From a virus, in IMG/VR virus record IMGVR_UViG_3300043449_002450, positions 62,001 through 126,000 of that record: DNA of 64,000 nt; one strand, given 5' to 3'. The notes under the pieces are model-generated. The model had not been told where the DNA came from, did no database searches, and was given only the letters and a program-made list of their open reading frames with translations. Position numbers and translations under genes: made by a program. Shown in pieces: positions 1-64,000 of this stretch (the stretch's first letter is position 1; each line of letters starts with the position of its first letter).

Positions 1-2
1 AT

Positions 3-1298
3 GAATTAATTTCATCTAGCGACTTAGATGGTAAGGGCATTGCAACAATTAATTTTAATATCGAAAAAGGGCAAAAGCTAATTTTTGCTGTAACGCCTAA
101 CACAAAGTTTAAGAACACATCTATGTCTCAAATGAGAGAAACTGAGGTGGGAAGTAGATATAATCACATCATCTTGCCGTTCTATATGTCAGGAATAAGT
201 GATGTTTTTCTACGATTTACAATTTCAAGTGTATCAAGCTCTGTAAAGCGTGTCTTGCTTTATAGGCAAATTTATGGAAGCAATAAACGAGAATATATCG
301 CTTATGCTGACAATAAAGGGACAGATATCATAATTGATGATCCACAAAGACTTACAAAGTATGACGCTGTCTACACATTAGATTACATTGACAAAGATTC
401 TGTTCTTAAGACATCGCCTAGCCAAGTTTTTGTGCCAAGCTTAAAGCTTAACACGCTTGCTAATATTGCGGCGAGTGTTGTTGATCAAAAATTCTATGAG
501 GATAGAGTAACAACAAAATTTGATATTAAAGTTAATTACAATAATACTACTGCGTTCGACCAAATCGTCAGTGACTTAAAAAAGATCGGCCTAGACAATC
601 TTTTTGATGAAGATCTGAAGAAGATGACAAATAACATTAAGCCGCTTATCAGAGTCCTTGCATCCAGGATAAATTTGAATGATGGCACTCAAGAAGAGTT
701 AGGAGTGATTGAGCCAGGTGAAGTATCCTACGTAAATAGCACACGTGATTCATATCAGTATCTCTTTGAGATCGCGATAAGGTCTGCGCCCGAGCTAATG
801 GAGAACCTCGCATCGAGCCAAAGAGTTTTATCAAATATTTCTAGAGACTCTAGAGACATAGTTGATACGGCAACAAAAACTATTGCAACAAGATTTAAGC
901 AAGGACAAACATCTTTTACTGCCAAGTTTTTGTCAAAGGCATCTTTAAGCGATTCATTGCTAAAATATGGCAATGCAGCCTCAGGAATAGATCTAGGATA
1001 TTACTCTGGTCGAACAGGAATATTCTCTAGTATTTCAATAGCTAATCTTGAAAAAAGTATATTAATTAGCGATGTCACTTACCAGAAAATAAATACAGGT
1101 GGAATCTTGACATGGAAGTTTACCGGCAATCCCATCTATTTTAATGTGACTGCGGGTGGTATAACTAGAAAAGCGGCCATAACCAGCAACAGAACGTGTG
1201 TGTTTTACTTAGATTCATCTATCAAGGGTCAAGTTACTATTAGATCTGTGTCTAAGTCAACTGCACAAAATGCCTATGCTTCCACGGAGATCTCTTAA
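3..1298 (+). CDS. Virion-associated protein, 5'-truncated by the window edge
   Basis: No function recognised. The reading frame is open from base 3 to the first internal ATG at 123 with no stop codon, and the 40 upstream codons read as ordinary protein (for example DLDGKGIATINFNIEKG). The gene therefore almost certainly begins before the window and the ATG at 123 is internal. The visible part is rich in Ser, Thr, Asn and beta-branched residues, with no signal peptide or membrane segment; its C-terminal third looks beta-rich. The stop at 1296-1298 is followed directly by the next ATG. Its place at the head of a run of large structural genes suggests a virion or tail-tip component; this is inference from context only. 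Confidence 0.75.
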   Translation, partial: ELISSSDLDGKGIATINFNIEKGQKLIFAVTPNTKFKNTSMSQMRETEVGSRYNHIILPFYMSGISDVFLRFTISSVSSSVKRVLLYRQIYGSNKREYIAYADNKGTDIIIDDPQRLTKYDAVYTLDYIDKDSVLKTSPSQVFVPSLKLNTLANIAASVVDQKFYEDRVTTKFDIKVNYNNTTAFDQIVSDLKKIGLDNLFDEDLKKMTNNIKPLIRVLASRINLNDGTQEELGVIEPGEVSYVNSTRDSYQYLFEIAIRSAPELMENLASSQRVLSNISRDSRDIVDTATKTIATRFKQGQTSFTAKFLSKASLSDSLLKYGNAASGIDLGYYSGRTGIFSSISIANLEKSILISDVTYQKINTGGILTWKFTGNPIYFNVTAGGITRKAAITSNRTCVFYLDSSIKGQVTIRSVSKSTAQNAYASTEIS

Positions 1299-4200
1299 AT
1301 GCCTATTCAAAAGTCTTCTACACGTCTCATTGCACAAAATGAAGGAAGCGGAAAGGCATCTGCTATTGCTAAGAGCGAGATTGGTTCTAGTCAATCTAAA
1401 TTAACAAGAGAAGATTTGACCACAAACTTGTCAACTGCAGGCGTCGCTGCAAATATTGATGCTAATAAATTGGCAGGTAACGATGTAGTCAAGTTAAAAA
1501 AAATAAATGACTCGCTTTCAAAAAGTTTAGCGATTCTACAAGAAGAAGATGAGAAAAAGAAGTCAAAAACTAGAGTCAGTGACGACCAGCTATCAGGAAA
1601 AGGAAAAGGAAAAGGAAAAGGAAAGGGCAAAGGGGAAAAAGGAAAAGATGGCAAAACAGGAAATTACATACCTCCAGAAGTAAAAAGCACAGCAATAACG
1701 CTAAGCCCAACTGATTATGATGTCTACTTGACAGGATCAGGCGTCAATAGTATACAGCCTGTCATCATTGCCGACGTTCCATTTAACAACTACTTCAACT
1801 CAGAAAGTCCTGCTTACGATATTGTGACACTTCAGCAAGGGCTAAAAGATGATACAGTCTTGATAGCTGATCAATTGGTAAAGAACTATTTTAGATCAAA
1901 CTCTGCAAGATTTGCCGCACTAAAGCAGATAAGCGATAAAAATATTTCTTTTTACAATACAGCTGTTAATTCTGTTGCCGATATTGCTGTTGCTTCAAGG
2001 AATCTTATTCAAGGTATTGAAAGTTCTAAAATTACAGGTAATTCCTATACACTTGTTAAATCTTTTAGAGCTGTAGGGTTTGATAATGTCACTAATATTT
2101 TTCCCTCGTCAACAGCAGTGTTTAAGATTGACGATCGTGTCTATGGCGGTCCTGCGACATCTTTTAATGATGACGATGTCGTAAAGACAGACAGAAATGA
2201 CATATTTTGGAATTACGACAACAAAAATGCTTATAAGTCAACAAAGATAGGTCAAGATCTAAGAGATGCATTCATTGCAACTATTTGTGGATATGAATCA
2301 AGGCAGAATCTAAATGATCCTAATATTATTAAGAATGAAGAGACGGGTGACCAAAAATTTCGAGAAGTTCTGATTAGAGCAGCAGTAGCGTGGCAACGCG
2401 GTGGCACAATAAATACTAGCACGCTTTATGAATACGCGACTCCTAATGCTGATGAAGGAACGCTTAGTGTGTCAGATGGAGACAATCTTAGAGACGTTAA
2501 TGATTTTTACTCCATTGGCAACGTTTTGTGGGCATATGACACTGCATCAAGTGACGATCCGTATGACATAATAGAGAAAAAAAGATTCAGCGATTTTGAC
2601 CGAGCAGTAAGAAATCCTGGTCTTAAAGGCGTTATACCCAATTTCAAAAATGTTGCGACCAAAGTAAATAGCACATTTAGCACTTATAGGTTGGTCCCAA
2701 TTGTTGCGTCTTTAATTGCAGAACAAGTAGGCGGAACAATCGCATCAAATGCAAACTTGCCAAGAATCTTTATAAATGCAGCAGACAATAATGTCAATAC
2801 ACAGATTGAATTTACGATAGATGATCTGCTGCCTCTAGTCGCTCAAGTTAATGACACATTACTCAGCTTGTTTGACGCAACAGTTAACTTAGAAGGACTA
2901 AACGCAAGAAGTCCATCCGGGCTAATTTATGCAACGTCTTTTGATCCCGACAAGCTAGAAACATTAAGGTTGGCTTATAACACTTCTAAAGTTAATATCC
3001 AGAACATTCTTATAAAGAATTCAGGATTATTTAGCAATCAAATTGCCGTATTTATACTAAAAGTAATGTTTGATGAATTTCTTAGCTTTTTTGAAAATTC
3101 TGTCCTTGTCACTGGGTCAAGCAAATACTCACTTTTGAGAGCTATTATGCTGTTTCATGCCTCACAGCAGCAAGAAAAAGCGGCTGATTTGTGGGTGATG
3201 CTCAATAATAAATCAAAGTTGCGTGGCGCTAGAGCTGCAGATGATGGCTATCTAGAAGATGAAATACAATCTTCATTAAATTTATACTTTGACCCTGTGC
3301 GTGGCTCTGAAGAGACAACTAGCGCACCCTTCACATTTGAAGCTTTTGCTGACACAGTTCGATCAGCAGCAGATATAGATGAGGCCGAAGATGAGGTAGA
3401 GGCTAGCACAACATTTTTATCAAAACTTTTTGACAGTGATTCATCATTTGGAATGTTTGATAGAATCGCAGACAAAGTTAAAAGCGCTTATTCTTTGGAA
3501 AACAGCACAATTGCCGAGGGTGCGTTGCGACTAACTTCGTATATGATTTTTCTTGACATTCTAAGGCTCGTGAAAGCTAAATATCGATACGATATTGTCA
3601 GAGATGGATACGGCGACTACAACGGTGTGTATGCATACATCAAGTTTTCTAAGAGAGACACGACGGCAATCACAGACTGTCTAAGGTCAGCAGTCGAGTA
3701 TTCAGTGCTCACAGATTACAGAACATATACATCTATTCGCAGTGGACCGCCTATTGAGTCGACTAAAGCATCAATTATTTCACATTTTTGGAATCCTATT
3801 AGGTCAATTGTTAGAAATGTTTTGCAGATTTATGAAAATCTCGATACAAAGTTTGCTTATATCTACTCGCAAGTATTGAATGCAATGAATGCATTAGACC
3901 CTGCAAAGCAAGCTTATAGTTCTTTGAAGCGCGCTTACTCATTTTTAGATGGACTGAGCGATCAAGATGCAAGCGCTAAAGCAAGCGCATTAGTGTCAAA
4001 ATACGCGACGCTTGAATCAATAATTGAACTAAAGCATAGATCTCGGAGATACCAGACACTGATAAAAAACACAGATATCACATCTTTTGCTGCCAGATCT
4101 CCTTATTTTAGGTCTATTGTCGAAGCTGTGCATCGCGATGTTTTAACTGAGCGGCAAGCTAGAATTTATGTCGTAGGGATTCCCTATGGAATGCTTGAGA

Positions 4201-4844
4201 ATCTTAGGCTTGAAAAATCAACAAGAGAGACCATTTCACCACAATTTACGCTTATCACAAACAGAGTTGAGCCTGATGGGTCTACAACAAGAGTTGATTA
4301 TTATTTCCCACACGACACATTGACAGGATCTAGCACACAAGCATTTAATAGCGCGATTACACAAATAACAGATGATCAAGATAACACGACAAGAATCACT
4401 AATTTTAATGATTCAAACATTAAAATTAGTAACTACAACTACACAAGTGAGAAATTTGAAGAATTTGCAGCAAGCGCAGGGTTTTTAGGAAATGCAAAAG
4501 CCGCCGCTCAAAATCAACTAATTCAATCATCTTTAGAAAGCTATGTTGAGGATCTATATGGACTTTATCCAAGGTATGCTTTTTTTAAGACAATCGGGTC
4601 CAGAGAGATAGTAGAAATTCCATACGCAAATGAAATAGTTGATTCTTATCCGGTCGACGAGCAAGAAGCACAACTCATAAGATCGCGCTTAAGAGCTGCA
4701 ATATTAATGCACAAGAATTTTTGCACTACAACCATGTTGAATGATCTTGAATCTTCGCCCCTCTTTGATAGGATTGTTTATTCTCTAGTAGAGACAGAGA
4801 CTGTTGGTAATTTGTCAACTCTAAGTTGCAAGGTGACAATATAA
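1299..4844 (+). CDS. Large putative virion structural protein with Gly-Lys tract
   Basis: An 1181-residue protein I cannot assign to a family. The N-terminal 90 residues are polar and helix-prone, followed at about residues 99-117 by a Gly-Lys alternating tract encoded by near-pure purine DNA. The remaining 1060 residues mix helical and beta stretches without recognisable motifs, signal peptide or transmembrane segment. The ATG follows the preceding stop immediately, with GGAG about 9 nt upstream, and the stop overlaps the next start as TAATG, so the three genes are probably co-translated. Size and position among tail and adhesin-like genes suggest a baseplate-periphery or fibre-associated protein. 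The tract may be a flexible, positively charged linker. Confidence 0.8.
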   Translation: MPIQKSSTRLIAQNEGSGKASAIAKSEIGSSQSKLTREDLTTNLSTAGVAANIDANKLAGNDVVKLKKINDSLSKSLAILQEEDEKKKSKTRVSDDQLSGKGKGKGKGKGKGEKGKDGKTGNYIPPEVKSTAITLSPTDYDVYLTGSGVNSIQPVIIADVPFNNYFNSESPAYDIVTLQQGLKDDTVLIADQLVKNYFRSNSARFAALKQISDKNISFYNTAVNSVADIAVASRNLIQGIESSKITGNSYTLVKSFRAVGFDNVTNIFPSSTAVFKIDDRVYGGPATSFNDDDVVKTDRNDIFWNYDNKNAYKSTKIGQDLRDAFIATICGYESRQNLNDPNIIKNEETGDQKFREVLIRAAVAWQRGGTINTSTLYEYATPNADEGTLSVSDGDNLRDVNDFYSIGNVLWAYDTASSDDPYDIIEKKRFSDFDRAVRNPGLKGVIPNFKNVATKVNSTFSTYRLVPIVASLIAEQVGGTIASNANLPRIFINAADNNVNTQIEFTIDDLLPLVAQVNDTLLSLFDATVNLEGLNARSPSGLIYATSFDPDKLETLRLAYNTSKVNIQNILIKNSGLFSNQIAVFILKVMFDEFLSFFENSVLVTGSSKYSLLRAIMLFHASQQQEKAADLWVMLNNKSKLRGARAADDGYLEDEIQSSLNLYFDPVRGSEETTSAPFTFEAFADTVRSAADIDEAEDEVEASTTFLSKLFDSDSSFGMFDRIADKVKSAYSLENSTIAEGALRLTSYMIFLDILRLVKAKYRYDIVRDGYGDYNGVYAYIKFSKRDTTAITDCLRSAVEYSVLTDYRTYTSIRSGPPIESTKASIISHFWNPIRSIVRNVLQIYENLDTKFAYIYSQVLNAMNALDPAKQAYSSLKRAYSFLDGLSDQDASAKASALVSKYATLESIIELKHRSRRYQTLIKNTDITSFAARSPYFRSIVEAVHRDVLTERQARIYVVGIPYGMLENLRLEKSTRETISPQFTLITNRVEPDGSTTRVDYYFPHDTLTGSSTQAFNSAITQITDDQDNTTRITNFNDSNIKISNYNYTSEKFEEFAASAGFLGNAKAAAQNQLIQSSLESYVEDLYGLYPRYAFFKTIGSREIVEIPYANEIVDSYPVDEQEAQLIRSRLRAAILMHKNFCTTTMLNDLESSPLFDRIVYSLVETETVGNLSTLSCKVTI
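1595..1648 (+). repeat. GGAAAA polypurine repeat coding for the Gly-Lys tract
   Basis: Reiterated GGAAAA hexamers give a 54-base purine run interrupted only by C at 1628. In frame they encode alternating Gly and Lys inside the 1181-residue protein. Such a run is prone to polymerase slippage in 6-base steps that keep the frame, so tract length may vary between related phages. Confidence 0.8.
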
Positions 4845-6712
4845 TGAAAACTCAAGCTCAAAATAAGTCAAGTCAAGAGCGCGAAGAAGATCTAATACAG
4901 ACAACTACGTTACCCTTTTATAGCGTTAATCTACCTACCTTGACACAAGGCGAGGAAATTAGTGCTAAATTTGTCTACAACTACTACACACGAGATGAAG
5001 GCATATCAGAAACAACGTCACTATCGGGACTGCAGAGAGATACGGATGAATATGATTTCGTTGTTGAGAATTACGAGAGAAATGCTTTCCCAAGATATGT
5101 CAACATACAGATAAAGCCCCCAAAGACTGTTACTAAAAAAACTACTCTACCAAGAGAAACTACATTAAAAATTCAGAGAAATCCTGACAGCTTTATAGTC
5201 TACGAAGACGCTCCTTTTAATGATAAATTTTGTTCAATCATCGTGAATGATACAGCAATCGATGATAAAATCTATTTACAGTCAAATAGTCAGTCTTCCA
5301 CCAGCCAATCCGATATTAGGCGGATTGGAAGTATAAGCAATATTTCTTTACCCAAACGCGACTTTTTAAATAATGCAAACTTACAGTCTGCAGGAATTAG
5401 ATTTTCAGAAGCACAAGCGCGTCAAGAAGTTGTTGATTCTTATGCCAAAGACGTTAAAGCAATTAATCTAGGTATATCTATAAATTCGCTGCTAGTCTCG
5501 GACATGATTAGAACTGTTGAGAGATGGCAATCGTCAGTGTTTACTGATGAGTATGCAGCAGCATTTTCTGATGCCGACAAAAAGCAATCCAATTCAAGAG
5601 CAATCGACGACCCACTCAGGATTAGACAAGAAGAGCTTGATGTCGAGATTCCAGCGTATGATACTAGGCTACTATCGAGTGCAAATGCATCCGACTTCAG
5701 AACTGGAATAATTTCTCTAGCAGGCTTTATCATAGAAAAATATGGTGAGCAGCTTGATGGCACGACAAGACGCTATGATGACATATACATTTGGGATCCG
5801 AACGCCACCGCTTATCAAGATTCAAATGTTAGATACGGTGCAGTTTATAAATACAGACTCCGATCCTTGTATAGCAAAGTGATCTATGAATCTTCAAATT
5901 TAAAATCAGTCAAAGGTGTTAAGAGCGACACAAATAGAAAAATCATCGCTGCAAGTGTAATGCTTGCATCAGGAGGAACATTTACATCTTTGCAATGTAT
6001 TGAATCTATTCCTCCCAATCCTCCTAACAACATTACATTTCAACAAACGCTAAACGGACTTTATATAAGATGGAATTTTCCAATTAATAAACAAAAAGAC
6101 ATTAAGAGATTCCAAGTCTTTAGAAGAACGTCTATTACGGACCCATTTGAGCTAATTCAAGAGATAAATTTTGATCAGACATTGTTGCCGTATACGTCTG
6201 GTGAAAATGTTCCAGAAGAGCTAGTGCTAAGAGCTGATGGGCCGATTAAGCATTACCTTGACAGAGATTTCCAAAAACTCAACAGCGACTTTATTTACGC
6301 AATTTGTTGTATAGATGCACACGGATACTCATCGGCACTGTCAGAGCAATTTAGGGTTAGATTTGACCGCTTGAATGCAAAGCTACTTATAAGCAGAGTT
6401 TCTACAGAAGGTGCGCCAAAACCCTATCCAAATGTTAACATTTTAGGCGATTTTTTTACTGACCTTATTAAGTCAAGCGGATCAAGAAGGATAAGCCTTT
6501 ATTTTGATCCTGAGTATCCTGATGTGACAGACGTTAATGGAAAGTCTCTAAAGCTAATTAATGTCGGCGGCGATGGATCAACTTCATATAAGTTGGTGTT
6601 AACCGAAGTAAATCTTGCACAAAGTCAGGTTGTCGACATTAAACTATCTGATAGAAGAATTGATATTAATGGAATACCACCTAGCCAGGCAAGATTCTAC
6701 ACAGCAAGATAA
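4844..6712 (+). CDS. Putative tail/fibre structural protein with fibronectin-III-like module
   Basis: About 622 residues. Residues about 388-505 resemble a fibronectin type III fold: a PPNPPNNI entry, an LYIRWNFP strand, an IKRFQVFRR strand, then the typical exit strand with YAICCIDAHGYSS. Such modules in phages usually sit in tail or fibre proteins and help bind the cell surface or carbohydrates. The rest is not recognised. I chose ATG 4844, which overlaps the previous stop (TAATG) and has AAGGTGA upstream; a TTG 18 nt earlier is possible but worse placed. No enzyme motif is visible. The structural role is inferred from the module and the neighbours. Confidence 0.75.
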   Translation: MKTQAQNKSSQEREEDLIQTTTLPFYSVNLPTLTQGEEISAKFVYNYYTRDEGISETTSLSGLQRDTDEYDFVVENYERNAFPRYVNIQIKPPKTVTKKTTLPRETTLKIQRNPDSFIVYEDAPFNDKFCSIIVNDTAIDDKIYLQSNSQSSTSQSDIRRIGSISNISLPKRDFLNNANLQSAGIRFSEAQARQEVVDSYAKDVKAINLGISINSLLVSDMIRTVERWQSSVFTDEYAAAFSDADKKQSNSRAIDDPLRIRQEELDVEIPAYDTRLLSSANASDFRTGIISLAGFIIEKYGEQLDGTTRRYDDIYIWDPNATAYQDSNVRYGAVYKYRLRSLYSKVIYESSNLKSVKGVKSDTNRKIIAASVMLASGGTFTSLQCIESIPPNPPNNITFQQTLNGLYIRWNFPINKQKDIKRFQVFRRTSITDPFELIQEINFDQTLLPYTSGENVPEELVLRADGPIKHYLDRDFQKLNSDFIYAICCIDAHGYSSALSEQFRVRFDRLNAKLLISRVSTEGAPKPYPNVNILGDFFTDLIKSSGSRRISLYFDPEYPDVTDVNGKSLKLINVGGDGSTSYKLVLTEVNLAQSQVVDIKLSDRRIDINGIPPSQARFYTAR

Positions 6713-6764
6713 TTTTAACTGCAAACTATTTCGCTGAATATTTAAGATAGCGAGGAAATCACTT

Positions 6765-7469
6765 ATGGGTTTTCTAGACCAAAGCACGAACAACATCATC
6801 TTAGACGCCGTTCTCACTGACGCGGGCAGGAATTTGCTTGCGCAACAGGGGCGATTTGTAATTACTAAGTTCACGCTAGCAGACGATGGTGTTGACTATG
6901 GCATCGTCCAGCAATATGGGCGGACTGTAGGAAAAGAAAAGATTGAGAAGAACACGCCCGTCTTCGAGGCGTTGACAAATCCATCACATGCCATAAGAAA
7001 TAGTCTGGTTAGCATTTCTACGGTGTCAAACAATATCACATACATACCGACACTTAATTTGACGCCAGCTGGCGTTGTCTCGCTAAACTTTAGCACAACA
7101 ACATCGCAGCTAGTCACGGTCCAGCTAAGCATCTCAGAGGGATTTTCTAGCCCACCCGAGCTTATTGATGATGACTTCATAGTCATGCTTGATAATCGCT
7201 TTTTACGTGCGTCAACAAAGAGCGTAACAGCGCCAATATCAATATCGCAGACAAGCATGGCAACATACGTTTTCCCGTCCGACCAGACATCGTCAACGAA
7301 CCCACTGTCTACGCTCGCTTTCTCTTTGACGCCCCAGTCTGTTCCTGCAGCAACGCAGGCAGCTTATAAGGTTGCGGGAACGACATATGTCACGTCATAT
7401 GTCAAGGTAGTTGGTAGAAATTCTGGGCAAAGTCAAGACATCAGAGTTAACATTACAACAGCGCAGTAA
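6765..7469 (+). CDS. Conserved phage virion structural protein (MGFLDxSTNN type)
   Basis: 234 residues. The N-terminal half (MGFLDQSTNNIILDAVLTD, then KFTLADDGVDYG and RTVGKEKIEKNTPVFEA) matches a protein type I recognise from large marine T4-like phages, where it is annotated only as a structural protein. The C-terminal half is Thr/Ser-rich and beta-prone. It follows a 52-base spacer with AGGA about 9 nt before the ATG and precedes two other virion genes. The exact place in the particle is unknown; a tail or baseplate-fibre connector is plausible. Confidence 0.75.
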   Translation: MGFLDQSTNNIILDAVLTDAGRNLLAQQGRFVITKFTLADDGVDYGIVQQYGRTVGKEKIEKNTPVFEALTNPSHAIRNSLVSISTVSNNITYIPTLNLTPAGVVSLNFSTTTSQLVTVQLSISEGFSSPPELIDDDFIVMLDNRFLRASTKSVTAPISISQTSMATYVFPSDQTSSTNPLSTLAFSLTPQSVPAATQAAYKVAGTTYVTSYVKVVGRNSGQSQDIRVNITTAQ

Positions 7470-7480
7470 GGAATAGATAA

Positions 7481-8767
7481 ATGCCAGTCTATAAAGCGAT
7501 ATCACCAAACGACATTAAGACAGCAAGATCATACCTGAACCAGCTTGTTGACATTATCCAAGAGAGCGTGAGCGGTTCTAATACTAGAAAGGCTTATGAG
7601 GTCTTCGTTACTGGCTCCGGTGCAGCTGGAGTAACATCTTCGATATTTCAAACTGTCTTTGACCAAGATTTTACTCTTGCAACCGCTAATGAGATGTTTG
7701 ACATCACAGTAGGACTTTATGCGTCCGGCGGAATAGTCACGGGTTCACCAGGCTATAGTGTAGACTCAGCAGGAAAGCTAATTTTTGCTGGCAACACTTT
7801 GATGATGCGCGAGAAAGTGCAGATATACAACCAGATGGCTCAAGCGCTATTAGGTGATAGTTCTGCACAGTTTACGTCGCCATTCACGGGTGCGACTACA
7901 AACGACTACATAGACGCTGCTTTGTTCTTGCCATTTAAGAGACTTTTCGCTCGTGACAAGATAAAACCTGAGACCTTTGCAATGAAGGTTTTCTCAACTG
8001 CTGCATTCGATGGCAGCCAGCTTGCTACAACCTTCGAGCAGAGTGTTAGAAATGCTAGAGTTGGTCCAAATCTTGAAGCTCCTATTGCCTTCAACCCTAT
8101 CATCATAACAGACGCAGGCGCTACAGCGAACCCTGAATACACGTTTGGTGGAACGGTAGGTAATCTTGTCAATGCTTCAAACACAGCTGAAAAAGTTGGA
8201 TTACTATTTTATGATTATGGTGTCGCAGTCCTGGACATCGAGAAGGTCTTCTGGGGCAACCAGCACATGTCAGGAGTTATAAGCGCTGTTACATCTGCGG
8301 CAACTCCTCTGGCAGCAGGAACAACGCTTATTGGTGCTAACCCAAGCTGGTATACTGCAGCAGGTGCCTCTGTAGTTGGTAATGCTAGTGCATCTTTCGT
8401 CCCTGACTTTATGGTGTCTGGATCGATAGATGACATTGTTAATCACATTGCTAGCGTTAGATTTGGCAGTGGATCTGATACAACAGTCACATTCCAGAAT
8501 GTAACAACAATCAATTCGACTCTTGTCTTTTGTGAGGCAGCCGCGGATGAGTTTAACTACTCATCTAATCCAACATTTACAGATGATGATGGAAGAATTG
8601 TCGTGATTGATTCTGGTGCTGAAGATACACAGAAGTCTTTCACTTTCATTACAACAATCGGCCTCTATGATGCAGCTGATAATCTTCTTGCAGTTGCTAA
8701 ACTTTCACGTCCTGTGGAGAAGAACGACGAGAAGAAGCTGACATTTAGAGTTCGGCTAGACTACTGA
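7481..8767 (+). CDS. Virion structural protein with shared C-terminal domain
   Basis: 428 residues, no catalytic motif. It begins MPVYKAISPNDIKTAR, and the middle is Ala/Gly/Thr-rich and beta-prone. The last about 45 residues (ITTIGLYDAADNLLAVAKLS, ending TFRVRLDY) line up with the end of the next protein (ITGINLHDQNFNVVMRAKLA, ending VFRLRYDF). The two neighbours therefore probably share a C-terminal assembly or attachment domain. The start lies 11 nt after the previous stop, with AAGGA before it. A structural role is supported by neighbourhood and by resemblance to large-phage virion proteins; the organelle, tail fibre or baseplate, is not determined. Confidence 0.75.
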   Translation: MPVYKAISPNDIKTARSYLNQLVDIIQESVSGSNTRKAYEVFVTGSGAAGVTSSIFQTVFDQDFTLATANEMFDITVGLYASGGIVTGSPGYSVDSAGKLIFAGNTLMMREKVQIYNQMAQALLGDSSAQFTSPFTGATTNDYIDAALFLPFKRLFARDKIKPETFAMKVFSTAAFDGSQLATTFEQSVRNARVGPNLEAPIAFNPIIITDAGATANPEYTFGGTVGNLVNASNTAEKVGLLFYDYGVAVLDIEKVFWGNQHMSGVISAVTSAATPLAAGTTLIGANPSWYTAAGASVVGNASASFVPDFMVSGSIDDIVNHIASVRFGSGSDTTVTFQNVTTINSTLVFCEAAADEFNYSSNPTFTDDDGRIVVIDSGAEDTQKSFTFITTIGLYDAADNLLAVAKLSRPVEKNDEKKLTFRVRLDY

Positions 8768-8773
8768 GATAAC

Positions 8774-11161
8774 ATGTCAATACTGCCGCTCAGCAATGAA
8801 AATGTTGAGCTGACGACGTTGCTATTGCAACCAAGTCAGTCATTTACGACGTCGTCTTTGGGTATGACAGGCAGCATTTTCTTAGTTGCTAAATCTTCTC
8901 CTGCTATTAAGACACTTGTTCGCCCGTACGACCAAGCACCTGTGTCATACACAGAGACGCTTGGTATATCAGATGATGATGATCTCATTTATAGCGCGAG
9001 CGCTGCAATAGCATCTGGCTCAACCAACGTAAAAAATTTAATTAGCGCTTACATGGACAAGGTGAAGGATCAGGACGGTGATCCTCGCGCCGGAATCGTT
9101 TTTAAGCCCGTGTCTTATTTCTCTAAGGGCACAACAGGCGTTCCAGGATACACAGATACAGCAGTCGTTGAGGTTGCTCGCGAAATTAATGCAGAAGACA
9201 CGTATCAATGGCAGAATTATCAACGTAAGGTCATAAGGAATTGTTTGGTTCCAGATGCTCTTGTAGAGAATCCTAGGTCTACTTTTGGTTACACAAACTA
9301 TCACTGTCTTAACATTATGTCAACGAGCTTTTCAAGCGTAGGACAAGCTCTAATATATCCAAACTATAAGACAGCGACAAGGCCCTACACGCCAAGCAGC
9401 GCTTTCACGATAAACTTCTTTGTCAAGCCAAAAAAAATGCTAGACACGCAGAAACCACACGTTGCTGGCACAGTCATGCATCTATCATCATCTTTTGCTG
9501 TGACGATAGTAAGCGGATCAAGAACAGCAGATGATGGCAAACCAGAGACATTTCGTGTCTTATTCCAGATTGGCAGCGGCAGCGCATATTCGCCCAAAGA
9601 TTTAAACCCACTAAGCTTCTTACCAGGTGTAACGCCGCCAAGTTATCCACAAAATTTAATATTTTCTACTGATGATGTCTTAAAGAGAGATGTTTGGCAT
9701 CAAGTTTCTATTAGATGGGACGCCAATAGAAGCTACGGAACAGGATCAATTATAGTTGATAACTCGTATAGAAGAACATTCACATTCCCATCAGGCACCG
9801 TTGACCCATATGGAAGTGCGTCCACGCCGGGCGGTCTTGTCATAGGAAATTTCTATGATAGCGGCGACAGCATATCAAAGTTTTTTAATAGCAACAACAA
9901 TAGCATCGATGGAACCGTTGTCGATCCAAACGCAAGTTCTACTGATCCCACAGGTTTTACTTTTGGCTGTCAACTAAATGCAGAGATCCACCAGCTTTCA
10001 ATTTTTAAGCGATACTTGAGCGATGAGGAAATTGGTGATCTAGCATCTGCTACAGCTATAACTTCATCTAGCGGGCCCGCTTTCTATCTACCTGTTCATT
10101 TTTCTGGGTCAACTTCGAAATACAAGACATATGGGTCACCTAAAGAGTTAAAAACTGTATCAACTGATAGTCCTTTTTCTTATGACATGGCTGCTGGTTA
10201 TAACGGCTACTATCTAAATTTGCAAAATTTCATTGCTGATGCTGTAACGGCGAATCTGCCTCGTGCTTACGGGTATCACAGTCCTGTGCAGTATGGACCC
10301 ACATATGATCTCAAAACACAAGATACAAATGATGTCCTTATGACGCTCAATAGCGTTAAAAGGAGAAATTTTCTTGTGGTTCCCTGTGACAATGGGACAT
10401 ACACACCGACATTTAATAGAATACAGAATGATAATTCTAGATTCACTAAAAATGATGCAGCTACCATATCAATGACACAACTTGTTCCGAATGACGTGTT
10501 GAAAATAACACCAACATTCGCAGACACTTCAATACCCTATGACGGTGTCTTCACGAGCACATTGCAAATCTTACCTGTTCTTCAAAATAGCAATGCAAAT
10601 TTTAGAAGCGGGTATGAGGATCTTAGCTCAAACTTAGTGACAGTGATCTCAATTCCCACACCTTATTACGGCAATAGAATTGTTCCAAATACAGTTGTTT
10701 TGACTGATTCTAGCGTATCGGGCTCAAGTGGGCAGAAGTTCACGCTTAGAGACGACGGAATAGGCAACTTGTACAGGCACGACACAGCTTCTGCCCCTGC
10801 AATGTGGAATAGAGTCGGATCTATATTCTACGATCACGGAATAGTGGCATTAATGAGCCCACACATTCCGTTTTTTGCTAAGGAAGGTTACACAATTAGC
10901 TTTAGGGGCGAGCACAGGAAGCATGTCATGAGCGTTGCAATTCCTGCAAAGCCTGATGCTTTGAACACATCAAGAAACACATCTTATAAACGATTCCCAC
11001 CATCTGATCTTTTGTCCGAGCAGGCAGAAGATTTTGTCTACATCACGGGAATTAACTTGCATGACCAGAATTTTAATGTTGTCATGCGCGCGAAACTGGC
11101 ACAAGCCGTGCACAAGCGTGAAAGTGATGAGATTGTGTTTAGGTTGAGGTATGACTTCTGA
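8774..11161 (+). CDS. LamG/concanavalin-like adhesin, putative tail fibre
   Basis: 795 residues. Residues about 205-420 look like a LamG (concanavalin-A-like) beta-sandwich: a SAFTINFFVKP opening strand, VWHQVSIRWD, a GSIIVDN turn, GLVIGNF and a closing LNAEIHQLSIFKRYLSDEEI. Domains of this type bind glycans or mediate adhesion, so a receptor-binding or fibre role is likely. The C-terminus ends with the same kind of domain as the preceding protein, suggesting both attach to one partner. The stop overlaps the start of the resolvase gene by 11 bases, an abrupt change from virion to DNA-processing genes. Confidence is good for a structural or adhesion role and moderate for the receptor-binding role. 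Confidence 0.75.
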   Translation: MSILPLSNENVELTTLLLQPSQSFTTSSLGMTGSIFLVAKSSPAIKTLVRPYDQAPVSYTETLGISDDDDLIYSASAAIASGSTNVKNLISAYMDKVKDQDGDPRAGIVFKPVSYFSKGTTGVPGYTDTAVVEVAREINAEDTYQWQNYQRKVIRNCLVPDALVENPRSTFGYTNYHCLNIMSTSFSSVGQALIYPNYKTATRPYTPSSAFTINFFVKPKKMLDTQKPHVAGTVMHLSSSFAVTIVSGSRTADDGKPETFRVLFQIGSGSAYSPKDLNPLSFLPGVTPPSYPQNLIFSTDDVLKRDVWHQVSIRWDANRSYGTGSIIVDNSYRRTFTFPSGTVDPYGSASTPGGLVIGNFYDSGDSISKFFNSNNNSIDGTVVDPNASSTDPTGFTFGCQLNAEIHQLSIFKRYLSDEEIGDLASATAITSSSGPAFYLPVHFSGSTSKYKTYGSPKELKTVSTDSPFSYDMAAGYNGYYLNLQNFIADAVTANLPRAYGYHSPVQYGPTYDLKTQDTNDVLMTLNSVKRRNFLVVPCDNGTYTPTFNRIQNDNSRFTKNDAATISMTQLVPNDVLKITPTFADTSIPYDGVFTSTLQILPVLQNSNANFRSGYEDLSSNLVTVISIPTPYYGNRIVPNTVVLTDSSVSGSSGQKFTLRDDGIGNLYRHDTASAPAMWNRVGSIFYDHGIVALMSPHIPFFAKEGYTISFRGEHRKHVMSVAIPAKPDALNTSRNTSYKRFPPSDLLSEQAEDFVYITGINLHDQNFNVVMRAKLAQAVHKRESDEIVFRLRYDF

Positions 11162-11684
11162 TCTGATTCTTGGTCTAGATATTTCTACGAGCTGCACGGG
11201 TGTCTGTGTCCTATCACCCACCGGCGATTTAATTGATATTACATTTGTTGATCTCGGTAAGAGCAAGACTTTTATTGACAAGTGCAATCTCATCACGAAG
11301 AGATTCAATGAGATCGCAAGAGATAGAAATATTGGCAAGATATACATTGAGCAGAACATGAGCGCGTTTAGGCCGGGAATGTCTTCAGCGCACACGATTA
11401 ATGCTTTGGCAAGATTCAACGGTGCTGTCAACCTAATTGCATATCAAGTTTTTGGTGCTGAACCTATTCTTCTCAATGTTATAAACGCGCGTAACCATAT
11501 TGGCCTTAAGATTAACCACAAGGACAAGACCACCACAACCAAGGAAAAGATATACTCCTGGGTTAACCAGATGATCTCTGTTGAATGGCCGCTTAAGAAA
11601 TCTGGTGCACCAAGGCCCGAGTGCTTCGACATGGCAGACGCTTACGTGGTAGCACGTGCAGGGTGGGCTGGTTGTAAAGAGTAG
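11151..11684 (+). CDS. RuvC-like Holliday junction resolvase
   Basis: 177 residues with a RuvC/RNase H-like fold. Acidic metal-binding residues are visible: D10 in LILGLDISTSCTG, E67 in IYIEQNMS, and the paired Asp near the end in CFDMADAYVVA. The product would cut branched DNA, resolving recombination or replication intermediates before packaging. It is the functional counterpart of T4 endonuclease VII but from a different fold. The start at 11151 lies inside the previous gene with GAGG upstream. The gene opens a replication and recombination cluster (primase, SbcCD) and is five genes upstream of the terminase. Length is typical of phage RuvC-like proteins. Confidence 0.85.
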   Translation: MTSDLILGLDISTSCTGVCVLSPTGDLIDITFVDLGKSKTFIDKCNLITKRFNEIARDRNIGKIYIEQNMSAFRPGMSSAHTINALARFNGAVNLIAYQVFGAEPILLNVINARNHIGLKINHKDKTTTTKEKIYSWVNQMISVEWPLKKSGAPRPECFDMADAYVVARAGWAGCKE

Positions 11685-11694
11685 ACACGTGTCT
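11683..11694. promoter_or_regulatory. 12-bp perfect palindrome before the primase gene
   Basis: AGACACGTGTCT is self-complementary over all 12 bases. It overlaps the stop codon of the resolvase and ends 7 bases before the GTG start of the primase, which has no clear Shine-Dalgarno site. It could be an operator; perfect 12-mers also arise by chance in a window this size. Confidence 0.3.
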
Positions 11695-11701
11695 GTTTAA
11701 T

Positions 11702-12673
11702 GTGATCGTGCAACCTACATTTACAGAGAAAGTCGTCTTCGTCGAGAAGTGGTTCGGAAAGGGCCAGATCTCTAGAACAGGCGCAGACATTGCCATCTGC
11801 TGCCCTTACTGTGGTGAGACAAAGAAGAAGAAGATGTCGATCTCACTTGTCAGCTGGCAGTTTCACTGTTGGGTGTGTGCTGCCAAGGGCAAGACGCTTA
11901 TTCCTGCGCTTAGGAAGTTCAAAAGTCGTGAAGCAGCACAGGAGTTTAGGCAGAGATTCTTGGGAGAAGTCCCAGAATTTGAGACAGCGCAACAGGCACA
12001 AGAGCTTAAATTTGAATACCCAGAAGGTTATGTCCCACTTGGCCTTCTGCTTGACACAAAGAATCCAAACACGCGTGCCTGCATCAGGTATCTCCAGAAG
12101 CGTGGCTGGACTGAGAATGACATTTTTAAGTTTAGAGCTGGTGTTACACCAGGCGGCAAGGATCCTAGGCGGATATATTTCATCTCTCTTGATGACGAAG
12201 GAGAAGAAAATTACTTCGTGTCAAGGACAATCGATGATTCATCAACATATCGATACATAAATTCTCAGCTTGATAAGACACAGATAATTTTTAACGAGTG
12301 TGATGTTGACTGGGACCTGCCTGTTTATCTAGTAGAGGGTGTATTTGACCTTGTAAGCTTGAAAAAGAACACCATCTGCATGCTTGGTTCGTCTTTGCCA
12401 GAGTCTAGCCTGCTGTTCAAAAAGCTGGTTGCAAATGAGTGTGACGTTGTTCTTGCACTGGACAGTGACGTGCAATCAAAGGCTGCAAGGATCGCCGATA
12501 AACTTGTTAGCTACGGCTGCTCTGTCAAGATGTTTCCTCTTTGTGGTGCTAAGGATGTTGGATCGATGACAAGAGAGCAGATCGATGAAGCTGATACTCG
12601 TCTAATTACGTGGAATTTAACAAATTCTCTAATCTCTAAGATTGGAAATATTAGAAGTGGCTCATTGTTCTGA
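11702..12673 (+). CDS. DNA primase (zinc finger plus Toprim)
   Basis: 323 residues. The N-terminus has a four-Cys zinc finger (CPYC near residues 34-37, CWVC near 56-59), as in CHC2-type primases. The central part leads to a Toprim domain with the EG motif (VYLVEGVFDL, near residue 213) and DSD (VVLALDSDV, near residue 253). It would lay RNA primers for lagging-strand synthesis, working with the gp41-like helicase encoded at 54.1 kb, as T4 gp61 does with gp41. The start is a GTG, either 11702 or the in-frame GTG 6 nt later; neither has a good ribosome site. The final 20 residues are not conserved-looking. Confidence 0.85.
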   Translation: MIVQPTFTEKVVFVEKWFGKGQISRTGADIAICCPYCGETKKKKMSISLVSWQFHCWVCAAKGKTLIPALRKFKSREAAQEFRQRFLGEVPEFETAQQAQELKFEYPEGYVPLGLLLDTKNPNTRACIRYLQKRGWTENDIFKFRAGVTPGGKDPRRIYFISLDDEGEENYFVSRTIDDSSTYRYINSQLDKTQIIFNECDVDWDLPVYLVEGVFDLVSLKKNTICMLGSSLPESSLLFKKLVANECDVVLALDSDVQSKAARIADKLVSYGCSVKMFPLCGAKDVGSMTREQIDEADTRLITWNLTNSLISKIGNIRSGSLF

Positions 12674-12687
12674 TAATTACTATTATC

Positions 12688-13020
12688 ATGAAACTCATCC
12701 GAGAGCTTATTAGGTCTATTCTTAGCGATGACGCGCTCTATCGCAGGCGAGATTTGCCGGGCGATCTAGGCGATCCGCCAGAAATTTATGACACACCCCA
12801 CGATGATGAAGACGAATCTGATTGTGGTTGTGGGTGTGGTAATTGCGATGACACGCACGACGACGAGGATGATTATGTCACCCCCAAGTATGCGCTTTAT
12901 TCGGCGATTGGAGATGCGATAAGCGTCTATGATGACATGGAAGATGAGTCGTTTGGTGATGATGAAGCTGACGCCGCCATTATGCGTGTCGCAGAAGAGA
13001 TTAAAAGAATAAAGCGCTAA
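12688..13020 (+). CDS. Small acidic protein with Cys-Gly cluster
   Basis: 110 residues, unknown function. It starts with a short amphipathic helix (MKLIRELIRSILSD) resembling the N-termini of some head-region proteins. An Asp/Glu-rich stretch around residues 38-65 follows, with a compact CGCGCGNC cluster flanked by His-Asp pairs (DTPHDDEDE and DTHDDEDD). The cluster could bind metal, but spacing fits no family I know. The C-terminal 40 residues are predicted helical. There is no ribosome site, only AT-rich sequence, before the ATG. It lies between primase and SbcCD, so a replication accessory or internal virion protein are both possible. Confidence 0.65.
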   Translation: MKLIRELIRSILSDDALYRRRDLPGDLGDPPEIYDTPHDDEDESDCGCGCGNCDDTHDDEDDYVTPKYALYSAIGDAISVYDDMEDESFGDDEADAAIMRVAEEIKRIKR

Positions 13021-13041
13021 TTGTCGCAGTAGTGTTTAACC

Positions 13042-16000
13042 ATGAAGATTGCGCATTTCGCTGACGTTCATTTTCGCGGTCTAGCACGCCATAACGAATA
13101 TAAAGAGGCATTCACAGACGCTTTTAAGACGCTACGACAGATCAAGCCCGATATCATCTACATCGGCGGCGACATTGTCCACTCTAAGACACAGGGGATC
13201 ACACCCGAGCTCATCGACATATTGACCTGGTGGTTCAACTCCATGACGGAGATTGCACCTGTCTATGTCCTGCTAGGCAATCACGACGGCTTAATTATGA
13301 ATAAGAGCCGGCAAGATGCGGTCACACCCATCATTGCCGCCATTGATAATCCACGCATCAAGCTGATGAAGACATCGGGCGTGTATGAGACAGAAGACGA
13401 TGACTTTGTTTTCTGCGCTTTCTCTCTATTTGATCGAGAAGGTTGGAAGAATGTGTCACCCCAGGATGGCAAGACCAACATAGCTCTGTTTCACGGCGCT
13501 GTCAAGGGAGCACTATCTGACACTGACTTTGAGCTTGAGGGCGAGATCAATCTCAACTTCTTTGAGAGGTATGACTACTCTCTTCTAGGTGACATTCACA
13601 AGCGACAGTTCCTCAACAATAAGAGAACCATTGCATATTGCGGATCCACCATCCAGCAGAATTACGCAGAAGAGCTTGTGAAGGGCTTCTTGCTCTGGGA
13701 CATTCGATCCCGTAATGATTTTGATGTCAAGTTCCACCAGGTCAAGAGCGTCAATCCATTCGTCACTGTAGAGTGGTCAGGCAGCAAGTCTGATCGGTCA
13801 CAGATCAAGAGACTCCAACAGGGCTCACGTGTTCGAATCGACGTTAAGTCAAGAGACACGACGGGCCTCAAGGATTTTTGCGAGCTGATCACAAAAGAAG
13901 TCTCACCATTTGAGATCACATACAAGACAAGCGTCAACGTAGAGACTGGCAGACAAGATGCCACTGTAAATGTTGCCGATACTATCGACGTCAAGCAGGC
14001 TCTTGTTGATTTCATCAGGCGCCGCGACCTGCCTGCAGACGTGTCAAAAGAGGCACTAGAACGTCTTGAATCTTACATGTCGCAACGTCAAGATGCAGAA
14101 GAAGCAATTAGGAATGTGAAGTGGGATCTTCGCCGGATCGAGTTTGATAACTTGTTCTCCTATGGTGAAGGCAATTACATCGATTTTGACACGATGCCCG
14201 GAATCACTGGTATTTTTGGTCGCAATAGGTCAGGAAAGTCATCCATCATCGGCGCGATCGTGTATGCGTTGTATAACACGACTGATCGCGGCAATATGAA
14301 GAATCTGCATGTCATCAATGCCAAGAAGAATGATTGTCGTGCGAAGGTGAGCCTGACAGTTTCATCTGATGACTATGAGATCTCTAGGGAGACCACGAAG
14401 AACTTTCCTAAAAAAGCCGAGGTGTGGGCATCCACCACCCTGTCTGTGACAAAGGTCTCTACGGGCGAGACAGTAGATCTTAATGATGAGCAGCGCAGAG
14501 AGACTGAGAAGGTCCTCCGTCGATTGATTGGGACATCTGACGATTTCTTCTACACCTGCCTTGCACCGCAAGGTAACATGAACTTGTTCATTAACGAGAA
14601 GTCGACCGCGCGCAAGCAGATGTTGACCCGTTTCCTTGACATCGATTACCTCGAGGATCTGCACAACCAGGTCAAGTCTGACATATCGCCCTACAAGACA
14701 AAGATCAAGATGATTGGGTCATCGTTAGACTGTAAGGCAAGAATTGATAGTTGCAATGCTGAGATCTTAAATCTTATCGATGATCGCGATGACAAGATCC
14801 ACAAGGCAGAGCTGGTTAGAGCAGAGCTTGCAGAGCTGAATAGCAATGTTCCCAAGGACCTTGTCAAGGATAAGCTCGAGATCGGTCGTCTTGAAAAGCT
14901 TGTTGACACAGCAAGAGCTGAGTCTGTAAAGCTGGAGAAAGAAATTAGCGAACTCAATACACATCTTACAGAGCTTAAGCTCAAGCTAGGCAAGGTCGAC
15001 AATGCACTTGATGGTATTGACTTCAATGAACTAGAAAAGTCTGCGCAAGATCAACGTGATATTGTTAGCCAGATTGATGCCGAAGAGCGCGACCTTAAGT
15101 CCAAGAGGCGAGAGAGAGACATCCTGCTTAAGTCTGTTGAACTTTTAAGTGAGGTGCCATGTATGGGGCAATTCCCGACATGTCAATTCATCTGCGATTC
15201 ACACAGTAACAAGGGCAAGCTTCCTGCTATAGAAAACCAGATTGGCCTCAAGGAGCGGACAATAGAGATCATGAGATCTCGCAGCGCCAGCCTTGAGAAA
15301 GAGAATCCAGCGTCTGCGCTAGGCAAGGCAAAGAAGATCAAGGAGCTACAGCGTGACCTGCAGGTCGATGTCAAGACCACAACAGCCAAGATCGATTTAG
15401 CAAGCGAGCGGCTAAGCACAAAGCTGAGTGAGATTAATGTCAACGGCGAACGCCTCGCGGATCTTCGAGAGACTGTTTCAGGTGTGGATCTACCTGATGG
15501 GCAGAAGATTGATAAGTTGACAACCCAGCTTAAGCAGATTGAGAAGAGCACTCTTGATATCGCAGCTCAGATAGGAACTCAAACAGAGAAGATTCGTCGG
15601 CTTAATGAGCAGGTTGATGAGATCGATTCAGCTCAGTCTACACTTCGCGTCCTTGAGACACTAGAGGCAGCTTTCTCTAAGAAGGGTGTCCCACAGGAGA
15701 TAATCTCTAGCGCCCTGCCTAGGATCAATGCTGAGATATCTAACATCCTGACGGGCATCGCAGGATTCACAGTCGAGATTGAGTGCGATGACTCAAATTC
15801 TGTCGAGATCTATCTCAACTACGGCGACAGCCGCCGCCTAATTGAGCTCGGTTCAGGTATGGAAAAGATGATCTCATCGATCGCAATTCGAGTCGCTCTC
15901 ACGAATATTTCATCACTTCCAAAGTCTACAATGCTCATTATTGATGAAGGATTTGGAGCGCTAGATGAAAGCAACCTTGAAGCATGCGCTCGCCTTCTAA

Positions 16001-16125
16001 CAAACCTAAAGAGCTATTTTAAGAATATCCTAATCATTTCTCACGTAGATGCTATAAAGGACATTGTCGATAATGTTATCGATATTAGCTGGGTTGATGG
16101 ATATGCCAGGGTGACATGTGATTAG
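13042..16125 (+). CDS. SbcD-SbcC (Mre11-Rad50) single-chain fusion
   Basis: 1027 residues joining what T4 encodes as gp47 and gp46. Residues 1-340 form a calcineurin-like nuclease with motifs FADVHF, GGDIVHS, GNHD, ALFHGA and GDIHKRQ. The ATPase begins near residue 358 (RIEFDNLFSYGEG) with Walker A GRNRSGKSS at about 393, then long coiled coils. The ABC signature variant ELGSGMEKM is near 935 and Walker B MLIIDEGFGALDE near 963, with the His switch in ISHVD. The complex resects DNA ends and feeds recombination with UvsX. At the coiled-coil apex (about 707-721) the Cys spacing is PCMGQFPTCQFIC, not a canonical CxxC zinc hook. The fusion and apex variation are the odd features. Confidence 0.93.
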   Translation: MKIAHFADVHFRGLARHNEYKEAFTDAFKTLRQIKPDIIYIGGDIVHSKTQGITPELIDILTWWFNSMTEIAPVYVLLGNHDGLIMNKSRQDAVTPIIAAIDNPRIKLMKTSGVYETEDDDFVFCAFSLFDREGWKNVSPQDGKTNIALFHGAVKGALSDTDFELEGEINLNFFERYDYSLLGDIHKRQFLNNKRTIAYCGSTIQQNYAEELVKGFLLWDIRSRNDFDVKFHQVKSVNPFVTVEWSGSKSDRSQIKRLQQGSRVRIDVKSRDTTGLKDFCELITKEVSPFEITYKTSVNVETGRQDATVNVADTIDVKQALVDFIRRRDLPADVSKEALERLESYMSQRQDAEEAIRNVKWDLRRIEFDNLFSYGEGNYIDFDTMPGITGIFGRNRSGKSSIIGAIVYALYNTTDRGNMKNLHVINAKKNDCRAKVSLTVSSDDYEISRETTKNFPKKAEVWASTTLSVTKVSTGETVDLNDEQRRETEKVLRRLIGTSDDFFYTCLAPQGNMNLFINEKSTARKQMLTRFLDIDYLEDLHNQVKSDISPYKTKIKMIGSSLDCKARIDSCNAEILNLIDDRDDKIHKAELVRAELAELNSNVPKDLVKDKLEIGRLEKLVDTARAESVKLEKEISELNTHLTELKLKLGKVDNALDGIDFNELEKSAQDQRDIVSQIDAEERDLKSKRRERDILLKSVELLSEVPCMGQFPTCQFICDSHSNKGKLPAIENQIGLKERTIEIMRSRSASLEKENPASALGKAKKIKELQRDLQVDVKTTTAKIDLASERLSTKLSEINVNGERLADLRETVSGVDLPDGQKIDKLTTQLKQIEKSTLDIAAQIGTQTEKIRRLNEQVDEIDSAQSTLRVLETLEAAFSKKGVPQEIISSALPRINAEISNILTGIAGFTVEIECDDSNSVEIYLNYGDSRRLIELGSGMEKMISSIAIRVALTNISSLPKSTMLIIDEGFGALDESNLEACARLLTNLKSYFKNILIISHVDAIKDIVDNVIDISWVDGYARVTCD

Positions 16126-16345
16126 CATGCCTTTCTTTTGTCAAGTTTGCGAATTTCCACACGATCTTCATCGTGACTGGCAATATTTTGAAAAATTTCA
16201 GATGTGCCAAGAGTGTGCAACATCTTTGGTAGAAGCTAGACAAGAAGAGTGGTCAAAGGGCTGGCGTCCAACAGACGAGCAGATACATATTTACATCAAC
16301 AGCCGTCTGGATCTAATGCGACGTGCGAGAGGGTTCAATGCTTAG
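16118..16345 (+). CDS. Small zinc-finger protein
   Basis: 75 residues with two CxxC pairs (CQVC near residue 8 and CQEC near 30) that should bind one zinc ion. An amphipathic C-terminal helix ends in RLDLMRRARG. The GTG start overlaps the SbcCD stop by 8 bases and has AGGG 6 nt upstream; ATG 16127 is an alternative but too far from that site. The next gene starts inside its 3' end. The function is unknown; position between SbcCD and terminase suggests a DNA- or protein-binding accessory factor. Confidence 0.65.
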   Translation: MISMPFFCQVCEFPHDLHRDWQYFEKFQMCQECATSLVEARQEEWSKGWRPTDEQIHIYINSRLDLMRRARGFNA

Positions 16346-16721
16346 CATGCAAGAAGTCAATATCATCGGTCAAATATTGAATGACACATATGGCGCAAGC
16401 TCGACCATAAAATCTCCTACTTTCTCCATCAAGACAACGATGCAAGGCAACATGATCGTGTTCAATTACACAACAGTGGCAAACCTTGTCATGGGGCTAG
16501 ACATCCGGTCGCAGCTTAGGGAGCAGGAGAGAGCTTCTGTAAAGCTCATTGATGAGAAGGTTAAAGACCTCAAGTCAGAGTTTAAGAAAGCTGCTGGTCG
16601 CGCGCTTAAGATCAAGGAAGAGTCAACAAACGACTCTGTGGAGTTCATCTCCATGTCACCTCACAATCCCAAGAGGACTGTCTACTACAAGAGAAAGACA
16701 ATCTTTGTCTTGGGGGACTAG
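16338..16721 (+). CDS. Conserved phage protein of unknown function upstream of terminase
   Basis: About 127 residues. The start ATG at 16338 has GAGAGGG just upstream and overlaps the previous stop; an in-frame GTG 15 nt earlier is less likely. The protein has an N-terminal helix, a beta-rich middle (FSIKTTMQGNMIVFNYTTV), a charged helix (about residues 65-95) and a basic C-terminal strand. It ends 3 bases before the terminase gene. A small terminase subunit would be expected here, but I see no helix-turn-helix, so I leave it unassigned. It could be a packaging or genome-processing accessory. Confidence 0.65.
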   Translation: MLSMQEVNIIGQILNDTYGASSTIKSPTFSIKTTMQGNMIVFNYTTVANLVMGLDIRSQLREQERASVKLIDEKVKDLKSEFKKAAGRALKIKEESTNDSVEFISMSPHNPKRTVYYKRKTIFVLGD

Positions 16722-16724
16722 TAG

Positions 16725-18332
16725 ATGTCCACCGCACCGCCAAACAAGAACCGTCAGGTTCAAGAAATTATCCGGTGCGGCAAAGATCCGAGCTACTTCT
16801 TCAACACGTATGTGAAGATCCAGCACCCGACGAAGGGCTTGCTACCTTTTAAGACATTTCCATTTCAAGATGATTGTGTCCAGGACTTTATTGATCACAG
16901 ATTTACCGTTGTTGTTAAAAGTAGGCAGTTAGGTCTTTCTACGCTTGTTGCTGCATACGCAGTCTGGCTAGCATTATTCCAGAAAGATAAAAACATACTC
17001 ATCATCGCAACTAAACTCCAGGTCGCGCAGAACTTCATCAAGAAGACCAAGACCATGTTGAGAAATTTGCCACCTTGGTTGATATTGCCCCAGGTGACGG
17101 CCAATAACAAGCAGATGGTAGAGTTTAGCCATGGATCATCAATCAAGGCTATTCCAACTTCAGATGATGCAGGACGTTCAGAAGCGCTCTCTCTTCTAAT
17201 CATCGATGAGGCAGCATTCATTAGAAACTTCGATGAGCTCTGGACGGGCCTTTATCCTACACTGTCGACAGGTGGTCGCGCAATTGTTCTATCGACTCCC
17301 AATGGTGTTGGTGGTCAATATTATAAGCTGTATAAAGAAGCTGAGTCTGGTGTCAACGAGTTTAAATCGATCAAGCTAAATTGGGATGTCCACCCGGAGA
17401 GAGATCAAGCTTGGTTTGAGAAAGAGACTAGGAACATGTCACCAAGGCAGGTCGCACAGGAATTGCTATGCGACTTTGCATCATCAGGAGAGACATTTCT
17501 TGGCGAAGATGATTTAAAGTGGATTTATTCAAACATTAAGAATCCTATAGAGCGGCAAGGATCTGACAGAAACATCTGGGTATGGAAATATCCTCTATCT
17601 GAGCACAAGTATGTTATATCTGGAGATGTCGCTAGAGGCGACGGAAAGGATTACTCTACATTTCACATACTCGACCTCAATACGGGAGAAGTTGTCGCTG
17701 AATATAGGGGTAAAATAGCACCGGATAGATTTGGTGATCTATTAAGTGAGTATGGGCACAAATACAACAGAGCGTTAATGTGTCCAGAGAACAATTCATT
17801 TGGTTACGCGACAATAATCAGACTTCGCGATCTCAACTATCCAAAGATGTATTACCAGAAGAGCACGGCAGTATACATTGGTGATTATATTCCACCTGGA
17901 AATACGGACACGGCAGGATTTAACACCAGCGGAAAGACACGCGCTCTAATTTTAACTAAGCTCGAAGAGCTCTTACGCAATAAGCAAGTAGTATCTTACT
18001 CATCTAGATTCTACGACGAATTAAAAACTTTCGTGTGGCAAGACAACAGAGTTTCTGCAATGAAGGGCGAAAACGATGACCTTGTCATGTCGTTGGCAAT
18101 TGGATGCTGGCTCTACGATGCCTCTGCTGAACACTCAAGAGATTCTGACGTTATAAATCGTGCCATGATTGCAGCTATGTCAGTTAATTCTAATAACTTC
18201 AATGGTGCCGCGAATAGTATTATGAAGAATGAGCATATAAAAAATGTTCAAGCTAAGCGCGACCTTGTCACAGGTGGTCTTAGGTCGATGAACACAATTC
18301 CCCCAGAATTTAGCTGGGTCTACAAGGGTTAA
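16725..18332 (+). CDS. terL: Terminase large subunit
   Basis: 535 residues, T4 gp17-like packaging motor. The ATPase part has a deviant Walker A, KSRQLGLST (about residues 65-73), in which the lysine lies before the loop rather than in G-K-S/T. Walker B is LLIIDEAAF near 158. The C-terminal nuclease starts near residue 296 with the metal-binding Asp in ISGDVARGDGKDYS, followed by PENNSFGYA and the late acidic pair in ENDDLVMSLA. It packages concatemeric DNA through the portal encoded 2 bases downstream and cuts it when the head is full. Length and motif order match myovirus terminases. It starts 3 bases after the preceding gene. Confidence 0.95.
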   Translation: MSTAPPNKNRQVQEIIRCGKDPSYFFNTYVKIQHPTKGLLPFKTFPFQDDCVQDFIDHRFTVVVKSRQLGLSTLVAAYAVWLALFQKDKNILIIATKLQVAQNFIKKTKTMLRNLPPWLILPQVTANNKQMVEFSHGSSIKAIPTSDDAGRSEALSLLIIDEAAFIRNFDELWTGLYPTLSTGGRAIVLSTPNGVGGQYYKLYKEAESGVNEFKSIKLNWDVHPERDQAWFEKETRNMSPRQVAQELLCDFASSGETFLGEDDLKWIYSNIKNPIERQGSDRNIWVWKYPLSEHKYVISGDVARGDGKDYSTFHILDLNTGEVVAEYRGKIAPDRFGDLLSEYGHKYNRALMCPENNSFGYATIIRLRDLNYPKMYYQKSTAVYIGDYIPPGNTDTAGFNTSGKTRALILTKLEELLRNKQVVSYSSRFYDELKTFVWQDNRVSAMKGENDDLVMSLAIGCWLYDASAEHSRDSDVINRAMIAAMSVNSNNFNGAANSIMKNEHIKNVQAKRDLVTGGLRSMNTIPPEFSWVYKG

Positions 18333-18334
18333 AC

Positions 18335-20389
18335 ATGGCAAAGAATGAAAACATCTTCAATCGGCTAACATCGCTTTTTAGAAGCGGTCCAGTCGTTAAG
18401 AGAAGAGTAAAAGAATACAAGCCGAGTGAGCAAAATACCTCGGCTTATGAACTCTTTAGGAAGACACAGTCGAACGTCTATAGCACAGCAATGAGTGCCT
18501 ATGGCACGTATGACCGAATGGCAAGATATTCTGACTTTCAAGAGATGGAATACACACCAGAAATAGCGTCCGCGCTAGACATCTACGCTGAAGAGTCTGT
18601 TTCACCCGATGAGAAGGGCAATATTGTTCATATTTACTCAGAAAATGCTCAGATTCAGAAGCTGCTAAATGAGCTCTTTTATGATACGCTCAACGTCAAC
18701 TTTAATATGACGTCCTGGGCGCGCAACATGTGCAAATATGGCGACTTCTTCCTCTTTAACGACGTCTCACCTGAGCATGGCGTTATAAATGTCTTTCCAA
18801 TTGCTGTCAATGAGATCGAACGTGAGGAAGGATTTGATAAGAACGATCCTCTGGCTGTCCGGTATCGCTGGGTAACACAGGGTAATCAGGTCCTGCAGAA
18901 CTGGCAGGTAAGCCATTTTAGAATCTTGGGAAATGATGCATTTCTTCCATATGGAACATCAGTCCTAGAAGCAGCAAGACGTATCTGGCGTCAATTGATC
19001 CTCGTTGAAGACGCGATGCTAGTCTATCGAATTGTTCGTGCACCAGATCGTCGAGTTTTCTACATTGACGTTGGTAACGTTCCGCCTGAAGAAATTCCTA
19101 ATTACATGGAGCAAGTCCAATCAACGCTTAAGAAGAACCAGGTTATTGACAGGAATACAGGGCGCGTTGACTTGAGATATAACCCAATGTCTGTCGATGA
19201 GGACTACTTCTTGCCCGTTAGAGGTGGCCAGACAGGCACTAAGATTGATCCTCTTGCAGGTGGCCAGAACGCTGCGGCGATCGAAGATGTGCAGTATATC
19301 CAGAAGAAGCTTTTCTCTGCACTTAAGATACCCAAAGCATACCTTGGCTATGATGAGGGATTGGGCGCAAAGGCAACACTTTCGCAGGAAGACATACGAT
19401 TCTCCAGGTCTATCAATAGAATCCAGCGGACAATTGTGTCTGAGCTTAATAAGCTTGCAATTGTTCACCTCTACTGCAATGGCTTTGAGGGACATGATTT
19501 GTTAGATTTTGAATTAAAGCTAACAAATCCTTCAACGATTGCTCAACAACAAAAGCTTGAACTTTATACAACAAAGTTCACAATTGCGCAGACTGCAACA
19601 GGAATAGACGGTCTTGTTGATAAGCGCTGGATTAAGAAGAACATCTTCATGATGCCTGACGAAGAGATCGAGTCAATCGAGAGAGGTCTTTACAAGGACA
19701 AGGAGATGTCGCTGAAGCTTGAGGCTGTCAAACTACCCGAGCCCGAAGCACCCGCGGGCGGTCCGCCCGGAGAAAGTGGGACTCCTGCAGAACCAGCGCC
19801 AGGCGGAGGACCTCCTGGAGGTGGTGAGAGCCCGCTAGGTAATCTTGACCTTGGCGGCGGTGCTTCTGGTGAACCAATAACTTCTGGTGACACAAGAAAT
19901 CCATTTAAGCTTCCAACGCTTGATGAAGATGAGTTTGAGACACCCATTAATTTGGACCAGATCGCGTCGATCAAGGGATTACCATTGCGCGCCTTTGCAG
20001 GTCTTTCTAGAGCACCAGGCGTTGCGTCCAGAAGCTTGCTAGATGAGACTAAGGCGGGACCTGATTATGCAGCTAGAGAGCGTCACAACGCTCGTCGTCG
20101 AAAAGGAACTAGAGCAAATACTTCTACAGATCACGCAGCGCTCGTTGGCGTTGATAAAAGCGACCCTAGAGATTCAATTGCGCACCCATACGGTGAAAAG
20201 AAGGACCTTGTTAACCCCTTAAAGAACGCACACAAGGTAAAGATTGATGAGTCTGGAAATGATGACTTCTTTGACACATACTTAGATAGCAAGCTTGATA
20301 TCACAGAAATGAACCAGCACAACATTAACAGAATAATTAAGAATTTGAGATCTAACAACTCTGAGTCAAATACTCCAGAGGAGGAATAA
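18335..20389 (+). CDS. Portal protein (T4 gp20-like)
   Basis: 684 residues. The N-terminal two thirds carry the features of gp20-like portals: RMARYSDFQEMEYTPEIASALD, SWARNMCKYGDFFLF, and a stem region with KATLSQEDIRFSRSINRIQ. Twelve copies would form the head vertex ring through which the terminase pumps DNA. Unusual for the family, residues about 470-515 form a Pro/Gly-rich linker, and a long polar C-terminal extension follows, with a basic patch ARERHNARRRKGTR. This tail may reach into the head or contact DNA. The stop overlaps the next ATG by one base. AAGGG precedes the start. Confidence 0.92.
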   Translation: MAKNENIFNRLTSLFRSGPVVKRRVKEYKPSEQNTSAYELFRKTQSNVYSTAMSAYGTYDRMARYSDFQEMEYTPEIASALDIYAEESVSPDEKGNIVHIYSENAQIQKLLNELFYDTLNVNFNMTSWARNMCKYGDFFLFNDVSPEHGVINVFPIAVNEIEREEGFDKNDPLAVRYRWVTQGNQVLQNWQVSHFRILGNDAFLPYGTSVLEAARRIWRQLILVEDAMLVYRIVRAPDRRVFYIDVGNVPPEEIPNYMEQVQSTLKKNQVIDRNTGRVDLRYNPMSVDEDYFLPVRGGQTGTKIDPLAGGQNAAAIEDVQYIQKKLFSALKIPKAYLGYDEGLGAKATLSQEDIRFSRSINRIQRTIVSELNKLAIVHLYCNGFEGHDLLDFELKLTNPSTIAQQQKLELYTTKFTIAQTATGIDGLVDKRWIKKNIFMMPDEEIESIERGLYKDKEMSLKLEAVKLPEPEAPAGGPPGESGTPAEPAPGGGPPGGGESPLGNLDLGGGASGEPITSGDTRNPFKLPTLDEDEFETPINLDQIASIKGLPLRAFAGLSRAPGVASRSLLDETKAGPDYAARERHNARRRKGTRANTSTDHAALVGVDKSDPRDSIAHPYGEKKDLVNPLKNAHKVKIDESGNDDFFDTYLDSKLDITEMNQHNINRIIKNLRSNNSESNTPEEE

Positions 20390-21255
20390 TGAGTAGCCCG
20401 ATAAGCATTAATCACAATAAGAAGAGAAACGTGGGAGTGGTCTACGAACTGCTCCTCCGTGCTGTGTCATCTTACATTGTTGAGGGGAAGAAAGATAAAG
20501 CGCAGTTAGCACTTGACATTATCTCTAAGAGATTTTCACAAGACACAGAGTTGTTTAAAGAGTTTAGACTCTTCAATGCTCTTGCCAAAACACAGATCAC
20601 AGATCCTACTGTCGCAGCCGTTATTTTGACAGAAACAAAAGCAGCAGCTAGACGTCTCGATCTAGCAAAGCTTGATAGAGAAAAATCGCTATTGATCAGA
20701 GATATCAATCATAGTCTTGATGATTCGAGCTTCTATCACAGGCGTTTGAATAACTACCGCGATTTGGCTACGATACAAGTAGCAATTAACGAGTGGGTGC
20801 TTTGTGACAGGTCAGACTTCTCACAAACTTTGATGGTAGAGTCAAAACTAATTGAGCAACTCAAGAACAATAAGGCAAATCCCGAACCTCTTGAGAACCA
20901 AAAGAGTGATGCTGTTGACAATCTTGTTGTTAAGATTCTAAATGAAAAGTTTAATAAGAAATATGAGGGAAAGCTTACAGATGACCAGCGATCTTTAATT
21001 CAAGATTATGTTATTACTAGAACAAACGGCATAGTCTCAAAAGATATGGTTGATAGAGCCAAAAGAATTAAAAATGAGGCACTTGTTTGTCTAGAGACAA
21101 TTCAGAAAACAGAGAGCAATACCGTTATACAGGAAAACATAAAGAGTGTTAGAAACAAGGTGTCTGAACTTGATGTTGATGATCTAAATGATGACACATT
21201 AAGCAAACTCATGACACTATCACAGCTTGCCAAAGAAACACAGGAGACGAAATGA
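20389..21255 (+). CDS. Head-region protein between portal and protease, unknown
   Basis: 288 residues, almost entirely helical, beginning SSPISINHNKKRNVGVVYELLLRA. There are no catalytic motifs, signal peptide or membrane segment. The gene overlaps the portal stop by one base and the protease start by four (ATGA), so translation of portal, this protein and protease is probably coupled. Similar proteins occur at this place in large marine T4-like phages, with no known function. A prohead-core or vertex-assembly role is the reasonable guess from position and helicity, as with T4 gp67/gp68, but there is no sequence match that I can recognise. Confidence 0.75.
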   Translation: MSSPISINHNKKRNVGVVYELLLRAVSSYIVEGKKDKAQLALDIISKRFSQDTELFKEFRLFNALAKTQITDPTVAAVILTETKAAARRLDLAKLDREKSLLIRDINHSLDDSSFYHRRLNNYRDLATIQVAINEWVLCDRSDFSQTLMVESKLIEQLKNNKANPEPLENQKSDAVDNLVVKILNEKFNKKYEGKLTDDQRSLIQDYVITRTNGIVSKDMVDRAKRIKNEALVCLETIQKTESNTVIQENIKSVRNKVSELDVDDLNDDTLSKLMTLSQLAKETQETK

Positions 21256-21860
21256 ATAACGCTCTCACACTTCTAACTGAGTGGCTACCTCTATCTTTGA
21301 CACCAAATGTTGTCAAAGAGTCCAAGCAGATCAATGGTGGCAAAATAATGCTGCGTGGCGTCATACAGCGTGCAGATACTCTCAACCAAAATGGAAGAAT
21401 ATACCCACGCGCCATTCTTGAGAGAGAGATCATAAACTATCAAAAGTTTATTCGAGAGAATAGAGCACTCGGTGAGTGTGACCATCCCGATACTTCCGTT
21501 GTAGAGCTAAAGAATGTCTCACACATAGTCAGAGAGGCTCACATGGACGGCGATACTGTGTTTGGCACAGTTGAACTGCTCGACACGCCAAGCGGCAAGA
21601 TACTTCAGTCTCTAATCGAAAGTGGTGTGACACTTGGCATTTCATCACGCGGCGTAGGATCTACGCGTCAGCAGTCAGGCAGTCTTGTTGTTCAAGAAGA
21701 CTTCCAGTTAATTTGCTTTGACATAGTTTCCGAGCCAAGCACACCAGGTGCCTTCATGATGAACGAATCAAAGGTTGTTAGACCATCTGATTTGCGTGCG
21801 ACGTTTAATAAGTCTGACAGAATTAATAGAATCTTCAATGACATAAAAACATGGAAGTGA
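21252..21860 (+). CDS. Prohead maturation protease (T4 gp21-like)
   Basis: 202 residues, serine protease of the gp21/herpesvirus assemblin-like fold. Candidate catalytic residues are H78 in GECDHP, the serine in GISSRGVGS (S131 or S132), and the acidic motif FDIVSEPSTPGAFM. It would cleave scaffold and capsid precursors after assembly of the prohead, with a preference for Glu preceded by a hydrophobic residue two positions earlier. Matching LxE sites occur in the capsid precursor (QLLRE at residue 61) and many in the scaffold. Length is close to T4 gp21. The gene lies directly upstream of the head-core cluster. Confidence 0.92.
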   Translation: MNNALTLLTEWLPLSLTPNVVKESKQINGGKIMLRGVIQRADTLNQNGRIYPRAILEREIINYQKFIRENRALGECDHPDTSVVELKNVSHIVREAHMDGDTVFGTVELLDTPSGKILQSLIESGVTLGISSRGVGSTRQQSGSLVVQEDFQLICFDIVSEPSTPGAFMMNESKVVRPSDLRATFNKSDRINRIFNDIKTWK

Positions 21861-21861
21861 C

Positions 21862-22377
21862 ATGAAGATGACGCGTCAAGATCTTAAGAGCATAGTAAAG
21901 GAATGTCTTGTGGAGATACTATCTGAAGGGCTAGTTGAGTCCACTAGAAGCATAAATGAAAGTCGACAGCAGCAAGCACCTGTCCGCCGAGAAGCACAAC
22001 AGACAAGACAGGCTCCCGCGCCTATGCGTCCAACAACAGCAGATAAGATTAGTTTCTTACCTGCTCGTCAAGAGATAGCAACACAGCAAGCGCAACAGGC
22101 ACGTCCTCGCCAATCGATTGCAGCAGGTCTAACAAGCGACCCAATTCTGGCTGAGATGTTCGCTGACACTGAGCGTAATGGTGGGCACTTAAAGATAAAT
22201 GAATCACCATCAGCACCTCACAAAGTGAGCTATGAGCAGATGATATCGACAGCGGGCGACGCCGCCTCTAAGAAAATGCTTGTAAGCGAGCCTGCTGACG
22301 TCTTCGGCGAAGCATCAAATAAGTGGGCAGCTCTAGCTTTTGCTGAGAAGGGACCCGCAGGATCGCGCGCAGTGTGA
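21862..22377 (+). CDS. Putative head-core/internal protein with possible capsid-targeting N-terminus
   Basis: 171 residues, unknown family. The N-terminus MKMTRQDLKSIVKECLVEI is a basic amphipathic helix followed by LVE and LSE, both of which fit the (L/I)xE cleavage preference of gp21-type proteases. Residues 30-95 are Gln/Pro/Ala/Arg-rich and probably disordered; the rest is mixed. The gene starts one base after the protease stop. I infer a scaffold or internal head protein that is delivered to and trimmed inside the prohead. It could also be a simple linker protein; there is no direct evidence. Confidence 0.65.
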   Translation: MKMTRQDLKSIVKECLVEILSEGLVESTRSINESRQQQAPVRREAQQTRQAPAPMRPTTADKISFLPARQEIATQQAQQARPRQSIAAGLTSDPILAEMFADTERNGGHLKINESPSAPHKVSYEQMISTAGDAASKKMLVSEPADVFGEASNKWAALAFAEKGPAGSRAV

Positions 22378-22409
22378 TACGTAGATAATGCAACCCCAGG
22401 GGATAAAAC

Positions 22410-22700
22410 ATGGCAACTAGACTAACACCAGATACTCTTCGCAGGCTTGTCCTCGAGGAGAAGGCAAAAGTAGAAAGGCAGCTTGACAAGGCAGCTCTCA
22501 AGGAGCTCGCTCTTGACGCCGAAGAAGAGGGCGATTGGTCGCACCCAAAGGGCCAGAAGACAGTTAAGCAGACTGCTGGCAAGAAGCTTGCGACTCTCAA
22601 GATGCTCAAGGAGCACGAGGAGAAGCTCCGCAAGCAGCTTCGTGAGACAACAGAGCGTCGTCTTGCGCTTCGTCGACAGCTGATGAATGAGATAGACTAA
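22410..22700 (+). CDS. Coiled-coil head-core protein candidate
   Basis: 96 residues, highly charged and almost all helical. It starts with ATRLTPDTLRRLVLEEKAK, similar in pattern to the previous protein's N-terminus, has a short break at GDWSHPKGQ, and continues as a Lys/Glu/Leu coiled coil to the end. AGGGG precedes the ATG. Small, charged, helical proteins between protease and capsid are typical prohead-core components in T4-like phages, so this is a scaffold-accessory candidate. No family match is recognised. Confidence 0.65.
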   Translation: MATRLTPDTLRRLVLEEKAKVERQLDKAALKELALDAEEEGDWSHPKGQKTVKQTAGKKLATLKMLKEHEEKLRKQLRETTERRLALRRQLMNEID

Positions 22701-22717
22701 TTTACTAGGACTTCATT

Positions 22718-23251
22718 ATGTCAACATTAAGAACAGCTACAGTCATCCCGCAAGGTCCTCCTGGTGAAGGTGGATTTGGGCACAGGAGCGATGTAAACAT
22801 TAGAGCAATGTTTAGAACTCCTGTTGGCACAACTTACAGCGAAGAAGCTGTCAGAAATGCTGCTGTTGCCGCTTTTAATGGCGCAGGTGGCCCAGGCGAC
22901 AGCATTCCTAACATAGGCGTTTCTAATGGCGTCATCAATGATGGCGGCCACGCATTCGGATCTTTTGATTTGAATTACACAAACGCACCAGATTTTAGCA
23001 CTGTCCTCGTCGGCGGCGAAGGTTTGCCTGCGTCGCCTTATGTTCCTAACCTAGCATCTCCAGGGCCGGGCAGCACTTCTCCAAGTGACCAGCCCGAGTA
23101 TCTTGGGAACATACCTGAGGCTCGAGCACAATATGGTTCTGGAATGGGTAGTGCTGTTGCACCTAGCACAACAGCACCTGGCATTTCTTCTCAAAAGATT
23201 GGTGCATATATCTCTGGAAGATCTTACAGAGGATCTGACGGTATCTACTAA
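22718..23251 (+). CDS. Gly/Pro/Ser-rich protein in head cluster, unknown
   Basis: 177 residues, rich in Gly, Pro, Ser and Ala with few charged helices, so probably largely extended or disordered. No motif recognised. AGGA precedes the ATG at good spacing. The stop and the next ATG overlap (TAATG). Position between head-core genes and scaffold suggests a virion head component, but this is inferred only from neighbours. Confidence 0.6.
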   Translation: MSTLRTATVIPQGPPGEGGFGHRSDVNIRAMFRTPVGTTYSEEAVRNAAVAAFNGAGGPGDSIPNIGVSNGVINDGGHAFGSFDLNYTNAPDFSTVLVGGEGLPASPYVPNLASPGPGSTSPSDQPEYLGNIPEARAQYGSGMGSAVAPSTTAPGISSQKIGAYISGRSYRGSDGIY

Positions 23252-23784
23252 TGCCTAAATACGTCCATGACCAACGCGTAGGTGCTGGTTACGGAGCTGT
23301 AGGCGGTCGCGGGCTCCGGCACAACTCAACAGTTGCCGGAGCCCGCTTTCCATACAATGGCGATGACTCTGAACCCATAGACATGGATGACGAGGATCAG
23401 GAGACACGTGACATTATTGGGCGTCGTTTAAGCCACTCTAATATTGCACGTGAGCCTAGCCAGAGCATGAGGCGCGACTACTTCACAATGTCTAAGAACC
23501 GCCTTAATCTTGCTGAAACTGATTCACAAGCAAGAACTCTGTTAGGCATGGTGCCGTTCCCAATGCAAAGAATAGATGGACCTGCAATAGGTGGGCACTC
23601 TTCAAATCGTGCCTACAGGGTCGCACCGGGCAGAATTGATGGATCACCGTATGGTTGGACAAAGGGTGCAATGAATAAGAAATGGGGTGACGAGAATGAA
23701 GCACCACCCAGATTCATGGACGCTATAGATCCCGAAGTTAGAGAAAAAGTTAGCTTAAAGTTGAAAATACCACGTCTAAGATAA
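23251..23784 (+). CDS. Unknown protein in head cluster, contains a terminator-like hairpin in its gene
   Basis: 177 residues, polar, Arg- and Gly-rich, with no recognised motif. The start overlaps the preceding stop (TAATG). Near the 5' end, codons for GRGLRHNSTVAGAR lie on a perfect 12-bp GC-rich inverted repeat (23309-23346) that is much stronger than expected in coding sequence. The protein ends with a basic KLKIPRLR. Location before the scaffold gene suggests a head or head-core role. The gene is followed by a 56-base spacer before the scaffold start. Confidence 0.6.
   Translation: MPKYVHDQRVGAGYGAVGGRGLRHNSTVAGARFPYNGDDSEPIDMDDEDQETRDIIGRRLSHSNIAREPSQSMRRDYFTMSKNRLNLAETDSQARTLLGMVPFPMQRIDGPAIGGHSSNRAYRVAPGRIDGSPYGWTKGAMNKKWGDENEAPPRFMDAIDPEVREKVSLKLKIPRLR
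23309..23346 (+). other. Strong GC-rich hairpin inside a coding region
   Basis: Left arm GCGGGCTCCGGC (23309-23320) and right arm GCCGGAGCCCGC (23335-23346) are perfectly complementary over 12 bp. The 14-base loop can add a 4-bp AACT/AGTT inner stem. Right after it comes CTTTCC, only a short T run. It could attenuate transcription, pause ribosomes or protect an mRNA end between the head-core genes and the scaffold and capsid genes. Confidence 0.6.
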
Positions 23785-23840
23785 TATCAAGAATAAACTA
23801 CGTGTGAGTGATACGTATTCTCAGTAAGAGGTAGTAACCT

Positions 23841-25241
23841 ATGTCGAAGTCTCTGTTCGAAGAGGCAATAGCAGATGCAAAGCAGCTACGTGAAGCAGCT
23901 GAAGCTAATGCCAAGAATGCCATCATAGAAGCCGTAACACCACGCATCAGAGAGTTTATTGAAGCTCAGCTGGTGGGCGGAAAGGTCGTAAATGAGAGTA
24001 ACTTTCTAGCTGATGCTCTGCTTAGCGAAGAGAATGAGGGCATCGAAGATGAGACCGATGAGAATGTTGAGCTTGATGAGACAGCATTACGTTCTCTCGC
24101 AAATCTAGTCAATGGGACTAGGACTAATGAGTCTGATGCACTGCGTGAGGCCTTCGAGACTCTGACTGAAGAAGAGCAAGAAAAGCTTTTTAGCATGCTT
24201 CGTGAAGAAGAGTCTAATAAAGTGCCAGCCACTGCCAAAAAAACAGCAAGTGGTGGCCTAGATAATGAAGGAGAGGCATCTGAAAATCTATACGAGGTCG
24301 ATCTCGAAGATCTTAAAGAGACTCTAATGAAAGAATTTAAAAATAAGAAAACATCAGGAGCTTCAAAGATGTCAAGAAAGACCCTAAGAGAAAGTTATCA
24401 CATGGACGAGGACCTCTATGAGCTCGACGAGATGATGGATGATGCCGATCTCGAAGAGGCCATTCTAAAGATCGTTGGAAACTCTGAGGAGCGTGACAGC
24501 TTCGACAAGCTCGGCCTATCTGGCATTGAGTTCGAGGAAGAGGCTGGAGAGGACGAGGAAGAGGAAGTCGCGATGGGCGACGAGGAAGGCGAAGGCGAAG
24601 AGGCCGGAGAGGCCCCTCCCGAAGGTGAAGGCGCTCCAGAAGCTCCTCTCGCCGAGATGGGTGTCTACGAGATCGATGAGAATATGCTCCGTCGAGAGCT
24701 TTCTCGTCTCCGTGAGGCCCGCAAGCGCGGCCGCGGTCGCAAGGCTAAGAACTCGTCGCACAAGGCAGCTGCCGCCGCTTTCGGTGGCGGAATGCTCGAG
24801 GGAGATCCCCTCGATGTGAAGACGCTCCAGGGCGTCAACCAACTCAAGAAGAAAGCTTTAAAAGAGGCGCACGAAAATCGTGCCCTAAAGACCCAGCTCA
24901 ATGAATACAGGAGTGCCGTGCAGACTCTCCGTGAGCAACTCAGTGACCTTAACTTGTTCAACGCAAAGCTTCTTTACGTCAACAAGATCCTCCAGAACAA
25001 AGACGTGTCTCCAGCACAGAGGAGATCGGCCATAGAGGCTCTTGACGGCGCATCCAATCTTCGCGAAGCCAAGTTGCTCTACCAGGGCTTGACAGCCTCG
25101 ATACAGTCGAACAACGCTTCGATCAACGAGTCTGTAAGGCACACAGCCGGCATGGCTTCACGTCCTGTCGCCTCCGCATCCGCTCGAATTGGCGCAGCGG
25201 GCGAGGTCGATCGTTGGGCAATCCTTGCAGGCATCAAGTAA
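23841..25241 (+). CDS. Prohead core scaffold protein (T4 gp22-like)
   Basis: 466 residues, strongly acidic and helical, beginning SKSLFEEAIADAKQLREAAE. Glu/Asp-rich blocks occupy residues about 60-160 and 230-275. One basic Arg/Lys/Gly patch (ARKRGRGRKAKNSS, near 295) interrupts them, followed by a long coiled coil to about 440. Composition and its place directly before the capsid gene fit the main core protein around which the prohead assembles and which the protease later degrades; many LxE and IxE sites are present. The basic patch may contact DNA or the shell. AGAGG lies upstream of the ATG. Confidence 0.8.
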   Translation: MSKSLFEEAIADAKQLREAAEANAKNAIIEAVTPRIREFIEAQLVGGKVVNESNFLADALLSEENEGIEDETDENVELDETALRSLANLVNGTRTNESDALREAFETLTEEEQEKLFSMLREEESNKVPATAKKTASGGLDNEGEASENLYEVDLEDLKETLMKEFKNKKTSGASKMSRKTLRESYHMDEDLYELDEMMDDADLEEAILKIVGNSEERDSFDKLGLSGIEFEEEAGEDEEEEVAMGDEEGEGEEAGEAPPEGEGAPEAPLAEMGVYEIDENMLRRELSRLREARKRGRGRKAKNSSHKAAAAAFGGGMLEGDPLDVKTLQGVNQLKKKALKEAHENRALKTQLNEYRSAVQTLREQLSDLNLFNAKLLYVNKILQNKDVSPAQRRSAIEALDGASNLREAKLLYQGLTASIQSNNASINESVRHTAGMASRPVASASARIGAAGEVDRWAILAGIK

Positions 25242-25267
25242 TCATTCGAAACTAGGAGATTTTTCAA

Positions 25268-27196
25268 ATGTCTAAGACATTCTCACTCAACCAGCTCACA
25301 GAGGGCATCAGCGATCGGAATGTGACCGATGAGGGCCGCAGGCTCCTCGAGAAGTGGAACCGCACTGGCCTTCTCCGCGGACTTGATGGCGTCAAGCGTG
25401 ACACCATGGCTCGCCTCCTCGAGAACCAGGCTTCGCAGCTTCTTCGGGAGTTCAACAGCCTCGGCTCAGGTGGTGGTAGCCAGGCTGCCGGTGGCGACAT
25501 CCGCGGCTTCACCAACATCGCCTTCCCCATCGTCCGCCGCGTCTTCGGTGGCCTCGTGGCCAACGAGCTCGTCTCGATCCAGCCCATGTCACTTCCAAGC
25601 GGACTCCTCTTCTACTTGGACTACACATACGGCTCTGACGTCGGTGGCGACGCCAACCTCGTGACCGGTAACTCCACCAGCGGCGCAACCTACAAGGCCG
25701 GCCAGTCGATCTACAACAACCCCACAGGCAAGGGCGTCCGCAGCGGATCTCTCGCCACGGGTGGTCAGTATGACCTCATCGGCACTGGCTTCACCAAGGT
25801 TCACACATCCTCACTCGTTGTGGGTGTCGCAGCCAAGGGCGCTTTCCACACAGCAGGCGGCGCAGCTTCTTCTGTTCTCGTTAGCAGCCAGCTGTGCTTT
25901 GCAACTGGCACAGACGGTCGCCTCCTCCAGTTCGACCCACAGGTCACAACTGCAATCGAGGACGATGCTGCCGATGGCGCCATCAACGGTTTCGGCCAGT
26001 TCCAGTTCCTCCTTCTCCCTGCATCCTCGTTCCCCCCGAACGTTGACTTCCAGCAGGTCAAGGAGATCGCTCTCCACTCAGCACAGGTTAGCTCGACTGC
26101 ACTCGGCCTCGCAGTTCCTGGTGAGTCGTTCCAGGGTGGAAGTGGAATCCTCAACATCCGTCGTCTCAACCAGTTCGGAACCTACGCGGGTGGCGTGTTC
26201 ACACCAAACCCACTTCTTCCATCCGGTTCATCTAACGCACACGTTCTGGTCGTTGTCTCTGGTTCATACCAGCCTAGCGCAGCTACCCCAGGACCTTACC
26301 TCACTGCATCGTATGCACTCACAGATGCACTCACAGTTGACAGCTCTGATGCCACGACTCTCACGATCCCCTCGTTCGAGTCTGACTTCAGCACGACACC
26401 CTCGGTTGTCATCCCTGAGATCGACATCAAGATCGAGAGCATCCCAGTCACTGCCACGACCCGCAAGCTCCGCGCTCGTTGGTCGCCAGAGTTGGCCCAG
26501 GACCTCAACGCCTATCACTCGATGGACGCTGAGGTGGAGCTCACCCAGATCCTCTCCGAGCAGATCGCTCTAGAGATCGACCGTGAGATCCTCAACGACC
26601 TCCTCACCGAGGCTCGAGGCGCCAACTACTACTGGTCCCGTGCACCTGGTCGATTCCTCAACAAGACGAACGGCGCCGAGATCGCTCGCTCCGACACCAC
26701 ATTCCCCGGTCCCCAGTTCACTGGCACCGTCCGTGAGTGGTACGAGACTCTCATCGAGACCGTCATTGACGTCGCCAACGAGATCCACCGCAAGACTCTC
26801 CGTGGTTCGGCCAACTTCATTGTGGTCAGCCCCGACGTCGCCACGGTCCTCGAGGCTTCGGTCATGTACAAGCCCAACTACAGCATCGACGGCCAGGGCC
26901 AGGTCGGTGGCTCCATGTCGATCGGTGCTTCACCCATCGGCACTCTGAGCAACCGCTTCACCGTCTACAAGGACCCCTACTTCCCCCGTAACAAGATCCT
27001 CGTCGGTTACAAGGGCGGCAGCTACCTCGAGACAGGCTATGTCTACGCTCCCTACGTTCCGCTCATCGTCACCCCGACGATCTTCGCTCCTGAGGACTTC
27101 ACCCCCAGGAAGGGCGTGATGACCCGTTACGGCAAGAAGATGGTTCGCGCCGACTTCTACGGAACGGTCACCTGCCTCGACATGAACATCATCTGA
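25268..27196 (+). CDS. Major capsid protein precursor (T4 gp23-like)
   Basis: 642 residues, larger than T4 gp23 (521). The N-terminus contains LLENQASQLLRE (residues 51-61); cleavage after E61 would match the gp21 rule and the E65 cut in T4 gp23. The HK97-like shell domain follows with IVRRVFGGLVANELVSIQPMSLPSGLLFYLDYTYG. A long Gly/Thr/Ser-rich insertion around residues 170-390 may form a surface loop. Later segments (AYHSMDAEVELTQILSEQIALEIDREIL) are typical of the family. Codon use shifts sharply to C-ending codons compared with neighbours, as expected for the most abundant protein. AGGAG precedes the ATG; a UUCG terminator follows. Confidence 0.95.
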   Translation: MSKTFSLNQLTEGISDRNVTDEGRRLLEKWNRTGLLRGLDGVKRDTMARLLENQASQLLREFNSLGSGGGSQAAGGDIRGFTNIAFPIVRRVFGGLVANELVSIQPMSLPSGLLFYLDYTYGSDVGGDANLVTGNSTSGATYKAGQSIYNNPTGKGVRSGSLATGGQYDLIGTGFTKVHTSSLVVGVAAKGAFHTAGGAASSVLVSSQLCFATGTDGRLLQFDPQVTTAIEDDAADGAINGFGQFQFLLLPASSFPPNVDFQQVKEIALHSAQVSSTALGLAVPGESFQGGSGILNIRRLNQFGTYAGGVFTPNPLLPSGSSNAHVLVVVSGSYQPSAATPGPYLTASYALTDALTVDSSDATTLTIPSFESDFSTTPSVVIPEIDIKIESIPVTATTRKLRARWSPELAQDLNAYHSMDAEVELTQILSEQIALEIDREILNDLLTEARGANYYWSRAPGRFLNKTNGAEIARSDTTFPGPQFTGTVREWYETLIETVIDVANEIHRKTLRGSANFIVVSPDVATVLEASVMYKPNYSIDGQGQVGGSMSIGASPIGTLSNRFTVYKDPYFPRNKILVGYKGGSYLETGYVYAPYVPLIVTPTIFAPEDFTPRKGVMTRYGKKMVRADFYGTVTCLDMNII

Positions 27197-27219
27197 TGTT
27201 CTAGCCGACAAGGCACATG

Positions 27220-27249
27220 GCGGCCACCCTTCGGGGTGGCCGCTCTTGT
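27220..27249 (+). terminator. Intrinsic terminator after the capsid gene
   Basis: A perfect 10-bp stem GCGGCCACCC/GGGTGGCCGC is closed by a TTCG tetraloop (UUCG in RNA, exceptionally stable) and followed by TCTTGT. It lies 23 bases after the capsid stop codon and should end the head operon or trim its mRNA. Confidence 0.9.
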
Positions 27250-27423
27250 ATCTGCACCAGCTTCTGTTGGACTTCGTCATGACTGATGGGTGTAATGTCA
27301 TCCCACTTTTTAATGTGATCTGATGAATCTGCAGTGTGTTCGGCCTATGTAATCCTAGGCCCAATCCAGTGATCACCTGACACCGACGGGGGATTGGAAG
27401 CATTCGGAGCATAGGAGGATCAC
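27250..27423 (+). other. Structured non-coding spacer after the capsid terminator
   Basis: About 170 bases without a gene, the longest non-coding segment in the window after its terminator. It holds GGCCTA/TAGGCC arms (27342-27347, 27356-27361), CCAATCC/GGATTGG arms (27361-27367, 27391-27397) and the palindrome GTGATCAC (27369-27376). It ends in AGGAGG before the next gene. A promoter for the neck and tail operon is expected here, but I find no convincing -35/-10 pair. A leader RNA or small RNA is possible. Confidence 0.4.
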
Positions 27424-27894
27424 ATGCCAAAAACCGTAATTAGTGACGCGAAGGGCGTCGTCAACTCAGCAGGATCAGGAACAACCATCTCTAACGCTGT
27501 TACACTTAGCGGCGCGACAACTCTAAGCGGCGCGACAACTCTAAGCGGCGCGACAACTCTAAGCGGCGCTGTAACGCTAGGTGCTGCACTCGTAGGTAGT
27601 GTAGACACGCGTACTGACGCAGGCGCTGTGAGCCTTACATCTGTTGTAACGCTAGTTGTTACAACAACAGCCTCAGCACTTACACTTGCTGCAGGAACAG
27701 CAGGTCAAATTAAGATTTTGTCAATGACGACTGACGGTGGCGATGCAACACTTACGCCAGCGGGAGGCATCTTGAGCCCGTCCGCGGGCGCATTAACAAC
27801 AATCACATTTGATGCAGTGGGTGATGCTGTTACTTTGGTCTATACGGGCGCTAAGTGGGCCATAGTATCCAATTACGGTTGTGCATTAGCATAA
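27424..27894 (+). CDS. Head decoration/fibre-like protein with TLSGAT repeats
   Basis: 156 residues. Residues about 27-50 are four near-identical hexapeptides TLSGAT, typical of beta-solenoid or trimeric fibre shafts. The C-terminal part (TAGQIKILSMTTDGGDAT, then TTITFDAVGDAVTLVYTGAKWAIV) resembles a beta-sandwich tip seen in many marine-phage surface proteins. Only two charged residues occur in the first 40. It probably decorates the head or forms a short fibre; its place directly after the capsid gene supports the head. AGGAGG lies at ideal spacing. The 18-bp DNA repeat behind the shaft could change shaft length by recombination. Confidence 0.7.
   Translation: MPKTVISDAKGVVNSAGSGTTISNAVTLSGATTLSGATTLSGATTLSGAVTLGAALVGSVDTRTDAGAVSLTSVVTLVVTTTASALTLAAGTAGQIKILSMTTDGGDATLTPAGGILSPSAGALTTITFDAVGDAVTLVYTGAKWAIVSNYGCALA
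27502..27573 (+). repeat. Four 18-bp tandem repeats
   Basis: Four consecutive 18-base units, the inner two identical (ACTCTAAGCGGCGCGACA) and the outer two differing at a few bases. Each encodes one TLSGAT hexapeptide of the surface protein. Near identity at the DNA level points to recent expansion. Confidence 0.9.
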
Positions 27895-27912
27895 TAACAT
27901 TTAGGAGTCAAA

Positions 27913-28062
27913 ATGAGCACACAGATTAAGGCAGATGAAAAAACTGCTCCCAAGAAAGATCTAGCTGTAGAGGCAGCCATCAAAAAGCTGGTTCAAACTC
28001 TCGTACAGAGAGGCGTTCTTAAGTCACATGAGGCAGAAGAAGTTCTCAAAGACTTCAAGTAA
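27913..28062 (+). CDS. 49-residue protein, unknown
   Basis: A short gene starting ATGAGCACACAG with AGGAG 7 nt upstream, ending TAA before a clear terminator. The product is charged: MSTQIKADEKTAPKKDLAVE, then a helix AAIKKLVQTLVQRGVLKSHE and an acidic-basic end EVLKDFK. The ribosome site, coding-like composition and the terminator just downstream make it convincing despite its size. Function unknown; a small head or neck accessory, or a regulator, is possible. Confidence 0.7.
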   Translation: MSTQIKADEKTAPKKDLAVEAAIKKLVQTLVQRGVLKSHEAEEVLKDFK

Positions 28063-28078
28063 AAAGACCAAACAGCAC

Positions 28079-28112
28079 TCAAGCGTCCTCAAAAGGGGCG
28101 CTTGATCTGTAT
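28079..28112 (+). terminator. Intrinsic terminator after the 49-residue gene
   Basis: TCAAGCGTCC (28079-28088) pairs with GGGCGCTTGA (28096-28105), a 10-bp stem with one G-T wobble and a loop of 7 bases, followed by TCTGTATTT. It separates the decoration-protein genes from the neck genes. Confidence 0.75.
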
Positions 28113-28151
28113 TTGCTGCCTACTTAATTAGGAAAGAGCGGCGAGGTGAAT

Positions 28152-29321
28152 GTGTCCACATTTAGCACAACATTAAATCCAACACCATTCGGTGTATTTG
28201 ACGCTGATGTCGTCTTTCAAAACGATGCCGACAAAATGGTCACGTTTGTCAAGCGCAAGATGGGTGATGATGTCCTGTCTGTCGAGCTGACAAAGAAGAT
28301 GATCTGGGGAAACATGGAGGAGGCAGTTCTAGAGTATGGTGCTCTCCTCAATCAATACCAGGCAAAGTCACAGATGCTGACTTACCTCGGTTATACGACA
28401 GGCTCGGGCACCGAGGCAACCAATAAGTTGCCACGCGACAGCCTTGAGTATCTATCAAGATTTGCCGAGCCATATGCAGCCGAGGCTGGCATTGGGGGCT
28501 CATACAATCATTATTCTGGCTCCATTACGCTTGTCGGCGGAAAGCAAGACTACGACATCTACGACGATCTTGTTGATGCGTCTGGCACACCAATGTTCTT
28601 GACAGCATCTAATACGCCTCGAACAAAGATGAAAATCATGGAGGTCTTTCACTTTTCCCCACAGGCAGCATACAGATTCTTTGATACAACATCAGCCATC
28701 AACTATCTCAACAACGCATTCTCGTTCGAGTCATTTACGCCGGAAACAATCTTTTATGTGCTGCCCGTCTTTGAAGACGTGCTGCGTGCCGGCATGCTTG
28801 ACCTTTCTAACAGGGTTAGACGTTCAAATTACTCTTACCAGGTGATTGGTAGAAAGATTAGGATATTCCCCGCGCCCGTCAACCAGATCCCAAATAAGCT
28901 CTGGATTAGAATCAGGTATTTCAATAATCCTCTAAATCCAGACTACGAGGATGGCACAATAGGTGGTGTGTCTAACCTATCAAATATTCCATTTGGAAAC
29001 GTAACATACTCGAAGGTCAATAGCATTGGAGTGCAGTGGATCAGACAATACACGATCGCGCTGTGCATGGAGCAGCTTGGATTAATCAGAAGTAAGTTTG
29101 GAACATTACCCGTGCCTGGAGGCAACGTTACTCTAAACGGTTCTGATCTGACATCTAAGGGTCGTGAAGATAAGAAGGAACTTGTAACAAAGCTTCGTGA
29201 GATGCTTGACACGATGACCTATGACAAACTTCTCGAGACAGCAGCTTCTCGTGCTGAAAATCTCAATAAACAGCTTTCTAAGATTCCTGTGCCTAACGGC
29301 CGGGCGATCTTCATGGGATAA
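28152..29321 (+). CDS. Neck protein (T4 gp13-like), probable
   Basis: About 389 residues. The segment DADKMVTFVKRKMGDDVLSVELTKKMIWGN and the following AVLEYGALLNQYQAKSQM are characteristic of a neck or head-completion protein I know from large T4-like marine phages. Order also fits: capsid, then this, then a second neck-like gene, tail completion and sheath. The start is a GTG; I prefer 28152 because GAGG (28143-28146) is spaced 5 nt from it, while the GTG at 28146 overlaps that site. Its job would be to seal the portal vertex after packaging and form the collar for tail joining. Confidence 0.7.
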   Translation: MSTFSTTLNPTPFGVFDADVVFQNDADKMVTFVKRKMGDDVLSVELTKKMIWGNMEEAVLEYGALLNQYQAKSQMLTYLGYTTGSGTEATNKLPRDSLEYLSRFAEPYAAEAGIGGSYNHYSGSITLVGGKQDYDIYDDLVDASGTPMFLTASNTPRTKMKIMEVFHFSPQAAYRFFDTTSAINYLNNAFSFESFTPETIFYVLPVFEDVLRAGMLDLSNRVRRSNYSYQVIGRKIRIFPAPVNQIPNKLWIRIRYFNNPLNPDYEDGTIGGVSNLSNIPFGNVTYSKVNSIGVQWIRQYTIALCMEQLGLIRSKFGTLPVPGGNVTLNGSDLTSKGREDKKELVTKLREMLDTMTYDKLLETAASRAENLNKQLSKIPVPNGRAIFMG

Positions 29322-29324
29322 CAC

Positions 29325-29990
29325 ATGGCAAGATTATTCATTACGCCTCGAGAGATCAACTTCATCAATGACATCGCTAAAGAGCTTGTCAAGGATGTCG
29401 TAGGCCAGAAAATATATTACTTCTCTATAAATGAGGTCAAGACACGAGTTCATGATGTCTATGAGGAAGCTGCCGATAAAATATTTGAAAAGCCAATAGA
29501 GCTCGAGTGCCTCGTTAAATACTCACCACAAGAGATCAGAACTAACAAGTTCGGATCTGAAGAATACTACACGATTGAGGCTTACATACAGGTCAGAGAC
29601 CTCATTGATAAGCAAATTGCGCTTGCTGAGGGTGACTTCTTTACATACGGTGACACGTTCTTTGAGATCATCAAGGCGCCCAGGACCGACACAATTTTTG
29701 GTCAGATCGAGCATAAGAGCTACATCACGATCACAGGTAAGCAGTCAAGAAAGGGTCAATTCATGTCGAAGATCTTCGGACCAACGTCAGAAGAATACAC
29801 CGACGCCGACGCCGTCCAGAACACATACGTGCAACAGCGAGGTTTTGCGGAGAACAAGCTTGGAAAGACAGGAGACGTCAGAGCTTTACAGCAGAATGGC
29901 GTCCTTGACACGCCTATCAGTGGACCAGCAGAGGTGTCGCCGCTTGGTGATCCTGACAATGTTGGCTCATCTTTTTATGACGAGACCTAA
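29325..29990 (+). CDS. Neck protein (T4 gp14-like), probable
   Basis: 221 residues starting MARLFITPREINFINDIAKE. The first half has helices and a KIYYFSINEVKTRVHDVYEEA segment. The middle (SEEYYTIEAYIQVRDLI, then GDFFTYGDTFFEII) is a beta-barrel-like head-tail connector fold. The C-terminal 70 residues are polar and probably flexible. It starts 3 bases after the first neck gene and ends 2 bases before the tail-completion gene, as expected for an operon of connector proteins. The T4 gp14 assignment rests on order and general likeness. Confidence 0.65.
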   Translation: MARLFITPREINFINDIAKELVKDVVGQKIYYFSINEVKTRVHDVYEEAADKIFEKPIELECLVKYSPQEIRTNKFGSEEYYTIEAYIQVRDLIDKQIALAEGDFFTYGDTFFEIIKAPRTDTIFGQIEHKSYITITGKQSRKGQFMSKIFGPTSEEYTDADAVQNTYVQQRGFAENKLGKTGDVRALQQNGVLDTPISGPAEVSPLGDPDNVGSSFYDET

Positions 29991-29992
29991 CA

Positions 29993-31180
29993 ATGAGGCA
30001 AAAAGAGCAGCTTAAGAAGGGTTATGAGGGTTTTAATGTCCCTGATAATTTTGAGTTTCCATCCTGCGGTGTAGAGGATGTTGATCGCGCGCTATTCGAG
30101 CTGTTCGATAAGAAGCTTGCATTTGAGGTAAAGGTCAATGAGCAGACAACAAAGGTCCCTGTCGTTTTTGCAGCAGGCGAGAGATTTGCGCTGACCCGTA
30201 GGCAGAAACCAATTAGAGATAGAAATAACGCTCTAATTCTGCCCCTTATTGCCATCAAGAGGACTTCTATCGGTTATAAGACAGAAGCAGAAGCGGGTGG
30301 CACTGCCATATCATTCCGCCAAAACACCGACTATGTCATCAGAAAGCGCTTAGATGCTTCTGATAGAAGCTACCAGAATGTTATAAACAAGCTATCCTTA
30401 AAAAATCAAGACAACGTGTCATCCCGAGCTCACTTTATCAATAACGATATATCACCTGGCAATAATACACAACCAAACACGATCACATCAAGACGCAACG
30501 GCTCGGGCATTTCATATGGTGGCGGCAAGCTAGCGTTTGGGCTGCATGATAGCATTGGGAAGAATGTCTTCGAAGTGATCACGATACCTTATCCAGTTTT
30601 TGTGCAGCTTAACTATAACATCACTTTCTGGACGCAATACATGTCACAGATGAACCAGCTTCTAGAGCTGCTTCTGATGAGGACGGATGGTCAAGGTAGA
30701 GAATTTCACCTAGTCTCAAATAAAGGATTCACATTCACTGCCTTCCTCCAGGGGTCTTTGACATCGGGCGACAACTTTGACAACTTCACAGATGATGAGC
30801 GTATTATACGATACTCATTTGACATAAGAGTCCCTGCTTATATTCTCGCGCCAAGACATCCTGGTTCACCCACACCATTTAGGAAGTTCCAGTCGGCTCC
30901 AGAGATACAGTTTGAGTTCGATGAGATCCGCAAGCAAGTTGCAGTTCCTCCTGTGACTATGACTGCTGAGAGCAAGGTCAACGCATTCATATTGACAGAC
31001 ATTAACATACTTGATGACAATGGTCACATGGTTCGTCCAAGAAATGAGTCAATGCTTGAGACAACAGTCGATACGGCAGAAGGCAGAGAATACCAGCCCT
31101 TGGTCACAAGAGAGCAGCGTCAAGGTGAGCAGATTGATCCGGGAAGGATAGTTAAAGAAATAGAGACCACTAAGATCTAG
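29993..31180 (+). CDS. Putative proximal tail completion/sheath stabiliser protein
   Basis: 395 residues. The central region VITIPYPVFVQLNYNITFWTQ and NQLLELLLM resembles the segment in T4 gp15-like proteins where a TPY/IPY motif leads to a long helix and a bilayer of beta strands. The order (neck, this, sheath, tube) also fits gp15 or gp3. It lacks enzyme motifs. A disordered Asn/Thr/Arg stretch lies near residues 155-175. It would cap the head-proximal end of the tail tube and hold the sheath. The assignment is tentative; it could be another connector. Confidence 0.5.
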   Translation: MRQKEQLKKGYEGFNVPDNFEFPSCGVEDVDRALFELFDKKLAFEVKVNEQTTKVPVVFAAGERFALTRRQKPIRDRNNALILPLIAIKRTSIGYKTEAEAGGTAISFRQNTDYVIRKRLDASDRSYQNVINKLSLKNQDNVSSRAHFINNDISPGNNTQPNTITSRRNGSGISYGGGKLAFGLHDSIGKNVFEVITIPYPVFVQLNYNITFWTQYMSQMNQLLELLLMRTDGQGREFHLVSNKGFTFTAFLQGSLTSGDNFDNFTDDERIIRYSFDIRVPAYILAPRHPGSPTPFRKFQSAPEIQFEFDEIRKQVAVPPVTMTAESKVNAFILTDINILDDNGHMVRPRNESMLETTVDTAEGREYQPLVTREQRQGEQIDPGRIVKEIETTKI

Positions 31181-31231
31181 TCATTTCAACCTTTGCCGGG
31201 ATATGTATTTGGTAGAACGCCTGGAGAGAAA

Positions 31232-34200
31232 ATGGCAGAAGTAACGTATCGGTCACCCGGATTTTTTGAGACCGAGATCGACCTAAGCGGTCAGGTGGCA
31301 GCCGCACCAAGTGGCACACCCGCAGGTCTTGTAGGAACTTCTCCGATGGGTCCTGCTTTCATTCCCACGACAGTCGCTTCCCTTGGAGAGTTTACCACGG
31401 TCTTTGGAGATGATCCAAACAATCGGTCGCCCGCATATTATGCAGCACAAGAGTATTTTAAGAGCGGTCAAGCGCTAACGTTCGTCAGAGTTCTTGGCGC
31501 AGGCGGAAATGCATCAGCAGCTGATGCTTCGATCACACAGACTCGCGGCACTGTAAAAGGCGCAGGTTTTGTCATATCAGGCTCGGTCCCAGCCGGCACA
31601 AATGATTCAAGAGGCGTTGGATTTGTTCAATACATTGTTGGCAAGCATGCCTTGCAGGCAAATGATACCACATCAAGCTACGCCATCTTCAATGAAGCAA
31701 CAAACACATACGCGGGCGGAAGTAGCAATATTAGCCTTGTCAGAGGCGTCCTCTTGTTCGCTACAGGGACACGAGCTCAAGTTTTAAATTATGCTGACAG
31801 CTACTCAGTTGCCAATGCATCAGACGACATCGCAACAGCTAACTCAAGCGGTCTATTCAAGCTTGTAATATCAAGCTCAGCTACGGGATACGGAACAGCT
31901 GATGGTAGCACGGGCATCAAGATCTACACGGCATCTCTTGATCCCGATAGCGATAGCTACATTGGAAAAGTGCTTAATACGTCACCGCAACTCTTCGAGA
32001 CACACCAGCACCTTCTCTACCAGCACTTCCCTGTCGACGGTGCTGTGGCAACTCTAGGCACGACTGATGCAGTTGCCATAGCAAGCGGTTCAGAGCTAAC
32101 ATCAGCCGCGTCAGGTGATTCTACCCTTCCGTTTGCAAGAGCATTTGGCCGATTTGATGCTAGATACTCCGCGTCAAGAACAACACCGTTTATAAGTCAG
32201 CCCTTTGGCGATAAGGAATATGATCTTTTCTACTTTGAGTCAATCGGTCATGGTGCTGACACGAGCACAAGATTTAAGATAGCCATCACAAATCTCCGCA
32301 AGTCTGATAATCCAACAGATCCATATGGCACATTTAATGTCATCGTTCGAGATTTCTATGACACAGATGCCAATCCATACATCTATGAGCAATTTATTGG
32401 CTGTAATCTCAATCCTTTGAGTGGTCAATACATTGGAAAAATGATTGGCAACCTAAAGTCTACTTACAACTTTGATGCGACATCGCAGTCTGAACGTCGT
32501 TTTGTGACGTCAGGCAACTATGTTTCTAGATCAAGATTCGTCAGAGTGATCATTGACGAGCAGGTTGAAAAGGGACTAGTCCCTAACGCAGCACTCCCGT
32601 TTGGTTTTAGAGGCTTGCCGCTCTTAAAGACAAATGATTCCTTGCAAGATGTCGGCGTAAAGCAGACACGTAGGCTTGCCCTATTGGGTGCAACAACCAC
32701 ACTGACATCCTCAGTTATGCCCCCAGTCCCATACAGATTTAAGATCACCACAGGTCCAACAACTAACACACCAACCTTTGACGGTGATGACGGAAATCAG
32801 GAAATTGTTGACGGTCGTCTACACTGGGGCTATAAGTTTGAGAGAGTTGAGATTGCTCTTGATCCTAATACTAGCGACAAGCGCAATGAATACATTGATA
32901 ATATTGTTAAGTTCGCAGGTATAGAGAAGCTGGACACTCTTATAACGGGTTCTGGCGCTGACAGCTTTGCTAACAATAAGTTTACTCTTGCCAAGGTTGC
33001 TCTCTACAACCAGCTTAATGGAAGAAGCGTTGATACAGCAGTTAGTGACCTGTCAGGAACTCTCAACCAAGTCATGGTGAACGCGTATTACGCACGTAGC
33101 GCAACTCCTGATCCTACCAACTACACAGTTGATACAGGCACCGGTGGCACTGCTCTAACAGATCGACTCACATTCGCGTCTCTTTGCGCAATGACGTCTT
33201 CTTACTACTTCAATAGGTTTACGGACTACATGAAGTATACGAACGTGATGTATGGCGGCTGGGATGGCACAAACATTCTAGATCCGGACATGGCGAAGCT
33301 TAATGATAAGGCGTCATCGTCTGAGACGGGCGGCCTTGCGATAAGCTCACCCAATATCGGCCTTGCAGTGAGCGCGACATCAAACGTATTTGGCACTAGC
33401 GCTACAAACTCTGTAGTCAACTCTTACAGAAGCTCGATCGACATCATAGCAGACCCAATCAAGTCACGTGTCAATGTGATAGCAATCCCAGGCATAAGAG
33501 AACCGGCTATCACAAACTACGCGATGTCGAGTGTAAAAACATATGCTAAGGGCCTCTATCTCTTGGATATTCCGTGCTACGATGATTCTAATACACGGAT
33601 ATTCAACACCACATCTCAACCAGATGTCACAAATACGATTAGAAACTTTGCGACCCGTAGAGTAGATAATCGCTACGCGGCGACCTATTTCCCAGATGTG
33701 TCGCTGATAGACAGCACAACTGATCGTCGCGTTCGTGTTCCAGCTTCTGTTGCAGCATTTGGTGCGCTATCACAAAATGACAAGCTGGCATTTCCGTGGT
33801 ATGCACCCGCAGGATTTAACAGAGCATCTTTGGCCGCCGTTGTTAACCTTGCGACCAAGGTTGCAAGCTCAGACAGAGACGCACTTTATGACGCAAGGAT
33901 CAATCCAATAACAACATTCCCAGGTGCGGGATTCGTGATCTGGGGTCAAAAGACACTGCAACTAGCAAATTCTGCACTAAATCGTGTTAATGTCGTCAGA
34001 ATGTTGATCGAGGTTGCTGCTAGAGTTTCTACAATAGGACTAGGCTATGTCTTTGAGCAGAATACACCCTCAACTAGAGCAAGATTCGTATCACAGCTCA
34101 CACCTGCTCTAACACTCGTGCAGTCACAGAGCGGAATAGATAGCTTCACGATCACGATGAACGAGACAAATAACACACAGACTGACATCGAGCAAAATAA

Positions 34201-34294
34201 GCTAAATGGTCGCATAACGATTGTTCCAACACGCGCGGTTGAGTTCATCGCAATCGACTTCATAGTGACGAATGCTGGAGTGCAGTTCGCATGA
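31232..34294 (+). CDS. Tail sheath protein 1 (T4 gp18-like)
   Basis: About 1020 residues, much longer than T4 gp18 (659). The N-terminus MAEVTYRSPGFFETEIDLS and SGTPAGLVGTSPMGPAFIP are sheath hallmarks. The C-terminus (PGAGFVIWGQKTLQ, RVNVVRMLIEVAARVS, TRAVEFIAIDFIVTNAG) forms the conserved contractile core. The start ATG at 31232 has GGAGAG upstream; an in-frame TTG 39 nt earlier is unlikely. Copies stack around the tube and contract to drive infection. The middle part is the likely outer domain. It is followed 27 bases later by a second sheath gene. Confidence 0.93.
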   Translation: MAEVTYRSPGFFETEIDLSGQVAAAPSGTPAGLVGTSPMGPAFIPTTVASLGEFTTVFGDDPNNRSPAYYAAQEYFKSGQALTFVRVLGAGGNASAADASITQTRGTVKGAGFVISGSVPAGTNDSRGVGFVQYIVGKHALQANDTTSSYAIFNEATNTYAGGSSNISLVRGVLLFATGTRAQVLNYADSYSVANASDDIATANSSGLFKLVISSSATGYGTADGSTGIKIYTASLDPDSDSYIGKVLNTSPQLFETHQHLLYQHFPVDGAVATLGTTDAVAIASGSELTSAASGDSTLPFARAFGRFDARYSASRTTPFISQPFGDKEYDLFYFESIGHGADTSTRFKIAITNLRKSDNPTDPYGTFNVIVRDFYDTDANPYIYEQFIGCNLNPLSGQYIGKMIGNLKSTYNFDATSQSERRFVTSGNYVSRSRFVRVIIDEQVEKGLVPNAALPFGFRGLPLLKTNDSLQDVGVKQTRRLALLGATTTLTSSVMPPVPYRFKITTGPTTNTPTFDGDDGNQEIVDGRLHWGYKFERVEIALDPNTSDKRNEYIDNIVKFAGIEKLDTLITGSGADSFANNKFTLAKVALYNQLNGRSVDTAVSDLSGTLNQVMVNAYYARSATPDPTNYTVDTGTGGTALTDRLTFASLCAMTSSYYFNRFTDYMKYTNVMYGGWDGTNILDPDMAKLNDKASSSETGGLAISSPNIGLAVSATSNVFGTSATNSVVNSYRSSIDIIADPIKSRVNVIAIPGIREPAITNYAMSSVKTYAKGLYLLDIPCYDDSNTRIFNTTSQPDVTNTIRNFATRRVDNRYAATYFPDVSLIDSTTDRRVRVPASVAAFGALSQNDKLAFPWYAPAGFNRASLAAVVNLATKVASSDRDALYDARINPITTFPGAGFVIWGQKTLQLANSALNRVNVVRMLIEVAARVSTIGLGYVFEQNTPSTRARFVSQLTPALTLVQSQSGIDSFTITMNETNNTQTDIEQNKLNGRITIVPTRAVEFIAIDFIVTNAGVQFA

Positions 34295-34321
34295 GAATAA
34301 TTAAATGTGGGAGCAGATGAT

Positions 34322-37204
34322 ATGAGTAGCCCATTCGTAAGAGTCAATATATTAGACCAGTCACAGCCCATACAATCGCCCGCGTCCGGCATACCGGCGG
34401 GCGTTGTTGGAACTGCTGCAGGCGGTCCTGCGTTCGTCCCTGTTACTTTCACAAATTACGCATCTTGGCAAACGCTATTTGGCGAGAGCGGCGACAGATT
34501 CGGCCCCATAGCTGTTAGCCAATGGCTTGCAAATGCTTCACAGGCTACATATGTCAGAGTTCTTGGCACCGGTGACGGTAGCAAAAGAAATGCTTCTACA
34601 GGCCAGGTAAATAATGCCGGATTCGTTGTCGGTGGTCAAGAAGTTTTAAACACCGGGTTATTAGGCAATAACCCATATGCGAATGTCGGGGGTGTAGAAG
34701 GGAGAACGCACTTCTTAGGTTGCTACATGTCAGAGTCAGCAGGATCCACAGTATTCTCTGAGGCTGGAATACAAACTGGACCCGCTGCTGTTTCCATTCT
34801 TCGTGGCATTGTCATGACACCCTCGGGCGTTGCTCTAACACTATCCGGTGTTAATATTGCGTCAAACGCGCCCGCATCTCTGTCATCGGCTCCAAATGGT
34901 GGCACAACTGGTTCTATTGATGTGGCATCTGGTCAATTTACATTACTGCTTAATGGCCACATCTCAACATCGCGCTATCCCAATATAATCACTGCATCAT
35001 TTGCTGGTGATTCACATATAAAGAACGTCCTTAATCGTGATCCGACGCTAATTCAACAGGCAGGACACTATCTTTACACATTTTATGACGTTCCTAGCTC
35101 ACTAGCAGTCATTACTGGCACCAATGTGTTGAAGACGACAGATGCGTTAGCTAAGATTGATGCCGTGTTTGTTGCTACCAGCTCGATCTCTAGGAACACA
35201 TCTACGACAGTCATACCGAACTATGAGAATTTTAGAGAGAGATATCAGACACCTCATACACCTTACATTGTGTCACAAGACTTCGGAGGATCTAGATATC
35301 CACTCTTTAAGGTCGTCACACTATCTGACGGTGCAGTTCCGAATGTCAACGATTCTTATCGCATAAGAATTGAAAATATTCGTCCATCAAACAATGATGC
35401 CTATGAATATGGCACATTTGACCTGTCAGTTATCAAATATTTCACAACTGGCAGCGAGCTTGTAAAGCAGTTCTCAGGCCTGTCTCTAGATCCTACGTCG
35501 CAAAACTACATCGCGCGCCAGATCGGAGACCAGAACGTCTACTTTGATTTTGATAGAGCATCCAGCTCACAGAAGCTAGTTGTTTCTGGTGACTATCCCA
35601 CAACAACACCGTATGTTAGAGTTGAGCTCTCAAGTGATCTGGTCGCAGGAAACGTTCCAGCTACAGCACTACCATTTGGATTTAGAGGTTATGGTGTGCC
35701 TGTCACATCGGGCAGCATCCTTGCATATCCAAGTGACTCGGGCGCAGTGAACGCAGGACAGCTCGACATAATAAGAAGAGTCGTTGTTCCGCCAGTTCCG
35801 ATGAGAAAGAATATCTCGACTGGCACACCGGCTGTCGCACAAGACACTCTGCCATGGGGAACACAATTCACGCTCCAGAGTCTTACTGACGGCTACAACT
35901 ATTCAGAAGTTTATGATGACTCAGTCGCTAGTTATGCATCTTTCTTCCCGTCATTCAAGCCAGGCGGTGCTAACTTCTTTAACGAGAATAGCACGTCTGC
36001 TGATTCTTTTGCCAATAACCTCTTTACAATAGAAAAGATAAAGGTCGTAACCGGGTCAGACACTTATGCAGATCCTGAGCAGTGGAATAGCGCAACATAT
36101 GTTCGCCAGGGTGGAATCACTGCAGACTCTGCTGCAAAGACACGTGCTTTAACAGCGGGGGACCTGGGTAACACAACTTCAAACACAAACACATATGTTT
36201 GGTTTGATGTCATGATGCAAGGCGGATTTAATGGCACAAACATCTTTGACGCTGAGAAGACAAAGCTGACAAATCTTGCCGCCAAGAGAGAAGTTGACGA
36301 TATCAATCAAGGCGGCGCGACATCAGGACCCACGGTCGTTGCTTACAAGAAGGCTATCGACATAATGGGTAGTAGCGCTGATACAGACATCCAGGTTCTC
36401 GCAACGCCGGGAATAAGGATACCAAGCATCACAAATTACGCAATTTCTGCAGTTGAAAATCGATTTGATGCAATGTATGTCATGGACATTGAAGAGCGCG
36501 ACAATCTCAATAATGTGATAACAGGATCGACGACGCCAGAGGTAACAAGCACGGTTAACGCTTTCACATCTAGAAACCTGAACTCATCGTTTGTTGCTGC
36601 TTACTTCCCAGACATCTTTATGAACCACCCAGACACGGGCATTCCGACCAAAGTGCCACCATCGATAGCTGCTCTAAGTGCCTTTTCATCTAACGACAGG
36701 ATCGGATCATATTGGAATGCACCTGCAGGCTATAACAGAGCAGCGCTCACAAATGTGACAAACTCATCCATAGAGTTTAAGCAGCGGGATCTTGATGTCT
36801 TGTATGACGTTGCAATCAATCCCATCGTATTTTTCCCTGGCAGCGGATTTACGGTGTGGGGCCAGAAGACTCTTCTAAAGGCAGCAAGCTCGCTTGATAG
36901 GATTAACGTAAGGCGTCTCCTCATATTCCTAAGACGTCAGGTCCGCGCGGTCGCAAACAGCCTTCTATTTGAGCCTAACACACAGGCAACACTTGACAGG
37001 TTTAACGCGCTTGTTAACCCAATCCTACAGCGTGTCCAGGCAGGCGGAGGTGTGGATAGATACAGAGTCCAGATCGATACGTCTACAACAACACAGGCTG
37101 ACATTGAGAATAATACGATCCGCGGCAAGATCTTCGTACAACCCACAAGAACAGCAGAGTTTATCACCATTGACTTCGTCGTCAATGGTCGTAGCACAAG
37201 TTAA
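34322..37204 (+). CDS. Tail sheath protein 2, paralogue of the preceding gene
   Basis: About 960 residues, similar to sheath 1 at both ends: SPASGIPAGVVGTAAGGPAFVP at the N-terminus, and PGSGFTVWGQKTLL, RINVRRLLIFLRRQV and TRTAEFITIDFVVNG at the C-terminus. The middle differs widely. ATG 34322 has GGAG 9 nt upstream. Two complete sheath-type genes in tandem suggest either mixed sheaths, a specialised ring at one tail end, or alternative surface domains. The tail tube gene follows. Neither copy looks degraded. Confidence 0.9.
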   Translation: MSSPFVRVNILDQSQPIQSPASGIPAGVVGTAAGGPAFVPVTFTNYASWQTLFGESGDRFGPIAVSQWLANASQATYVRVLGTGDGSKRNASTGQVNNAGFVVGGQEVLNTGLLGNNPYANVGGVEGRTHFLGCYMSESAGSTVFSEAGIQTGPAAVSILRGIVMTPSGVALTLSGVNIASNAPASLSSAPNGGTTGSIDVASGQFTLLLNGHISTSRYPNIITASFAGDSHIKNVLNRDPTLIQQAGHYLYTFYDVPSSLAVITGTNVLKTTDALAKIDAVFVATSSISRNTSTTVIPNYENFRERYQTPHTPYIVSQDFGGSRYPLFKVVTLSDGAVPNVNDSYRIRIENIRPSNNDAYEYGTFDLSVIKYFTTGSELVKQFSGLSLDPTSQNYIARQIGDQNVYFDFDRASSSQKLVVSGDYPTTTPYVRVELSSDLVAGNVPATALPFGFRGYGVPVTSGSILAYPSDSGAVNAGQLDIIRRVVVPPVPMRKNISTGTPAVAQDTLPWGTQFTLQSLTDGYNYSEVYDDSVASYASFFPSFKPGGANFFNENSTSADSFANNLFTIEKIKVVTGSDTYADPEQWNSATYVRQGGITADSAAKTRALTAGDLGNTTSNTNTYVWFDVMMQGGFNGTNIFDAEKTKLTNLAAKREVDDINQGGATSGPTVVAYKKAIDIMGSSADTDIQVLATPGIRIPSITNYAISAVENRFDAMYVMDIEERDNLNNVITGSTTPEVTSTVNAFTSRNLNSSFVAAYFPDIFMNHPDTGIPTKVPPSIAALSAFSSNDRIGSYWNAPAGYNRAALTNVTNSSIEFKQRDLDVLYDVAINPIVFFPGSGFTVWGQKTLLKAASSLDRINVRRLLIFLRRQVRAVANSLLFEPNTQATLDRFNALVNPILQRVQAGGGVDRYRVQIDTSTTTQADIENNTIRGKIFVQPTRTAEFITIDFVVNGRSTS

Positions 37205-37232
37205 TAGATAAGTAAGAATATAGGAGCGACAT

Positions 37233-37730
37233 ATGGCGACCGCAGCAGAAACATTATCCGTCACGGATATGCTTCCTAACAAGTTTGAGCCCAAGAGGAA
37301 GCATCGATGGATATTTTCCATCGAGGGCATTGACGCGTTCCTGATCAAGTCGACATCGCGTCCAACATTCACCATGACTGACAAACCAATCCAGTGGATG
37401 AACGTGACACGTTACATCTCTGGAAAGATGACATTTGGCACAATCAACGTCAACCTCCATGATCCAATCGCACCATCAGGCGCACAGCAGGTCATGGAGT
37501 GGATCCGCACTCATCACGAGTCGGTATCTGGAAGAAGCGGTTACGCCGACTTCTACAAGCGTGACTGCCAGCTAAAGATGGTCGATGGAATTGGAACTGT
37601 CGTAGAGCTCTGGGATCTGAAGGGATGCTTCCTCACCAACGCGAACTTTAACGGCGTTGATTACGGTGCTGACGACCCGATCGACATCGCGCTCACGATC
37701 AGGTTTGACAACTGCGTCCTGCAATACTGA
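37233..37730 (+). CDS. Tail tube protein (T4 gp19-like)
   Basis: 165 residues, very close to T4 gp19 in size (163). It has the KRKHRWIFSIEGIDAFLIKSTSRP opening, a WMNVTRYISGKMTFGTINVNLHDP strand pair and GCFLTNANFNGVDYG near the end. Hexameric rings stack to form the inner tube through which DNA passes. AGGAG precedes the ATG. Only one tube gene is present against two sheath genes. A terminator follows immediately, so this gene closes the sheath-tube operon. Confidence 0.95.
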   Translation: MATAAETLSVTDMLPNKFEPKRKHRWIFSIEGIDAFLIKSTSRPTFTMTDKPIQWMNVTRYISGKMTFGTINVNLHDPIAPSGAQQVMEWIRTHHESVSGRSGYADFYKRDCQLKMVDGIGTVVELWDLKGCFLTNANFNGVDYGADDPIDIALTIRFDNCVLQY

Positions 37731-37747
37731 TTATTCATCATTTGTTA

Positions 37748-37777
37748 GAACAGGCCTTTTAGGGCCTGTTCTTGTTT
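37748..37777 (+). terminator. Intrinsic terminator after the tail tube gene
   Basis: GAACAGGCC (37748-37756) pairs perfectly with GGCCTGTTC (37763-37771), 9 bp with a 6-base loop, followed by TTGTTT. It ends the sheath-tube transcript and overlaps the -35 region of the promoter for the next gene. Confidence 0.88.
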
Positions 37778-37802
37778 ACACATGATCTTTTGCTGCAATA
37801 AT
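37775..37802 (+). promoter_or_regulatory. Candidate sigma70-type promoter, leaderless start for the hub gene
   Basis: TTTACA (37775-37780) and AATAAT (37797-37802) each match 5 of 6 consensus bases with a 16-base spacer. Transcription would begin at about the ATG at 37810, which has no Shine-Dalgarno site. The site directly follows a terminator, where a promoter is needed. Confidence 0.5.
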
Positions 37803-37809
37803 ACTGATT

Positions 37810-38637
37810 ATGCCTAAAAGAGACTCAACAGATCTAGTTAGTCAAATTCCACGCAGCTCGCCTGTCCAGGACGTATTTGGGTGGACAATTCCAATTGAGC
37901 AGATTCCACTCCCGTCGAATGGTCTTCTGTATCCACCACAATCAGTTTTGCACAACAGGGAGACAGTGCAGATCAAGGCGATGACTGCGCAGGAGGAAGA
38001 CATCCTCATGAGTCGCGCGCTGCTGAAGGAAGGAACTGTTCTGACGCACTTGATCAAAAGCAGCTTGATTGACAAGACAATAGACCCAGCAGATCTTTTG
38101 GCAGGTGACAGAAATGCCATCTTGATTGCCATTAGGATCACTGGCTACGGCAGTGACTATTCGGCGCCCATGGCATGTCCTGCTTGCGCTAGGCAAGACA
38201 TCCAGAACTTTGATCTATCGAACTTGGGCATCAAGCGTCTAGAAGTGCAACCTGTAGCGCCTGGCGCAAATGAATTCGAATTCATTCTACCTGTCTCAAA
38301 GAAGCGCGTGACCTATAAGCATCTCACTGTCAGAGATGAGGAAGATGCGGTCAAGACAGCAGAAAGGATGCGCAAGCTATTTCCAGATGCTAAGGTCGAA
38401 AATGACGTAACACGTCAATTAGAACTTCAGGTCGTGTCAATCGATGGTAATAGAGATAGAGCACCCATCAGCGCCTTTATCAAGGCTATGCCAGCGCGTG
38501 ATTCAAGAGAGCTTAGGGCACACATCTCTAAGACAGAGCCTGGAATTGACACACGTGTTGATGTTAAGTGCAAGTCTTGCGGCGTGGAGTCGAAGGTTGG
38601 TTTGCCAATCGGTGTCGGATTTTTTTGGCCTGAGTGA
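37810..38637 (+). CDS. Baseplate hub protein, T4 gp26-like, with zinc-ribbon cysteines
   Basis: 275 residues. The layout fits the T4 gp26-type baseplate family: LPSNGLLYP entry, KAMTAQEEDILMS, helices ending DPADLLAGDRNAILIAIRITGYGSDYSAPMACPAC, and a second CKSC pair near the C-terminus that can complete a zinc site. The protein is expected in hub assembly; T4 orders gene 51 directly after gene 26, as a short gene does here. No ribosome site is visible and the start lies 7 nt after a -10-like element. At its 3' end a run of seven T residues overlaps the next gene's start, so a +1 slip could fuse the two products. Confidence 0.75.
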   Translation: MPKRDSTDLVSQIPRSSPVQDVFGWTIPIEQIPLPSNGLLYPPQSVLHNRETVQIKAMTAQEEDILMSRALLKEGTVLTHLIKSSLIDKTIDPADLLAGDRNAILIAIRITGYGSDYSAPMACPACARQDIQNFDLSNLGIKRLEVQPVAPGANEFEFILPVSKKRVTYKHLTVRDEEDAVKTAERMRKLFPDAKVENDVTRQLELQVVSIDGNRDRAPISAFIKAMPARDSRELRAHISKTEPGIDTRVDVKCKSCGVESKVGLPIGVGFFWPE

Positions 38638-38830
38638 AGCCTATCGTGAGATCCAGCTAGAGGAATTCTTCATACTCATGAAGATGTGCAACTTCTCATA
38701 TGAGAATTTAAGGAATCTTCCCGTGCCTTATCGGACATGGTTCATAAAGCGCCTCCTGCGAGAGAGAAATGAGCTACCGAAGGATCAATATGGAGTTGAT
38801 ACGGATACGCCAATATTCGCCGGTAGATAA
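38612..38830 (+). CDS. Small tail-assembly protein overlapping the hub gene
   Basis: About 72 residues from the GTG at 38612 (SDFFGLSEAYREIQLEEFF, then FSYENLRNLPVPYRTWFIKRLLRERNE). A longer in-frame opening from 38444 runs inside the gp26-like gene and its early part looks like shadow sequence, so the real protein probably begins near 38612 or is made by a +1 frameshift at the T7 run (38620-38626). Helical and charged. Its position matches T4 gene 51 (hub assembly catalyst), although it is much shorter; a tail-assembly chaperone acting on the tape measure gene that starts 8 bases later is another option. Confidence 0.6.
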   Translation: MSDFFGLSEAYREIQLEEFFILMKMCNFSYENLRNLPVPYRTWFIKRLLRERNELPKDQYGVDTDTPIFAGR

Positions 38831-38838
38831 ATAGTATC

Positions 38839-41061
38839 ATGCCAGCACCTCCGCCACCTCCTGGAAGCCCACCATCGTCGACACCTAGCCAAGTTGCTAG
38901 TCAGGTGGCCTCTAATATCCAGCAAGATGTTAAGAATGTTCTAGATTTTGCTAAAGCAGTCGAGCAAGCTGCGCTCTCAATCAAGGGAGTGTCAGATCTG
39001 CTAGGTGACACTCTCTCTGCAACGTCAGAGAAGAGTGTCTTCTTTACCATGCAGAAGTCGATTGATCTTGTCCAAAAGCGGATTCAAGAGCAAGAGAAAG
39101 CCGATCGACAGTCTGTTCTTGCATCATCGATGCTTGAGCGTATCACAGGTATGAACGCGATAGCAAGAGCTGAGACTATCAAGGAGCTCGGCCCAGACTC
39201 ACTATTGTCGCGCGTATCTGATGGCATGTTTAAGACTGTCAACGACTACGGCAAGTCAATGATCACGTTTCTTGATGGAACGACTGTTAAGGCGGCAGCC
39301 GCATTCGGTGACATCAACGAGCTCTTTGAGAACTTCAATAACGCGATCCTCGATGACACTAGGCTGACTGTTGCAGCACAGCGAAACATAAATTACGATC
39401 TTGTTGAAAGCACTAAGCTTGCGACCAAGCAGCTAGGATTATCACAAGCCGATCTCAACGAGATCTTCCAGAAAGAACTATCAGAGCAGGGTGAGATTAC
39501 AGGTAAGGCGCTAAAGGACTTTGAGAAAACTGCATTAACAGCAGCACAAAGCACAGGAATGAGCGTTACTCTGATCACCAAAGACATGGCGAAGATGACA
39601 AGCGACTTTGCTCACTTCGGCATGATGACCAACGAGCAAATGGCATCACTATCAGTCAACATCCACCAGTTGGGGATGGACATCAGTGATGTGACACGCC
39701 TGTCAGATAATTTTTCATCGTTTGACAAGGCTGCTGCAACCATGAGCAACCTTGCTGCCTCGACTGGAGCAACACTTGACACATTAGAGCTGTTTAAGCT
39801 CGCTAACACTGACCAAGAAGAGTTCATCAGGTCTCTACGACAGCAGCTTGAGGACCAGGGTGTCGAGTTTGAGAGCATGAACTTTTTGCAACAAAAGCAA
39901 ATAGCATCAGCTTTTGGCCTTGACCCTAGGGTCATGCAGCGCCTGTTAAGTGACAACTTTGAGATGGTCGACAATATGACGACCCAATTTCAAGCTGCTA
40001 AGGATGAGACAAGCGATGAAACATTAAGAGCAACGCTTGTGGGCCTAGGCTCGCTTCGAGATGAAGTCTCTAAGCTTGACGTCGCAACTCTTGCACACCG
40101 CGTTGCAAGCTTGCAAGGTGCATCAGCTCAAGTCGCGCAGGATCTTGAGAAAACTTACAGAAGTGTTCTACAGCTCACCGACGTGGGAGTCGCGAAGCTC
40201 GGCGGCGGCCTTGACGACATGGTCAAGAAAGCTGAGCATGCGAGAAAAATGCTGGTAGATTTCTCCGAGAATGTTGTAACTCAAAATTTGCAAGCAACCC
40301 CAGCACTTGCAGCAACTTATGACAAGGTTGGTCATCAAATTGCCGAAAGCATGGCAAGGGGTCTTGAAAATTCTAAGCCTGTAATACGAGAGATAGCATT
40401 TGGTGTGGGCAAGGAGCTTGTTGCAGGCTTAAAGGCAGGCTCTAGTGATCTTACGCCTAGATCACCATCGGTATTTGGAACTGAGATTATCAAGGGAATT
40501 GAGCTAGCATTTAAGAAATTTGATGATGAAAAAGTTGCAGCAAATTTCGGCGGTAAGATGTCAGATGATCTCAAAAAGACGCTAGCGAGCAAGCGTCAAG
40601 AGATTACATCAACGCTGCAAGGCATTGGTGCAGAGATTGAGGCGGAGTCTTCTGTCGCTGCCATGACTAAGAGCGGTGCCGATGTAAACGCTCTAATCGC
40701 AGGTCGCTACAAGGACATCCTCACAGCAGAGCAGGTCGCGAAGCTTAGATCAGGCGGTGCAGAGGCTGTAGCATCAGAGATGTATGAGAAACAGATCAAG
40801 GGACTCGCAGCGCCTGCTGCACCTGCTGCTGGAGCTGCTGCAGCGACAGGAACAGCCGCTACACCTGGTGCACCAACAAAGATCGAGCTCACGCCACAGG
40901 ATATCAAGATACACGTGACACTATCAGGTGGTGATGCTCTCACACAGTTGCTTGCTGACGCGATAATCGGTGCTGCCACCAGCGCCGATGGCATAAAGCT
41001 CACATCCTCAGGTGATAACATCAAGCTAGCAACAGTAGGAAAGACAGATGCAACAAGCTGA
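38839..41061 (+). CDS. Tail tape measure protein
   Basis: 740 residues, overwhelmingly helical. The N-terminus is Pro-rich (MPAPPPPPGSPPSSTPSQ), followed by long amphipathic helices with Met/Phe/Ala heptads. A typical tape-measure C-terminal region (GLKAGSSDLTPRSPSVFGTEIIKGIE near residue 535) and an Ala/Pro-rich linker come before the last beta segment. It would set tail length inside the tube and be ejected during infection. Placement directly after the hub and assembly genes and before the baseplate genes supports this. The stop overlaps the next small gene by 14 bases. Confidence 0.78.
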   Translation: MPAPPPPPGSPPSSTPSQVASQVASNIQQDVKNVLDFAKAVEQAALSIKGVSDLLGDTLSATSEKSVFFTMQKSIDLVQKRIQEQEKADRQSVLASSMLERITGMNAIARAETIKELGPDSLLSRVSDGMFKTVNDYGKSMITFLDGTTVKAAAAFGDINELFENFNNAILDDTRLTVAAQRNINYDLVESTKLATKQLGLSQADLNEIFQKELSEQGEITGKALKDFEKTALTAAQSTGMSVTLITKDMAKMTSDFAHFGMMTNEQMASLSVNIHQLGMDISDVTRLSDNFSSFDKAAATMSNLAASTGATLDTLELFKLANTDQEEFIRSLRQQLEDQGVEFESMNFLQQKQIASAFGLDPRVMQRLLSDNFEMVDNMTTQFQAAKDETSDETLRATLVGLGSLRDEVSKLDVATLAHRVASLQGASAQVAQDLEKTYRSVLQLTDVGVAKLGGGLDDMVKKAEHARKMLVDFSENVVTQNLQATPALAATYDKVGHQIAESMARGLENSKPVIREIAFGVGKELVAGLKAGSSDLTPRSPSVFGTEIIKGIELAFKKFDDEKVAANFGGKMSDDLKKTLASKRQEITSTLQGIGAEIEAESSVAAMTKSGADVNALIAGRYKDILTAEQVAKLRSGGAEAVASEMYEKQIKGLAAPAAPAAGAAAATGTAATPGAPTKIELTPQDIKIHVTLSGGDALTQLLADAIIGAATSADGIKLTSSGDNIKLATVGKTDATS

Positions 41062-41236
41062 TGATAATTTTGCGGATGAGCTCGTCGAGCTAGTGAACAG
41101 CACAATCACGAGCATCAAGTCAGTCTACATGGACCAGCAATTTCTTAGCAAGGTCGACCAGCTCTTGGCGGAGATACCTATTAACGTAGGCGATGCCACA
41201 CAGGACGAGGATGTCAACACGTCAGACACTACGTGA
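41048..41236 (+). CDS. Small helical protein between tape measure and baseplate genes
   Basis: 62 residues, acidic, largely one helix (DNFADELVELVNSTITSIKS) with a polar end. AGGAAAG lies upstream of the ATG, which overlaps the tape-measure stop; the 3' end overlaps the next gene by 26 bases. Such nested overlaps are usual in phage operons. No family recognised; a tail-assembly cofactor is plausible. Confidence 0.6.
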   Translation: MQQADDNFADELVELVNSTITSIKSVYMDQQFLSKVDQLLAEIPINVGDATQDEDVNTSDTT

Positions 41237-44200
41237 TTTTTTAAGCAGCGTGGGCTCCACAAAGAGCTCGATATCCATCGTAGTCGAAGGTGACCCAGCA
41301 ACAGGAATAGTCGCCGAAGGGAACGATCTGGGCGTTGAGCCCCAGACAGCAAAAGAGCTCCTAGACTTTAGCACAGGAGATTCTTTGCTGGGTGACTACA
41401 CGTCTTTTGTCACTCGTCGAAACATGTATCCCATCATGCCAGGAACGAGAGCAGCACCCGAGGCGAGGCGCGGGAGCGCGCTCGAGCCACCCGAGGAAGT
41501 GTCTGCTGCAAGAGTATTCGCTGCATCTAACACAGATGAGATCGATAGATCTAGCAGCGGGATGTTCGATGCGGCAGGTGTGCCGCTCAGAACGATCGTA
41601 GATAAGGTTGGCAATGGGTCCGCAAGAGATGGCAACTATCTGTTGCCTGAGGTTGTCTCTGCGCCCGCCAACTCCGATGCTGCTGCAGGTCAGAGCAATG
41701 CAGTTGTTGGTGCGTTCGCCATGCTCAAAAAATACAACAACATGGGCCCAACATCTGACACTCAGACATACACAGATGGCTATAGCTCTGTTGAAAGATT
41801 TGGTAGACAGTCCCAGATTAGAATTCAAACAGGCGAAGGCGTTTATGAGCCACAAACTGTTGAGTTAAGTGCCGACATAGGCCAGTCTGACTTAGTTGAG
41901 ATAGCTAGAAGCATGATGATTCGTGCCGCGGGATGGGATCGAACAATTTCTCCTGGTGATGCTGGCAATCCCGAGGGCGTCTTCAATGCCGCTAGTCTAG
42001 AACGACTTGATAGCTTTCCAGGTATTTCTGGACGTCAATCTGGACCAGACCCATACCGTGCAAGAGACGCATATGGAATGCCTGCCTCGGCCACGGGAGA
42101 TAGCATACTCGAAGGTCAAGGTGACATACTACCAAGAACGACAGAAGATGCAAAATACACATCTTCTAACGGCTCTTCTGACACACCCTACAGCCCCTAC
42201 CTTGACGATCCTTCAACCGCAATCGGAAATAGAATTCAAGCACTGCAATCAGGCATTGCTATAATGGGCCTAGCGTGCCTGCTCGATAGATCATTTATTG
42301 CCATAGACCGATATGTCAGCGAGCTCCAGATAAAGTCTGATTCATCTGATCCTGAACACAATGACAATGTGCTTCGTGGTCCTTATTTTATGGGCACAAG
42401 CTTGAAATCTAATGTTTCATCACGAGTTCGTGCATACACGCGCGTTTTCACAACTACAACAGGAATTTACAGCTACCGCGCTTGTGTCGCTGAAGCACTA
42501 TATGGCTTGTTTGGTATTAATTTTGTAGATCTTGGACGCACAGAGGGTTTTGACATCAACACGACGGTAATAGCAAGAGCTTATAAGGAAGAAATTACTA
42601 AGATCGCTAACAACACGGAGAACGGAGCAAACTTTTATCAGTCACCCATGGGCATGTCGCACGGATTCTGGAAGTCGGTCTCTCAGAGCGCAATAAGAAC
42701 GATTAAGAATCTACAGAATGCTGCTGTCGAGGGCAATGCATCAGACTTTGTCTCAGCGATCACCGGTCTCTCAAATTCGCTTGCAATCAAGATCTTGAAT
42801 GTCTTTGCGCAGATCGGTTATCAGCGTCTTGTCATACAGTCTATACCTACATCTGAAATTGCAGAAGGCGGCCAGGTCAAGAATCCATGGGGCATAGATG
42901 ATTATCCAAATGCACCAGGCACGCGGCAGATGAAATCACGTGATGGAGTCCTTAGCAAGACTTCACTGGCATGGAGAAATAGTGCGTTACCCAGCATGTT
43001 CTTGCTGCCCGTCGAGGCAATGTCGGCGACGCTAGATCTCGATTTTCTCACTGACAAGGAAGCGGGCTCAAATCCCATAAAGGGAATGTTGGGATCCACA
43101 CTTTTTGATAAAGTCTACGTCAATGCAACAAGAAACAGCTCGATGATACCTGCAGCTGTTGCTAAACGCCTAGAGGATCGCCTTGGAGCCGAATATCTGC
43201 CCTTCTACTTCCGTGACTTGCGCACTAACGAGATCATAGCATTTCACGGCTTTCTAGAGCAAATCAGCGACGGTTTTACGCCTAGCAACACGACGACAAC
43301 AGGATTTGGGCGATCTGACGGTGTTAGAAATTACAGCAGCACAAAGCGAGCAATCGGTGGAACATTTTGGATTGTTGCAACATCGAAGGAGGACTTCGAT
43401 GAGATGTGGTTTAAGATAAACAAGCTGACGACCATGGTCTACCCACAATATACAAAAGGGCGCCTTGTAAGAGCAAAAAACAACACTTTGGGCGCTGGGC
43501 TTATTAGTCCTGCAGATGTTGATTTTGAACAACCTTTTAGCCAGCTCGCAGGCGGAACACCTATCATTAGAATGCGTGTTGGTGATCTCATAAAGAGCAA
43601 TTATAGCAGATATAACTTCTCAAGACTTTTTGGCGTGGGAAATGATACTTTCAAGGGAGTAGATGAAAAGGGCCTTGGAGCTGCTGTGATAAGCGCCGTT
43701 GCGGGCGGACTCGGTGGATTAAGAAGCAGTAGCCTAGGTGGTTTTAATTTTGACGCGAGGCTCGTGCCATTTTTGGTTTATGCTGCATCTCCCATGGAGG
43801 CTGGTCGACTTACGGGCCTCATCGGCAATGCCACGGGACAGGCAGCAGCTGACTTCGCCGCTGAAGCTGCAGGAGATGCTATTGCTTACTTGCTTAAGAA
43901 TGGCTTTGTCAATCCCCTGATATACGGCGACAGAAAAAAGATGTTTGCGGGTGAAAGAGAGGAAACCGATGGGCTAATCAGCGCGCTATACGGCGCAGGA
44001 ACTGTTTTGCTGAAATCTAGGGGCACACCTTACATTGTCAATAAAGATAATAGCACAGTCAACATGCGCTTGCACAGGCCTGTTCTTGTTAAGGTGGGTT
44101 CAAAAGTTAAAAATAGCAGCGGACCTTCTTTTAATGTCACGATCGTAGATGAGTCTGCTGGTAATCTAAACGGCGCCAAATTGATAGTGTCTGATGCTGA

Positions 44201-44753
44201 CCTCTATATTGATACAGCATCTATCGTAGATGTTTCTGGTTATCCTGGCCTCCTTTTGGCACTTGGTCTTATAAGTTTGGGAACGTTAACAAACGCCGGA
44301 GGCGCTGCAATACAAGCAGGCATACAAAACAACTCAGATATCGGGCCAATTGATCTTCCCCTGTCAGATGTCGTGGGAAGCCTAGGACGCACATTCACAT
44401 CACCCATCTACAACCCGATCACACGCGCCATGGAAGAGCGCATGGGTGAGGGCCTCGCAGGCGTCTTTACGAATCTATCATTTACCTGGATGGAGGCACC
44501 TTGGGAGACAGATTGGAACGCGCGTGCCCCCATGGCGTGCAAGGTGACGTTCGGGTTTGACCCAATTCACGATATCTCGCCGGGTCTCGATGCAAGCGGA
44601 TTCAATCGTGCGCCAATTTACAATGTTGGTCAGATCATGAACGATTCATTCGGCCAGCCAAGGAGAGATGGAGGCGCCGCTTCAAGATACTTCTACAAGC
44701 GTGGTGGTGCTGTCGCAGAGGATGCTAAAGGTCCCATGAGCAAGACGGAATAG
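41211..44753 (+). CDS. Large baseplate/tail-initiator-like structural protein
   Basis: About 1180 residues. ATG 41211 has AGGACGAGG upstream; an ATG 18 nt earlier is possible. The first 330 residues are polar and disordered-looking. The C-terminal half contains FYFRDLRTNEIIAFHGFLEQ, DEMWFKINKLTTMVYPQYTKGR and the end NLSFTWMEAPWETDWNARAP with FGFDPIHDISPGLD. These resemble tail-tube-like folds of baseplate initiator and hub proteins in large phages. Hydrophobic Gly/Ala stretches near residues 825-845 and 1015-1040 could be buried rather than membrane segments. I infer a central baseplate protein on which the tube starts; the precise T4 counterpart (gp48, gp54 or other) is not determined. Confidence 0.7.
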   Translation: MSTRQTLRDFLSSVGSTKSSISIVVEGDPATGIVAEGNDLGVEPQTAKELLDFSTGDSLLGDYTSFVTRRNMYPIMPGTRAAPEARRGSALEPPEEVSAARVFAASNTDEIDRSSSGMFDAAGVPLRTIVDKVGNGSARDGNYLLPEVVSAPANSDAAAGQSNAVVGAFAMLKKYNNMGPTSDTQTYTDGYSSVERFGRQSQIRIQTGEGVYEPQTVELSADIGQSDLVEIARSMMIRAAGWDRTISPGDAGNPEGVFNAASLERLDSFPGISGRQSGPDPYRARDAYGMPASATGDSILEGQGDILPRTTEDAKYTSSNGSSDTPYSPYLDDPSTAIGNRIQALQSGIAIMGLACLLDRSFIAIDRYVSELQIKSDSSDPEHNDNVLRGPYFMGTSLKSNVSSRVRAYTRVFTTTTGIYSYRACVAEALYGLFGINFVDLGRTEGFDINTTVIARAYKEEITKIANNTENGANFYQSPMGMSHGFWKSVSQSAIRTIKNLQNAAVEGNASDFVSAITGLSNSLAIKILNVFAQIGYQRLVIQSIPTSEIAEGGQVKNPWGIDDYPNAPGTRQMKSRDGVLSKTSLAWRNSALPSMFLLPVEAMSATLDLDFLTDKEAGSNPIKGMLGSTLFDKVYVNATRNSSMIPAAVAKRLEDRLGAEYLPFYFRDLRTNEIIAFHGFLEQISDGFTPSNTTTTGFGRSDGVRNYSSTKRAIGGTFWIVATSKEDFDEMWFKINKLTTMVYPQYTKGRLVRAKNNTLGAGLISPADVDFEQPFSQLAGGTPIIRMRVGDLIKSNYSRYNFSRLFGVGNDTFKGVDEKGLGAAVISAVAGGLGGLRSSSLGGFNFDARLVPFLVYAASPMEAGRLTGLIGNATGQAAADFAAEAAGDAIAYLLKNGFVNPLIYGDRKKMFAGEREETDGLISALYGAGTVLLKSRGTPYIVNKDNSTVNMRLHRPVLVKVGSKVKNSSGPSFNVTIVDESAGNLNGAKLIVSDADLYIDTASIVDVSGYPGLLLALGLISLGTLTNAGGAAIQAGIQNNSDIGPIDLPLSDVVGSLGRTFTSPIYNPITRAMEERMGEGLAGVFTNLSFTWMEAPWETDWNARAPMACKVTFGFDPIHDISPGLDASGFNRAPIYNVGQIMNDSFGQPRRDGGAASRYFYKRGGAVAEDAKGPMSKTE

Positions 44754-44768
44754 GAGTGGTAGAAAGAT

Positions 44769-45062
44769 ATGGCAACTAGCAGATATGCTTTCACAGAGAG
44801 GATAGACGGCACACGTGTTGGAACATCCACACTAAGCTCACGCATCTATCTCGCTGCGCAAAATGGCCAGATCGGCTATAACGACTCACGTCTTGTTAGA
44901 CAACAACGCCTTGATCACGTGGCGCATGTCACTTACGGTGATAGCACACTATGGTGGGTGATAGCTGCTGCTTCTGGGATCGGATGGGGCTTACAATGCC
45001 CACCCGGAACAGTCATCAGGATTCCAACTGATCTTAATCAAATATACGCATTAATGAGGTGA
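44769..45062 (+). CDS. LysM-like/gp53-like baseplate protein
   Basis: 97 residues. The core YGDSTLWWVIAAASGIGWGLQ followed by PPGTVIRIP is a LysM-like fold as in T4 gp53-type baseplate wedge proteins and small contractile-tail hub adaptors. It would bind at the hub-wedge interface; peptidoglycan binding is less likely for such a short stand-alone protein. It starts 15 bases after the large baseplate gene and ends 3 bases before the next hub gene. Confidence 0.8.
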   Translation: MATSRYAFTERIDGTRVGTSTLSSRIYLAAQNGQIGYNDSRLVRQQRLDHVAHVTYGDSTLWWVIAAASGIGWGLQCPPGTVIRIPTDLNQIYALMR

Positions 45063-45065
45063 TAG

Positions 45066-47993
45066 ATGCCTGGCGACGGCTTTAGCCCATCAGAATCGAT
45101 AGGCAATTACACGGAGATACGTGAGGCTGCTAATCTTCTGTCAAGATATGTCTCCTTCACAACAAAAGACAAGCTAGATCTTATTACCAGCATCGCGTCG
45201 ACCAGAGATGTGAATCAAGATCCAACGCAGGACAAAAGCCTGTTTGAGCTTGCTGGCAAGATGGAGCTAATAGTTGGATCAACAGAAGGAACACCTCTAT
45301 ATGAGGCTGCAGACAAGCTGTTGAAGGGACAGCAAAAGCCTCTTAGGTATGATAAATTTACACCAGGTGCTGGATCTATCTTGAATAGCAAAGCAGGCGC
45401 TGCTGGCGGGTTTATCTCCGTATCAAACACTAGCAAGACACCTGTTCCACGTGTCGTGAGCGTTTTCAATCACGCCGCATCAGAGAGAATCAATATCTCA
45501 TCTAGTCTTTCTGACATATCAGCTATGTTTTGTGCGCTTGTGCCGCCTGTCGAGATGTCGCTGTGTGTTCCCTACTTTAATGTCAAGATCATCTACCCAA
45601 GAGAATCTGATGGGCAAGGAAGTCTAAGCTTGATTCGTTACGTGGGCGTGAAGCCTGAGATTAAGCAAGGTAAAACGGGAGAAAAGAAGATCATAAACGA
45701 GACTCTTGGGCGCGGTTATGAGGATCCTCTCATAAATAAGATTGGCTATGACGTCGCAGGGATGGAAATTTTCACTGTGCCGCAGACTCTAGGCCCCAAG
45801 AGCTCAACAATAAACTCTGATGATGAGATTGCTGCTCGAGGTGTCACCATTCTAGACACAAACTCTCCGCTAATGACGCTTGAGTCTGCAAGCATACAGC
45901 AGACAGGAATTGGCGGCAGCTTATACGCCCAGACAAAAGTTGAGCTAAAACTGACTCTTCATGATCGATCCCGATTGGGCGAGATCGAGACGCTTGTAAG
46001 CGCCCAAGCTTTCCCAACGGTCAGTTTTAGAATCACCTACGGCTGGCAGCACCCACACGGCAATAAGATGTCTGGGAATGTCTACGCCAAGCTAATAAAT
46101 GCCATGAAGGTCACACAGGACTTTGTTGTGTCATCAGTTAGCCTTTCGTCTCGTGACTCGGCATCAATGTCAATATCGCTCAGCCTAGTGTCTGCTGGAA
46201 ACTATGTGGCTAAAAGTGCGAAGATATTGACATCTCTTGGCGAGTTGGTTCCCTACAGCGTCCTACAACCGCTTATCAAGCAAGTTGTCAACTTTAGAAC
46301 GGATAAAAATGGTAAGGAGCCATTTAAGGCTGTTGGAACGTCAATTGTGACAAACACAAGCCCAGCAGCTTCCTCTAATAAGTTTATTAGGGTCGATAAA
46401 TTTTATGAATTTAAGAAGATGCTAGATGAGCAGACTCAGCTTGTGGGAGAGAAGGACAGCTACAAGATTGAGAAAATTGTTAAAGCCCTAACAGACATAG
46501 AAACAAACGGCGTTGTGACAGCAGATTCAAGCGCTTACGGAGAGCTATTCGTCTTTCCAAGCACTGACTACGGCTTATACATGCCTAAAAATATTAGACC
46601 AGCACCGACATACGCAGCCAGAATGAATAAGCTTGCTCCCTCCTCATTGACAGAAACATCTAAGAGCTCGAGCGTTCCAGGTGCCATACCGATGTCTGCT
46701 GCAATCTCTAAATACGTTGCGCTACCCCTTCTACTTTCACAACCTGATATTGATGAGGTTAGAGTCCACTTCTACAGCTTTAATGAGACAGCAGGCTACC
46801 AGGCTGCTTCGTGCATAGGCGATTTTCCAATAATTCTGCGAGACTTGATAGCCACCAGAGATCCTAAAAGCAACAAATTGACTGACTACATTGACGGCAG
46901 AACGTCAGTTGAGAAAGTGATGTCCATGATTGTCGCCCAGGCAAGCACCCCCACATCACCCTTCTATGGCCTAACAACACACTTAGATAAACAAGCAGAG
47001 GCAGCGAAACAGACAGATACCGCAGTTCAGAGTGCTGCAAGTGATGAGCAAAGAAAAGAGAAGCAAGCAGAAGCAAAAATCCTTCAAGATAAGCTTAAGT
47101 CTGATACTGATAAAAGGAATAGAGAGATCCTGCGTGAGCTAGGCATAAAGACCTTGTCTGATACGGCTTTCGTTCCACCACGCGTCAAGACACACATGGA
47201 AGTTGTCCCAGCTTATCTAAACGACGATGAAAAGTCAACTGTGCCCAGGCGCCTTCTGCGGATACACGTCTACGACGAGAGGGCAGCTGGCATTGGCAAC
47301 AAGGCTAACTTTTTGGTCTCGCTCATGAATAATGCGACAGGTGTGGGCGCAGTCAATAGTGACATGGAAGTCTCACCAGCGATGAGCGAGCTCCTTGATA
47401 ATCTCACCGAACGAAGCGATGGTCAAATAAAATACTACGCGCTCAAGGACAAGGTCACAGCTAGGAAGTTCATATCTGACTCATATCCGACATTTGTCAT
47501 CGGTGCTGATACAGGCATGATCACTAGCACGACATTTAACTCACAGCCCGCCGGCGATGTTGCATCGTCATATTTGCTGTCTGCACTTGAGGGAGGATCA
47601 ACAGGAAACTCATCCGGTGCGTCAGTCACAAATGACCTCATAGATGATGTCAACATAATTCCCACGACTGTCACCATGAATATGATAGGAAACATATGCA
47701 TGGCAAGGGGTCAGACGTATTTCATAGATTTTAATACCGGCACGACTCTTGATAACACATACACGGTGACTTCTGTGAGCCATAGCATTAAACCCGGCGG
47801 TTTCACGACATCTGTGACATTTGCACCCGTAGCCTCAGCATCCATGAAGTCGGCACTAAGACAGATTACAGAGATCAAGAAGCTTCTAATAAAGCCTCCA
47901 GCATCCACAGCACAGACTAAGACAGGCGAAGCATTTCTAGACAAACAGCGTCGAGGCCACAGCATAGGCAGAACAAGCACAACAGGTGTCTAG
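45066..47993 (+). CDS. Baseplate hub protein, large
   Basis: 975 residues. The middle includes GVTILDTNSPLMTLESASIQQ, LKLTLHDRSRLGEIETLVSAQAFP and FRITYGWQHPHGNK, a pattern I know from large-phage hub proteins. The end LDNTYTVTSVSHSIKPGGFTTSVTFAPVA resembles the closing beta segment of gpD/gp27-type hubs. A coiled coil of Ala/Gln/Lys lies near residues 640-690. It probably forms the ring linking the spike to the tube. The gene is followed by a candidate promoter for the polymerase-like gene, marking the switch from tail to replication genes. Confidence 0.72.
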   Translation: MPGDGFSPSESIGNYTEIREAANLLSRYVSFTTKDKLDLITSIASTRDVNQDPTQDKSLFELAGKMELIVGSTEGTPLYEAADKLLKGQQKPLRYDKFTPGAGSILNSKAGAAGGFISVSNTSKTPVPRVVSVFNHAASERINISSSLSDISAMFCALVPPVEMSLCVPYFNVKIIYPRESDGQGSLSLIRYVGVKPEIKQGKTGEKKIINETLGRGYEDPLINKIGYDVAGMEIFTVPQTLGPKSSTINSDDEIAARGVTILDTNSPLMTLESASIQQTGIGGSLYAQTKVELKLTLHDRSRLGEIETLVSAQAFPTVSFRITYGWQHPHGNKMSGNVYAKLINAMKVTQDFVVSSVSLSSRDSASMSISLSLVSAGNYVAKSAKILTSLGELVPYSVLQPLIKQVVNFRTDKNGKEPFKAVGTSIVTNTSPAASSNKFIRVDKFYEFKKMLDEQTQLVGEKDSYKIEKIVKALTDIETNGVVTADSSAYGELFVFPSTDYGLYMPKNIRPAPTYAARMNKLAPSSLTETSKSSSVPGAIPMSAAISKYVALPLLLSQPDIDEVRVHFYSFNETAGYQAASCIGDFPIILRDLIATRDPKSNKLTDYIDGRTSVEKVMSMIVAQASTPTSPFYGLTTHLDKQAEAAKQTDTAVQSAASDEQRKEKQAEAKILQDKLKSDTDKRNREILRELGIKTLSDTAFVPPRVKTHMEVVPAYLNDDEKSTVPRRLLRIHVYDERAAGIGNKANFLVSLMNNATGVGAVNSDMEVSPAMSELLDNLTERSDGQIKYYALKDKVTARKFISDSYPTFVIGADTGMITSTTFNSQPAGDVASSYLLSALEGGSTGNSSGASVTNDLIDDVNIIPTTVTMNMIGNICMARGQTYFIDFNTGTTLDNTYTVTSVSHSIKPGGFTTSVTFAPVASASMKSALRQITEIKKLLIKPPASTAQTKTGEAFLDKQRRGHSIGRTSTTGV

Positions 47994-47996
47994 AAA

Positions 47997-48026
47997 TTGT
48001 AATATCTTGCATGCGTGATCTATGAT
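47997..48026 (+). promoter_or_regulatory. Candidate promoter before the polymerase-like gene
   Basis: TTGTAA (47997-48002), 18-base spacer, TATGAT (48021-48026). The ATG at 48033 is 6 bases beyond the -10 box and has no ribosome site, so the transcript would be leaderless. It lies exactly at the boundary between tail and replication genes. Confidence 0.5.
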
Positions 48027-48032
48027 CAACAT

Positions 48033-49160
48033 ATGCGAATCTTCTTCGATAAGGCGATTACGGGCGTGTCTAAGAGCTTTGTCTGGGAAAACGGTGTCAT
48101 CTCTATTGATGAGATGTGTAGTAAAGATGCATGGCATTTTAAGCCTAATGCATCGAGGTATAAGAGCGTTCTAGCCACTGCAGATGCTGCTGGTTGTGAC
48201 ATCCGTGTGGTGCCTAAAAACCCACATGCACGCTTCTGGATGAAGCACACAAATGAACCGGCGTGGCACAGAATATTTTCTAGAGACGACATGACATCGC
48301 ATATCCGTGCTCAAGTGGATGCTGTCACAAAGTTCATGACAGACGAGCGTTACGCCTACTACACGACACAATACCAGATCCAGCAAAAGCTGCTGGATAG
48401 CCTTGGTCGTATACGCGCGATTAAGGATGACGATCCTAACGATGTGCATCCGGATCGTGAAGGATTCGCAGCGCTACCCGTCTATGACAACCAAAGCTCA
48501 TCGACTGGCAGGATGTCAATCAAGGCTGGTCCTAAAATTTTGACAATGCCACGTGACACCAGAAAAAACTTTGTCTCACGCTGGCTTGGTGACGGAGAGT
48601 TGATCGAGATCGATTTTAACGCGCTCGAGCTGCGCGTCCTGTCGTGGATGGTGGGTCTCAATATTGACTCAAAGGACGCCTACCAGTGGATCGCATCTGC
48701 TGTAGATCTCTCTGACACGCCTCGACATGTCATCAAGGAGGCGACCCTGGCCTCGATGTATGGTATGTCTAGGAAGAATTTTGCGTTACGCTACCAGGAC
48801 ATGCCTGACGCGATTGACGTCTATGAGAAGGTTAGAGATCTTTTGCAGATCACTGAATTAGACAGACGAATCGCAGCAGGCGCATTCAAAAATGCGTTTG
48901 GGCGTCCGCTATCTGACACGACCGCTAGAGTTAGTCACTACGTGCAATCTTCTGCTGTTGACGTGGCGTGTGAGGGTTTCTTAAACTTTGTTGAGAACAA
49001 TCAAGAATCTGTTCCTTGCTTTTTGATCCACGACGCGCTAGTGGTTGATGTTCATAAGGACAATGTCGATAAAGTGATGTCTTTCTGTAAAAACGGTCTT
49101 AGAGTTGATTCAATAGATCTAGACATGCCAGTTAGATGTAGGAGATTTGGAAGTGAGTGA
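48033..49160 (+). CDS. Mini family-A DNA polymerase (palm/fingers only)
   Basis: About 375 residues, against roughly 600 or more for phage Pol I-type enzymes. The three core motifs are visible: motif A LIEIDFNALELRVLS (D194), motif B RHVIKEATLASMYGMS with the Arg, Lys and Tyr-Gly correctly spaced, and motif C FLIHDALVVDV (D334). In motif C the usual Glu after Asp is Ala. The first 150 residues do not show the 3'-5' exonuclease motifs. It may be a repair or gap-filling polymerase, a translesion enzyme or the catalytic part of a split replicase. I chose ATG 48033; a GTG 18 nt earlier is possible. It precedes HD hydrolase, ssDNA-binding and UvsX genes. Confidence 0.8.
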   Translation: MRIFFDKAITGVSKSFVWENGVISIDEMCSKDAWHFKPNASRYKSVLATADAAGCDIRVVPKNPHARFWMKHTNEPAWHRIFSRDDMTSHIRAQVDAVTKFMTDERYAYYTTQYQIQQKLLDSLGRIRAIKDDDPNDVHPDREGFAALPVYDNQSSSTGRMSIKAGPKILTMPRDTRKNFVSRWLGDGELIEIDFNALELRVLSWMVGLNIDSKDAYQWIASAVDLSDTPRHVIKEATLASMYGMSRKNFALRYQDMPDAIDVYEKVRDLLQITELDRRIAAGAFKNAFGRPLSDTTARVSHYVQSSAVDVACEGFLNFVENNQESVPCFLIHDALVVDVHKDNVDKVMSFCKNGLRVDSIDLDMPVRCRRFGSE

Positions 49161-49758
49161 ATCTGAGATTTTGGCAAACTTTGAAAAATTCTGTAAGATC
49201 CTATCAAAGGTGGAGGATGAGGGACGTGCAGCAGCAATTAAGAAGTTTCTTGACGAGAACGGCGATAGAATTGCAACAGCACCAGGTCACGATCGACATG
49301 ATCGTCACAGTGCTGCTCCCGGAGGCATGGTCAAACGTGCGCTCGATACTCTAAAAAACGCTAGAGATCTCATCAACGTGCGAGCCTTCTCGGAAGTTAA
49401 TGTGCCGCTCGATAGCGTGATAGTCGTGTGCCTCTTGCACGACGTTGGCCGAATTGGTGACGAGAATGGTGACTATTACCTGCCTCAAAAATCGTCTTGG
49501 CATCTTGAGAAGGGAAACTATTACACTTATAATCCTGCCATTCGGCGGATGACACACCCCCACCGAGGTCTCTACATGCTGCAAAGAAGCGGCATACAGC
49601 TGACACAGGATGAGTGGACAGCGATTGCCACACAGACGGGTGGCAGTCATGAGGAGAATAGATTCTATAACGGTTTTGAGACACCTCTTGCCGTTCTGCT
49701 GCAAATGGCGATTAAGCTATCCAGCATGCAAGATTTCTGTGGACCAGAGAATAGTTAG
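49153..49758 (+). CDS. HD-domain phosphohydrolase
   Basis: About 201 residues. HD motif CLLHDVGRIGD (H96, D97) follows an upstream His-rich segment GHDRHDRHSAAPGGM, and downstream His in HPHRG (near 135) and the helix LAVLLQMAIKLSSMQD complete a metal-binding HD fold. Such enzymes hydrolyse nucleotides, for example dNTPs, dNMPs or (p)ppGpp; substrate cannot be read from the sequence. The GTG at 49153 has GGAG 8 nt upstream and overlaps the polymerase stop by 8 bases. The overlap suggests a nucleotide-pool or replication link. Confidence 0.72.
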   Translation: MSESEILANFEKFCKILSKVEDEGRAAAIKKFLDENGDRIATAPGHDRHDRHSAAPGGMVKRALDTLKNARDLINVRAFSEVNVPLDSVIVVCLLHDVGRIGDENGDYYLPQKSSWHLEKGNYYTYNPAIRRMTHPHRGLYMLQRSGIQLTQDEWTAIATQTGGSHEENRFYNGFETPLAVLLQMAIKLSSMQDFCGPENS

Positions 49759-49762
49759 ATGC

Positions 49763-51049
49763 ATGAGCAGAAAAGTAGACGGGACAGAGCGATCAGGAAG
49801 AGGAACAGCGCCATCCGCAGCAGGCGGATTTGGAGGCGCTGATACGTCGCTTGTTCGGCTTGGGAGGCCGTTTGTTCCCAAGCCATTTAGGTCAACAGGT
49901 GGGATGAGCACTTCTGCTGACTCAACATTCTCTGTCCGTCTAGGCCAGCACAACACCGATCAAGAGCTACCAGATGACCAGGTCAATATCAACGGTATTG
50001 TAGATAGGAAAGTCTCTGATAGAAGATATTTACCTAGGAAGCTTAATAACATGAAACGCTACCTTCACAAAACATCTCTAGCCGAGGCACTGTCACTTGA
50101 TGACGATGATGTCTCAAGAAAGTTCGCTGAATATGAGATCATGCTGAATGAGATGGAATCTCTTGACTTTGGTGATGTGAAGGATTTCTTGTCAATGGGC
50201 ACTCAAAAATCAGACGCAGCAGGTCAAAAGCCCATTGAGCCTTCTAGAAAGGATGTAACAGATGCTAAACACACACTGCTTGACACAGCAGCACAGTTTT
50301 TAGCTGCTCGAATTCCGTTCGGTGACGTTTACTATGGCTTCAGGGCTTTCAAGACATTTAAAGAAATCGAAGAACAGTCAAAAAAGCTCAATGAACTTTT
50401 GAGCAAGTCGGGTGTGTCAGTTGATCTCATGGCACCACCAGAGGCAAATGTTGACACAATTAAGAAGCTGTTCATAACATCAGCAGCGGATCGTGCGATG
50501 CTTAAGAAGAGCACGGTAACCATCGCGCTAAAGTGCTATGACTTCTTCACTGATCTCATCTCTTCTGTTCCACTCGAAGTTTTTCCTCCTCTTGCGATGC
50601 TTGACACCGCCATCGATGTGGGTATAAGCACCGTCGCGACCATAACACCCGATGAAACTTTAGCGATAAAGCTTTTAGACTTTGCGCTGAAGTATAATGA
50701 GACGTTGCGTGAGCTAGAAGGAAAGATTAGCGCCTATTTGCCGGGTGAAGACTTTGCACACCTTAATAAGGTTACTAACTTTATAGGCAACCTAGCGCTC
50801 ATCCACGGTTCTGTCTCAAGCGCAGAGAAAGAAATAGAAGTATCTGAAGATCCTGACATTCTCGCCGAGCGTCGCCGTCGGAAGAAGAAGCGCAGCAACG
50901 AGATGTCGATGACTGCGAATATTGCAGGCTATGTGGGTCCGATGGCGTCGCCCAAGGATCCAAAACAATTCTATGGCAAGATGGCTAAGGCAGCGGGAGG
51001 TGAATATCTCACCTCAGATCCTGCGAAAACTCTTAGATCGAAGCCATGA
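49763..51049 (+). CDS. Unknown 428-residue protein with basic C-terminal patch
   Basis: About 428 residues from ATG 49763, 4 bases after the previous stop; in-frame sequence upstream overlaps the HD gene and is probably not translated. The N-terminal 100 residues are Gly/Ser/Arg-rich. The middle is helical with a moderately hydrophobic stretch (near 270-300) too weak for a sure membrane span. A block ERRRRKKKRSNE is near 380 and may bind nucleic acid or membrane. Not recognised. It lies between replication genes, but its composition recalls virion proteins; an internal head protein or a pore-forming ejection protein are options. Confidence 0.6.
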   Translation: MSRKVDGTERSGRGTAPSAAGGFGGADTSLVRLGRPFVPKPFRSTGGMSTSADSTFSVRLGQHNTDQELPDDQVNINGIVDRKVSDRRYLPRKLNNMKRYLHKTSLAEALSLDDDDVSRKFAEYEIMLNEMESLDFGDVKDFLSMGTQKSDAAGQKPIEPSRKDVTDAKHTLLDTAAQFLAARIPFGDVYYGFRAFKTFKEIEEQSKKLNELLSKSGVSVDLMAPPEANVDTIKKLFITSAADRAMLKKSTVTIALKCYDFFTDLISSVPLEVFPPLAMLDTAIDVGISTVATITPDETLAIKLLDFALKYNETLRELEGKISAYLPGEDFAHLNKVTNFIGNLALIHGSVSSAEKEIEVSEDPDILAERRRRKKKRSNEMSMTANIAGYVGPMASPKDPKQFYGKMAKAAGGEYLTSDPAKTLRSKP

Positions 51050-51060
51050 AAACTCTCTCG

Positions 51061-51079
51061 CCACAGTCTATGATTGTGG
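51061..51079 (+). other. Hairpin in the leader of the ssDNA-binding gene
   Basis: CCACAGTC (51061-51068) pairs with GATTGTGG (51072-51079), 8 bp with one G-T wobble and a 3-base loop. A second weak stem GGCTT/AAGCC (51085-51101) and the palindrome CTCTAGAG follow before the gene at 51166. There is no T run, so an mRNA-stabilising or regulatory leader is more likely than a terminator. T4 gp32 represses its own mRNA through leader structure; whether this one does is unknown. Confidence 0.4.
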
Positions 51080-51165
51080 TGTGAGGCTTACAAGACAAGC
51101 CCCTAGAATCCTCTAGAGACTAAAAACTGTAAGTTGCACATTAAACATTAAAAGGTAAAAACAAC

Positions 51166-51984
51166 ATGGCAATTAATTTTGACGCGCTCCGCAAGCGCCT
51201 TGACAATCTGTCTGGAAACAACAAGAAGAGCAACTCCTCCTGGAAGCCCAAGGAGGGTGAGGAGTATACCGTTCGCCTCCTTTCGTTCCCAAATAACGAG
51301 GGCCAGCCGTTCAAGGAGCTCTGGTTCTACTACAACATCGGCAACAACCCAGGTCTCCTCGCGCCCTATCAGTTTGGTCAGGCAGATCCGATCCAGGAGC
51401 TTATCAGCAAGCTCAAGGATGAGGGCACCAAGGAGTCCTACGAGCTCGCCAAGAAGCTCTACCCGAAGATGCGTTGCTACGCTCCGGTCATCGTCCGCGG
51501 CGAGGAGGACAAGGGAGTCCAGATCTGGGCATTCGGCAAGCAGGTCTACCAGACACTTCTCGGCATCATGCTTGATGAGGACTACGGTGACATCACCGAT
51601 CCTGAGGACGGTCGTGACGTGAAGGTCCGTTGCTTCAAGCCACCTGGCAAGAAGTATTCTGAGACCGAGGTCATGCCTCGTGGCAAGGCATCTGCGCTTA
51701 GCACTAATGTGACGCAGAACAAGCAGTGGCTCTCTAGCATTCCAGACGTCTCCAAGATGTTTGAGTCGAAGTCCTATGATGAGCTTTCTAAGATCATCAA
51801 CGACTGGATTGATGGTGGCATGCCCGATGGTAACAGCGAGGGCACCTCCCGAGGACCGTCTGAGAAGGTTGCAACTGTGTCTGAGGAAGAGGACGAGGTT
51901 CCCGTTCAGAAGAAGACAACTTCCTCTGGCAATAAAAACTACAAGTCTCTCGACGACGCTTTTAGCGATCTAATCGAAGACTAA
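51166..51984 (+). CDS. Single-stranded DNA-binding protein (T4 gp32-like)
   Basis: 272 residues. The N-terminus carries a basic Ser-rich motif (NNKKSNSSW) like the cooperative LAST motif of gp32. The core (EEYTVRLLSFPNNEGQPFKELWFYY, then APVIVRGEEDKGVQIWAFGKQVYQTLLGIM) matches the gp32-type OB fold, and the end is acidic (LDDAFSDLIED), as used for binding partner proteins. Only two cysteines are present and they are far apart, so the gp32 zinc site is missing. It coats single-stranded DNA for replication and UvsX recombination. Codons are strongly C-biased, consistent with large amounts. AAGG precedes the ATG; a strong terminator follows. Confidence 0.9.
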   Translation: MAINFDALRKRLDNLSGNNKKSNSSWKPKEGEEYTVRLLSFPNNEGQPFKELWFYYNIGNNPGLLAPYQFGQADPIQELISKLKDEGTKESYELAKKLYPKMRCYAPVIVRGEEDKGVQIWAFGKQVYQTLLGIMLDEDYGDITDPEDGRDVKVRCFKPPGKKYSETEVMPRGKASALSTNVTQNKQWLSSIPDVSKMFESKSYDELSKIINDWIDGGMPDGNSEGTSRGPSEKVATVSEEEDEVPVQKKTTSSGNKNYKSLDDAFSDLIED

Positions 51985-51991
51985 GGTTAAT

Positions 51992-52031
51992 CGGGCGCAG
52001 GATGTAAATGCAGATCCTGCGCCCGTATTGT
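51992..52031 (+). terminator. Intrinsic terminator after the ssDNA-binding gene
   Basis: CGGGCGCAGGAT (51992-52003) pairs perfectly with ATCCTGCGCCCG (52014-52025), a 12-bp stem with a 10-base loop, followed by TATTGTTT. It would allow the abundant ssDNA-binding protein to be made from its own transcript separately from UvsX. Confidence 0.92.
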
Positions 52032-52047
52032 TTCTAAAGGAGAAAAT

Positions 52048-53199
52048 ATGGCAAGAGGCTCAAGAGAAAAGCGAGGCGATGAGACAGCAGGTGACTTTAC
52101 AGCTGAGCTAATATCGTCACTCAACAAAGAAAATGGATCTAGGATTGCTTATAACCTGGCAGAGGATGAATCGCCAACGCACGTCAAGAGCTGGGTATCT
52201 ACAGGGTCCACACTTCTTGACTACTGCGTTTCAAACCGCCGGAACGGCGGCCTGCCGGTAGGTCGTATCATTGAGATCTTCGGACCGCCGTCTATCGGCA
52301 AGTCTCACATTGCAACGCAGATCGCCCGGTCAACTCAGCAGATGGGTGGAATCGTTGTTTACATCGATACCGAGAATGCCACTTCTGTTGAGAACCTCCA
52401 GGCGCTAGGCGTCGACGTCAGCAAGAGATTTGTCTATGTTGACACACACTGCACAGAGGAGGTCTTCGACACAGCGGAGAAGACCATCGTCAAGGCGAAG
52501 GCGATGCAGAAGGACGTTCCAATCACGATTGTGTGGGACTCGGTGGCTGCAAGCTCTCCGAAGGCCGAGCTTTTAGGTGACTATGACAAGGATAGCATCG
52601 GTCTGCAAGCTCGCGCGATTTCAAAGGGAATGAGAAAGATCACAGGGGTCATCGGAGACATGTCGGTCCTCATGATCTGCCTCAATCAGATCCGCACAAA
52701 GATCGGCGTTCTTCATGGCGACCCGACAACCGTGCCAGGTGGAATGGCGATCCCATTCCATGCAACAACCCGTCTCAAGCTAGGTGCAGGTCAGCAGATC
52801 CAGAACAAGAACGGTGACATCATTGGAATTCACGTGTCCGCAAAGACTGTGAAGAACAAGGTTGCACCACCATTCAGGACAGCAAACTTTCAGATCCATT
52901 TCGGCAAGGGCATTGTCGAGCACGAGGAGGTCTTTGACGTTCTGCGTGACGCGGGTGAGCGCCAGGTTGGGAACAAGATGATCTGCGTCTCCGGCGATGG
53001 TGCATGGAAGGTGTTCACAGTGACCGATCTAGATCGTGGCGTCGTGATCATTGAGAAGAAGTTCCACAAGGCCGAGTTCGGTGAGATCATGAAGACGCCA
53101 GAATACAAGGCATACATCGATGACCTGATCGAGGCTGTCATGGTTAGGACCAAGGACGACCCGCAGACAACAGAGGATGTTGAGGGAGAAGCTGAGTGA
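52048..53199 (+). CDS. uvsX: UvsX/RecA-like recombinase
   Basis: 383 residues, close to T4 UvsX (391). Walker A is GPPSIGKSHIA (about 77-87), the switch strand is VVYIDTENA, and Walker B is ITIVWDSVAASSP. The DNA-binding loop region lies around GLQARAISKGMRK. It forms filaments on single-stranded DNA for strand exchange, recombination-dependent replication and repair, working with the gp32-like and SbcCD proteins. AAGGAG precedes the ATG. The stop overlaps the next start (GTGA). Confidence 0.92.
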   Translation: MARGSREKRGDETAGDFTAELISSLNKENGSRIAYNLAEDESPTHVKSWVSTGSTLLDYCVSNRRNGGLPVGRIIEIFGPPSIGKSHIATQIARSTQQMGGIVVYIDTENATSVENLQALGVDVSKRFVYVDTHCTEEVFDTAEKTIVKAKAMQKDVPITIVWDSVAASSPKAELLGDYDKDSIGLQARAISKGMRKITGVIGDMSVLMICLNQIRTKIGVLHGDPTTVPGGMAIPFHATTRLKLGAGQQIQNKNGDIIGIHVSAKTVKNKVAPPFRTANFQIHFGKGIVEHEEVFDVLRDAGERQVGNKMICVSGDGAWKVFTVTDLDRGVVIIEKKFHKAEFGEIMKTPEYKAYIDDLIEAVMVRTKDDPQTTEDVEGEAE

Positions 53200-54152
53200 C
53201 TGGAGATGCATCGATTCTATTGGTCGATGCACTCAACCTCTTCACGAGGCATTACGTAGCACATCCCGCTTTGGGTGAGAACGGTAATCATGTTGGAGGC
53301 ATTGTTGGGTTTCTCAACGAGGTCAAGAACATGTGCTTCCGTTTTCGCCCAAAGCGAGTCTACGTTGTCTGGGAAGGCGGTGGGTCCTCGCGCCGTCGGG
53401 CTCTTTACCCAGACTACAAGGGACACCGTCGTCCCGAACGTCTTAACAGGTATTACGAGAATGATATACCGCAGACTGTGTCAGACCGTAATGACCAGAT
53501 AGCCGCACTAGTCAAGATCATGAAATCGATGCCGATCTGCCAGATGTATGCGCAAGATTGCGAAGCAGATGATGTCATTGCTTACATCTGTCGATACCTG
53601 CATGCTGATTGTCTTCACGTCATCTTGTCTGCAGATAAAGACTACTACCAACTTATTCGTGACAATTCCATCATCTACTCGCCCACCTGGAAGAAGATTG
53701 TGGACACAGCGGATGTGATCAATAGATTCGGAGCGCACCCAAATAACTTTGCTCTTGCAAAGTCAATCTGTGGAGATGACTCAGATAATATACCCGGTGT
53801 TAGCGGGGTTGGGTTTAAGACACTTTCAAAGAGATTCCCAGAGCTACTAGGTGAGAGCGATATAAGGCTGGACCAGTTCATGGAGTTGGCCCGTCAGCGT
53901 CAGACAGGTAAGGTCAAGGTGATTAATGAGATCGTCAACTCTAACGATCTGATCGCTAGAAACTGGCAGCTTGTTCACCTTGACACAGCATCGATTCATC
54001 CACAACAAATAGCTAAAATCACGCACACCTATGAAAATTGGGAGCCCAAGCGAGATAAAATCTCTCTTGTGAGAGACATACAAAAAATCGGTGTAAGGAA
54101 CTTTGATACGGATTCTCTGTTCTATGCCGTTAGCCACATTGGTGCAAAATGA
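53196..54152 (+). CDS. FEN-type 5'-3' exonuclease / RNase H
   Basis: 318 residues with the FEN family acidic motifs: LLVDALNLF at the start, YPDYKGHR, the acidic DCEADDVIAY, SADKDYYQL, and the helix-hairpin part ICGDDSDNIPGVSGVGFKT. It would remove RNA primers and 5' flaps on the lagging strand, the job of T4 RNase H or the Pol I 5' nuclease. Since the polymerase at 48.0 kb lacks this domain, it may act with it. The GTG start overlaps the uvsX stop and has GAGGGAG upstream. Confidence 0.9.
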   Translation: MTGDASILLVDALNLFTRHYVAHPALGENGNHVGGIVGFLNEVKNMCFRFRPKRVYVVWEGGGSSRRRALYPDYKGHRRPERLNRYYENDIPQTVSDRNDQIAALVKIMKSMPICQMYAQDCEADDVIAYICRYLHADCLHVILSADKDYYQLIRDNSIIYSPTWKKIVDTADVINRFGAHPNNFALAKSICGDDSDNIPGVSGVGFKTLSKRFPELLGESDIRLDQFMELARQRQTGKVKVINEIVNSNDLIARNWQLVHLDTASIHPQQIAKITHTYENWEPKRDKISLVRDIQKIGVRNFDTDSLFYAVSHIGAK

Positions 54153-55522
54153 GTGATGCTTACTTTAGCCAGTATGGGAAGGGATTCCAAGAGAAGATCT
54201 TCCAGGCATTCTTGACAGATCGTCCCTGGGCAACGCAGATGATCGAGATCATGACGCCGCAATACTTCGATCTCAAGTATCTGCAGTATCTGTGCAACAG
54301 CTACTTCAATTACTACAAGAAATACAAGGACTTTCCCACCCTAAACTTGCTCATCACTATCATACGTGATGATCTTCGAGAGGGGAAGGATACTATCCTT
54401 CGTGACCAGATCGTTGATTTCTTGCAGCGGATTCGTGTCAACCCAGACATGGGTGATATTGCCTATGTCAAGGAAAAGACTCTCGACTTTTGTCGAAAGC
54501 AAGCGATGAAAGATGCGCTAGAAAAAGCTGTCGAGATGATCGCCACAGATAATTTAGATTCTGTTGTCGGTGTCATGAAGCAGGCCCTGTCTGCAGGGAC
54601 TCCAGCCACAACAGGGCATGATTTCTTCGCAGATATCGAGGCAAGATTTGTCAAGACCCGACGCTCTACATGTCCGACTGGAATCAAGCATCTTGATGCA
54701 CAGGACATTCTCAACGGGGGTCTAGGTAAAGGTGAGCTCGGCGTTGTAGTTGCACCTACTGGTGTCGGCAAGAGTCACTATCTTGTGTCCGTGGGTGCTC
54801 ACGCTCTCAAGATGGGGAAGAACGTGCTGCACTACACATTCGAGCTATCAGAAGCTGCAGTCGGTCTAAGATATGATTCAAATTTGTGCAGCATACCAAG
54901 CAATGATGTCATTGATAAGAAAGAAGAAGTCTTATCTTTCTACAAGGACAACCAGGATCTCGGGCGCCTGATCATCAAAGAATATCCAACGGGAACTGCA
55001 TCTGTTCAAACGCTTCGAAACCACATCGAGAAGCTACTGCTAAAGTCTTTCACGCCTAACATTATCTTGATTGACTACGCTGACATCATGCGTTCGTCAC
55101 GGGCATTTGATTCTCTTAGGCATGAATTGAAGCTTGTCTACGAGGAGCTACGAAATTTGGCGATGGATCTCAATGTTCCTATCTGGACAGCGTCACAGGC
55201 AAATCGTGATGCAGCAAATTCTGATGTCGTCGGTCTAGAAAATATGTCTGAGGCGTATGGCAAGGCGATGGTTGCTGACGTTGTTGTCTCTGTCTCACGA
55301 AAGCCAAATGAGAAGGCGACGGGTGCGGGCCGGCTCTTTGTTGCAAAGAATCGTGCTGGTCGGGATGGCATGCTCTTCCCGATTCGAATAGATACTGCTA
55401 TGTCGAAGTTCACTGTCCTAGAAGACGCAGCAGAGATGTCCATGGATGATGTGTTAGCTACCGACAAGACGAGCATGAAGAATCTGCTCAAAGAGAAGTG
55501 GCGCGAGGTTAACTCAAAGTAG
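54149..55522 (+). CDS. Replicative DNA helicase (DnaB/T4 gp41-like)
   Basis: 457 residues, same length class as T4 gp41 (475). The N-terminal domain is helical; a linker precedes the RecA-like core with Walker A VVAPTGVGKSHYL (about 200-212), LHYTFELSEAAVGLRYDSN, Walker B IILIDYADIMRSS and the arginine-containing end KNRAGRDG. Hexamers unwind DNA at the fork and work with the primase at 11.7 kb. The start overlaps the nuclease stop by four bases (ATGA). Confidence 0.93.
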   Translation: MSDAYFSQYGKGFQEKIFQAFLTDRPWATQMIEIMTPQYFDLKYLQYLCNSYFNYYKKYKDFPTLNLLITIIRDDLREGKDTILRDQIVDFLQRIRVNPDMGDIAYVKEKTLDFCRKQAMKDALEKAVEMIATDNLDSVVGVMKQALSAGTPATTGHDFFADIEARFVKTRRSTCPTGIKHLDAQDILNGGLGKGELGVVVAPTGVGKSHYLVSVGAHALKMGKNVLHYTFELSEAAVGLRYDSNLCSIPSNDVIDKKEEVLSFYKDNQDLGRLIIKEYPTGTASVQTLRNHIEKLLLKSFTPNIILIDYADIMRSSRAFDSLRHELKLVYEELRNLAMDLNVPIWTASQANRDAANSDVVGLENMSEAYGKAMVADVVVSVSRKPNEKATGAGRLFVAKNRAGRDGMLFPIRIDTAMSKFTVLEDAAEMSMDDVLATDKTSMKNLLKEKWREVNSK

Positions 55523-55556
55523 CCGCCCTGTAACTTAATTGGAGAGTATAACAAGA

Positions 55557-58028
55557 ATGTCTGACCAATCTGTCATTGATTATTTCGGCGGCGATGATCT
55601 CGCTGCCGATGTATTTGGTAAATACATCCTCAGGGATGCGCAGGGCAATCAGCTTGAGCGTTCACCTGTCGATATGCATCGGCGTCTTGCCAGAGAATTC
55701 GCACGAATAGAGGAAAAGTATCCAAACCCGATGTCGGAGGATGAGATCTTTAGACTTCTTGATGGATTCAAGCAGGTTGTCCCGCAGGGTTCACCGTTGT
55801 CAGGAATTGGCAACCCATACCAGCTGCAAAGTCTATCCAACTGCTTTGTGGTCGACCAGCCCCACGACAGCTACGCGGGCATCCTGTTCACAGATCAGGA
55901 GCAGGTCCAGATCATGAAGCGCCGAGGTGGAGTCGGATTTGACATCTCCACGATCCGCCCAAAGGGCCAACCGACTTCCAATGCTGCCCGGACGACAGAC
56001 GGTATTGGTGTCTTCATGGAGAGGTTCAGCAACACCTGTCGTGAAGTTGCCCAGGGAGGCCGGCGCGGCGCGCTCATGCTCACGATCGATTGTCGTCACC
56101 CCGAGATCGAGACCTTCATCGACATCAAGCGCGACCTGAAGAAGGTCACTGGTGCCAACATCTCGATCCGCTTCACCGATGAGTTCATGAAGGCAGTGGA
56201 GAGCAACGTCGGGTTCTGCCTCCGCTGGCCAGTCGAGGCACGCCCCGAGGACGCAGAGATCGTCAAGATGGTCGACGCGAAGCAGATATGGGACAAGTTT
56301 GTCGACGCCGCATGGGCTTCTGCAGAGCCCGGAGCACTGTTCTGGGATGCTGTGGTCAATAACGGAATTGTCGATTGTTATCGTGATGTTGGCTACAAGA
56401 CGATCTCTACAAATCCGTGCGGTGAGATCCCGCTCAGCCCCTACGACTCCTGTCGCTTGATGGTTGTCAATCTCACGTCGTTTGTCAATGGTCCGTTTAG
56501 CGCGAATCCATCGTTTGATTTTGCAAGATTTAATGATGTTGTCATGAAAGCGCAGCGACTCATGGACGATCTTGTGGATCTCGAGGTGGAGTGCGTCGAT
56601 CGGATCCTCGAGAAGATTGAGAGAGATCCCCAGCCTGAGAATGTGAAGGCCATCGAGCTGCAGCTCTGGAAGAAGATTCGCGCGGCAGGTCTCAACGGTC
56701 GTAGAACAGGTCTAGGAGTAACAGGACTTGGTGACACGCTTGCCGCGCTAAACATCCAGTATGGAAGCAAGTGCTCGATCGAAGTGACAGAGGAAATCTA
56801 CAAGGCTCTCGCGGTCGGTGCTCATCGTTCATCTTTGGTCATGGCGAAAGAGCGCGGTGCATTCCCAGTGTGGGACTACCAGAAAGAGAAGGATCACCCC
56901 TATCTTCAGAAAGTGATAAACACATGCAACGGTGAATATCATGACATGTGGCGAACCACAGGCCGTCGAAACATCGCGCTAACAACAACTGCGCCTGTTG
57001 GATCGATCTCCTGCCTCACGCAGACCACAAGCGGAATCGAGCCCGCATTCCTCCTCTCCTATAAGCGTCGCCGCAAGATTACACAAAGTGATACTAAGAC
57101 TGTTCCAGACTTCGTAGACCCATTGGGTGATAAGTGGCAAGAATATACTGTCTACCACCACTGGTTCAAGAAGTGGATGGAAGTGACAGGAAAGTCAGAT
57201 CCAAAAGAGAGCCCATACTGGGGTGGAACTGCCAACGATATTGATTGGGTAAAATCAGTTGAGATCCAGGCAGCAGCACAGCGGTGGATCGACCACAGTA
57301 TTAGCAAGACTTGCAATCTTCCAAACACAGCCACACGTGAGATCGTCAATGACGTCTATCTTAAGGCGTGGCGCGAGGGATGCAAGGGATTCACGGTCTA
57401 CCGTGACGGATGCAGGACAGGTGTTCTCATCTCAACAGAGGAGAAGAAAGAGACACCCAAGACTGCTGCAGACGTCCATCCCAAGCGCCCCAAGGAGCTA
57501 CCTTGTGACATCCACCGCGTCAACATAAAGGACGATGCGGGAAATACACAGTCATGGATGGTCTTGGTCGGCCTTAAAGATGGCGCACCATACGAAGTCT
57601 TCAGCGGCCTAGCAGAGCACATCGAGGTCCCCAAGAAGACCAAGAGTGGTGTCCTCATCCGTAACGGCAAGAAGGACGGTGTTGCCACCTACAACCTTCG
57701 TGTCCCAGTCGGCAATGACGATGAGATCCTCTTCAAGGACGTGGTGAACCTGTTCGCCAACCCGACACAGGGTGCCTTCACGAGGACGATCTCTCTGGCA
57801 CTCCGGCACGGCATCCCGGTCAACTTCGTGGTAGACCAGCTCCAGAAGGATAAGGACTCAGATATGTTCACGTTCTCACGGTGTGTCGCTCGTGTTCTCA
57901 AGGGCTACATTCCAGATGGGACCAAGTCGACGTCGGAGAAGAAGTGCAAGGAGTGCGGTAGCGATCAGGTCTTCTACATGGAAGGATGCATCACCTGCCA
58001 GTCTTGCGGTTCTAGCAAGTGCTCTTAA
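55557..58028 (+). CDS. nrdJ: Adenosylcobalamin-dependent (class II) ribonucleotide reductase
   Basis: About 823 residues in one chain, with no small-subunit gene in the window, which fits class II enzymes. Key segments: QSLSNCFVVDQ (first redox Cys), GVGFDIS, NPCGEIPLS with the catalytic Cys near residue 287, TAPVGSISCLTQ, and FTVYRDGCRTGVL. A domain after residue 640 (CDIHRVNIKDDAG) precedes a C-terminal zinc ribbon and thiol pair (CKECGSD, CQSCGSSKC). It reduces ribonucleotides to deoxyribonucleotides using B12. I chose ATG 55557 with GGAGAG upstream; a TTG 18 nt before is less likely. Codons are C-biased. It heads the nucleotide-metabolism block. Confidence 0.92.
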   Translation: MSDQSVIDYFGGDDLAADVFGKYILRDAQGNQLERSPVDMHRRLAREFARIEEKYPNPMSEDEIFRLLDGFKQVVPQGSPLSGIGNPYQLQSLSNCFVVDQPHDSYAGILFTDQEQVQIMKRRGGVGFDISTIRPKGQPTSNAARTTDGIGVFMERFSNTCREVAQGGRRGALMLTIDCRHPEIETFIDIKRDLKKVTGANISIRFTDEFMKAVESNVGFCLRWPVEARPEDAEIVKMVDAKQIWDKFVDAAWASAEPGALFWDAVVNNGIVDCYRDVGYKTISTNPCGEIPLSPYDSCRLMVVNLTSFVNGPFSANPSFDFARFNDVVMKAQRLMDDLVDLEVECVDRILEKIERDPQPENVKAIELQLWKKIRAAGLNGRRTGLGVTGLGDTLAALNIQYGSKCSIEVTEEIYKALAVGAHRSSLVMAKERGAFPVWDYQKEKDHPYLQKVINTCNGEYHDMWRTTGRRNIALTTTAPVGSISCLTQTTSGIEPAFLLSYKRRRKITQSDTKTVPDFVDPLGDKWQEYTVYHHWFKKWMEVTGKSDPKESPYWGGTANDIDWVKSVEIQAAAQRWIDHSISKTCNLPNTATREIVNDVYLKAWREGCKGFTVYRDGCRTGVLISTEEKKETPKTAADVHPKRPKELPCDIHRVNIKDDAGNTQSWMVLVGLKDGAPYEVFSGLAEHIEVPKKTKSGVLIRNGKKDGVATYNLRVPVGNDDEILFKDVVNLFANPTQGAFTRTISLALRHGIPVNFVVDQLQKDKDSDMFTFSRCVARVLKGYIPDGTKSTSEKKCKECGSDQVFYMEGCITCQSCGSSKCS

Positions 58029-58038
58029 TAAATTGATC

Positions 58039-58085
58039 GAGAGACGCGTATAATAGATGTATGAACATCATCACACGCGTCTCTC
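58039..58085. promoter_or_regulatory. Inverted repeat and TATAAT box centred on the clpP start codon
   Basis: GAGAGACGCGT (58039-58049) and ACGCGTCTCTC (58075-58085) are perfect 11-bp arms centred on the ATG at 58061-58063. Between them GATGT/ACATC (58056-58060, 58065-58069) form an inner stem with ATGA as its loop. TATAAT at 58049-58054 overlaps the left arm and sits 6 bases before the ATG; TTAATA 18 bases upstream is a weak -35. No Shine-Dalgarno site is present. It may be an operator, an mRNA hairpin that hides the start codon, or both. Confidence 0.55.
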
Positions 58086-58663
58086 CCCTCATTAAGGAAT
58101 GCGAACTTCGCGCTCCGCCTATCATCATCCGCGTCAATAAGTTCGATGAGGACTCAGCAAAGGAGTTTGTCCAGCACATGTCGATTGCCCAGTCTTCTGG
58201 GCAAAATGTGATTCCTGTCGTCATCGACAGCTATGGCGGTCAGGTCTACTCTCTTATGACCATGATCGATGCAATCAAGGGGTCACGAGTTCCTGTCGCG
58301 ACCATCGTCGAGGGTAAGGCGATGTCCTGCGGCGCTGTCCTGTTGACTTGTGGCGCGCCTGGCATGCGCTATGCATCTCCTCACTCCACCATCATGATCC
58401 ACGAGGTAGCGTCTGGTGGTGCTGGCAAGGTCGAGGAGATCAAGGCAGATGCCAAGGAGACAGATCGACTCAATGAGAAGATCTTCAAGCTTATGGCAGA
58501 CAACATTGGTAAGGATGAATCATTCTTCCTCGATGAGATCCATCACAAGAAGCATGCAGACTGGTATCTTGAGCCAGAAGAAGCAAAAGAGATTGGCCTT
58601 ATTAACCATGTTAAGATTCCAGAGATGATGTTAACTGTTGACGTCAAATATAAGTTTGAATAG
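58061..58663 (+). CDS. clpP: ClpP-like serine protease
   Basis: 200 residues, usual ClpP length. The oxyanion-hole Gly-Gly is in VVIDSYGGQVYS, the catalytic Ser is S89 in KAMSCGAVLL and His is H114 in TIMIHEVASGG; the Asp is probably in the helix after KADAKETDRLNEK. Phage ClpP-like proteins may act as prohead or regulatory proteases or recruit host ClpX-type unfoldases. Because a gp21-like prohead protease is present at 21.3 kb, a regulatory or host-directed role is more likely here. The gene lacks a ribosome site and starts inside an inverted repeat. It overlaps the following membrane-protein gene. Confidence 0.9.
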   Translation: MNIITRVSPLIKECELRAPPIIIRVNKFDEDSAKEFVQHMSIAQSSGQNVIPVVIDSYGGQVYSLMTMIDAIKGSRVPVATIVEGKAMSCGAVLLTCGAPGMRYASPHSTIMIHEVASGGAGKVEEIKADAKETDRLNEKIFKLMADNIGKDESFFLDEIHHKKHADWYLEPEEAKEIGLINHVKIPEMMLTVDVKYKFE

Positions 58664-58949
58664 AAGAGCAGAACTACTATTAAAAGTTGTCACATGGAGA
58701 CTCTTCTCCATGTGTTACGGCTTTTCGATCGCATACTTTTTCACAAATAACGCCATGGAATCTCTAGGAATTGTGGCTCTAACAGGATCCACTTTGACAC
58801 TTTTGCAGTGGCTTTTTGAGATTTTGTGGGATAACCACATCAGGGAGCGCTTAAGATATGCCCTTTCAAGAGAACAAGGTAGAGCTAGTTGGCTATTATG
58901 GTGGCGACGAGGCACACGCGCTGTCAGCGTGGACGAGCACAAGCCGTGA
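58638..58949 (+). CDS. DUF2061-like small membrane protein
   Basis: About 103 residues or slightly fewer. Two hydrophobic segments (LFSMCYGFSIAYFF near 22-35; LGIVALTGSTLTLLQWLFEILW near 43-64) follow a basic start RRAELLLKVVTWR. This is the pattern of the DUF2061 family of small two-span membrane proteins, whose function is unknown. The start is uncertain: TTG 58638 or TTG 58656, both inside the end of clpP, so translation is likely coupled. The C-terminal 30 residues overlap the thyX gene and may be poorly conserved. It probably sits in the host inner membrane. Confidence 0.6.
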   Translation: MTSNISLNRRAELLLKVVTWRLFSMCYGFSIAYFFTNNAMESLGIVALTGSTLTLLQWLFEILWDNHIRERLRYALSREQGRASWLLWWRRGTRAVSVDEHKP

Positions 58950-59523
58950 CCTAACAGAGGAGAAGCGGAATCGAATCCCGACGCTCCTAAAAATGCTTGC
59001 AGAAAATGGACACGAGACACCGTTTGAGAAGAGCTCACTTCATTTTCTAGTGACAGTTGACACAGCAACACACATCCACCTCCTAAAGCATCGCATTGGC
59101 GTGTCCATTAATGGCGAATCAGCACGCTACAAAGAGCTGCGTGATGATAAATACTTTCTTCCAAAAGACTGGCCGCTAGAGGAGCAGGCGCTTTATGTTG
59201 CCTTCATGGAGGACGCTCTCATGCGCTATCATGATGCGCTCGAGCGCTTCTTCGAGAATGGCATGAATCGAAAGCGTGCGAAAGAATCGGCTAGATTCTA
59301 CCTTCCCTATGGCAACCAGGTTACATTGGATGTGATGTTTAACTGGAGATCTTTTAACCACTTTCTTGGCCTACGCATGAAGCAAGACGCCCAGAGAGAA
59401 GTTAGAGAGCTAGCAGAAAAGATGCTACTCCTAGTAAGGAACATTCCAGGTGATCCGTTCAAGCACACGATCGAAGCATTCGGTCATCTTGATGATGTCG
59501 AGCAGTTTTCTCCGCCTTACTAA
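58858..59523 (+). CDS. thyX: Flavin-dependent thymidylate synthase
   Basis: 221 residues, normal ThyX length. The signature reads KHRIGVSINGESARY, a variant of RHRxxSxNxxSxRY with Lys for the first Arg and one extra residue before the first Ser. Other family segments are present: HETPFEKSSLHFLVTV, ARFYLPYGNQVTLDVMFNWRSFNHFLGLR and the Gln/Arg helix around residues 175-200. It makes dTMP from dUMP with FAD, NADPH and methylene-folate. GGGAG precedes the ATG, which lies inside the previous gene. A second, much more divergent ThyX-fold protein is encoded 3.2 kb downstream. Confidence 0.93.
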   Translation: MPFQENKVELVGYYGGDEAHALSAWTSTSRDLTEEKRNRIPTLLKMLAENGHETPFEKSSLHFLVTVDTATHIHLLKHRIGVSINGESARYKELRDDKYFLPKDWPLEEQALYVAFMEDALMRYHDALERFFENGMNRKRAKESARFYLPYGNQVTLDVMFNWRSFNHFLGLRMKQDAQREVRELAEKMLLLVRNIPGDPFKHTIEAFGHLDDVEQFSPPY

Positions 59524-59535
59524 TAAGTAAGAGCG

Positions 59536-59856
59536 ATGCCCTCAAAATACGCACCAGCACCCGACTCAACTTCACAGAAGGTCATTAGATTCTTCCTAAA
59601 GAAGCTAAAGAAGTCGGGTCATTCTGCATTTGAGATCGATAAGGAAACGAGACGCTTCACGTCGATCTATAGCTCTGTTGTCAATCATGCAATGAACGCA
59701 AAAGGTCAATCACGGAAGCAAGCGCACAAGTATGCCTTAAAGGTCTACACAGAGCAAGCCCCAAAATGGGCGGCCAAAGTTCTAAAGAAGAGTAAAGCTT
59801 CCAAAAAGAAGGCGCTCAAAGAGGTTATTAGGTTGATCATCGATACACTCATGTAA
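59536..59856 (+). CDS. Small basic helical protein, unknown
   Basis: 106 residues, Lys-rich (RFFLKKLKKSG, AAKVLKKSKASKKKALKEVI) and helical throughout, with no Cys or catalytic motif. It may bind nucleic acid. AAGAG lies before the ATG. The stop runs straight into a 19-bp palindrome upstream of the glycosylase genes. Position between thyX and two glycosylases suggests a DNA-related role, but nothing in the sequence proves it. Confidence 0.6.
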   Translation: MPSKYAPAPDSTSQKVIRFFLKKLKKSGHSAFEIDKETRRFTSIYSSVVNHAMNAKGQSRKQAHKYALKVYTEQAPKWAAKVLKKSKASKKKALKEVIRLIIDTLM

Positions 59857-59874
59857 AACACAAAATTTGTGTTT
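59856..59874. promoter_or_regulatory. 19-bp palindrome and -10 box before the glycosylase pair
   Basis: AAACACAAA, one central A, then TTTGTGTTT: 9-bp perfect arms. It starts at the last base of the preceding stop codon. TATTAT (59874-59879) follows and lies 5 bases before the ATG at 59885, which has no ribosome site. The arrangement fits a repressor operator overlapping a promoter for a leaderless message; no clear -35 is present. Confidence 0.45.
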
Positions 59875-59884
59875 ATTATGATTT

Positions 59885-60316
59885 ATGCGTGCTCCCCCGT
59901 CGCCTTATAGTCTAATACAAGAGAAGGTCCAGGATGATCCCTGGCGTGTCTTTGTTGTTTGCATATTCTGCAACTTGACTAAGCGTGTTGATGCCGAGCC
60001 CATCATGTGGAAGTTCTTTGACAGATGGCCAGACGCATCATCTGCTGCGCTTGCGGATCAAGAAGAGATCCGTCTAATGATCAAGGATCTTGGTCTTGGA
60101 GAACGACGTAGCAAGACCCTTGTAAGGATGTCTCAAGATTATCTTTCGTGGAACTCCCGTGACCCTGGAGACCTCTATGGTATTGGAGAATATGCAACAG
60201 CAGCCTACAAGATTTTCTGTGAACACGCGTGGAGCCAGATCGCTGAGCCAAAGGACGGCGCACTGAAGAAGTATTGGAAATGGATCAACAACGTGCAGGA
60301 GGTTAGAAATGCCTGA
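59885..60316 (+). CDS. MBD4-like HhH-GPD DNA glycosylase
   Basis: 143 residues, matching the length of the catalytic domain of the vertebrate mismatch glycosylase MBD4. Corresponding parts are SPYSLIQEKVQDDPWRVFVVCIF, IMWKFFDRWPDASSAA, a LGLGERRSKTLVRMSQDYL helix, the helix-hairpin-helix LYGIGEYATAAYKIFCEHAW and the catalytic loop with Asp (D124) in EPKDGALKKYWKWI. The GEY tyrosine occupies the place where bifunctional relatives have Lys, so a monofunctional glycosylase for T or U opposite G, or a related pyrimidine, is expected. No Fe-S cluster cysteines. It overlaps the next glycosylase gene by 8 bases. Confidence 0.82.
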   Translation: MRAPPSPYSLIQEKVQDDPWRVFVVCIFCNLTKRVDAEPIMWKFFDRWPDASSAALADQEEIRLMIKDLGLGERRSKTLVRMSQDYLSWNSRDPGDLYGIGEYATAAYKIFCEHAWSQIAEPKDGALKKYWKWINNVQEVRNA

Positions 60317-61106
60317 GGGGCCAGAAGTTAGGATCGTTACAGACGGATTGCGACGCTCTATCCTAGACCAGAAAATTGTATCGGCATCTATTATAAGCGG
60401 TCGCTATGCTAAGCGCTCGCCTGATGGGTGGAACCTTCTGCAGGTTCCTAGGCAAGTTATTGATGTGAGCTGCAAGGGTAAATTTATCTACATGTCTCTT
60501 GAAGGCGACACATACCTTCTAAGCACGCTGGGTATGACAGGATCATGGTCATCAAATCTGACTAAGCACAGTCGAATTAAGATTGAGCTAGAGAGCGGTG
60601 GGACGGTCTACTTCAACGATATGAGAAATTTTGGGACAGTAAAATTGATCTCATCTCGGGACCAGCTAGATAAGAAGCTGAAAGAACTGGGACCTGATAT
60701 GCTATCTGAAGACGTGACAGATACAGTCTTTCTTAGATCTATTAGAAGATATAATAAGACACTAGCAGAAGTGTTAATGGACCAGAAAGTAGTTTGTGGT
60801 GTAGGAAACTATCTTAAATCAGAATCTCTATATTTTAGCGGTCTTGATCCTCACCGTCTAACATCAACTTTAAGTGACGAAGAAATTAAAAATCTTAATA
60901 AAGTCATCAAAAAGGTGATTAGAACTTCTTATGAGACAGGAGGCGCGACGATCTACACTTTCTCCAACTTTGATGGAGAGAAGGGCGATTACACCAAGCG
61001 TTTTGCTGTCTACAATCAGACCCAGGATCCTCTGGGCAACAAGATCAAAAGGGAAACGACAAGGGACGGTCGGACAACCTTTTGGGTTCCAGGAATTCAA
61101 AAATAA
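60309..61106 (+). CDS. Fpg/Nei DNA glycosylase without zinc ligands
   Basis: 265 residues. The start MPEGPEV gives the catalytic N-terminal Pro and Glu; the hairpin Lys is in SCKGKFIYM and the H2TH region is VCGVGNYLKSESLYFSGLDP. In the C-terminal finger the four Cys of bacterial Fpg are all replaced: VYNQTQDPLGNKI stands for the first pair and GRTTFWVPGIQK for the second, while the DNA-contacting Arg (R255) and the hairpin shape remain. This is a zincless finger, as in NEIL1 and some giant-virus Nei proteins. It would excise oxidised bases and nick at the lesion. GGAGG lies before the ATG, inside the upstream glycosylase gene. Confidence 0.9.
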   Translation: MPEGPEVRIVTDGLRRSILDQKIVSASIISGRYAKRSPDGWNLLQVPRQVIDVSCKGKFIYMSLEGDTYLLSTLGMTGSWSSNLTKHSRIKIELESGGTVYFNDMRNFGTVKLISSRDQLDKKLKELGPDMLSEDVTDTVFLRSIRRYNKTLAEVLMDQKVVCGVGNYLKSESLYFSGLDPHRLTSTLSDEEIKNLNKVIKKVIRTSYETGGATIYTFSNFDGEKGDYTKRFAVYNQTQDPLGNKIKRETTRDGRTTFWVPGIQK

Positions 61107-61115
61107 GAGGAAAAG

Positions 61116-61361
61116 ATGGAAACAAATAGTTACAAGCTTTCTGATGATGTGATTGGTCAGGTTGCAAAGCTTCTACAGCTAGCCATTATCACAGGAACAG
61201 ACGTCGTCGACAATCTCAGGACCCTTAAGGTCAAGCTTGATGTCGATTCTGGTTTGGTTGTTCCAGACCCAGACTACATCAAGACTTTCGACGAGAACCT
61301 AACACGCCTTGTCGCAACAGCAGCGATGGTATCTGCTCATGACGATGAGGGAGAAAACTAG
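61116..61361 (+). CDS. Small conserved phage protein, unknown
   Basis: 81 residues beginning METNSYKLSDDVIGQVAKLLQLAIITGTDVVDNLR. It has two helices joined by a DPDYIKTFDENL segment. Proteins of this type occur in the nucleotide-metabolism regions of T4-like phages, but I know of no function. AGAGGAAAAG precedes the ATG; the stop overlaps the next start by one base, so it is probably produced together with the MazG-type hydrolase. Confidence 0.65.
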   Translation: METNSYKLSDDVIGQVAKLLQLAIITGTDVVDNLRTLKVKLDVDSGLVVPDPDYIKTFDENLTRLVATAAMVSAHDDEGEN

Positions 61362-61735
61362 TGGCCGATAAGCTCGATCTAATGTTTGATATGCGGGCCA
61401 AGTTCATGGATGAGCTTCGTAAGAAGCACCCGGACGCCTATCCAGACATGCCCGTTGATCTAACTAGCAAGAAGTCGCAACAGCACCTCAGGGATCTCGC
61501 TCTGCGTGGCGTCGAGGAGGTCTTTGAGGCTGTCCAGCACCTTAAGAACTGGAAGCCACATAGGGAGACTGAGGTCGCCGATTTTGATCGCGCGGCTTTC
61601 AAAGAGGAGATGGTTGATTCATTCAACTACTTCCTGTCTCTTCTCATCCTGATGGGTGTTACACCGGACGAACTTTACCAAGCTTACGTCGATAAAGATC
61701 AGGTCATACACGGTAGAATAAAAGGTAACTACTGA
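61361..61735 (+). CDS. MazG-type all-alpha nucleotide pyrophosphohydrolase
   Basis: 124 residues. The metal-binding pattern ExxE (E53, E56 in VEEVFEAV) followed by ExxD (E83, D86 in KEEMVDSFNYF) defines the all-alpha NTP-pyrophosphatase fold. C-terminal PDELYQAYVDKDQVIHGRIKGNY resembles dimeric dUTPase-like members, so dUTP to dUMP (substrate for ThyX) is an attractive reaction; other dNTPs remain possible. The GTG start has GAGGGAG upstream and overlaps the previous stop. Confidence 0.85.
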   Translation: MADKLDLMFDMRAKFMDELRKKHPDAYPDMPVDLTSKKSQQHLRDLALRGVEEVFEAVQHLKNWKPHRETEVADFDRAAFKEEMVDSFNYFLSLLILMGVTPDELYQAYVDKDQVIHGRIKGNY

Positions 61736-61742
61736 GGATCAT

Positions 61743-62678
61743 ATGAAATTGTCTGACGCGCTCCAGCGCCAGCGTGTGTTTTCTGATCTGTTCTTTGATT
61801 CCACCAAGTTTGATGATGCCAAGCGCGAGGAGATGACAAAGTCTTTCGCGCTTGCATTGCATGGCGAAGTATCAGAACTTATCAGCTCGATCAACTTCAA
61901 GGACCATCACTCAAATAGGAAAACTCCTGATCGGGAGAAGATCCTATACGAGTCGATCGACGTGATGCGTTATCTCTTCGCGATCATGAATGTATGGGGA
62001 TGTGAACCTGACGAGGTCGAGACAGCCTTTGAAGATAAGGACACATTCCTACACATGCGCCATCGTATCGAGAACGCAAAGTGGGACGGTCGCCCGGTCC
62101 TCCTCGTCGACGTCGATGATGTTATTGCGCACTTCAGGAAGGACTACTTCGAGTGGCTTAGCGACAAACACGGAATCAACATCCCGTTGGACTATCCGGA
62201 ATACTACGCATCCTCACCACTGCACGAGCGTGGCATCAACCCAGAAGCTTCCTTTAAGGAATTCATTAGCGAGCGTCGACTCCGTGTCATCGAGCCCATA
62301 GAGGGTGTCCGCGCCGTGCTTAGGGAGGCGCAGAAGATGGGTTTTTGGATCCAGCTTCTGACTGCACGTCCCGACCAGAATCTCATTTGCCTCTATGACA
62401 CCTACCACTGGATAGACAAGATGAGCATCCCATTTGATGGGATTGCTTTCAGCGGTGAAAAATACAGGTGGCTTGTGCAGAGTCAGTTTTATGGTCATGT
62501 AGCAGCATGCATCGATGATTCGCCCAAGCACGCGGCAGAGTATGCAAATCACGGTCTTCTTGTAATCTCACCGAAGCTTTCGTATAATGAATCATTGAGA
62601 GACGTAAAAAACGTCATTCGATATGGCAGCGTCGATGAGCTGCTTGAACAGATCACAGCACTTAAAGAAAAGAGGTAA
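61743..62678 (+). CDS. MazG-like pyrophosphatase fused to HAD 5'-nucleotidase
   Basis: 311 residues in two enzymes. Residues 1-112 are a second all-alpha pyrophosphohydrolase (E42, E45 in GEVSEL; E70, D73 in YESIDVMRY). Residues 117-311 are a HAD-type phosphatase: nucleophile motif VLLVDVDDVIAHF (D123, D125), LLTARPD as motif II, and ACIDDSPKHA as the final acidic motif. This is the type seen in small deoxyribonucleotidases. Together they could turn an unwanted dNTP to dNMP and then to the nucleoside, so it cannot be reused. GAGG precedes the ATG. It follows directly on the stand-alone MazG-type gene. Confidence 0.85.
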   Translation: MKLSDALQRQRVFSDLFFDSTKFDDAKREEMTKSFALALHGEVSELISSINFKDHHSNRKTPDREKILYESIDVMRYLFAIMNVWGCEPDEVETAFEDKDTFLHMRHRIENAKWDGRPVLLVDVDDVIAHFRKDYFEWLSDKHGINIPLDYPEYYASSPLHERGINPEASFKEFISERRLRVIEPIEGVRAVLREAQKMGFWIQLLTARPDQNLICLYDTYHWIDKMSIPFDGIAFSGEKYRWLVQSQFYGHVAACIDDSPKHAAEYANHGLLVISPKLSYNESLRDVKNVIRYGSVDELLEQITALKEKR

Positions 62679-62680
62679 AA

Positions 62681-63628
62681 ATGCCCCAGAATCTAGACCT
62701 ACAACCTATCACCCTTCCCATGGCGATCCGCTTCGGCGAGAAGCCCACAACCGAGTTTGTCAACAGCCTTGATGCACTCAAGCTCGAGCTTGTTGACGCT
62801 CCGGACCCCTACACCATTCGACAGGCTGTCTACTGCTTTGTCAAGTCGACCTGGGCTGACCAGCATGTTCCATTCCGCGATGCATCTGATGCTGATCTCT
62901 CGAAGACTCTTGAGGACGTCTTCGCAGGACGTGCTCTTCCTGCAGCGATGGAGCTGATCGGTCTCACCTTCCTCGTGGGTGGCATCGACACACAGACCGT
63001 GACTCACCTCATCCGCCACCGTGCAGGTTCCTTCGCAGCACAGTGCACCGGCGACCGTTGGCTCTCTCACGAGCGCAGCCTTGTTCCTGGTTCCATCCAG
63101 AACAGTCCGGAGTTCTATGCCCGGTGGCAGGCGCATGTCCAGGAGGCGAAGGAGCTCTACACAGACATGGTCGACTCCAAGCAGATCAGCCTGATGGATG
63201 CTCGCCACGTCCTTCCCAAGTGCCTTGAGACCTTCTACTACATGCGCATGAACATCCGTGACGCGTTTGGTTTCATCAAGCAGCGGCAGGATAAGCAGAT
63301 CCAGCCCGAGGAGGACAACATCCTCGCAGCTCTCATGGCCCGCGAGATCATCAAGATCTTCCCTGAGGCACACGTGGCGATCAACCTCCGCGAGCCTGCC
63401 TGGCACTACATCAAGACGTTTCGCAATGGCACGGGCACCAACCTCTACTGGCCTGATGAGGACAGTGAGAAGCACCTTACATACCACCCGAACGACACGA
63501 TCTACCAGGCAACTCGTGACGACATGAATGGCGCGGATGGCGGCGTCCCACACTTCCGCAAGCTCTGGAATGAGATCCTGTCTGACATCGACACTCTCGT
63601 TACTAACTACAAGAATAGCAAGGTATAA
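62681..63628 (+). CDS. Divergent ThyX-fold protein
   Basis: 315 residues, larger than the other ThyX. Family features: LTFLVGGIDTQTVTHLIRHR and the helix DARHVLPKCLETFYYMRMNIRDAFGFIKQR, but the signature is RHRAGSFAAQCTGDRW in place of RHRxxSxNxxSxRY. The second Ser and Tyr of the active site are lost or shifted. It could be a second thymidylate synthase, or an enzyme that uses the same flavin-folate chemistry on another pyrimidine nucleotide. AGAGG lies before the ATG. Codons are very C-rich, unlike the first thyX gene, suggesting either high expression or separate origin. Confidence 0.82.
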   Translation: MPQNLDLQPITLPMAIRFGEKPTTEFVNSLDALKLELVDAPDPYTIRQAVYCFVKSTWADQHVPFRDASDADLSKTLEDVFAGRALPAAMELIGLTFLVGGIDTQTVTHLIRHRAGSFAAQCTGDRWLSHERSLVPGSIQNSPEFYARWQAHVQEAKELYTDMVDSKQISLMDARHVLPKCLETFYYMRMNIRDAFGFIKQRQDKQIQPEEDNILAALMAREIIKIFPEAHVAINLREPAWHYIKTFRNGTGTNLYWPDEDSEKHLTYHPNDTIYQATRDDMNGADGGVPHFRKLWNEILSDIDTLVTNYKNSKV

Positions 63629-63630
63629 CA

Positions 63631-64000
63631 ATGAATAACGTCTACATCGCAAGTGGCTGGTTCTCTCCTGAATGGCTCCAGGAGGTCGAGGACATCAAGA
63701 AGGTCCTCGAGGATCTCGACCTCGCTTACTTCTCTCCCAAGGACTATGCCATCGCAGAGGCTGACTCTTCGACTGACACCCAGAAGCAGATCTTTGACGG
63801 CAACGTCAAACACCTTGACACCTGTGACTGGATGGTCTGCAATACCCGCAATAAGGATATGGGATCGATCTGGGAGGCAGGTTATTTCTACAGTCTCAAC
63901 AAGCCCATCGTCTACTTCTGTGCAGGTCTACCACCGGGCGCCAAGTTTAATCTGATGCTTGCAGCAAGTGGTGTTGCTGTGTGCACATCCGTCCAGGACC
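63631..64000 (+). CDS. Nucleoside 2-deoxyribosyltransferase-like protein, 3'-truncated by the window
   Basis: The first 123 residues are visible and the frame is open to the window edge. NNVYIASGWFSPEW at the start, CDWMVCNTRNKDMGSIWEAGYFYSLNKPIVYF in the middle: the Asp and the Glu of GSIWEAGY match the catalytic positions of nucleoside 2-deoxyribosyltransferases. These enzymes swap bases on deoxyribonucleosides or hydrolyse them. The gene follows two pyrophosphohydrolases, a nucleotidase and a ThyX-like gene, so a salvage or base-replacement role is possible. AAGG precedes the ATG. Confidence 0.8.
   Translation, partial: MNNVYIASGWFSPEWLQEVEDIKKVLEDLDLAYFSPKDYAIAEADSSTDTQKQIFDGNVKHLDTCDWMVCNTRNKDMGSIWEAGYFYSLNKPIVYFCAGLPPGAKFNLMLAASGVAVCTSVQD

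Follow-up and report, generated by a model that had tools for sequence, protein, structure and literature searches.

The hairpin at positions 23309-23346 raises the question of whether a terminator-like structure inside a phage gene is a by-product of the encoded protein or an RNA element with a role of its own. The stretch of DNA analysed here, referred to as the window, is 64,000 nucleotides long (positions 62001-126000 of the 176,181-base virus record IMGVR_UViG_3300043449_002450), and the phage that carries it is T4-like. The left arm, GCGGGCTCCGGCA (23309-23321), and the right arm, TGCCGGAGCCCGC (23334-23346), both 13 nt long and on the + strand, were delimited by an inverted-repeat search and by folding. 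They are 100% complementary over 13 nt across a spacer of 12 nt, and the apical part between them (23322-23333) consists of a 2-nt bulge, a 3-bp helix and a CAAC loop. The hairpin structure is genuine: its RNA minimum free energy is -29.8 kcal/mol, and none of 200 dinucleotide shuffles equals it (z -7.2). The sequence-only reading had described a perfect 12-bp stem, 58 bases into a coding sequence and as strong as the real terminators of the window. The perfect stem and the location were borne out, the stem beginning at nucleotide 59 of the ORF, and the length has to be corrected to 13 bp. The C that was read as the start of the tail is the last base of the stem, the sequence right after it being TTTCCATACA, and the comparison with terminators was an understatement, since every other 46-nt fold on the + strand of the whole window is less stable. 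Perfect 13-bp stems with a loop of 3-14 nt occur at 2 positions in the real window and at none in 200 first-order Markov copies of it. By inspection of its arms, the second position is an AT-rich palindrome at 4398-4430, with 16-nt arms that are 94% complementary and 1 nt apart. Rfam models do not match the hairpin; a chance hit below threshold lies elsewhere, at 23401-23456.

The stem spans nucleotides 59-96 of the host ORF (23251-23784, + strand, 177 aa), near the start of the gene. As seen from its neighbours, this ORF belongs to a head cluster. Upstream lie the portal gene (18335-20389) and the head maturation protease gene (21252-21860), both with PHROG matches, and downstream follow a scaffold-like gene (23841-25241, + strand), named from its position only, and the gene of the major head (capsid) protein (25268-27196, + strand; phrog_138, E 1.2e-74). 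The host ORF is one of four ORFs that, together with the scaffold-like gene, lie between the protease gene and the capsid gene, and none of these five has a PHROG family. Pfam gave no match for the host ORF, which belongs to no known family. Among annotated phages, neither the hairpin region nor the host ORF has a DNA or protein match, and the best capsid matches there are distant, including T4-like cyanophages.

Homologues of the host ORF were found in 8 distinct close relatives (L003, L005, L006, L007, L008, L009, L010 and L022) by viral-contig scans. L004 and L021 were left out as near-duplicates of L005 and L022 with the same match values, and L001 and L009 are one contig. The hairpin comparison covered these eight relatives, and nine of the more weakly matching loci (about 24-38% identity) entered an alignment only. 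A further viral-contig scan for close relatives returned only the L003 contig. Prophage or host copies were sought in 36 genome-contig stretches with the DQRxGAGYG pattern, and neither these nor the viral contigs L112 and L114 gave a tblastn match to the protein of the host ORF. The nearest relative found is L003 (IMGVR_UViG_3300044641_008848; also L106), with 70% amino acid identity. In all nine genomes, including this one, the host ORF starts within the stop codon of the ORF before it (22718-23251, + strand, in this phage); the overlap reads TGATG in two of them and otherwise, as here, TAATG.

Can the encoded protein alone account for the hairpin? The host ORF was recoded synonymously at random 1000 times, with the codon usage of this window applied to every relative. 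None of the 1000 recodings reached the local energy of the hairpin (z -6.8), and perfect stems in the recoded ORFs reached at most 9 bp. A second test with each genome's own codon usage agreed with the first for the hairpin. Therefore, the protein alone is not the explanation; codon choice is. The corresponding hairpin of L003 (-24.5 kcal/mol) was likewise matched by 0 of 1000 recodings (z -5.2). Across the genes from portal to scaffold, 1069 homologous coding windows of 39 nt were ranked by summed z, and the hairpin came first (-11.75, the next being -9.09); in four further windows z falls below -3 in both phages as well. Strong folds can be observed elsewhere in these clusters as well. Two adjacent strong hairpins (24769-24814, together -27.1 kcal/mol) lie in the scaffold-like gene, part of them with a counterpart in L106 at 12668-12706, and the strongest 46-nt fold of that contig (L106:7661-7706, -32.5) lies in a Pro/Ala/Gly-rich part of the relative's portal gene.

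At the same codons L003 reads GCGGGCTTCGG-CATGGTGATTTCATGT-CTGGAGCCCGT. It retains 11 of the 13 pairs, three of them as G-U through C/T differences; the two innermost pairs are gone, and a 5-bp apical helix is formed on a different sequence instead. The sense strand folds at -24.5 kcal/mol versus -14.3 for the antisense strand, which points to RNA of the coding strand, not DNA, as the level at which the structure exists. This bears directly on the idea that the palindrome, perfect in the window, acts in DNA as a protein-binding site, a cruciform or a mobile palindromic repeat. That idea is disfavoured and most improbable, as the three G-U among the 11 kept pairs break the DNA palindrome in L003 and leave the sense RNA able to fold. 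Moreover, the host ORF has the same length as in the hairpin-less relatives, to within one codon, so nothing was inserted; the 10-nt arm core has no second exact copy in the 176-kb record; and of 11 viral-contig stretches that match the hairpin pattern, only the L003 contig has the same gene. A mobile or repeated palindrome was rejected on these grounds. Additionally, the apical loop resembles the -CAAC- loop that PMC3014915 describes from SELEX for the T4 DNA polymerase operator; the loop of L003 differs, and this candidate was rejected too.

The seven other relatives lack the hairpin, their z ranging from -0.62 to 1.85 at the homologous 38 nt, with 4 to 8 of the 13 positions pairable. Six of them share 48-54% amino acid identity with this phage, and for L022 the only identity value, 62%, refers to the protein of L009. 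Two same-place folds were not counted as retention. The one in L009 (-21.7 over 75 nt) is matched by recodings (z -0.73, 108/500), and the one in L010 (-20.7; z -1.98, 17/500) uses different pairs. In L007, L008 and L022 it is the upstream gene, homologous to ORF 22718, that has a structured start, its first ~100 nt giving a z of about -4.2 to -4.9. These starts, of weaker energies, could be a moved counterpart of the hairpin or an effect of Gly/Pro codons. The sequence-only reading held that a selected structure would have to be kept together with the coded residues. Such joint conservation was found in L003 (11/13 pairs, three G-U) and not in the seven more distant relatives. Presence in L003 and absence from seven further relatives indicate a recent origin of the hairpin, and a selected RNA structure is supported, as far as two sequences go, only within this small lineage.

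The strength of selection was gauged from the codons. Among residues identical in this phage and L003, the same codon is used in 59 of 118 in the host ORF, and codon identity in the arms (5/8) is not significantly higher than elsewhere (54/110). Pairing is kept in one of the eight distinct relatives, by three one-sided changes to G-U, with zero two-sided compensation in the outer 11 pairs. In a neutral model, the window sequence was evolved to the residues of L003 at an assumed codon identity in 4000 runs; 1.45% of the runs folded as well as L003 at the measured codon identity of 50%, and this share varied with the assumption, from 0.7% at 40% to 13.6% at 90%. These values enter into both sides of the simplest rival explanation, in which a chance palindrome arose in a tolerant protein stretch and survived without a role in two related phages. 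Its absence from 7 relatives, the arm codons that are not significantly more conserved, a single retained comparison whose neutral probability depends on the assumed codon identity, and the presence of other strong coding hairpins in the window would all suit such a by-product. It is distinctly unlikely in view of the 1.45% neutral retention at measured codon identity, the complete failure of recodings to reproduce the hairpin, its first rank among the 1069 windows, and the fact that all three base changes within the 11 kept pairs still pair, in the sense strand only. The two sequences therefore offer modest evidence that the hairpin has been kept as sense RNA by selection, and it was probably retained for a function, such as stopping part of the transcription or shielding an mRNA end, and not by accident.

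The protein also changed where the arms lie. GRKGFQ, present in all seven hairpin-less relatives, has become GGRGLRH (or the like) in the two hairpin phages, in which the right arm codes for GAR; the flanking GAGYG and FPY motifs are unchanged. Among the 70 columns invariant in the seven relatives, the two hairpin phages share a new residue in 8; the arms contain 5 of the 70 columns and 3 of the 8 (hypergeometric P 0.009, for a region chosen post hoc). It is possible, if somewhat doubtful, that the RNA structure reshaped the protein, a regulatory hairpin having overridden conservation in a head-cluster gene. If true, this would be a case of an RNA signal displacing conserved residues.

What such an RNA would do depends partly on what follows the stem. 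Intrinsic terminators are expected to combine a stable GC-rich stem-loop with at least 5 T in the 8 bases after the stem. The former is present (13 bp, -29.8 kcal/mol), and the short U-tail TTTCCATA (23347-23354, + strand) has 4 T in 8, so the hairpin is called terminator-like and not a canonical intrinsic terminator. A simple terminator scan of the window (loop 3-8, 5 T in 8) did not list it, its tail having 4 T in the first 8 bases. The TTT in the tail is the family's usual Phe codon. By a weighted tail score, the hairpin (2.6) and L003 (2.69) exceed the background 95% quantile of 1.97, and the phage's other terminator-like hairpins score between 1.51 and 2.83, a span that includes 2.6. A combined stem-and-tail terminator score gave 6.0 for the hairpin and -5.7 for L003. 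The former exceeds all four stretches scored at hairpins outside named genes (-1.5, -19.5, 0.2 and -7.3, the last two being one hairpin delimited twice).

The phage's own hairpins at 27219-27244, 28079-28105 and 51992-52025 likewise combine GC-containing stems with imperfect U-tails, and their scores are comparable or lower. They lie outside named genes, whereas the longer stem at 23309-23346 is part of a conserved ORF. The one at 27219-27244 has a C(UUCG)G loop and a T-poor tail, begins 22 bases after the capsid stop, and is likely the terminator of the capsid gene. At 58682-58725, a 19-bp hairpin with AAAAG/CTTTT ends lies within a small ORF (58638-58949); perhaps it is a real bidirectional terminator and the ORF is spurious.

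The tail likewise bears on the reading in which polymerase does not stop here at all, and processed or Rho-terminated portal/protease transcripts are trimmed back by 3' exonucleases to the stem and stabilised by it. The stem is very stable, it has been kept as sense RNA with G-U pairs allowed, and a barrier of this kind would need no U-tail, the actual one being short; in E. coli, ORF-internal 3' ends are often ascribed to RNase processing in the account of PMC7815308. A tail score above the background 95% quantile speaks against this reading, no nearby processing site is known, and trimming would leave an RNA that breaks off 58 nt into a gene. An exonuclease barrier of this kind is regarded as rather unlikely.

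A role in translation was considered as well. By slowing ribosomes early in the ORF, the hairpin would set re-initiation at the overlap or aid folding of the nascent protein, which would suit its place 59-96 nt past the start codon, right after the overlapping stop and start. However, it lies too far past the start site to mask it, no slippery sequence is seen ahead of it by eye, and the overlap exists in all 9 genomes with the hairpin in 2. Such an element is improbable. Of the three functions put forward in the sequence-only reading (attenuation, protection of a 3' end, ribosome pausing), sequence features favour attenuation or 3'-end formation over pausing.

The best explanation, held tentatively and at somewhat less than an even chance, is that the hairpin is a coding-strand mRNA element which originated in the common lineage of this phage and L003, was kept there, and acts as a leaky, terminator-like intragenic attenuator. 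RNA polymerase coming from the portal and protease genes would transcribe the stem and the short U-tail at nt 59-104 of the ORF. With a ribosome close behind across the TAATG overlap, the hairpin would be held open and transcription would continue; with the ribosome lost or late at this junction, it would fold and a share of the polymerases would stop. The stop/start overlap just upstream would be a natural spot for such a lag, and gating by ribosome position is suggested by this overlap alone. In this way the portal/protease unit would be set off in part from the scaffold/capsid unit, for which a separate late promoter at ~23810 is probable. In the gap between host ORF and scaffold-like gene (23785-23840), a GATAnnTATTTTCAG-like block is present in all nine genomes, reading GATACGTATTCTCAG in this phage (23810-23824, + strand) and GATATAAATA in L007. 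It is likened to TATAAATA, the core of the T4 late promoter. The conserved block is a plausible candidate late promoter; the motif is not enriched elsewhere in the window. What the sequences establish is the fold, its improbability given the protein, its retention as sense RNA in one relative, the overlap and the conserved block downstream; termination, its gating by translation and the promoter activity are inferred. Against an attenuator stand the short U-tail with its ordinary Phe codon, the combined score of -5.7 in L003, the unremarkable codon identity of the arms, the 13.6% neutral retention at 90% codon identity and the four other windows of low z in both phages, and a stop at the hairpin would truncate the conserved host ORF as well. 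The seven relatives without it indicate that the family does not need the hairpin. The facts would fit a leaky terminator, or a trimmed 3' end, placed ahead of a scaffold/capsid unit with a promoter of its own.

Terminators and 3' ends inside ORFs are already known, and the phage hairpin would be a further example. In E. coli, ORF-internal 3' ends and premature terminators have been documented (Adams et al. 2021, PMC7815308). These likewise place a terminator-like hairpin in coding sequence, where it could end transcripts early. Compared to the ispU example described there (6-bp stem, eight U), the present case belongs to a phage head cluster, has a 13-bp stem and a short U-tail, and is known from sequence alone. 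In the pyrL leader attenuator of pyrBI, the trailing ribosome holds the terminator hairpin open (PMC5021804). There, too, the hairpin lies in a translated stretch and is blocked by a close ribosome. The phage hairpin also lies in a translated, conserved ORF (nt 59-96), and as regards gating the likeness is presumptive. pyrL encodes a leader peptide and precedes biosynthetic genes, whereas the phage hairpin lies in a conserved 177-codon gene within an operon. In the literature searched, no report of a conserved intragenic terminator-like hairpin in a T4-like head cluster was recognised, which is weak evidence of absence.

As a chance structure, the hairpin would be ordinary. Recoding tests and a single close relative made it possible to distinguish a terminator-like hairpin in a phage gene from coding chance. 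If it works as proposed, the hairpin would give this phage a compact means, needing no noncoding space, of separating the head parts of low abundance (portal, protease) from those of high abundance (scaffold, capsid).
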